Source: a virus | Length of the DNA stretch: 24,713 nucleotides | IMG/VR virus record: IMGVR_UViG_3300029319_000337 | Location: 1-24,713 of that record | Direction: 5' to 3' (one strand) | Part shown: positions 1 through 24,713 of the stretch, one piece after another | Layout of the letters: each line of letters begins with the position of its first letter | How positions within the stretch are numbered: the first letter of the stretch is position 1 | Translations under genes and position numbers: made by a program | The notes under the pieces: generated by a model | Told to the model about the DNA's origin: nothing | Seen by the model: the letters and a program-made list of their open reading frames with translations, nothing else | Database searches by the model: none

Positions 1-76
1 TAATTGATAGATAGGCACAAAAAAAGAGTGAGTTTAGAGTCATCACCAGGACTGTTAGTTTGTGATACTTTAGGTA

Positions 77-577
77 TCAGAAGTTGAGACAGAAGATGAA
101 ACCTTCCAACTCAACATAATCATGACGAAGGTTATCCCAAGTGTAGGACCAGTCGATAGCAACAAACCCAGGAACATCTAGGCAGTAGCAATCTTCTACC
201 AGTTGTTGAGCGAACTCAGAACCAGACATTTCGCCTTGATAACTATCAGCGAAAGAGTCAATTTGCTCTTCACCGAAGTAATCAATGAACTCACAAATTG
301 CATCATGAGGATAGTCTTCCAGGAGAGTATTGATAGTCTCTTGATTGTTGCTATCCTCTGCAACAATTTCATCTGAAGTATCATCGAAGGAATGACCTTT
401 GGACTTCATCAACTCAGTATAAAAGTCAGTAAAGTGAACTTTAGTGTTGTTACCTTCTTGAGTAAAGTAACCACAAGCAATAGCAATTTCAGAAGGTTTT
501 TTACCTTCTGCCTGCATTGCATTGACAGTGTTGAGAAGTGCTTGACCAGTGATCATGATGTTTGAAGTGTTGTTCAT
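77..577 (-). CDS. AbrB-like / ArdA-like fusion protein, probable antirestriction or regulatory factor
   Basis: This 166-residue protein appears to join two domains. Residues 8-62 (ITGQALL at the start, IACGYFTQEG and FTDFYTELMKSKG further on) match the pattern of the cyanobacterial AbrB-like DNA-binding domain. Residues 85-164 (SYQGEMSGSEFAQQLVED, then AIDWSYTWDNL) follow the pattern of the C-terminal part of ArdA, an acidic DNA-mimic inhibitor of type I restriction enzymes. The C-terminal half is strongly acidic, as expected of a DNA mimic. The first ATG directly abuts a promoter-like element at 578-606. The ATG of residue 8 (nt 554-556), where homology begins, is an alternative start. Domain matches are by eye: the AbrB-like part is firmer than the ArdA-like part. 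Confidence 0.8.
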   Translation of the reverse strand: MNNTSNIMITGQALLNTVNAMQAEGKKPSEIAIACGYFTQEGNNTKVHFTDFYTELMKSKGHSFDDTSDEIVAEDSNNQETINTLLEDYPHDAICEFIDYFGEEQIDSFADSYQGEMSGSEFAQQLVEDCYCLDVPGFVAIDWSYTWDNLRHDYVELEGFIFCLNF

Positions 578-606
578 ACTATAAGGACAGTTTAGAGGTG
601 AGTAAC
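578..606 (-). promoter_or_regulatory. Repeated promoter-like element, copy 1
   Basis: Minus-strand TTACTC (600-605), conserved ACCTCTAAACTGT, 16-base spacer, then the -10-like hexamer TATAGT (578-583). It directly abuts the ATG of the AbrB/ArdA-like gene. Confidence 0.7.
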
Positions 607-622
607 TTTGAAGCGGTGGTAA

Positions 623-823
623 TCAGTCGCGGTCGCTGATATTCCAGGTGCCATAACCTTTAGAAGAATAAAAGTCATTACCGGTATCGGCAATATCACT
701 CATCTCACGATTATACTGGCGGTTTCTTTTATCTTGCTCTAGGCATTCTTGTGCAATACTTGCAAGAAAGTCATTTGAAGCAAGAATTCCGTTTCCGTAG
801 TTTTTCATTGAAGTGTTATCCAT
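623..823 (-). CDS. Small hypothetical protein (66 aa)
   Basis: Not recognised as a named family. It is a hydrophilic 66-residue protein with charged stretches and a C-terminal part rich in aromatic and glycine residues (SSKGYGTWNI). The sequence YGTW is shared with the 70-residue protein at 1571-1783. It is alone behind its own copy of the repeated promoter-like element. The first ATG abuts that element, and a second ATG (residue 6, MKNYGNG) is a possible true start. Confidence 0.7.
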   Translation of the reverse strand: MDNTSMKNYGNGILASNDFLASIAQECLEQDKRNRQYNREMSDIADTGNDFYSSKGYGTWNISDRD

Positions 824-852
824 ACAACTAGAACAGTTTAGAGGTGAGTAAC
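824..852 (-). promoter_or_regulatory. Repeated promoter-like element, copy 2
   Basis: Minus-strand TTACTC (846-851), conserved ACCTCTAAACTGT, hexamer AGTTGT at 824-829, directly followed by the ATG of the 66-aa gene. Confidence 0.65.
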
Positions 853-862
853 TTTGAAGACC

Positions 863-1105
863 TCAAACATAGTGCAATGCAAGTTTGATAACTTGGTCAT
901 CTTTGACAATAGTATTTGGACCAACTTTAGTCTCAAACCGATGATATACAGTCTCAGGATCTTCTCCCTCGAAACTAATAGCAGAAACCAAATCAGTTGT
1001 CATCTCTTTCACAGTAGAAATACCGCGATAAGTGGAGTCAAATTGTTCCTCAAGAACAGAAAGTGCATAGCGGAAAGTCATTTCGTTTTTCATAGTTTTG
1101 TTCAT
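863..1105 (-). CDS. Small hypothetical protein (80 aa)
   Basis: Unrecognised 80-residue soluble protein starting MNKTMKNEMTF. It has a mixed, predominantly acidic composition and no membrane segment. It forms a single-gene unit behind promoter-like copy 3. A second in-frame ATG (residue 5) would give a short leader if transcription starts downstream of the -10-like hexamer. A plus-strand ORF over the same bases (854-1123) lacks any support and is treated as a shadow. Confidence 0.7.
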   Translation of the reverse strand: MNKTMKNEMTFRYALSVLEEQFDSTYRGISTVKEMTTDLVSAISFEGEDPETVYHRFETKVGPNTIVKDDQVIKLALHYV

Positions 1106-1134
1106 ACAAGTGGGACAGTTTGAAGGTGAGTAAC
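1106..1134 (-). promoter_or_regulatory. Repeated promoter-like element, copy 3
   Basis: Minus-strand TTACTC (1128-1133), ACCTTCAAACTGT, hexamer ACTTGT (1106-1111). The hexamer is the poorest -10 of the set, yet the upstream box is fully conserved. Confidence 0.6.
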
Positions 1135-1141
1135 AATAATA

Positions 1142-1357
1142 TCAGGCAATACTTGCCATTTCCATATAACAATCAAGTGTGGCATATTTCATAAACCCAG
1201 TCGGAATATCTTTCAAACCAATGAAAGAAACTTGCCCGTTGAAACATTTAATATCAGCAACCTCATATTGATTGCCTTTGTTGTCTTCAACCTTGCAACC
1301 TTGAATTGCATTTAGAATGCTCTTTGCTTTCATGTTATCGCAGAAAATGTTTGACAT
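1142..1357 (-). CDS. Small hypothetical protein (71 aa)
   Basis: Unrecognised 71-residue protein starting MSNIFCDNMKAKSIL. I chose the ATG at 1355-1357, because a GGAG sequence lies about 10 bases upstream. A GTG three codons earlier would sit almost on top of that ribosome-binding site. The GGAG is inside the 3' end of the upstream 58-residue gene (1363-1539), so the two genes are adjacent and probably translationally coupled. Their shared promoter-like element is copy 4. Confidence 0.7.
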   Translation of the reverse strand: MSNIFCDNMKAKSILNAIQGCKVEDNKGNQYEVADIKCFNGQVSFIGLKDIPTGFMKYATLDCYMEMASIA

Positions 1358-1362
1358 AATTA

Positions 1363-1539
1363 TCACTCTCCAACAAATGCTTCGTGTGTATCGAAAACAA
1401 AATCAATGACTTCATCAGTAGCACTTACGTCGAAACGTTCGCAGAACCAATCAAGACACATTTCAACAGGCAACATGGTATCAAGCATGAACCCTTGAAG
1501 TTCAGAAAGTTGAGAGTCGGAAAAAAGTGTATTGTTCAT
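1363..1539 (-). CDS. Small hypothetical protein (58 aa)
   Basis: A 58-residue reading frame found in the gap between two larger genes: ATG at 1537-1539, TGA at 1363-1365. The product starts MNNTLFSDSQLSELQGF and ends FDTHEAFVGE. It is strongly acidic and has no recognisable domain. It is the first gene behind promoter-like copy 4 and ends six bases before the next gene's start. It shares the start context ATGAACAA with other first genes behind the element. Confidence 0.7.
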   Translation of the reverse strand: MNNTLFSDSQLSELQGFMLDTMLPVEMCLDWFCERFDVSATDEVIDFVFDTHEAFVGE

Positions 1540-1568
1540 ACAACTAGAACACTTTCAAGGTGAGTAAC
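1540..1568 (-). promoter_or_regulatory. Repeated promoter-like element, copy 4
   Basis: Minus-strand TTACTC (1562-1567), ACCTTGAAAGTGT, hexamer AGTTGT (1540-1545), then directly the ATG of the 58-aa gene. The AAAGTGT variant differs by one base from the usual AAACTGT. Confidence 0.65.
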
Positions 1569-1570
1569 TT

Positions 1571-1783
1571 TTATTCGCTCAAACTTGATGACCTTTTGAA
1601 TGCAGGAGGATAAGGTTTATCACCCATAACATATTCAACATACCTTAAAGTTTCATCGTCAATATGTAAAACATCGCGACCTTCACTCTCTGAATTGTAA
1701 TACTCCCAAGTGCCATATGTTTCGGGAGAATACCAAAAGTCCTCCCAATCTTTAGGGGAGTTTGTAACATCTTTGATAGTCAT
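1571..1783 (-). CDS. Small conserved cyanophage-type protein (70 aa)
   Basis: A 70-residue protein with a compact motif, DWEDFWYSPETYGTWEYY, and a C-terminal PYPPAF. This resembles a small hypothetical protein I associate with T4-like cyanophages, function unknown. A CAGGA ribosome-binding site stands about 7 bases before the ATG. It is the last gene of the unit behind copy 5 (2226, 2017, 1829, 1571), and its TAA stop abuts the next promoter-like element. Confidence 0.75.
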   Translation of the reverse strand: MTIKDVTNSPKDWEDFWYSPETYGTWEYYNSESEGRDVLHIDDETLRYVEYVMGDKPYPPAFKRSSSLSE

Positions 1784-1828
1784 ACTAATTCCTGTTGATA
1801 CATCATATATTGCTCTTCTGAAACTTCA

Positions 1829-2017
1829 TTAGTTCAGAAGAGAAATGTCATAGGATATAAAGTTAGGATATTGTTTTTCAACCCATTTTGATAACTTATT
1901 GTTCTGTGATTTGATACCTTTGTGTGTTTTAGGACGTGTGGGCATGTCTTTTAAGAAAGATAAATGTCCCTCATCAGTTGTTACTTTTATCTGATAAGTT
2001 GCAGTTGTTGTGTTCAT
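1829..2017 (-). CDS. Small basic hypothetical protein (62 aa)
   Basis: A 62-residue, lysine-rich protein, MNTTTATYQIKV at the start and DISLLN at the end. I start it at the ATG at 2015-2017. A TTG one codon earlier is less likely, because the ATG overlaps the TGA stop of the upstream gene by one base (TGATG), a typical coupling arrangement. No family is recognised. Confidence 0.65.
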   Translation of the reverse strand: MNTTTATYQIKVTTDEGHLSFLKDMPTRPKTHKGIKSQNNKLSKWVEKQYPNFISYDISLLN

Positions 2018-2217
2018 CAAATCAAAGACTGTACTTTTACAACTTCAACTTCACTATCATCTTCCCAGATAGACATAACATGAAACTTAGGATTGTTTCT
2101 CTTGCATGTTGCTAATGCCTCCTCTCTTGAGGATGCAATGTAACTCAAAACATCCATCCTAGAGTAACCATTAGAATGGAACATTTCACCGTAGATGTTG
2201 AACTTAATTTCTTGCAT
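2017..2217 (-). CDS. Small hypothetical protein (66 aa)
   Basis: A 66-residue soluble protein starting MQEIKFNIYGEMFHSNGY, with a central SREEALATCKRNNPKFHV and an acidic tail. The layout of a beta strand, an EEAL helix and a final strand resembles other short phage proteins that read 'xAxxxAxxxNPxxxVxSI', such as the 48-residue protein at 2968-3114. That likeness is structural only. The stop overlaps the next gene's ATG. Confidence 0.7.
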   Translation of the reverse strand: MQEIKFNIYGEMFHSNGYSRMDVLSYIASSREEALATCKRNNPKFHVMSIWEDDSEVEVVKVQSLI

Positions 2218-2225
2218 AATGTAAC

Positions 2226-2384
2226 TCAGTTGTAAGGGAAAAAAGAAGACTTAGTGGAATCTGTTTCGTAGGGGATGTTACCATCCTCACCAAACATTTC
2301 GTAGTAAAGTTCACTGAAGATAGCAAAATCGTCAGGAGTTTCGTAGTTCCAGATCTTCAGGATTTCGTCGTAAGTGTTTCTCAT
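2226..2384 (-). CDS. Small acidic hypothetical protein (52 aa)
   Basis: A 52-codon frame found by reading the gap: ATG at 2382-2384, TGA at 2226-2228. The product starts MRNTYDEILKIWNYETPDDF and is acidic with many tyrosines. It is the first gene behind promoter-like copy 5, with the ATG directly after the -10-like hexamer. The next gene starts 8 bases after its stop. No family is recognised. Confidence 0.7.
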   Translation of the reverse strand: MRNTYDEILKIWNYETPDDFAIFSELYYEMFGEDGNIPYETDSTKSSFFPYN

Positions 2385-2413
2385 ACAACTGGTACACTTT
2401 GAAGGTGAGTAAC
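2385..2413 (-). promoter_or_regulatory. Repeated promoter-like element, copy 5
   Basis: Minus-strand TTACTC (2407-2412), ACCTTCAAAGTGT, hexamer AGTTGT (2385-2390). It directly abuts the ATG of the 52-aa gene. Confidence 0.65.
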
Positions 2414-2414
2414 T

Positions 2415-2612
2415 TTAATCCTCAAGAAGTTGTGGGTAATACTCTTCAACTTCCGCGACTAATTCATCAACCGAATACTTATCATAACTCTCACTCATGT
2501 TATCATAAAGAATTGCCATCATTGTTTTGATGTCCATGTCATCCAATATCTGGTTAATCATGGCATCTTGAAGTTGATCGCGGTCGATGATTTTGTCGTT
2601 AGTTTCAGTCAT
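2415..2612 (-). CDS. Small acidic hypothetical protein (65 aa)
   Basis: I start this 65-residue protein at the ATG at 2610-2612 (MTETNDKIIDRDQLQ). The longer frame would run well into the upstream gene at 2650 and has a composition unlike a protein. The product is very acidic and probably helical (DELVAEVEEYYPQLLED at the end). The same DELVAEV-type ending recurs in small acidic phage proteins such as the one at 7178. Its TAA stop sits immediately before promoter-like copy 5. No obvious ribosome-binding site is seen. Confidence 0.7.
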   Translation of the reverse strand: MTETNDKIIDRDQLQDAMINQILDDMDIKTMMAILYDNMSESYDKYSVDELVAEVEEYYPQLLED

Positions 2613-2649
2613 TTTGTTATGAAGATAATGTTTGATAAGTGACATAAAC

Positions 2650-2916
2650 TCAGCACATAAGTGGCATATACTCAGAGCGGTCCATTTTGTCAGTATTGAA
2701 GTCAGTAACCTCAGCACCTTTCATGATGCGAGACTGCCAATCATGCTTTGCTTCAATACCAAGAACTGTGCTGTAAGATTTCTGACCAGTAGCGCGGAAA
2801 TAAACGCGGCGAATGAAACGTTTGACCGTAACTTTCATGCCTTTCTTTTCACATGCTTCGGCAACAAATGCCTCAGGAAAATAGTCAACAATGACTGCGG
2901 AGTTAGTGATTTGCAT
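2650..2916 (-). CDS. Small basic hypothetical protein (88 aa)
   Basis: An 88-residue protein starting MQITNSAVIVDYFPEAF. The middle is basic and aromatic (VKRFIRRVYFRATGQKSY), which could suggest nucleic-acid binding, but no known domain is identifiable. It is the first gene behind promoter-like copy 6. Unlike the ATG-abutting genes, it has a leader of about 20 bases between element and start. It is followed by the 65-residue acidic protein. Confidence 0.7.
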   Translation of the reverse strand: MQITNSAVIVDYFPEAFVAEACEKKGMKVTVKRFIRRVYFRATGQKSYSTVLGIEAKHDWQSRIMKGAEVTDFNTDKMDRSEYMPLMC

Positions 2917-2935
2917 AAAATAAAAGCGAACTTAC

Positions 2936-2964
2936 ACTAAGAGAACAGTTTAGAGGTGAGTAAC
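2936..2964 (-). promoter_or_regulatory. Repeated promoter-like element, copy 6
   Basis: Minus-strand TTACTC (2958-2963), ACCTCTAAACTGT, hexamer CTTAGT (2936-2941), followed by a leader to the ATG at 2916. Confidence 0.7.
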
Positions 2965-2967
2965 TTT

Positions 2968-3114
2968 TTATTCACGAAAACTAGCAGTGACACTTACAAC
3001 AGTAGCGCCAGGATTTCTTGCCAGTGCTACATTCTTTGCATCTTCATAGTCTCTAGCTATTACTTTCTCTTTGAAGACTGTGCCTGCTTTGTATAAAGTA
3101 ACCTCACATTTCAT
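2968..3114 (-). CDS. Small hypothetical protein (48 aa)
   Basis: A 48-residue frame found in a gap: ATG at 3112-3114, TAA at 2968-2970. It starts MKCEVTLYKAGTVFKEKVIA and continues with RDYEDAKNVALARNPGATVV. The strand-helix-strand layout with an 'AxxxAxxRNPGA' helix resembles small phage proteins of unknown role. It is the last gene of the unit behind copy 7, and its stop lies just before copy 6. Confidence 0.7.
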   Translation of the reverse strand: MKCEVTLYKAGTVFKEKVIARDYEDAKNVALARNPGATVVSVTASFRE

Positions 3115-3116
3115 AG

Positions 3117-3284
3117 TTACCAGATGTTAGTCCAACGAGTGTGATTTGCTTTGGTGATTCTACCTTCATTGAGCATGTTGTCGCAGACTCTAACAAAAAC
3201 TTGAAACTTTTCCTCTCGTGTGAGAGTGTCTGCTCCCGTGCAATTTTTCATCACGTTGAGCATTTGTGCTTTATTTGTGATCAT
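3117..3284 (-). CDS. Small hypothetical protein (55 aa)
   Basis: A 55-residue frame found in a gap: ATG at 3282-3284, TAA at 3117-3119. The ATG overlaps the TGA of the upstream 67-residue gene (ATGA). The product starts MITNKAQMLNVMKNCTGA, is helical and charged in the middle (LTREEKFQVFVRVCDNML), and ends ITKANHTRWTNIW. No family is recognised. The overlap at both ends of the local gene chain supports it as real. Confidence 0.7.
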   Translation of the reverse strand: MITNKAQMLNVMKNCTGADTLTREEKFQVFVRVCDNMLNEGRITKANHTRWTNIW

Positions 3285-3484
3285 TTGTTGAAGTTTTTGT
3301 TGTGAAAGTGTGCTTCGATAATGTCTAGAATTTCACCACATTCGTCTGCGGCATCTTCATCAATAAGGACAGCATAATCCTCGACAGCATCAGCAATGAG
3401 TTCTAATTGTCGGTCAGTAAATGTCATTTTGTAAACTGAAAGTTTATTCAGTTGGTTCATAGTTCCAGGAAAAAGTTCAGTCAT
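3281..3484 (-). CDS. Small acidic conserved-type protein (67 aa)
   Basis: A 67-residue protein with the helical core MTFTDRQLELIADAVEDYA and an acidic DEDAADECGEILDIIEAHF. This resembles a common short hypothetical protein of T4-like cyanophages that begins near the TDRQLELI motif. An internal ATG at residue 20 (MTFTDRQ) would match that shorter form. The first ATG overlaps the stop of the upstream 114-residue gene, and the stop overlaps the next ATG. Confidence 0.7.
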   Translation of the reverse strand: MTELFPGTMNQLNKLSVYKMTFTDRQLELIADAVEDYAVLIDEDAADECGEILDIIEAHFHNKNFNK

Positions 3485-3828
3485 CAGAGATACAGGAATG
3501 AACCATAGGGATCACATGCACTAGGGTTATTCACCAACTGAGTTATCAGATAGCGGACATATTTGGCAGGTGCTTTGTAACTAGCAGGTTTGTAACATTC
3601 GCCAGTCTTTTTATCAACGAACATCCAGACAGAACGTCCGCGAATCTTATCACCATTGTGGGAAAGATAAGACAAAACCTTGATATATTTACGACCTACT
3701 TCATACTCAAGTTGAGTATAAACAGAATGATTGTTTTCAATGGAGTTTACTTTCCAGTCATTGTTGAGCATTTCAATGAGTTGCTCAACTTGATATTCAA
3801 CTTTGAATTGTGGAGCGCAGAATGTCAT
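3484..3828 (-). CDS. Conserved phage protein with KTGxxYKPAS motif (114 aa)
   Basis: A 114-residue protein. Its second half reads GRKYIKVL, then SVWMFVDKKTGECYKPASYK, then APAKYVRYL, matching a short conserved protein found in many tailed phages of marine and enteric bacteria. The function is not known to me. The usual family form reads KTGDVYKPASWKAPAK, so the core is intact here. It is the first gene behind copy 7 and is chained by overlaps to three smaller genes. Confidence 0.8.
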   Translation of the reverse strand: MTFCAPQFKVEYQVEQLIEMLNNDWKVNSIENNHSVYTQLEYEVGRKYIKVLSYLSHNGDKIRGRSVWMFVDKKTGECYKPASYKAPAKYVRYLITQLVNNPSACDPYGSFLYL

Positions 3829-3845
3829 TTTGTAGTGTTGCTTAT

Positions 3846-3874
3846 ACTATAAAGACACTTTGGAGGTGAGTAAC
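3846..3874 (-). promoter_or_regulatory. Repeated promoter-like element, copy 7
   Basis: Minus-strand TTACTC (3868-3873), ACCTCCAAAGTGT, hexamer TATAGT (3846-3851), one of the two best -10 matches. A leader of about 17 bases precedes the ATG at 3828. Confidence 0.75.
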
Positions 3875-3884
3875 TTTTAGTCTA

Positions 3885-4727
3885 TCAATAGTTTGTAACA
3901 AGAACCTCTTTCACATCTAGCGTTGATGTACCACGTCCAGCAGTATATTTTGCACTCATCTCAATGATATTGGCACCAGCAAAGTTGTCCTCATAGAATG
4001 TATCTCCAATGTGCTTATTTGAATAGGCAAACTTACATCCAGACTCCATCAAAAAACGTGCTAGTCTAACTTGATCATCCTCACTAAAACCACCCTGATA
4101 GAGAACAATGCTATCACGATATGGCGGGTCAGCATATAACCAGTCGCCATCTTTTATATTAACGGAAGCAAAGTCCCCATTGCAAATAGTTGCTTTCTCA
4201 AGGAAAGATGCAACGTTCTTGATCTTATTCACATCAAAGAATGACTGCTTTTGTAGACATGTTCCAGGTGGCGTAGAATATCTCTCATTGCATTTTTTGT
4301 ATGCTTTCCACATACCATTAAAATTCACCTGCAACATGAACAACAACAGTGCAGACAAATATACATCAGACTTGCCTTCATTTTGCAGACAATATATCTC
4401 TCTCAACTCATAATAGTATTTCTTTCTATCATCTACCTCAGATAGACTTAACCACTTTTCTACACATTTGAACCATTCATTGATAACCTCATCGCTGCTA
4501 TCTGCCAATGTGGCATACAACAACACCAGTTCACCATTCCAGTCATTGACCACGAATTCTTTCTGAGGAAACTTCTCATAAACCCAAAGAGAGTTAGTAA
4601 GTCCACCAGCAAAAAGATCCACGAAACGTGTGAACTCTCCCTCAGGAAAAAAGTGTGGTGCATATTGCCCCATCATTCGCTGTTTAGAACCAGTCCACTT
4701 GAACATTGGGGCAATAGATGTTTTCAT
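3885..4727 (-). CDS. dam: DNA adenine methyltransferase, D12 (Dam-like) class
   Basis: A 280-residue N6-adenine methyltransferase of the D12 class, which transfers a methyl group from S-adenosylmethionine to adenine in DNA. Visible motifs in family order are FKWTGSKQRM (residues 9-18, motif X), FVDLFAGG (35-42, the AdoMet-binding DxFxG motif I), NFNGMW (135-140) and the catalytic DPPY (200-203, motif IV). Length is normal for Dam. Its ATG overlaps the stop of the upstream 328-residue gene by four bases, so the two are co-translated. It may protect phage DNA from host restriction or mark it against a partner nuclease. The exact target site cannot be read from the sequence. Confidence 0.93.
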   Translation of the reverse strand: MKTSIAPMFKWTGSKQRMMGQYAPHFFPEGEFTRFVDLFAGGLTNSLWVYEKFPQKEFVVNDWNGELVLLYATLADSSDEVINEWFKCVEKWLSLSEVDDRKKYYYELREIYCLQNEGKSDVYLSALLLFMLQVNFNGMWKAYKKCNERYSTPPGTCLQKQSFFDVNKIKNVASFLEKATICNGDFASVNIKDGDWLYADPPYRDSIVLYQGGFSEDDQVRLARFLMESGCKFAYSNKHIGDTFYEDNFAGANIIEMSAKYTAGRGTSTLDVKEVLVTNY

Positions 4728-5710
4728 TTTACGGCAGGAAGATTCAGGGTGAGATAAGTTTGACGCTTGATACGTCGGATGTCGCTGTTACTTTGTCCGG
4801 GTGCTTTGTCAGCACTTGCAGTAGTACGGAACCACATAAGGTTGTTACCATTTATGCGGATATATGTGTCGCGGGTTCTATCTTTCTTCACTTGTTCAAA
4901 AGTATATTCTCCACTCGCCAAAACTTCTGCGAGTTTGGCAATAATACCGTTAGATACTTTATATGAAGAACCAGAGTTTAGTTCAACAAATACGATAGAT
5001 TCTTGTCCTCCAGTATAACATTCAATGATACTTTTTGCAAGTTTGTTACTATCAAAGTTTTTGTTGACAAACTTCTCTGCAACGTTTTTCTCAAGAGTGT
5101 GAACAGTTTCGCGCATAACTTCTGCACGTTCTAACAACTCCTGCGACCAATCTCCCTTTGCTCTGGAATATCTCAACCCAGGAATAGTAAACTTATCAAA
5201 CTGTTCCTGATAGTATTGTTTCATATCAGAAATATCTACAAACTTACCATAAAGTTTGACCACAGAACTCCAGTTGGGAGACTGTGAACGTTCTGCTGCA
5301 TCATGGTCCCACTTAAGAGAGAAACCCTCTACAAGTTTATTCGATGAATATAAACCAACGTCAACCTTTTCACTACTTCCACCCTCACAAGTTACTGTAT
5401 CAAACTTAGGGAACTCGTAACTATCAACAAACTTCTTAGTCTTGTCAACCCAAAGTTGAACAGTCTTAGTAGTATTGTTGGCAACATAGTGTCCAAATTC
5501 TTCATATGGTGGAACTTGTTTTCCATCCCCAAAGAATTTAACTCCTTTGTGAGTTCCAACTACCTTACCAGAAACAATATCAATATCTTCATATACTTCT
5601 TCAATGAGAGAGTTAGTTTGCTTTGCAATAGTAGCGAGTGCAAATACAAACTCAGTAAATTCTCCACTGTTAAGTTTTACCTCAACAGTTTGAAGGTTCG
5701 TCATGCCCAT
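4724..5710 (-). CDS. Possible PD-(D/E)XK-type nuclease, partner of the adenine methylase
   Basis: A 328-residue protein of no immediately named family. Around residues 115-133 it reads VDVGLYSSN, then EGFSLK, followed by WDHDAAERS. This has the look of a PD-(D/E)XK nuclease core in its S-x-K variant, as in Cfr10I and NgoMIV, with D117 and K133 as candidate catalytic residues. That assignment is inference. It overlaps the Dam-like gene by four bases and precedes it in the same unit behind copy 8, the arrangement of a restriction-modification pair. A strong GGGAGGA ribosome-binding site precedes the ATG at 5708-5710. An alternative is a structural or host-takeover protein. Confidence 0.85.
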   Translation of the reverse strand: MGMTNLQTVEVKLNSGEFTEFVFALATIAKQTNSLIEEVYEDIDIVSGKVVGTHKGVKFFGDGKQVPPYEEFGHYVANNTTKTVQLWVDKTKKFVDSYEFPKFDTVTCEGGSSEKVDVGLYSSNKLVEGFSLKWDHDAAERSQSPNWSSVVKLYGKFVDISDMKQYYQEQFDKFTIPGLRYSRAKGDWSQELLERAEVMRETVHTLEKNVAEKFVNKNFDSNKLAKSIIECYTGGQESIVFVELNSGSSYKVSNGIIAKLAEVLASGEYTFEQVKKDRTRDTYIRINGNNLMWFRTTASADKAPGQSNSDIRRIKRQTYLTLNLPAVK

Positions 5711-5728
5711 GATGTTCCTCCCAAGTAC

Positions 5729-5757
5729 AATACTAATACAGTTTGAAGGTGAGTAAT
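5729..5757 (-). promoter_or_regulatory. Repeated promoter-like element, copy 8
   Basis: Minus-strand TTACTC (5751-5756), ACCTTCAAACTGT, hexamer AGTATT (5729-5734). It precedes the nuclease-like and methylase pair, with a leader that contains a full Shine-Dalgarno. Confidence 0.7.
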
Positions 5758-5764
5758 AATTATA

Positions 5765-6661
5765 TCACCAATTTCTTTCCATGACAAAGTTAGCCCTGGA
5801 AAACTCTTGACGGTCAACAACCTTGAACATGCCATATTGGTTAGTGATAACATATCCCTCATGCAATGTGCCATTGTTGCCTATCAGACAAACAATATCA
5901 TCTTGCTCATCAATGAACATGAACAGATCTTCCTTGATAGTTGATACCAACTTCCACAAACGTAGCAGGTTGATGTCACAATCGCATTCTTGTGCAATTT
6001 CATCCTCGCAAATGGTCTGACCCTCGCGAATGCGGGTGTTGATAGACTTTTTGATAGTTGTTGCCTTGCTCTCGCTTACAAACTCACATAGCGTAGACAT
6101 TTGCTTAGCAAATGCACAAATATCAGCAATATCTTCGCGATGTGGATGCAATGCAACTTCAGGTTGCACAAACAAACATTTTGAAGTGCTGGTAAGTTCA
6201 TTCATCAAAGGAGATGCACTTACGTTTCGCAAATCATTACCTCCACCATACACAGTATGAGGGCAGATGATAATATCCTGCTCAATAATTTCAGGAAAAA
6301 TGTAAGTTACAGTGTTGGGGCGGTAAGAGTTACTACCACCAAAACCAATGAAGTCACCCTGAACAATAAACGTTGTGCGAGGCAAACAATCAAAGCAGGC
6401 ATGTAAAATGCGAGCAACCTTACCATCATAGAAAGTATCAATATCCTCATGAGAATGAGCAATTTTGATCTTTACTTTGTTGAAGACACTTTTGGTGCCA
6501 ACAAAAAACTTTCCATTAGCAGGATTGCGTCCCCAAACTACTGCCGGAGCACCATCCATTTTGGTGCTGATAAAACTGTTAGGAGCAGAAAACCAGTCAA
6601 GAACAGAAAGATCTCCGGTCAGAATAGAGTCTTCTGGATGTTGCAAATGAGTGTTCTTCAT
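5765..6661 (-). CDS. DNA/RNA ligase-like nucleotidyltransferase
   Basis: A 298-residue protein with the ordered motifs of the covalent nucleotidyltransferase (ligase / capping enzyme) superfamily. It has K34-MDG (motif I, the KxDG lysine that would carry the nucleotide), VQGDFIGFG (100-108, motif III-like), HEGYVI (267-272, motif IV) and MFKVV (278-282, motif V-like). No OB-fold domain is evident, so it resembles a minimal adenylation domain, and full ligase activity is uncertain. Similar proteins occur in T4-like cyanophages, usually annotated as hypothetical. It is a single-gene unit behind copy 9, itself preceded by a terminator at 6691-6720. The ATG directly follows the -10-like hexamer. 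Confidence 0.85.
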   Translation of the reverse strand: MKNTHLQHPEDSILTGDLSVLDWFSAPNSFISTKMDGAPAVVWGRNPANGKFFVGTKSVFNKVKIKIAHSHEDIDTFYDGKVARILHACFDCLPRTTFIVQGDFIGFGGSNSYRPNTVTYIFPEIIEQDIIICPHTVYGGGNDLRNVSASPLMNELTSTSKCLFVQPEVALHPHREDIADICAFAKQMSTLCEFVSESKATTIKKSINTRIREGQTICEDEIAQECDCDINLLRLWKLVSTIKEDLFMFIDEQDDIVCLIGNNGTLHEGYVITNQYGMFKVVDRQEFSRANFVMERNW

Positions 6662-6690
6662 ATTACTAAAACAGTTTAGAGGTGAGTAAC
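6662..6690 (-). promoter_or_regulatory. Repeated promoter-like element, copy 9
   Basis: Minus-strand TTACTC (6684-6689), ACCTCTAAACTGT, hexamer AGTAAT (6662-6667). It lies immediately downstream of a rho-independent terminator, which supports a promoter role. Confidence 0.78.
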
Positions 6691-6720
6691 AATAAAAAAA
6701 GAGAGGGTTGCCCCTCTCTC
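6691..6720 (-). terminator. Rho-independent terminator
   Basis: On the minus strand a perfect 7-bp stem, GAGAGGG / CCCTCTC with loop GCAA (6701-6718), is followed by seven T residues. It sits directly after the stop of the 54-residue gene and before promoter-like copy 9. Confidence 0.9.
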
Positions 6721-6724
6721 AATA

Positions 6725-6889
6725 TCACCGATCGATAGCAGTGTAATATGCTTTGTCGATGAGAACATTCAGCAAGAGAGAAATATCATCTTGCAGTTTT
6801 TTCACTTCATAAGTGTGAATTTGCCAGCGAACTTTGATGTCTTCGATGTAATCTGCACGGGACAGGAGAACTTCGGGACGTTCGGTCAT
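6725..6889 (-). CDS. Small hypothetical protein (54 aa)
   Basis: A 54-residue helical protein, MTERPEVLLSRADYIEDIKV at the start, with a probable coiled-coil stretch (EVKKLQDDISLLLNVLIDK). I start it at the ATG at 6887-6889. A GTG seven codons earlier would lie inside promoter-like copy 10. It is the only gene of its unit and ends four bases before a terminator hairpin. No family is recognised. Confidence 0.75.
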   Translation of the reverse strand: MTERPEVLLSRADYIEDIKVRWQIHTYEVKKLQDDISLLLNVLIDKAYYTAIDR

Positions 6890-6908
6890 GTGGTTTGTTG
6901 TTTGGTAC

Positions 6909-6937
6909 ACTACTCATACACTTTCAAGGTGAGTAAC
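6909..6937 (-). promoter_or_regulatory. Repeated promoter-like element, copy 10
   Basis: Minus-strand TTACTC (6931-6936), ACCTTGAAAGTGT, hexamer AGTAGT (6909-6914). It drives the single 54-aa gene that ends at a terminator. Confidence 0.72.
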
Positions 6938-6938
6938 T

Positions 6939-7181
6939 TTATTTGAGTGGAAGTTTTGCTACCGACTTACCTTTACGGTGCCTTTCAATAAAGTTCAATG
7001 CAGACTGACGATTGCGACAGACTTTGAGAACATTTGCCTGATGAACTACTGCAAGTTGTGTAGTGCTACCACCAATAGGTACAGCAGCATACATCATCGG
7101 GTCATCATATTTGCCAACAATAAAACCCTCTTCAACAGGTTTGGTGTCTAGAATGGTAGTTTTAGTTTGTGTTACTTTCAT
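6939..7181 (-). CDS. Small hypothetical protein (80 aa)
   Basis: An 80-residue protein starting MKVTQTKTTILDTKPVEEGF. A hydrophobic strand region in the middle (AAVPIGGSTTQLAVVHQANV) is followed by a basic C-terminus (RNRQSALNFIERHRKGKS). No family is recognised. Its ATG overlaps the TGA stop of the 66-residue gene upstream. It is the last of three genes in the helicase unit. Confidence 0.72.
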   Translation of the reverse strand: MKVTQTKTTILDTKPVEEGFIVGKYDDPMMYAAVPIGGSTTQLAVVHQANVLKVCRNRQSALNFIERHRKGKSVAKLPLK

Positions 7182-7378
7182 CCCCAGTTCTCCATGTAGT
7201 CTTCCAATGTATAATGTTCATCAGTAGATGTTTCTTCTACTAACTCATCTATAGACATTTCTATTAGGTCTTCGCGATATTCTTCAGGAGTTTGATCATC
7301 AGGGTCGGGATCATCATGACAAAGATATTCCCACTCTGCCACAAGTGCGTCAATAAGTTGTGCTTTGGTGTAGTTCAT
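7178..7378 (-). CDS. Small acidic conserved-type protein (66 aa)
   Basis: A 66-residue, highly acidic protein (about one third Asp/Glu) starting MNYTKAQLIDALVAEWEYLC, with MSIDELVEETSTDEHYT later. This resembles a small acidic hypothetical protein recurrent in T4-like cyanophage genomes. It overlaps the helicase gene at its start and the next gene at its stop, by four bases each. Its strong charge would allow DNA mimicry or helicase binding, but nothing in the sequence shows this. Confidence 0.78.
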   Translation of the reverse strand: MNYTKAQLIDALVAEWEYLCHDDPDPDDQTPEEYREDLIEMSIDELVEETSTDEHYTLEDYMENWG

Positions 7379-8565
7379 CGGCGGATCTCACTGATAGCGG
7401 GTTGACCTTGGTTAAAGACAGTATCAACAACTGCTTGCACTTTACGGGCTGTAGTGATACCTACGGGGTCATATGTAGGAACACAAACTAGACCAAATGT
7501 TTTAGATTTGTCACCCAGTCGAATAACACGACCAATAGACTGACTGATACCAATATAATCCATGTTTCGCATGAAGATGACTGCTTCCAGTCCGCTGACA
7601 TTGATACCTTCAGACAGAATACTGTGGTGAATAACAACAAATTTCTTGGTAGCATCTTTGCCCCAAGCATTTAGAGTTTCAAAAAACTGCTCTCGGTTGA
7701 CTTTCTTACCATCAATGATTGCACCAGTCTTTGATGTGATAGTCATCCAAGAATATCCACGCTGTGCAAGTTCAGCACAGAAGTTAGACTGAGAAATAAG
7801 ACCCACAATCTGCTTTGTAGTGCGAGCACAAATGAGAGTCTTGTCGATGTTGTTGTCATCAATAGTCTCCAGCAAGTTGTCAGCATCTTCAGCAAATACA
7901 ACCTTACGACCCTTCACCATCGGCAGTTGCTTCACAACAACTTTAGGGGGAAGAATGTAACCACCTTCTACCAACTCAGGAGCAGGAACATTCACGAGAA
8001 CCTGACCATAAACATGACCCCAATTCATGCCTGGTTTAGATACAGTCAGAGAATGTTTTGGGGTTGCAGTATAAAAGTATGCACGGTCTGCTTCATCTGC
8101 AAAGTATTCAGTAGCAGGAAAGAAGTTGCGTTTGACACTGTTGTGTGCTTCATCAAAGTAAATAGTATTCACTTCAATATCTGCCTCTTGAATACGATTC
8201 AAGGAGTTGTATGTGGTAAAGATAACTACATTTTCGCCAGCAGTTCGTGCAACACTCGCAAACATGTGAATCTTGTCTGCTTTAGTTGAAGAATAGTGGT
8301 GAGTTTCGCCACTATGAACGTGCATGATGTGAGTGTTGGCGGTATCAATTACTTCTAGAAATTCAGAGCAAAGTTGTTCTGCCAAAAGAATACGAGGAGC
8401 AACAACAACAGTTGTCGTTCCATTGTTGATACTATCGTGACGACGCTGAGTATCAAGAATCATGGTCAAAGTCTTGCCGCCACCAGTAGGCACAATGATC
8501 TGACCCTTGTCATAACTTTGCAGACGGTCAATAATACGTTCCTGATGAGGACGAAGAGTGAGCAT
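7375..8565 (-). CDS. DEAH-box superfamily 2 helicase
   Basis: A 396-residue SF2 ATP-dependent helicase or translocase. The order of motifs is RPHQERIIDRL (Q-motif-like, residues 5-15), PTGGGKT (Walker A, 26-32), DEAH (138-141), TATP (166-169) and SQSIGRVIRLG (motif VI, 341-351). It resembles the Ssl2/UvsW branch and the type III restriction helicases, but is shorter than T4 UvsW, with only the two RecA-like domains and no evident nuclease or accessory domain. A role in phage recombination, repair or replication-fork processing is inferred. It is the first gene behind copy 11 and overlaps the next small gene (ATGA). Confidence 0.92.
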   Translation of the reverse strand: MLTLRPHQERIIDRLQSYDKGQIIVPTGGGKTLTMILDTQRRHDSINNGTTTVVVAPRILLAEQLCSEFLEVIDTANTHIMHVHSGETHHYSSTKADKIHMFASVARTAGENVVIFTTYNSLNRIQEADIEVNTIYFDEAHNSVKRNFFPATEYFADEADRAYFYTATPKHSLTVSKPGMNWGHVYGQVLVNVPAPELVEGGYILPPKVVVKQLPMVKGRKVVFAEDADNLLETIDDNNIDKTLICARTTKQIVGLISQSNFCAELAQRGYSWMTITSKTGAIIDGKKVNREQFFETLNAWGKDATKKFVVIHHSILSEGINVSGLEAVIFMRNMDYIGISQSIGRVIRLGDKSKTFGLVCVPTYDPVGITTARKVQAVVDTVFNQGQPAISEIRR

Positions 8566-8580
8566 AATATCGTCAGTTGT

Positions 8581-8609
8581 AATAATAATACAGTTCAGAG
8601 GTGAGTAAC
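8581..8609 (-). promoter_or_regulatory. Repeated promoter-like element, copy 11
   Basis: Minus-strand TTACTC (8603-8608), ACCTCTGAACTGT, hexamer ATTATT (8581-8586). It precedes the helicase operon. Confidence 0.7.
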
Positions 8610-8611
8610 TT

Positions 8612-8797
8612 TTATTCTACCATATATTGTTGAAGAGTTTCAATAACTCCTTGCATTGCTGCTCTAGAATATCCTGTTGCGTATGGATAACCTTCTTCTT
8701 TTGGATTTTCTGGTGCAGTGTAACAAATATCAACTGCATCCCCCAAACGTTGAATTACTTGCAGGAGGATGTCAGAGTCAATAGAAACCTTTTCCAT
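8612..8797 (-). CDS. Small conserved-type protein (61 aa)
   Basis: I start this at the ATG at 8795-8797, giving a 61-residue protein MEKVSIDSDILLQVIQRLGD, then AVDICYTAPENPKEEGYP and a final helix ending LQQYMVE. This matches a small protein type I know from T4-like cyanophage gene clusters, function unknown. The longer frame upstream overlaps the 64-residue gene at 8835 and reads as non-coding. It is second in the unit behind copy 12, with its stop directly before copy 11. Confidence 0.78.
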   Translation of the reverse strand: MEKVSIDSDILLQVIQRLGDAVDICYTAPENPKEEGYPYATGYSRAAMQGVIETLQQYMVE

Positions 8798-8834
8798 GAT
8801 GTTAGAGGCGCTTGTAGAGGTGTTTGGTGATGTT

Positions 8835-9029
8835 TTAGTTGTTAAGGTATGGTGCCCAGGCAACAATATAATCTTCTCCTTCTTCCAACCATTCTTTATA
8901 TTCAGCATACAAAACGCCAGCATAAGTATCATCTCCGTTATTGAAGTGATGCTCACACATTTTTACAATGTATTCCAAATGATCCTCAACAATATCTAAA
9001 CGATCTGTATCAGTGAGTTCCTTTTGCAT
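8835..9029 (-). CDS. Small acidic hypothetical protein (64 aa)
   Basis: A 64-residue acidic, mostly helical protein starting MQKELTDTDRLDIVEDHLEY and ending VAWAPYLNN. The central CEHHFNNGDD could bind a metal, but no motif is diagnostic. It is the first gene behind copy 12, with a leader of about 19 bases between the -10-like hexamer and the ATG. Confidence 0.72.
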   Translation of the reverse strand: MQKELTDTDRLDIVEDHLEYIVKMCEHHFNNGDDTYAGVLYAEYKEWLEEGEDYIVAWAPYLNN

Positions 9030-9048
9030 AATGAAAAGTTCTTCTTAC

Positions 9049-9077
9049 ACTACAGAAACAGTTTAGAGGTGAGTAAC
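9049..9077 (-). promoter_or_regulatory. Repeated promoter-like element, copy 12
   Basis: Minus-strand TTACTC (9071-9076), ACCTCTAAACTGT, hexamer TGTAGT (9049-9054). Confidence 0.72.
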
Positions 9078-9079
9078 AA

Positions 9080-9739
9080 TCAGATGCCTGCTTTTACTGC
9101 TTTGTGTGCCAGTCCAAGAAGTTTTGTGCGTTCTACACCTTTAGGAGGACGACCATTCTTTTCAGTAAAGTCTTTAATAAGTTCTGCTTTTTTTGCTTTC
9201 AATGCAGAACCTTTTTCTTTATTTCTTGCTTTATCTCTTTCGGCGCGAGTCATTCCACCACCACCTTCATGCTCCCATTTACGGCGGGGTGTTGATGCTT
9301 TCTTTTCTGTTTTTTTCTTGGTTGCTAACAGTTTAGTTGCTTCCTTTTCTGCATCTTTAGATGCTTTCTTTGCAGCAGATGCTGCCTTGGTAGTATCACC
9401 ACCTGATGCTTTTGCAGCAATTCTAGCCTTTGCTGCTGCTCTTCTTTCTGCTTTTACTTTATCTGCATACGATTGTTTGACTTCAGCACTACCACGTTCT
9501 TTTTCCGGTTGTTGCTGACGTGTGCTTACTTGACGTTGAGTGCCAATATCTTTACGATCTTTATATGCACCAACGGGTGCCATTTTACCACCACCAACTG
9601 CCTTCATTCTGCGGCGTTCTGGTTCAGATTTTCTTCTATCAGCACCAATACGTCCACCTTCACCAGTTTTGCGAATTTGTGAACGGTCCATGACATCTTT
9701 GTCATAGACTTCAGTAACAAATTGAGCGAAAGTTTTCAT
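9080..9739 (-). CDS. Basic, probably disordered protein (219 aa), possible late gene
   Basis: A 219-residue protein starting MKTFAQFVTEVYDKD. It continues with a Gly/Arg/Lys-rich segment (RKTGEGGRIGADRRKSEPER) and a long Ala/Lys/Glu low-complexity middle, giving a strongly basic, probably disordered chain. Proteins with this MKTFxQF start and RIGADRR stretch are common in T4-like cyanophages, function unknown. DNA binding or virion packing is plausible from charge alone. I prefer the ATG at 9737-9739. An ATG eight codons upstream overlaps the late promoter motif at 9764-9771 and would probably lie at or before the transcription start. It is the only gene in this half with a T4-type late promoter. 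Confidence 0.82.
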   Translation of the reverse strand: MKTFAQFVTEVYDKDVMDRSQIRKTGEGGRIGADRRKSEPERRRMKAVGGGKMAPVGAYKDRKDIGTQRQVSTRQQQPEKERGSAEVKQSYADKVKAERRAAAKARIAAKASGGDTTKAASAAKKASKDAEKEATKLLATKKKTEKKASTPRRKWEHEGGGGMTRAERDKARNKEKGSALKAKKAELIKDFTEKNGRPPKGVERTKLLGLAHKAVKAGI

Positions 9740-9763
9740 CAGTGAGTGGTGATTGTCTTTCAT

Positions 9764-9771
9764 TATTTATG
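9764..9771 (-). promoter_or_regulatory. T4-type late promoter motif
   Basis: CATAAATA on the minus strand, the late promoter core of T4-like phages (TATAAATA in T4), directly ahead of the 219-residue gene. Confidence 0.6.
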
Positions 9772-9800
9772 ATAATAACCCCCCGATGCTACTATGTCAA
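9772..9800 (-). promoter_or_regulatory. Sigma70-type promoter embedded in a terminator
   Basis: TTGACA (9795-9800), exactly 17 bases, then TATTAT (9772-9777) on the minus strand. The -35 lies in the loop of the hairpin at 9779-9811 and the -10 lies in its U-rich tail. Confidence 0.6.
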
Positions 9801-9811
9801 GCACCGAGGGG
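9772..9811 (-). terminator. Rho-independent terminator
   Basis: In the minus-strand transcript, CCCCUCGGUGCU pairs with AGCAUCGGGGGG to form a 12-bp stem (two G-U wobbles) with a 9-base loop, followed by UUAUUAU. It follows the stop of the 74-residue gene. The plus strand would have mismatches, so the direction is minus. Confidence 0.8.
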
Positions 9812-9818
9812 CAGTTTA

Positions 9819-10043
9819 TCAACCGTCCTGTTCTTCTTCTTTTTCCTTCTCTTTAGTCACTTTAGGACCAACTTGCACTCGATTTGTTTCATAAAACCAT
9901 GCAACACGTTCTCGCCTTGCTTGCAACAACATATCATATTCTTGTTGTTGTTCTTTAGTCAACCTGAAATCTTGTTCTTTCCAAGTTTTACGCAGTTCCT
10001 GAAGATGAGGCAGGACGTTGACAGTATCAGTAGGGAAATTCAT
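9819..10043 (-). CDS. Small conserved-type protein (74 aa)
   Basis: A 74-residue helical, charged protein. HLQELRKTWKEQDFRLTKEQ is followed by YDMLLQARRERVAWFYETNR, and the tail is Lys/Glu-rich. It resembles a short cyanophage protein with the RLTKEQQxEYxMLLxxRRERV pattern, function unknown. It starts one base after the stop of the 44-residue gene upstream, and a terminator hairpin follows its stop. Confidence 0.78.
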   Translation of the reverse strand: MNFPTDTVNVLPHLQELRKTWKEQDFRLTKEQQQEYDMLLQARRERVAWFYETNRVQVGPKVTKEKEKEEEQDG

Positions 10044-10044
10044 T

Positions 10045-10179
10045 TCAGTAATCGATGTTGGAGTTGAGGTAGTCTTTCATGCTAAAGTCCTTGGTTTCTT
10101 CTACAAGATCTTCAAGGTCTTCTTCTTGATGGTCAAAGTTGATAAGTTCTTCAACTTGAATGTCGTCGTACCAGTCCAT
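10045..10179 (-). CDS. Small acidic hypothetical protein (44 aa)
   Basis: A 44-residue frame found in a gap: ATG at 10177-10179, TGA at 10045-10047. The product MDWYDDIQVEELINFDHQEE, then DLEDLVEETKDFSMKDYLNS, is about 40% Asp/Glu. It is the first gene behind copy 13 and ends one base before the next ATG. No family is recognised. Extreme acidity is a trait of several phage host-takeover and DNA-mimic proteins, but this is only suggestive. Confidence 0.7.
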   Translation of the reverse strand: MDWYDDIQVEELINFDHQEEDLEDLVEETKDFSMKDYLNSNIDY

Positions 10180-10194
10180 ATGTGTGATGCTTAC

Positions 10195-10223
10195 GTTAAT
10201 AGAACAGTTTAGAGGTGAGTAAT
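10195..10223 (-). promoter_or_regulatory. Repeated promoter-like element, copy 13
   Basis: Minus-strand TTACTC (10217-10222), ACCTCTAAACTGT, hexamer ATTAAC (10195-10200). The first base before TTACTC differs from most copies. Confidence 0.65.
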
Positions 10224-10225
10224 AT

Positions 10226-10372
10226 TTAACTTACACGAGTTTCAAAGTCTTTGCAACCATTTTTCTTCATCAGTTCTTCCCAAAAAACTGCATCTTCAAT
10301 TTTAAAGAATGTTGCCTTCTGTGTTGCAAACCCTTTCTTTTTCGGTTGTTGGTAGATAACTTGGTACTTCAT
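10226..10372 (-). CDS. Small conserved-type protein (48 aa)
   Basis: A 48-residue frame found in a gap: ATG at 10370-10372, TAA at 10226-10228. It starts MKYQVIYQQPKKKGFATQKA and has the core FFKIEDAVFWEELMKKNGCK. This matches a short cyanophage protein type with FFxxEDAxxWEExxxxxGCK, role unknown. It overlaps the 3' part of the membrane-protein frame at 10302 by 71 bases. The conserved core argues that this frame is the genuine one in the overlap. Confidence 0.75.
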   Translation of the reverse strand: MKYQVIYQQPKKKGFATQKATFFKIEDAVFWEELMKKNGCKDFETRVS

Positions 10373-10483
10373 TCCAGTGACGAATTACTCCGCTGATAAT
10401 AAAACAATTAGTAGTAAGATAAGAAACAAATATAATGCTGCGTATGAGAACCACATAGTTATCATATGGTTCTGTTTTGTCAT
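10302..10483 (-). CDS. Small membrane protein, probably disrupted by a 1-base frameshift
   Basis: The core KTEPYDNYVVLIRSIIFVSY, then LTTNCFIISGVIRHW, fills the gap between two genes exactly and resembles a one-helix membrane protein of T4-like cyanophages. The frame has no credible start of its own. The good start (ATG at 10481-10483, GGAAG 8 bases upstream, just after the previous gene's TAG) is in another frame. One extra A in the four-base A run (complement of 10475-10478) would join them as MTKTEPYDNYVV. The frame also runs 71 bases into the next gene, suggesting a lost stop. Either a real lesion, a sequencing or assembly indel, or programmed slippage is possible. A frame from 10556 is open but overlaps the upstream gene. 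Confidence 0.5.
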
Positions 10484-10485
10484 CA

Positions 10486-10758
10486 CTAAAACTTCCTAAC
10501 GAATACTTCCATATCTTCAAGAGTTCCCGCATTTTTGTTCTTTCTAGTTTTAACATATTCTAACTCATCCCAGTACCACTTTTGACACACAAGCAAGCAA
10601 TGAGTTTTTTCGTGGATGGGACAATCTTTTATGTTTTCATCATCCTTACACTTTACACTAAGTTCAATACTGATGTAATCTGGACAGGCAAAATATACCC
10701 AACCTTCATGTTCTTTCCATGCAACATAGTCATTTAATTGTGGCACATAGTGAGTCAT
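10486..10758 (-). CDS. Small conserved-type protein (90 aa)
   Basis: A 90-residue protein starting MTHYVPQLNDYVAWKEHEGW, then VYFACPDYISIELSVKCKDD. It has cysteines at several positions, including DCPIHEKTHCLLVC, which is reminiscent of a small metal-binding or beta-barrel fold without a diagnostic motif. Similar short proteins with VPQLNDYVxW and GWVYF are known to me from cyanophages, function unknown. Its ATG overlaps the stop of the upstream gene (ATGA). Confidence 0.8.
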   Translation of the reverse strand: MTHYVPQLNDYVAWKEHEGWVYFACPDYISIELSVKCKDDENIKDCPIHEKTHCLLVCQKWYWDELEYVKTRKNKNAGTLEDMEVFVRKF

Positions 10759-11051
10759 AGAAACGCCGCTTCTAATGGATTTAGATTCAACTGCATTGCA
10801 GTATATGGGCGAGTATCAGAAATGTCTACTTTATCTCCGCACTTGGTGGAGTTAATAGGCGCGTAATAGGTTCTCTGTTTGGTGTTGTAGAATCCCCAAA
10901 TAGTTTGTGCAGGACTACCGCCGTTGAAAGTGAATTCAAAATGATTGCAACACCAAATGCGTAAAACATTACGTCGAAACTCTTCAACTTTGTAAGTGTA
11001 GTTTTTAGGTGGTTCATGGATAAAATCAGGGGGCAGTTCCAACTGGTTCAT
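10755..11051 (-). CDS. Conserved-type phage protein (98 aa)
   Basis: I start this at the ATG at 11049-11051 (MNQLELPPDFIHEPPKNYTY), giving 98 residues. A longer frame would add 15 unlikely residues that lie inside the preceding gene. The C-terminal half (WGFYNTKQRTYYAPINS, then YTAMQLNLNPLEAAF) is a recognisable pattern of a small cyanophage protein of unknown function. It overlaps the upstream gene by 26 bases and the downstream one by four. Confidence 0.8.
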   Translation of the reverse strand: MNQLELPPDFIHEPPKNYTYKVEEFRRNVLRIWCCNHFEFTFNGGSPAQTIWGFYNTKQRTYYAPINSTKCGDKVDISDTRPYTAMQLNLNPLEAAFL

Positions 11052-11259
11052 CATCAACAGAAATAGATTCGTATTCTGGGTACATTGTAGCAGCAATATA
11101 TTGTGCTAGTGCTTGTGTTGGTGAAGTAACATAAACCTCAACACTATAGGTGTAAAGTTCATCTCCTGGAGTATCTTGCATAGCAAGTTCTACTTCAACA
11201 CGCCAAACATTTCCAAGTTTGATGTGTTGTTTCCACCCAACAATCATATCTGGTTTCAT
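11026..11259 (-). CDS. Small hypothetical protein (77 aa)
   Basis: A 77-residue protein starting MKPDMIVGWKQHIKLGNVWR. It alternates beta-strand-like stretches with a helix PTQALAQYIAATMYP, then SISVDDEPV. This strand-helix-strand layout with an 'ALAxxIAxxxYP' helix recurs in several small proteins here. Function unknown. Its ATG overlaps the TGA of the upstream 54-residue gene. Confidence 0.75.
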   Translation of the reverse strand: MKPDMIVGWKQHIKLGNVWRVEVELAMQDTPGDELYTYSVEVYVTSPTQALAQYIAATMYPEYESISVDDEPVGTAP

Positions 11260-11420
11260 TGTTCTCTAATAATCCTCAGACGACTTGGTGAAATGCCTTC
11301 ATCCAAAAGTTCATTGTAGCGTTTAGTTACTTGTTCTTTATTCATACCAACATCAGTAGAATTAAAAAGAGTCCAACCAGTTGTTTCTAGTTCTTCAATT
11401 CGATACAGTTTTTCTTCCAT
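11256..11420 (-). CDS. Small conserved-type protein (54 aa)
   Basis: I start this at the ATG at 11418-11420, four bases after the upstream TGA, giving MEEKLYRIEELETTGWTLFN and a helix MNKEQVTKRYNELLDEGISP ending in RLRII. This resembles a short cyanophage protein pattern (YRIEExxTTGW ... LTKEQxxxRxxxxxxEG). The longer 73-residue frame overlaps the preceding gene and has no support. Confidence 0.78.
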   Translation of the reverse strand: MEEKLYRIEELETTGWTLFNSTDVGMNKEQVTKRYNELLDEGISPSRLRIIREQ

Positions 11421-11424
11421 AATC

Positions 11425-11664
11425 TCAGGTGGTAAACTCCTCAACAATCGTTGACTCGACTTCTTCTGCCAAGGCATAAGTGCGTGACTTCAAAATGTTT
11501 TCACGAAGATTTCCATAGTATTGTTGATTGAAACCATCATCAGTATCAGTAATAAGGTTGAAACATTCCTCATCACTTTCAGCAATAACATTCCAAAGAC
11601 CACCATATTCACTCGAAGGGAAAGGAATAAAGTGGTCAACAATGTAGAAAAACTTTTGTGTCAT
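11425..11664 (-). CDS. Small conserved-type protein (79 aa)
   Basis: A 79-residue protein starting MTQKFFYIVDHFIPFPSSEY, then GGLWNVIAESDEECFNLI, ending VESTIVEEFTT. The pattern YIVDxFxPFPxSEYGGLWNV is one I associate with a conserved small protein of T4-like cyanophages, function unknown. The gene is first after a 13-base gap and is followed by the 54-residue gene. Confidence 0.8.
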   Translation of the reverse strand: MTQKFFYIVDHFIPFPSSEYGGLWNVIAESDEECFNLITDTDDGFNQQYYGNLRENILKSRTYALAEEVESTIVEEFTT

Positions 11665-11677
11665 CGTTGTGTGTAAA

Positions 11678-11857
11678 TTACTCCTCGATTTTAGTATAGA
11701 TGTTGGTGTTAGTCAAGTTGGCAAGTTGTCGCTCCAACTCACATTTGATAGATGACAGTTTACACCAAAGATATTGTTTATATTCATTATCTTTGGTAAG
11801 TTGTGTGATTCCATCTACTTGATACAAAGCAAGTAGAAGTTTTGTTTCCTCATTCAT
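11678..11857 (-). CDS. Small hypothetical protein (59 aa)
   Basis: A 59-residue frame found in a gap: ATG at 11855-11857 overlapping the TGA of the upstream gene, TAA at 11678-11680. The product starts MNEETKLLLALYQVDGITQL and has a helical middle (WCKLSSIKCELERQLANLT). No family is recognised. Overlap coupling at the start supports it. Confidence 0.72.
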   Translation of the reverse strand: MNEETKLLLALYQVDGITQLTKDNEYKQYLWCKLSSIKCELERQLANLTNTNIYTKIEE

Positions 11858-11970
11858 GAAGAAAAGAACTCCGCAATGTAATAGTCAACAGTAACTTCCA
11901 GTTTTTCTGCCTCACGTTCTACTTCATCCCAGAATTCCTGTGCTGCTGCTTCCATTTCCTGCTGAGTCAT
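11854..11970 (-). CDS. Very small helical protein (38 aa)
   Basis: A 38-residue frame found in a gap: ATG at 11968-11970, TGA at 11854-11856, overlapping neighbours on both sides by an ATGA. The product MTQQEMEAAAQEFWDEVERE, then AEKLEVTVDYYIAEFFSS, is a single acidic amphipathic helix with a short tail. No family is recognised. Confidence 0.7.
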   Translation of the reverse strand: MTQQEMEAAAQEFWDEVEREAEKLEVTVDYYIAEFFSS

Positions 11971-12149
11971 TTTGGTTTGTTGATAAAACGGTCGAACTTT
12001 TTAACTTGATAACCTTCACGCAACGCTTGATTGATGATGTTATCGTAAGAATGTGAATGAAGAGGAATGTGACGATGAACTAGAAAGTCTTCACAATCTT
12101 CTGCCAATGCTTCTCTCTGTTCATGCGTCATGTTTTCTAAATTCAACAT
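11967..12149 (-). CDS. Small hypothetical protein (60 aa)
   Basis: A 60-residue protein starting MLNLENMTHEQREALAEDCE, then DFLVHRHIPLHSHSYDNII, with a basic C-terminus. It contains six histidines. A GAAGGAG ribosome-binding site 8 bases ahead favours the first ATG (12147-12149) over the one at residue 7. The gene begins inside the end of the upstream gene and ends overlapping the 38-residue gene. Confidence 0.75.
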   Translation of the reverse strand: MLNLENMTHEQREALAEDCEDFLVHRHIPLHSHSYDNIINQALREGYQVKKFDRFINKPK

Positions 12150-12550
12150 TTAAGTGCTCCTTCAGGAATTTCGACAACTTCAGGATCGTTGTCATTGAAC
12201 TCATTCATATCATAACATACCCAACCTGCACTGGTGAAGATGTAGGCATATTCTTCATTATTATTCTTATCCAAATACTCATCCATTGTCATCAGACTAG
12301 GAGGACAATTTTCACCGCGCTCAGAGTAATACATAGGACCACTTTCTGAGCGAGTTTCATTCTGCCAACCAACATTAGTCCAAGCAGATGACATATCGCC
12401 ACCATCAATCAGTTCGGAAACTTTCTCCTTCGTATTGTAGTGCGTCTTGAGAATCCGACCCAACCAAGAAGGATAACCATCCCAGTGATGATAAACAGAA
12501 AGAATAGAGTCATCTTTGAGTTGAATACCAATGCGTGAACGAGTTGCCAT
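12143..12550 (-). CDS. Conserved phage protein with HWDGYP motif (135 aa)
   Basis: A 135-residue protein starting MATRSRIGIQLKDDSILSVY, then HHWDGYPSWLGRIL. This is a widespread small phage protein whose hallmark is MATRSxIG followed by HxDGYP and GxIL. It is known from many tailed phages of cyanobacteria and other hosts, with no firmly established activity that I can state. Residues 50-75 (GDMSS, then TNVGWQNETR) also fit. It is the first gene of an 11-gene chain behind copy 14. Confidence 0.88.
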   Translation of the reverse strand: MATRSRIGIQLKDDSILSVYHHWDGYPSWLGRILKTHYNTKEKVSELIDGGDMSSAWTNVGWQNETRSESGPMYYSERGENCPPSLMTMDEYLDKNNNEEYAYIFTSAGWVCYDMNEFNDNDPEVVEIPEGALKC

Positions 12551-12565
12551 CTTTTAGTTGTGTGC

Positions 12566-12697
12566 TTACACTACAGGGACAGTTTCAAGGTGAGTAACTT
12601 TTACTGTTGGAGGAGTTAATGGCTCTATCTCCTCCATTTCTTTCCAAATGTTTTCAAACTCCTCTAAAGTTTGGTGTTTATATTCTTTAGCATCCAT
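12566..12697 (-). CDS. Small protein whose C-terminus is encoded by promoter-like copy 14 (43 aa)
   Basis: A 43-residue frame found in a gap: ATG at 12695-12697, TAA at 12566-12568. It starts MDAKEYKHQTLEEFENIWKE and is acidic and helical, then ends KVTHLETVPVV. Those last residues are translated from the repeated promoter-like element itself. At most other copies a stop codon stands just before the element. The start overlaps the end of the upstream gene. A recent frameshift or stop loss could explain the read-through. Confidence 0.55.
   Translation of the reverse strand: MDAKEYKHQTLEEFENIWKEMEEIEPLTPPTVKVTHLETVPVV
12570..12598 (-). promoter_or_regulatory. Repeated promoter-like element, copy 14
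   Basis: Minus-strand TTACTC (12592-12597), ACCTTGAAACTGT, hexamer TGTAGT (12570-12575). A leader of about 20 bases precedes the ATG at 12550. This copy lies inside the reading frame of the preceding 43-aa gene. Confidence 0.72.
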
Positions 12698-12887
12698 CTT
12701 TTTTGAACTGTTTACGACACTTTTTGACCTCTTTGAGTTCTTCTTTAATCATTTGATATGCATCTTCAGATGATAATCTTTTCGATAGTTCCATAGCACA
12801 AATAACTTCAACTCTTGTACCGAAGTGTTTAAGTGCTTCTTCAAAACAGTTTAGTTCTTCATACATTAGTGATGCATTCTGTGACAT
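12687..12887 (-). CDS. Small conserved-type protein (66 aa)
   Basis: A 66-residue protein, MSQNASLMYEELNCFEEALK, then HFGTRVEVICAMELSKRLS, ending with a basic KKCRKQFKKDGC. It matches a short cyanophage protein pattern (NASLMYEEL ... FEEAxKHFGTRVEVICAME) of unknown function. It overlaps the upstream 52-residue gene by 22 bases. Confidence 0.8.
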   Translation of the reverse strand: MSQNASLMYEELNCFEEALKHFGTRVEVICAMELSKRLSSEDAYQMIKEELKEVKKCRKQFKKDGC

Positions 12888-13024
12888 AAACTATCTATCT
12901 TAGTTTTTAGTTTTTCATGTTTCACCCCTGGAAAATCGATTTGCTCACCTCTAGCAATAGTATAAGAAGTGGTACAAGATAGAACATACTTTAGATACTT
13001 TAATTCTTGTGGAGTGAAGTTCAT
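12866..13024 (-). CDS. Small hypothetical protein (52 aa)
   Basis: A 52-residue frame found in a gap: ATG at 13022-13024 overlapping the TGA of the upstream gene, TAA at 12866-12868. The product starts MNFTPQELKYLKYVLSCTTS, then YTIARGEQIDFPGVKHEKLK. The helical MNFTPQELKYLKYVL start resembles other small phage proteins of the type at 3281. No function can be assigned. Confidence 0.72.
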   Translation of the reverse strand: MNFTPQELKYLKYVLSCTTSYTIARGEQIDFPGVKHEKLKTKIDSLCHRMHH

Positions 13025-13239
13025 TTGAAACCTTTGGTCTTTGGTTTTACTTTTACATCTAACACTTCAATATGAGACAGAAACATTTTCTTGTTCCACC
13101 ATATTTCTCGTGCCATCATATAGTCACCAACGACTATAGATTCACCATTTTTAGAGACTACTTTATAATGATGTCTATCATAATCTTTGTAGCATGTTTG
13201 CTCAAAGTATTGATCATCATCTGGTCGTATGAGTTCCAT
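13021..13239 (-). CDS. Small hypothetical protein (72 aa)
   Basis: A 72-residue protein starting MELIRPDDDQYFEQTCYKDY, with a basic beta-rich second half (VVVGDYMMAREIWWNKKMF) and a lysine-rich tail KVKPKTKGFK. No family is recognised. It overlaps the upstream secreted or membrane-anchored protein gene by 23 bases and the downstream gene by an ATGA. Confidence 0.72.
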   Translation of the reverse strand: MELIRPDDDQYFEQTCYKDYDRHHYKVVSKNGESIVVGDYMMAREIWWNKKMFLSHIEVLDVKVKPKTKGFK

Positions 13240-13501
13240 CTTGGAGACTATCCACAGTGTATTGATGACCAGATTCTAACACATTATCGTGCAATTCTGC
13301 AATATCACCTAAACCTTCAATAGAATACCACGGAGCATTTTCCCAGTCAAATCCTTCACCAAAAGTGTTATCTGCGTTTACAATGTACCAATGACATGAT
13401 GTATCTGGAACATCTACAGCACAATGTGACCAGTCATCAGACCATTGTGGCACTTGAACCCATAAAGTAACTGCTAAAATAGCACTAAGAATTGATAGCA
13501 T
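13217..13501 (-). CDS. Small protein with an N-terminal membrane or signal segment (94 aa)
   Basis: I start this at the ATG at 13499-13501 (MLSILSAILAVTLWVQVPQW), giving 94 residues. The first 17 form a hydrophobic segment that could be a signal peptide or membrane anchor. The rest (SDDWSHCAVDVPDTSCHWYI, then VNADNTFGEGFDWENAPWY) is acidic with two cysteines and probably periplasmic or cell-surface. A similar SDDWSxCAVDVPDTSCHWYIVN motif is familiar from cyanophage proteins. The longer frame overlaps a more credible membrane gene. Confidence 0.75.
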   Translation of the reverse strand: MLSILSAILAVTLWVQVPQWSDDWSHCAVDVPDTSCHWYIVNADNTFGEGFDWENAPWYSIEGLGDIAELHDNVLESGHQYTVDSLQDGTHTTR

Positions 13502-13622
13502 TTTTAAGTGTAGTAAGTAAGTGCATATTGCCATGAAAATACCCCGCAACGATGATACAAAGGGTGGCAAAAATGACACCTAAGAACATCATTACAGGGA
13601 CAATAGGATTCTTCAATTCCAT
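13485..13622 (-). CDS. Small single-helix membrane protein (45 aa)
   Basis: A 45-residue frame found in a gap: ATG at 13620-13622, TAG at 13485-13487. The product starts MELKNPIVPVMMFLGVIFAT, then LCIIVAGYFHGNMHLL. Residues 7-28 form a clear transmembrane helix. The start overlaps the end of the upstream gene by ten bases, and the stop overlaps the start of the 94-residue gene by 17. It may act in the host inner membrane alongside the next gene. Confidence 0.72.
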   Translation of the reverse strand: MELKNPIVPVMMFLGVIFATLCIIVAGYFHGNMHLLTTLKNAINS

Positions 13623-13810
13623 CGAAGGTCTTGAAGATATTTTAGAACGTTTTCACGAACATCCATTAATTCATGATAACACTTCTGGTTATGAGCACAT
13701 TGACGGAGTGCTGAATCTGGTTTATGTACCGACTCAATAAAAATATCAAGTCCTCGATTCCATTTGTCTTGTTTAGACTCTCCGTCATCGATTACATACT
13801 GATCTTTCAT
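13613..13810 (-). CDS. Small hypothetical protein (65 aa)
   Basis: A 65-residue charged, helical protein starting MKDQYVIDDGESKQDKWNRG, then LDIFIESVHKPDSALRQC, ending VLKYLQDLRWN. No family is recognised. Its ATG overlaps the TGA of the upstream 69-residue gene. Confidence 0.72.
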   Translation of the reverse strand: MKDQYVIDDGESKQDKWNRGLDIFIESVHKPDSALRQCAHNQKCYHELMDVRENVLKYLQDLRWN

Positions 13811-14016
13811 TTTAGAACCTCCCAGTGGTCATCTGCGCTTTCATTCATCCAGAAAAAGTATTTTCCTGAAATGGAAGCAAGAAACATTCTACCATTCTCT
13901 CGCTTCTCTACCCTACAAGAGTGAAGATTATTCATCATATTCGCAAAACGATTCTTTGCCTTACTAGATTTAGGTTTGACGCAAATGAACTCAGTTTTGG
14001 TCTTCGTGATGCTCAT
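13807..14016 (-). CDS. Small conserved-type protein (69 aa)
   Basis: A 69-residue protein with the pattern EFICVKPKSSKAKNRFANMM, then NNLHSCRVEKRENGRMFLAS, ending KYFFWMNE. I recognise this type from T4-like cyanophages, function unknown. The C-terminal half looks like a three-stranded sheet. It is the first gene of the unit behind copy 15, with a leader of about 16 bases. Confidence 0.8.
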   Translation of the reverse strand: MSITKTKTEFICVKPKSSKAKNRFANMMNNLHSCRVEKRENGRMFLASISGKYFFWMNESADDHWEVLK

Positions 14017-14032
14017 AAAGTGTTGTACCTAC

Positions 14033-14061
14033 GATAATAGAACAGTTTAGAGGTGAGTAAC
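14033..14061 (-). promoter_or_regulatory. Repeated promoter-like element, copy 15
   Basis: Minus-strand TTACTC (14055-14060), ACCTCTAAACTGT, hexamer ATTATC (14033-14038). This is the first copy in transcription order, just after the metalloprotease gene. Confidence 0.7.
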
Positions 14062-14110
14062 TTTATTTTTTAAAATAATCTATAAAGTTCTCTTTAACCC
14101 CAGCAAAGGT

Positions 14111-14139
14111 ATTCTACTGGGTTTTTAAGATGTTGTCAA
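14111..14139 (-). promoter_or_regulatory. Possible sigma70-type promoter
   Basis: TTGACA (14134-14139), exactly 17 bases, then TAGAAT (14111-14116) on the minus strand. It overlaps the 3' end of the metalloprotease gene and points into the small-gene region. It could be a host-read early promoter. Confidence 0.4.
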
Positions 14140-14592
14140 ACGGTTAGGAAATGGTGTTCCCTTTCCATGTGATTCAGGACCAAGACCTAGGTAACAATGA
14201 AACAACTTACGTTCCATTTCTCTTGCTTCTACTTCCCATGGTTGGTCTGAATAGTCCGTATGAGAGTGGTCTATGCCCTTCCAATAGCGTTTCTCTCCTT
14301 TATCCTTAAGATGACCTTTAACGTGTTGATAAACGTGCCAGAGTTCATGTAGGAGGGTGCTGGTGTAGTTTTCTGCATTAAGACGGTTGTGCATCTCAAT
14401 TTCAAAAGATCTTGGTCTCCAGTCACAGTCCATTACGGTACAAAATCCATATGCACGCTCTCGAAGTAGTCCACGATGATGCACAACAATTTCAAGTTTG
14501 TGACGTGGTAGATACTTATTCACGAACCATTCAACAACATCAGTGCAACGATTCTTGCTATATTTGTATCCACTGGTGTATAATGTGAGCAT
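14125..14592 (-). CDS. SprT-like zinc metalloprotease
   Basis: A 155-residue protein with the zinc-binding HELWH motif (residues 82-86) in the context TLLHELWHVYQHVKGH. A downstream glutamate in QPWEVEARE (residues 120 and 122) can serve as the third ligand. This matches the SprT / gluzincin-like fold of small phage and bacterial metallopeptidases. The substrate is unknown. SprT relatives act on DNA-linked proteins in eukaryotes, but transfer of that role here is inference. The ATG is coupled to the upstream 37-residue membrane protein by TAATG. The stop coincides with a sigma70-like promoter that leads to the small-gene region. Confidence 0.88.
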   Translation of the reverse strand: MLTLYTSGYKYSKNRCTDVVEWFVNKYLPRHKLEIVVHHRGLLRERAYGFCTVMDCDWRPRSFEIEMHNRLNAENYTSTLLHELWHVYQHVKGHLKDKGEKRYWKGIDHSHTDYSDQPWEVEAREMERKLFHCYLGLGPESHGKGTPFPNRLTTS

Positions 14593-14705
14593 TAGAAAAG
14601 TGCGTTAATTACCACTTCAGATACCTTAACACCCCAATGTGTCACCCAGATGAAAGATGTGACAAAAATTAATCTGTCCAGACTTGAGTACCGCATCTGT
14701 TTCAT
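14592..14705 (-). CDS. Very small membrane protein (37 aa)
   Basis: A 37-residue frame in the space between a terminator and the metalloprotease gene: ATG at 14703-14705, TAA at 14592-14594. The product MKQMRYSSLDRLIFVTSFIW, then VTHWGVKVSEVVINALF, has a hydrophobic stretch at residues 12-20 and an amphipathic tail. Its stop overlaps the metalloprotease ATG (TAATG), which supports real translation. No family is recognised. It begins 19 bases downstream of a terminator hairpin. Confidence 0.6.
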   Translation of the reverse strand: MKQMRYSSLDRLIFVTSFIWVTHWGVKVSEVVINALF

Positions 14706-14720
14706 GTGTCTTCAGACACT

Positions 14721-14754
14721 ATAAAACCCTCCTGGAATAAAACCAGAGAGGGTT
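14721..14754 (-). terminator. Rho-independent terminator closing the fibre gene block
   Basis: In the minus-strand transcript, AACCCUCUCUGG (14743-14754) pairs with CCAGGAGGGUU (14725-14735), with one bulged base and a 7-base loop, and is followed by UUAU. It lies 19 bases past the stop of the 142-residue gene. Confidence 0.85.
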
Positions 14755-14773
14755 GTGCAGGTTATTGAAGTGG

Positions 14774-15202
14774 TTATTCTTCCTCTTCTGGTCCTTCACC
14801 AGGTCCTTCTACAAAATCCCAACTAACTGTAGATTCGTTCCATACATATAGATCCCCATTAGATAATTGTTCTTCTGTTAATGTTGGTTCTGAAACTGGT
14901 GGTTCATACGCATAAGTTTCTTCATTAAGAACCCAAGAAGGATACTTTTCTGGTTTTATATCCATGAATACATAATTTTCAAAACTGTATGACATTCCTA
15001 TTCCAGCATATCGTTGTCTGGATGATCCGTCATAAAAAGTTTCAACCCATATTGTGTGTCCACCATGAATAGATTTCAAATACTTAATTCCAACATCTTC
15101 ACTGTGATTTCCATCAGTATCTAATGTGTTAGATGAATCAACGATCTCAACACTAATTACAGTATTGTCATCATCCAATTGTGCGAAATGTGTTATTGCC
15201 AT
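14774..15202 (-). CDS. Virion/fibre-associated protein of the RYAGIGM type (142 aa)
   Basis: A 142-residue protein starting MAITHFAQLDDDNTVISVEI, with a core SRQRYAGIGMSYSFENYVF and a PSWVLNEETYAYEPPV segment. The tail is proline- and glutamate-rich. This pattern (AHFAQLDxxNxVxxVxVVDN ... RYAGIGMxY ... PSWxLN) is common in T4-like cyanophages and pelagiphages near tail-fibre genes, and is taken to be a structural or fibre-tip protein. It is the last gene of the block before a terminator. Confidence 0.85.
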   Translation of the reverse strand: MAITHFAQLDDDNTVISVEIVDSSNTLDTDGNHSEDVGIKYLKSIHGGHTIWVETFYDGSSRQRYAGIGMSYSFENYVFMDIKPEKYPSWVLNEETYAYEPPVSEPTLTEEQLSNGDLYVWNESTVSWDFVEGPGEGPEEEE

Positions 15203-15206
15203 AATT

Positions 15207-16184
15207 TTAAACTGTTGTATATCTTATAATAACAATACCTGGAGAACCTGCTCCTCCAGATCCAATTGGAGGAGCACCACCTCCTCCACTACCAGTATTG
15301 GTAGTAGCGTTACCACCATTGCCATTCCCGCCGCCGCCATAACCGCCGGGACCTGGACCAGGTCCAGCACCACCTCCACCTCCGGCAAAGAATCTACCTG
15401 AAGTTGGTCCAGGGGTTCCAAAATCGGTTGGGACACCAGTATCTCCTGAAAAAACTGCTAAACCAACTCCACCAGGACCACCGGTAGATCCAGAAGCAGA
15501 TGGACTACTTGCTCCAGCACCTCCACCACCTCCGCTTGCGTAGTTAGGGGTCTTGCTTGCCCTTCCTCCATTAGTTCCATAAGAACCACTACTTCCACCT
15601 GGATTACCAAAATATCCTGGAGCGGGCCCACCTTCTCCTCCACCGCCAGATCCTTCAGGCGAACCAATGCCAGAGCCGCTACCTCCTCCACCACCTCCAC
15701 CACCAACCGATAATGTAGTCACTGAACTACCCCCAACAGTGAATGGAACTCCTCCAGATGGAGTGGGTTGACTAGAAAATGAAGTTGTTCCACCAGAACC
15801 GCCATCAGCACCAAAAACTGATGTTCCATATCCACCATCACCTATTGTTATTTCATATACTTGTTTTGTTAAGAGGACATTTAGTTCTTCTCTAAAACCA
15901 CCGGCACCACCAGCGCCACCTCTATAGGAACTTGGACTACCTTTACCACCTCCAGCACCTCCTCCAACTACAAGTATGTCAGCATTTCCACTACGATTAA
16001 CAATAAAAGTTCCTGGTCCAACGAATACATGATAAACATATCCATTTCCTGGTACATAAACTTTTTGTCCAGAAGCAGTGACTGAAAGTCCTGATGTATT
16101 ATCTGAAGTAGTGGGTGTAAACTCTATTTCATTTATTTTGATGGATTGTGCCCCACCATAAGATGTATTCTTAAATGGTGCCAT
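15207..16184 (-). CDS. Glycine-rich tail-fibre adhesin-like protein (325 aa)
   Basis: A 325-residue protein. An N-terminal part (VPGNGYVYHVFVGPGTFIV, then ADILVVGGGAGGG) has the start of the glycine-rich fibre domain found in many phages. From residue 75 on it is dominated by poly-Gly blocks separated by Ser, Pro and short hydrophobic strands, ending GSPGIVIIRYTTV. Such glycine-rich motifs in T-even gp38 adhesins form a polyglycine-II sandwich that recognises host receptors. It has a tandem paralogue immediately upstream (16189-17136). Shadow frames with runs of Leu/Val or Pro over the same DNA are artefacts of the repetitive coding. Confidence 0.88.
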   Translation of the reverse strand: MAPFKNTSYGGAQSIKINEIEFTPTTSDNTSGLSVTASGQKVYVPGNGYVYHVFVGPGTFIVNRSGNADILVVGGGAGGGKGSPSSYRGGAGGAGGFREELNVLLTKQVYEITIGDGGYGTSVFGADGGSGGTTSFSSQPTPSGGVPFTVGGSSVTTLSVGGGGGGGGSGSGIGSPEGSGGGGEGGPAPGYFGNPGGSSGSYGTNGGRASKTPNYASGGGGGAGASSPSASGSTGGPGGVGLAVFSGDTGVPTDFGTPGPTSGRFFAGGGGGAGPGPGPGGYGGGGNGNGGNATTNTGSGGGGAPPIGSGGAGSPGIVIIRYTTV

Positions 16185-16188
16185 ACTA

Positions 16189-17136
16189 TTAAGTGGGATT
16201 AACTTTAACTCTTATAATAACAATTCCTGGAGCTCCATTTCCTCCAGATCCAGATGGAGGAGCACCACCTCCTCCACTACCAGTATTGGTAGTAGCGTTA
16301 CCACCATTACCGCCACCACCACCACCAACACCACCACTACCTGGAGCAGGTCCAGCACCACCTCCACCTCCAGCAAAACATCGTCCATTGCCGCCAAATT
16401 GATCAGTTGGTCCGGCTGTTCCATAATCAGTTGGAATACCAGTATCACCAGAAAATGCTACTCGTCCACCTCCTCCAGCCGCATCTCCATTTCCATATGT
16501 AATTGATCTTCCTAATTCATAAGCACCTCCACCACCTCCGGATCCATAATTTGAACCTGGACTTCCACCACCACCCCTGTGTCCATAAGTGCCACCTGAG
16601 CCGCCATTGCTCGGGCCGCCCTCTCCTCCACCACCAGATCCTTCAGTTGAATTAACTCCATTCCCACTACCGCCTCCACCACCTCCACCACCAACACTTA
16701 ATGAAGTTGATGTTGCAGTGGTAATTAATCTAAAAGGATTTGTACTAGTAAAAGAAGTTGCTCCACCAGAACCGCCATCAACACCAAAAGAAGATGTTCC
16801 ATTTCCACCACTACCTATTGTTATTGGATAACTTTGTACTGGACAGAAAATGTTGTATTCTTCTCTAAAACCACCGGCACCTCCGCCACCACCTCTATAG
16901 GAACTTGGACTACCTTTACCACCTCCAGCACCTCCTCCAACTAAAAGAAGATCAATATATCCCGATGTAGTTATTGTAAATGTTCCTGGTGCAGTAAATA
17001 TATGATAAACATATCCATTTCCAGGTGTAAATGGATTTGGTGAAGTCGCTACAGCACCTCTTCTAGTTTCAGTTGCTTCTAACTCTGATACAAAACTTCC
17101 AATGAGTCCTGAAGAATTGCTTTTAAATGGTGCCAT
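16189..17136 (-). CDS. Glycine-rich tail-fibre adhesin-like protein, paralogue (315 aa)
   Basis: A 315-residue paralogue of the gene at 15207-16184. The N-terminus is MAPFKSNSSGLIGSFV. The shared blocks are FTPGNGYVYHIFTAPGTF, LLVGGGAGGGKGSPSSYRGG and, near the end, NATTNTGSGGGGAPPSGSGG, then GAPGIVIIR. The two proteins diverge in the segments between Gly blocks, where variable receptor-contact loops would be expected. Only four bases separate the genes. Host recognition is inferred from family features and position after the fibre protein. Confidence 0.88.
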   Translation of the reverse strand: MAPFKSNSSGLIGSFVSELEATETRRGAVATSPNPFTPGNGYVYHIFTAPGTFTITTSGYIDLLLVGGGAGGGKGSPSSYRGGGGGAGGFREEYNIFCPVQSYPITIGSGGNGTSSFGVDGGSGGATSFTSTNPFRLITTATSTSLSVGGGGGGGGSGNGVNSTEGSGGGGEGGPSNGGSGGTYGHRGGGGSPGSNYGSGGGGGAYELGRSITYGNGDAAGGGGRVAFSGDTGIPTDYGTAGPTDQFGGNGRCFAGGGGGAGPAPGSGGVGGGGGGNGGNATTNTGSGGGGAPPSGSGGNGAPGIVIIRVKVNPT

Positions 17137-17138
17137 AA

Positions 17139-17531
17139 TTAACTCTCCGCATCACCAAGAACTAAAACATTAATATCATTTGTTGCTGAACCAGAATTAT
17201 GGGTTCCTTCGTTATAAACTTGAACTGTATCGTTATTCGTATCTAATATAACTGGATATTGAAGTTCATATACAAATGTATCGTCCGGAGCAAGTGTAAC
17301 TCTAACAATTCTATCTCCTGCAGTAGCAACTCCTACACTTCCACTATTGTTTTCTACAACGTAGATTTGTGCATGTTGAGATACACTTTCATTTCCTGTT
17401 CCAACACTTGTATTATGAATAGAGATTCCTCTAATATATGCTGTTTTAGAATTGGCAACAGTATAAACAGTCGCAGTTGTTCCTGCAGATATGTTTTGCG
17501 GAAATCCTAAATTTGCTTTTGCGAGTGCCAT
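17139..17531 (-). CDS. Virion structural protein, fibre-associated (130 aa)
   Basis: A 130-residue beta-rich protein starting MALAKANLGFPQNISAGTTA, then TVYTVANSKTAYIRGISIHN. It has the composition of a virion surface protein (Thr, Val, Asn-rich, no Cys). Proteins of this pattern, with YxVxxxKTAYIRGIxxHNT, lie near fibre genes in marine phages. The exact place in the virion is unknown. A late-promoter-like sequence lies 20 bases upstream. The next gene starts two bases past its stop. Confidence 0.82.
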   Translation of the reverse strand: MALAKANLGFPQNISAGTTATVYTVANSKTAYIRGISIHNTSVGTGNESVSQHAQIYVVENNSGSVGVATAGDRIVRVTLAPDDTFVYELQYPVILDTNNDTVQVYNEGTHNSGSATNDINVLVLGDAES

Positions 17532-17550
17532 TATATTCTAATTTTTTAGT

Positions 17551-17559
17551 TATTTATTA
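17551..17559 (-). promoter_or_regulatory. T4-type late promoter-like motif
   Basis: TAATAAATA on the minus strand, close to the T4 late core TATAAATA, 20 bases before the 130-residue structural gene. It overlaps the stop of the gene upstream, so a chance AT-rich match is possible. Confidence 0.5.
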
Positions 17560-17772
17560 TCCAAATAGCATAACTTCATTGATATCTGCACCTCCTCCTC
17601 CACCACCAGCAGATACAGAAGATCCTCCAATGTAGAGACTAGTGCAACTAATAATACCTACAGAACCACCATACATGGTGATTCCAGTACCAACATGAAA
17701 ACTATCAGTGGCAGGATTTACATATAGGTTATCATCAGTAACTAAATCACCAGTCCTTCTAGTCTTTCCCAT
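17557..17772 (-). CDS. Short fibre-like structural protein (71 aa)
   Basis: A 71-residue protein starting MGKTRRTGDLVTDDNLYVNP. It continues with ATDSFHVGTGITMYGGSVGI and ends in a Gly-rich SAGGGGGGADINEVMLFG. The repeats of the form 'xxVGTGITMYGGSVGIIS' resemble the triple-helical shaft units of the large fibre next door, so it may be an accessory fibre or trimerisation piece. It sits between the propeller protein and the 130-residue structural gene. Confidence 0.78.
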   Translation of the reverse strand: MGKTRRTGDLVTDDNLYVNPATDSFHVGTGITMYGGSVGIISCTSLYIGGSSVSAGGGGGGADINEVMLFG

Positions 17773-17790
17773 GAGATATTTTTTAAATAT

Positions 17791-18675
17791 TTAGGTGCGT
17801 GTGAACTGATCAACACCATCATCAGTGACGCCACCGATATACATATATTTTCCATCACTAGAAAAACAAATACCATGAGGAGCAGTTTCTACACTACTAA
17901 TAGATAACTCATCATCAGGAGCCACATTAATTTGTGAGACATCATAAGCTGTTGATAAATTCCACTGATACACTTTTGCTCCACCTGCACCTACAACATA
18001 AACCTTTGTTCCATCATCGTTAAACCAAAGACCTCTTACCGTTGCCTCACTAATTGGGGAATCACGCGTACGAGCACTTCTGGCGGTGTAACTGTTAGCC
18101 ATTGATGTAATATCCCAATTTGTAGACATAGAATGACTATAAATATAGTCATAATAAGAATCAAGGCCAAAGAACATTGATCCGTCAGGTTTAAAGAATG
18201 GACCCCTTAATTGGTTATATGGAGAAGTCAGAGACTTTGCTCGGGTATAACTAGCTGTTGAAATATCCCAGGCTGTGGTCATAGTCCATTCATACACATA
18301 ATCATCAGCATCTGTTAACCAAAATTTTAATCCATCAGGTTTAAAGTGAACTCCTGTAGGAGAGTCGTTGCCGTTGCTTGCACCAACAGCGATATTATAA
18401 TCTGAACTAGCACCGTGACTGCTTATATCATAAGGGGTGCTTAGAATTTCCTGACGCAATCTGTCAGCACTATCAATTGTATAAAACTTTGTGCCGTCAG
18501 GTGAAATAAAGCAACCCAATACATTACGTCCACTACCTACATTCAATCTATCAAATCTAGTGTGGCTATAGTCTGATATATCTTTGTATAAAGTACCCTC
18601 TTCTGCTGAAGCAACAGCAGCAGTACTTGTGCTGACTGGACCAGACATTCCGAACATTGTTAATGGAGGAGTCAT
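17791..18675 (-). CDS. Small beta-propeller protein, fibre-associated (294 aa)
   Basis: A 294-residue protein built of about five repeats of roughly 45 residues. Each repeat has a strand of the form GxxFxPDGxKFYxxD and a second strand of the form VYxWxLSTAYDIS (FISPDGTKFY, FKPDGLKFW, FKPDGSMFF, FNDDGTKVY, FSSDGKYMY). This is the pattern of a WD40/YVTN-like beta-propeller as used in phage adhesion proteins. It starts four bases after the stop of the giant fibre gene and probably docks on it or on a surface sugar or protein. The ligand is unknown. Confidence 0.85.
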   Translation of the reverse strand: MTPPLTMFGMSGPVSTSTAAVASAEEGTLYKDISDYSHTRFDRLNVGSGRNVLGCFISPDGTKFYTIDSADRLRQEILSTPYDISSHGASSDYNIAVGASNGNDSPTGVHFKPDGLKFWLTDADDYVYEWTMTTAWDISTASYTRAKSLTSPYNQLRGPFFKPDGSMFFGLDSYYDYIYSHSMSTNWDITSMANSYTARSARTRDSPISEATVRGLWFNDDGTKVYVVGAGGAKVYQWNLSTAYDVSQINVAPDDELSISSVETAPHGICFSSDGKYMYIGGVTDDGVDQFTRT

Positions 18676-18679
18676 ATTA

Positions 18680-21600
18680 TTATGCGAAGTTTACTAAGTT
18701 TGCAAGTACAACAAATGTTGCGCTACCTGTCTTAATTATATTGTAAGTATAAACATCATACCCACTAGATCCACCTTCTGATGGTGCAGAACCCCCCAAC
18801 CAACTTTCAGTGACTGCACTACCATCAATTGTCAATTGTGCAGAATATCCTGCTGCTGCGGCGGCAGAAATAAGAACAACTGTAATTGATTCGCCAGTGC
18901 TCATGGAAGAATCAAGTGATGTTGAACCATCAACTCTTATATTTGGTGTTGATGTTGTGCTTTCTGTTGTTGTAAACAGATGAACCATACCATTTGTAAG
19001 ATCAATATTTGTATTGTCACTCAGTTTTCCTGCGGTAATATTTACACCCTCTTTAAGTAATCCAGCAACATCAAGATTACCTTGGAAAGTAGTTGCTCCC
19101 AGGATTCCTGAATTGGCATTGTATGTAAATCCAGCGTCCAGTTTTGGTGGGTAATCACCACTACCATCCCCAGGGTGAGTAGTAACAAATAAGGGGAAAC
19201 AAGTAGTATCTGAAGATTCATCTGCAACTGTTACATTAGTTGCAGTAGTTGCAGTAGTTGCAGTAGTTGCAGTACCAGTGAGATTACCAGTTACATTACC
19301 AGTAAGTGATCCACTTAAATGAGTTGCAGATAAAGTAGAAGTTCCTGCGTTATATGTCAATCCACTAGCATCTGTTTTAGGTGGAAGATCTCCAGTCGCT
19401 GCTGTAGCAAATAGTGGGAAACAAGTAGTATCTGAAGATTCATCTGCAACTGTTACATTGGTTGCTGTGGTTGCTGTGGTTGCATTATTTGCGCTCGTAA
19501 CATTAACTCCCGTATAGTTACTAAACCCAATAGATTCAAATACATCATTTGCAGAAGCAGCCTGAGTTAAAGTGATAGTAGTACTGTCTGTTTCTGTAAA
19601 CTCTGTACTGTCTAGTTTAGATCCATTCAAATAAACATCAATTTGATTACTATTGTAAGAAGCAACGGTAAATGCAGTTTGGTCGGCCGATGCAACAATT
19701 CTTGTTGGTGTTCTTTGAACTGTGGGAATTGTAATATCAGTGACAGAACCATCGTCTGCCATTGTAATACCAGTACCAATAAAGTTTAGATTTGATGCAC
19801 TGGATTGTATAACAGTTCCATCAGAACGTATTCCAATTGAACCACCACCACCAGAAATAGCAGCAGTTGAGATTCCAGTAATTCTTCCGTTAGCATCAAC
19901 TACAATAACTGGTGTTGCACCGGCAGATCCATAAGTTGATGCTCCAGCACCAGTCAATCCAGTAAGACTTGAACCAGAACCACTAAATGTAGTAGCTGTT
20001 ACGACACCACTAACACTTACTCCACCAGATCCAGTAATAAATTTACTATTGAGATCTAAGTTACCACCAAGTTGTGGAGTAGTATCTTCTACAACATTGG
20101 AGATTCCACCACCTCCACCAGAAATTCCTGTGAGATTAGATCCATCACCATAAAGTGTTGTTGCATAAAAAGATCCAGTGACAGTGGCACCTGTGCTAAT
20201 AGTTTCTAATTTTTTGGATCCATTATTCCATAACTCTACAGAACCATTTACATTTGCTACTATTGAAGTCTTTCCAGTTCCTGCATTAATAATAACGTTA
20301 GCACCAGAACCACCATTAGTATCAATACTTTCAATAATCAAATCACCAGTTTTATTTTCTATATAAGATTTTCCACTTACGTCAAAAAGATATGCCGAAC
20401 CGGTCGTTGAATCCGATTCCCAAGCACCAATAAGAGCCTGGTCTGACTCTATTGAAACAAACATGCCGCCGAATTCATCACCAGCAATAATATCAGATGG
20501 AAGTAATTTTCCTAGTTCATTTCCGGAAAGATCAAAAATGTATGCTGCTCCCAGATCATAAGGGGAACCTCCATCATCATCACGATAAGCACCAACAACG
20601 ATCTTATCACCACTTATATCTACTTTACTTCCAAAGTAAGCTTGTTGTGAGGGATCAGAAGCAGTTATTTTAACTTCATTAGTTCCATCAATATCATAAA
20701 TGTATGCCGATCCTTCGTCCCAAAAACCCCCACCAGTATTGTCGTAAGAAGCACCAATAACAATTTTACTAGTGCCAACACCAATATCACTTCCAAAACG
20801 ATCCTGAAGTGCGCCATCAGATGCAGTAATAATTCCTAACTGAGTTCCAGAAAGATCAAAGATATACGCTTTACCTACACCATCAACCCCATTAATATGT
20901 GCTTCATTGGCACTGACAACAATAACAGTAGCACCAATTCCAACAGCATAACCAAATTGATCGTTAGCAACAGAATCGGAACCAGTTATTTTAACTTCAT
21001 TAGCTCCCTTATGATCATAAATGTATGCTTGTCCTTGATCTGCATTACCATCAGTGTGATGATCATAAGCACCAATAACAATTTTATCAGTGCCCACACC
21101 AACACTAAATCCATAACGATCACTTGCAGCACTATCAGAACCAGTAAGAATTCCTAACTGATTTCCAGAAAGATCGAAAATATATGCCGCACCAGTATAA
21201 GAGTTTTTGAATGGAGCACCAACAACTATTATGGTGCCACCAATTCCAATGTTGTATCCAAAATAATCATTAGCAGCACCATCAGATGCTGTTATTTTGA
21301 CTTCATTAGTTCCATCAAGATCATAAATGTATGCCGATCCAGAATTAGAACCATTATCATCATCACCCGTCGCACCGATAACAAATTTACTAGTGCCAAT
21401 AGCACCACCTCTTCCAAAATTATCACCTGTACTACCATCAGATGGTGTTATATTTAATAATTGATTCTTAATTTTTGAGTGCTGAACTAAAAGATCTTGA
21501 GAAAATCCTATTTTAACTTCCTTATCTGAAAAAAGTGAATTGGAGGTTATAATGCCAGCTACATCAATATTTTTACAAGATACATCATCAGAACTAAGAT

Positions 21601-24600
21601 CTATAGAACCATAAACGTTTGTTGCATAAAGATCTCCAGTGACAGTGGCACCTGTGCTAATAGTTTCTATTTTTTTACTATTATCATGATAAAGTTCAAC
21701 AGAACCGTTACCATTACATACAATACTATTTTCTCCAGATGTGGCTTGTAAAAGTATGTTTTTCTTACTAGAACTAGAATTTCTAATTACAAGATGTCCT
21801 GTCTGATTGTCGATAATGGAATAATCTAAGTCAAAAATGTATACTGCTCCGGCATTAGTTGCGACTTCATCATCAGACCATACACCACCGACAAGTTTAT
21901 CATCTGATAAGGAAAGTGCTCGTGGGAAATATTGTCCAGCATAAGCATCAGAAGTAGTTATTTTGACTTCATTATTTCCATCAAGATCATAAATGTATGC
22001 TGCTCCTGAACCAGAACCATCATCATCATCAGAAGCTGCTGAAACTGCAATATATTTGTCATTTACTGCAATAGCCAAATCTCCAAATTGATCGTTAGCA
22101 GCGCCATCAGAAGCAGTTATTTTAACTTCATTATTTCCTTTATGATCATAAACATATACTGCTCCAGCATTAGATCCTTTATCATCATCATTACGGGCAC
22201 CAATGACAATCTTAGTCGGTCCTACAGCGAGGTTCCTTCCAAAATAATCATCAACTCCAGCATCTGATGCTGTAATAATTCCTAACTGATTTCCATCAAG
22301 ATCAAAAATATATGCTGCTCCGGAAGCGCTAGGTTCATCAGCATACATAGCACCAACGACAACAATAGTGCCACCAATTCCAACAGCATATCCAAAATAA
22401 TCATATCCGTCAGGATCAGACGCAGTTAGTTTAATTTCATTTTCTCCTTTATGATCATAAAGGTATGCTGATCCAGCCCGCTCTCCACCATCATCATTCC
22501 ATGCCGCACCAACAACAATTTTAGTAGGTCCTACCTCAACTGGTCTTCCGAAGTAATCCTCAACATCAGCATCTGATGCTGTAACAATTCCTAATTCATT
22601 TCCTTTATGATCGAGGATATATACTGCTCCTGAACCAGCAGGATTGTCACGCCCATAAGCACCAACAGCAATAATAGTACCACCAATTCCAAGATTAAAT
22701 CCAAAATAATCACTAGCAGCACCATCAGATGCTGTAATAATTCCTAATTCATTTCCAGAAAGATCAAGGAGATATACTGCTCCTGCAGAAGATGCAACAG
22801 TATCAACACCATAAGCACCAACAGCAATAATAGTACCACCAATTGCAACATTAAATCCAAAATAATCATCAGTAGCACCATTAGATGTAGTTATTTTGGT
22901 TTGAACAATATTTGCAGATCCAATACCACTTAATTCTCTGGCCGATACACCAGAATCTCCAGATAAGGAGAAGGTTGTAGAAGTTACTATACCAGTAACA
23001 TTCATGTTACCAGTTCCAGTTATATTATTACTATTGAGATCTAAGTCACCACCTAATTGTGGTGTTGTATCCTCCACAACATTAGAAATACCACCACCAC
23101 CTCCTCCACCACCAGATGTGGCAACAGTAGAGATACCAGTGATTCTGCCATTACTATCAACTGTAATAACTGGAGTTGCGCTAGAATTACCATAAGTTGC
23201 AGCAGAAGCACCAGTCAATCCAGTAAGACTTGAACCAGAACCACTAAATGTAGTTGCTGTTAACGTACCACTACTTGGGTTATAACTTAACCCCGTGTCA
23301 GTTTCAGCACCTTGAGTGCCTGTAGCACCATCGACAAATACTGGATATACTGTTTCATCTGTAGAATTATTAGCACTAACGGTGACATTAGTCGCAGTAG
23401 TGGCTGTGTCAGCATTTCCTGTGACATCACCAGTAATATCACCAACAAAAGAAGTTGCTGTTACGACACCACTAACACTTACTCCACCAGATCCAGTAAT
23501 AAATTTACTATTAAGATCTAAGTTTCCACCCAATTGTGGAGTGGTATCTTCTACAACATTAGAAATTCCTCCCCCACCTCCTGCTCCAGCAGTAGCAACA
23601 GTGCTGATACCAGTAATTCTTCCATTAGCATCAACTACAATAACTGGAGTTGCGCTAGAATTGCCATAAGTCGCAGCAGAAGCACCAGTCAATCCAGTAA
23701 GACTTGAGCCAGAACCACTAAATGTAGTAGCTGTCAAAGTGCCACTATTTGGATTATAACTTAAACCTGTGTCAGTTTCGGCACCTTGAGTACCTGTGGC
23801 ACCATCAACAAAAATTGGATATACAGTTTCGTCTGCAGAATTGTTTGCGTTAACAGTAAAATTAGTTGCAGTAGTGGCTGTAGTGGATGTATCAGCATTG
23901 CCAGTTACATCACCAGTAATATCACCAACAAAAGAAGTTGCAGTTACAACTCCAGTAATATTTGCACCCTTTAGACCGTCAATTTGATAAGGAGTATTTA
24001 ATTTATTGGAATTAGTTTGTACTGCATTACCCATGTAGTCATGAGAATCGCACTGATAATGAAGAACTGTTGGAGTTTCATCAGTTACAACAATCTCAGT
24101 GTATGTTGATGTTGAGGTAACATTTGTAGTATATGCTGTAGTCTTATCTGCCTCAAGATAGAATCTGAATGGGTGATTAGACATGTCACTAGAACTCAAA
24201 GTAAATCTATAAGTTCTACCGGGAGTTAATGTGAGGAACGGAGATTCTACTCCATTAATTGCATATCCAGAATCACTACCTGATCCATTATATCTGTGTG
24301 CTGCCGACTTATTAATTACAGTTACTGTAAAGTTGACTGTACTGCCATGAGGTGCCTCTAAGTAATCATATCCAGCAAGTGCAGTTGCAGTAACAACACC
24401 AACCGATAACCCAGTACTACTGGTATTACCTAATCCTAAAACATCATTAAGTGTTTGAGTTTCTGTATAAGAAGTTAAATAAGTACTAGTATCTTCTGTT
24501 CCATCCGCCTTAAGAAAACCACCACTATTAGATGACTTGACAAAAGAAGTAGCAGTTACAATACCAATAACATTTGCACCACTACTATTGAGTATTATAT

Positions 24601-24713
24601 GACCACCTGCTACTGATATAGATGGAGCAGTAACAACACCAGCAGAAACACTGATACCATTAGTACTGACTATGATTCCACTTTTTGCTGTTACCAGACC
24701 AACAGATTCAATA
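18680..24713 (-). CDS. Giant modular tail fibre with cupredoxin-like domain and two FG-GAP beta-propellers (5' end outside window)
   Basis: At least 2010 residues: the frame is open to the window edge. The TTG at 24197-24199 is only where the first possible internal start falls, and 171 further in-frame residues precede it. Numbered from the edge, residues 126-230 form a cupredoxin-like domain. Repeated shaft units with LTGLTGASAATYGN and ISNVVEDTTPQLGGNLDLN follow. Residues about 602-964 and 1080-1449 are seven-unit FG-GAP arrays, each followed by a paralogous NGSVEL...SKKIETISTGATVTG spacer. A beta-rich C-terminus ends FVVLANLVNFA. No intramolecular chaperone is seen. Probable role: long tail fibre that contacts the host cell. 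Confidence 0.9.
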   Translation of the reverse strand, partial: IESVGLVTAKSGIIVSTNGISVSAGVVTAPSISVAGGHIILNSSGANVIGIVTATSFVKSSNSGGFLKADGTEDTSTYLTSYTETQTLNDVLGLGNTSSTGLSVGVVTATALAGYDYLEAPHGSTVNFTVTVINKSAAHRYNGSGSDSGYAINGVESPFLTLTPGRTYRFTLSSSDMSNHPFRFYLEADKTTAYTTNVTSTSTYTEIVVTDETPTVLHYQCDSHDYMGNAVQTNSNKLNTPYQIDGLKGANITGVVTATSFVGDITGDVTGNADTSTTATTATNFTVNANNSADETVYPIFVDGATGTQGAETDTGLSYNPNSGTLTATTFSGSGSSLTGLTGASAATYGNSSATPVIVVDANGRITGISTVATAGAGGGGGISNVVEDTTPQLGGNLDLNSKFITGSGGVSVSGVVTATSFVGDITGDVTGNADTATTATNVTVSANNSTDETVYPVFVDGATGTQGAETDTGLSYNPSSGTLTATTFSGSGSSLTGLTGASAATYGNSSATPVITVDSNGRITGISTVATSGGGGGGGGISNVVEDTTPQLGGDLDLNSNNITGTGNMNVTGIVTSTTFSLSGDSGVSARELSGIGSANIVQTKITTSNGATDDYFGFNVAIGGTIIAVGAYGVDTVASSAGAVYLLDLSGNELGIITASDGAASDYFGFNLGIGGTIIAVGAYGRDNPAGSGAVYILDHKGNELGIVTASDADVEDYFGRPVEVGPTKIVVGAAWNDDGGERAGSAYLYDHKGENEIKLTASDPDGYDYFGYAVGIGGTIVVVGAMYADEPSASGAAYIFDLDGNQLGIITASDAGVDDYFGRNLAVGPTKIVIGARNDDDKGSNAGAVYVYDHKGNNEVKITASDGAANDQFGDLAIAVNDKYIAVSAASDDDDGSGSGAAYIYDLDGNNEVKITTSDAYAGQYFPRALSLSDDKLVGGVWSDDEVATNAGAVYIFDLDYSIIDNQTGHLVIRNSSSSKKNILLQATSGENSIVCNGNGSVELYHDNSKKIETISTGATVTGDLYATNVYGSIDLSSDDVSCKNIDVAGIITSNSLFSDKEVKIGFSQDLLVQHSKIKNQLLNITPSDGSTGDNFGRGGAIGTSKFVIGATGDDDNGSNSGSAYIYDLDGTNEVKITASDGAANDYFGYNIGIGGTIIVVGAPFKNSYTGAAYIFDLSGNQLGILTGSDSAASDRYGFSVGVGTDKIVIGAYDHHTDGNADQGQAYIYDHKGANEVKITGSDSVANDQFGYAVGIGATVIVVSANEAHINGVDGVGKAYIFDLSGTQLGIITASDGALQDRFGSDIGVGTSKIVIGASYDNTGGGFWDEGSAYIYDIDGTNEVKITASDPSQQAYFGSKVDISGDKIVVGAYRDDDGGSPYDLGAAYIFDLSGNELGKLLPSDIIAGDEFGGMFVSIESDQALIGAWESDSTTGSAYLFDVSGKSYIENKTGDLIIESIDTNGGSGANVIINAGTGKTSIVANVNGSVELWNNGSKKLETISTGATVTGSFYATTLYGDGSNLTGISGGGGGISNVVEDTTPQLGGNLDLNSKFITGSGGVSVSGVVTATTFSGSGSSLTGLTGAGASTYGSAGATPVIVVDANGRITGISTAAISGGGGSIGIRSDGTVIQSSASNLNFIGTGITMADDGSVTDITIPTVQRTPTRIVASADQTAFTVASYNSNQIDVYLNGSKLDSTEFTETDSTTITLTQAASANDVFESIGFSNYTGVNVTSANNATTATTATNVTVADESSDTTCFPLFATAATGDLPPKTDASGLTYNAGTSTLSATHLSGSLTGNVTGNLTGTATTATTATTATNVTVADESSDTTCFPLFVTTHPGDGSGDYPPKLDAGFTYNANSGILGATTFQGNLDVAGLLKEGVNITAGKLSDNTNIDLTNGMVHLFTTTESTTSTPNIRVDGSTSLDSSMSTGESITVVLISAAAAAGYSAQLTIDGSAVTESWLGGSAPSEGGSSGYDVYTYNIIKTGSATFVVLANLVNFA
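19995..20050 (-). repeat. 56-base exact direct repeat, copy A
   Basis: Identical over 56 bases to 23457-23512, in the same coding frame of the fibre. The copies are 3462 bases apart, which is 1154 codons exactly. Both encode the shaft unit around FITGSGGVSVSGVVT. Confidence 0.9.
20174..20208 (-). repeat. 35-base exact direct repeat, copy A
   Basis: Identical over 35 bases to 21635-21669, within the conserved spacer after each propeller (encoding ETISTGATVTG). The copies are 1461 bases apart, 487 codons exactly. Confidence 0.88.
20366..21475 (-). repeat. Second FG-GAP beta-propeller array
   Basis: Seven units of about 50 residues, each built on DxFG...VGxxKIVIGA...AYIYDLxG. Units with 'GIGGTIIVVGA ... 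FDLSGNQLGIITASD' alternate with 'GTxKIVIGA ... YDHKGxNEVKITASD'. This suggests the blades arose by duplicating a pair. Confidence 0.85.
21635..21669 (-). repeat. 35-base exact direct repeat, copy B
   Basis: Partner of 20174-20208. Recombination here would delete or add one whole propeller module in frame. Confidence 0.88.
21821..22909 (-). repeat. First FG-GAP beta-propeller array
   Basis: Seven units of the same type. The seventh is degenerate (QYFPRALSLSDDKLVGGVW). Most units carry an acidic loop such as NDDDKGSNAG, typical of the calcium-binding DxDxDG-like loop of FG-GAP repeats. Confidence 0.85.
23457..23512 (-). repeat. 56-base exact direct repeat, copy B
   Basis: Partner of 19995-20050. 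Homologous recombination between the two would remove both propellers without shifting the reading frame. Confidence 0.9.

Follow-up and report, generated by a model that had tools for sequence, protein, structure and literature searches.

Marine cyanobacteria are killed in large numbers by cyanophages, and the question raised by the present locus is what such a phage might do with a protein that begins like a nucleoid regulator of its host and ends like an antirestriction protein. The window (the whole stretch of DNA analysed, 24,713 of the 29,321 bases of the virus record) encodes a UvsW-type helicase sharing 84% identity with its counterparts in Synechococcus phages S-SM2 and Bellamy, and for this reason the virus is placed among the T4-like cyanomyoviruses. 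The preliminary description of ORF 77–577 had proposed a fusion of a cyanobacterial AbrB-like domain with an ArdA-like antirestriction domain, and both domain assignments were borne out, by an HMM built from host sequences, by hhalign, by PHROG 36653 and by structural alignment with VIA-align. The features of the locus are listed in Table 1.

The ORF is a real gene, as confirmed by full-length homologues across viral contigs and by low dN/dS values in both of its halves. These were below 0.5 for nearly all close pairs (the exception, L157/L159, has a dS of less than 0.05), showing that both halves are under purifying selection. The translation start probably lies at M8 rather than at the listed ATG, since nearly all close homologues begin at the equivalent methionine, since in one homologous locus (L001) the 22-bp element TTACTCACCTCTAAACTGTYCT stands about 25 bases before that start, and since in the window the promoter-like repeat ends just before nt 577. 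The hexamer that follows the repeat, if used as a -10 box, would place the start of transcription at or after the listed ATG. The TTACTCACCTCTAAACTGTYCT element occurs 13 times in the window (0.01 expected), always on the same strand and each time 5' of an ORF, and is followed by a TAGTRTAA-like stretch. It looks like a MotA-type phage promoter box. It was not found in the region around uvsW of S-SM2.

Table 1. Coordinates of the fusion gene, its domains and the associated repeat in the window.
Feature	Position (nt)	Strand	Remarks
Complete ORF	77..577	minus	166 aa as listed; 159 aa from M8 (second in-frame ATG, 554-556)
cyAbrB-type N-terminal domain, residues 8-63	389..556	minus	predicted H-H-E-E-H; CGY motif with Cys35
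Linker, residues 64-76	350..388	minus	low predicted confidence; apparent junction of N-/C-domain exchange
ArdA-like C-terminal region, residues 77-166	80..349	minus	domain 3 and most of domain 2
TATAGT	578..583	minus	candidate -10, directly after the 22-bp repeat
22-bp repeat TTACTCACCTCTAAACTGTCCT	584..605	minus	candidate promoter box; ends 6 bases before listed ATG
TTACTCACCTCTAAACTGTYCT copies 1-7	584-605, 830-851, 1112-1133, 1546-1567, 2942-2963, 3852-3873, 5735-5756	minus	
TTACTCACCTCTAAACTGTYCT copies 8-13	6668-6689, 8587-8608, 9055-9076, 10201-10222, 12576-12597, 14039-14060	minus	

Residues 8–62 had been assigned to the AbrB-like pattern of cyanobacteria. Residues 8–63 matched an HMM made only from the N-terminal domains of host cyAbrB proteins with 29.7 bits (E 2.6e-7 in 12,989 ORFs), the runner-up among the ORFs of the window having an E value of 48, and the best score listed for 5000 shuffled copies was 9.3 bits, compared with 29.9 for the real sequence. 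Profile-profile comparison with hhalign, a check of the kind that had been suggested, paired residues 8–63 of the phage family with residues 1–58 of host cyAbrB (probability 99.3%, E 4.5e-20) and gave no alignment beyond these limits. A host HMM for the C-terminal half of cyAbrB did not match the ORF, and PF14250 matched neither the window protein nor any other sequence in the whole virus record. The earlier assignment is thereby upheld as to homology, but the shared part is the N-terminal domain of cyAbrB, and the DNA-binding half of AbrB is absent. Because PF14250 spans only cyAbrB residues 43–112, the phage N-domain is left unnamed by Pfam, PHROGs and NCBIfam; a search of NCBIfam with the window protein gave nothing relevant, and PDB sequences, queried with the protein as well as with profiles of its family, contained no meaningful match. 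Judged from these alignments, the N-terminal part is a cyAbrB-specific domain and not the AbrB/SpoVT DNA-binding fold.

When bacterial genomes were searched with the phage homologues, almost all matches were to proteins of marine and freshwater picocyanobacteria, and their translations proved to be cyAbrB, in which the AbrB-like half is preceded by an N-domain (MLTGSDLLAKVKELGDVSKSELVRACGYVSTKKDGGERLNFTAFYEALLEAKG) some 55 residues long. The N-domain was present in every cyAbrB paralogue recovered across the phylum, in both paralogue types. AlphaFold2 predicts the same order of elements in this domain, helix-helix-strand-strand-helix, for the phage protein (mean pLDDT 85.6) and for cyAbrB (69.5 overall, 84–91 in the N-domain). 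The likeness to cyAbrB1/cyAbrB2 (PF14250) thus covers their N-terminal residues 1–58, including CGY and FTxFY..L.AKG, while the phage protein lacks the AbrB half (43–112) past its first approximately 12 residues and carries an acidic domain in that place. Core and hairpin residues, hydrophobic motifs, and the CGY and FTxFY signatures are kept in the phage N-domain, whereas the conserved lysines of helix 1 are lost, as is, in most cases, the arginine preceding CGY. This loss of basic residues speaks for a domain that binds protein and against one that binds DNA. With these residues gone and the AbrB DNA-binding half missing, the earlier suggestion that the joint protein brings its antirestriction domain to DNA is not supported; the other role proposed for it, titration of host AbrB-like dimers, is on the anatomy the better reading and is kept here as a proposal.

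The same comparison bears on the idea that the N-domain is a small HTH-like DNA-binding or regulatory domain, the whole protein being a phage transcription regulator with an acidic auto-inhibitory or activating tail. The host domain is indeed part of a transcription regulator, and VIA-align gave the phage N-domain a weak likeness to the HTH or winged-helix proteins AibR, SmtB, MntR and Spo0J, but the scores (Z 2.1–3.2) are at noise level, the order of helices and hairpin is unlike that of a winged helix, and the basic positions conserved in the host domain are those lost from the phage family. A DNA mimic joined to a DNA-binding domain would also tend to mask that domain, and a regulator of this kind is considered improbable.

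The cysteine of the CGY motif occurs in 79% of the phage sequences and in all aligned host sequences, and in non-marine relatives it lies at positions 32–36, usually as the sole cysteine. Published work on cyAbrB1 and cyAbrB2 shows that the two interact and that glutathionylation of C34 in cyAbrB2 disrupts DNA binding (PMC13421787). The position of C34 fits that of the CGY cysteine of the N-domain, as judged from these relatives. Cys35 of the phage protein might accordingly be imagined to gate an interaction in illuminated or stressed cells, as a redox-tuned version of either of the roles considered below. The published switch and the conservation of the residue speak for such tuning, but 21% of the phage family, forming a podovirus branch, have alanine here (DAGY) with the fusion retained, and the equation with C34 rests on relatives; a redox function is therefore thought unlikely.

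In the second half of the protein, residues 85–164 had been read as the C-terminal ArdA pattern, and structure prediction had been named as a check for the fold. When the AlphaFold2 model was aligned with PDB chains by VIA-align, ArdA (2W82) was the top row, model residues 84–165 corresponding to 2W82 residues 75–165 (81 residues aligned, rmsd 2.7), and although its Z score of 6.3 is below 8, the match draws weight from its margin over unrelated rows (next row Z 3.2) and from its agreement with PHROG and viral models. The ArdA reading of this region is upheld by these results. No PDB entry had an E value below 0.38 in a Foldseek search with the same model, ArdA surfacing only in the second look with VIA-align; against viral models, the significant Foldseek matches were mostly antirestriction proteins. 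Residues 86–166 matched PHROG 36653, ‘anti-restriction’, with an E value of 1e-9. The window protein does not reach the gathering score of the Pfam ArdA family, PF07275 (14.9 bits, cut-off 27), which was matched at E≤0.1 by 20 of 47 family members (best 7.7e-7).

Three domains are distinguished in ArdA, comprising residues 1–61, 62–103 and 104–165 (PMC3906837). According to the model, the C-half has the fold of domains 2–3, domain 3 being represented together with the greater part of domain 2; the remainder of domain 2 is lacking, as is domain 1, whose place is occupied by the cyAbrB N-domain. Residues 63–166 include 26 acidic residues and a single basic one (net charge -25), and across the family the net charge of the C-half averages -24.9 (range -30 to -21), whereas that of the cyAbrB C-half is about +4. 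Published ArdA proteins lie between -22 and -29 (PMC3906837), so that the phage protein resembles them in charge as well as in the fold of its C-half, and differs in having a cyAbrB N-domain for domain 1 and in its sequence score. In effect, the basic DNA-binding half of cyAbrB would seem to have been replaced by an acidic DNA mimic.

The main rival to the reading preferred below is an antirestriction or broader anti-defence protein aimed at a type I restriction enzyme or at some other defence complex that binds DNA, in which the N-domain would stand in for ArdA domain 1 to give structure, dimerisation or a tether to the nucleoid. Fold, charge and PHROG 36653 agree with an antirestriction or anti-defence role, relatives of the protein are already annotated in this way, and a D12-class adenine DNA methyltransferase gene (nt 3885–4727, minus strand) is a possible second antirestriction gene of the window. 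N-terminally extended ArdA proteins have been described, with the proposal that they are active, but mutants map antirestriction to ArdA domains 1 and 2, and antimodification to domain 3 (PMC3906837), and the antirestriction reading is weakened by the lack of domain 1 and of some of domain 2. It also gives no account of why the N-domain of a host nucleoid regulator was added in two phage families. We regard it as possible but somewhat doubtful.

Our preferred reading, to which we would give a probability of roughly 0.45, is that this is an early or accessory cyanophage protein antagonising the host nucleoid regulators cyAbrB1/cyAbrB2. What is observed is a cyAbrB N-domain joined to an ArdA-type acidic domain where cyAbrB has its AbrB half, a pairing found in two phage families. 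The N-domain would dock on host cyAbrB, either in mixed oligomers with it or as a competitor for whatever partner the N-domain normally has; the tethered DNA mimic would then fill the DNA-binding surface of cyAbrB, and the regulator would be lifted from the DNA of phage and host alike. Docking, mimicry of DNA and whatever effect there may be on infection are inferred from the analysis as a whole. cyAbrB2 was shown in 2024 to be an H-NS-like nucleoid protein of a cyanobacterium that covers AT-rich DNA, with a suggested part in defence against foreign DNA, and the same eLife paper notes that biochemical data on cyAbrB oligomerisation are lacking (PMC11368403). Phages have means against H-NS itself: the DNA mimics Ocr and Arn, and also ArdA, relieve H-NS silencing, and gp5.5 of T7 attaches to the domain through which H-NS oligomerises (PMC6936261). 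Within the ArdA family, ArdA_R64 binds the transcription repressor AllR directly (PMC13300388). These precedents, together with the swapped basic half and the loss of basic residues from the N-domain, are why antagonism of cyAbrB is favoured over antirestriction. A single chain would here unite both published anti-H-NS strategies, binding of the oligomerisation domain (gp5.5) and DNA mimicry (Ocr, Arn). To our knowledge, the protein would, if this is true, be the first factor directed against cyAbrB. T4 Arn and T7 Ocr, which act on restriction enzymes and on H-NS, are comparable as acidic phage DNA mimics and as earlier cases in which a nucleoid protein is removed from DNA, but they have different folds, and neither contains a domain of its nucleoid target. 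The proposed strategy of engaging a target via its interaction domain recalls T7 gp5.5, a protein that has no sequence relationship to the one described here and does not mimic DNA.

The distribution of the possible targets favours cyAbrB as well, as it was found in 297 of 300 sampled genomes of the Cyanobiaceae, the host family, compared with HsdR in 93 (about a third, so that most of the sampled hosts yielded none), bearing in mind that completeness is uneven among these genomes and that ArdA may have targets besides HsdR. The number of cyAbrB copies per genome was 1–14 in Cyanobiaceae (G003 and others), and mostly two in other cyanobacteria with a match. If cyAbrB is the target, genes of this family labelled ‘antirestriction’ may be misnamed as to what they act on. 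The fusion also puts two questions within reach of a direct test, namely whether phage DNA is silenced by cyAbrB and what role the cyAbrB N-terminal domain plays.

The two halves of the protein have been exchanged independently of each other. Compared with the homologue of L001, the window protein shows 37% identity in the N-domain and 90% in the C-domain, while with L099 the values are 79% and 66%. Trees of the two halves agree with this, the N-domain of the window protein grouping with L099/L100 (support 98) and its C-domain with L001/L002 (support 95), and in AU tests the data of each half rejected the grouping of the other (p 0.009 and 0.0015, values that are somewhat optimistic as the groups were picked after the identities had been seen). 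The same discordance appears elsewhere in the family (N/C identities of 80%/32% for L229/L238 and 40%/78% for L107/L126), and the N-domain thus behaves as an exchangeable module. The apparent junction lies where the confidence of the AlphaFold2 model is low (pLDDT 55 in residues 61–70). Tentatively, and with a little less than even confidence, the protein can be described as a dedicated nucleoid-protein antagonist composed of a target-derived docking domain and a DNA mimic, the docking domains being swapped to follow the cyAbrB repertoire of the hosts. Against antagonism of cyAbrB, it must be said that swapped domains would be no less expected in a modular anti-defence protein of any kind. A second point against it is that ArdA-like proteins in some cyanophages appear to lack the N-domain: those of P-TIM68, S-TIM54 and Marine virus AG-345 share the homologous C-terminal domain, but no N-domain is detectable in them and more of ArdA domain 2 is retained, so the ArdA half is of use without an N-domain. 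A match to a 52-aa model from P-TIM68 raised the possibility of a split version in that phage, with adjacent N-domain and ArdA genes, but none was present among the neighbouring ORFs.

The fusion family comprises more than 50 distinct proteins (100 ORFs, with redundancy) from T4-like myoviruses and T7-like podoviruses. Named isolates with the fusion are the Synechococcus podoviruses S-CBP1, DSL-LC07, WH11-B, 7B11-B and S-B28; in DSL-LC07 and WH11-B the gene lies within a cluster just upstream of the RNA polymerase gene, a host-takeover position. That ArdA can be fused to other proteins was noted in 2013 (PMC3906837), and the antirestriction annotation of some family genes is likewise known, but no report of a cyAbrB N-domain in ArdA-like proteins, of its exchange, or of a phage anti-cyAbrB factor was found in the literature searched.

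Among all ORFs collected with the N-domain, the partner was an ArdA-like half in 100 and an AbrB half in 124, the latter from host contigs in 78 cases and from viral contigs in 46. Viral contigs with complete cyAbrB-like proteins (N-domain and AbrB half) include L156, L158, L163–L165 and L193–L199, and indicate that phages may also supply their own cyAbrB, although some of these contigs could be host DNA. Two other partners were seen once each. A Vulcanococcus protein (L096:982-3108) combines apparent membrane segments, the cyAbrB N-domain and leucine-rich-variant/HEAT-like repeats, implying that the N-domain moves as a module among host proteins as well, and a viral protein (L155:3956-4549) combines it with a Kyano_Gp96-like domain (PF23790, PHROG 554).

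No conserved partner gene was found beside the window ORF, most of the neighbours common to related loci reflecting proximity to T4-like baseplate genes. A small acidic protein of PHROG 661 with an AbrB/MazE-like pattern (e.g. L118:6069-6314) is encoded 0.5–2.5 kb downstream of the fusion in 26 loci, and proteins of this type also occur in P-SSM2 and S-SKS1, and in S-SRM01, where the annotation is ‘DNA-binding domain-containing’. It was not taken as a partner because it is also present in phages where no fusion was found. The same cyanophage fusion gene was encountered on a contig (L019) of a Flavobacteriales metagenome bin, and its presence there suggests that this is probably a misbinned phage contig.
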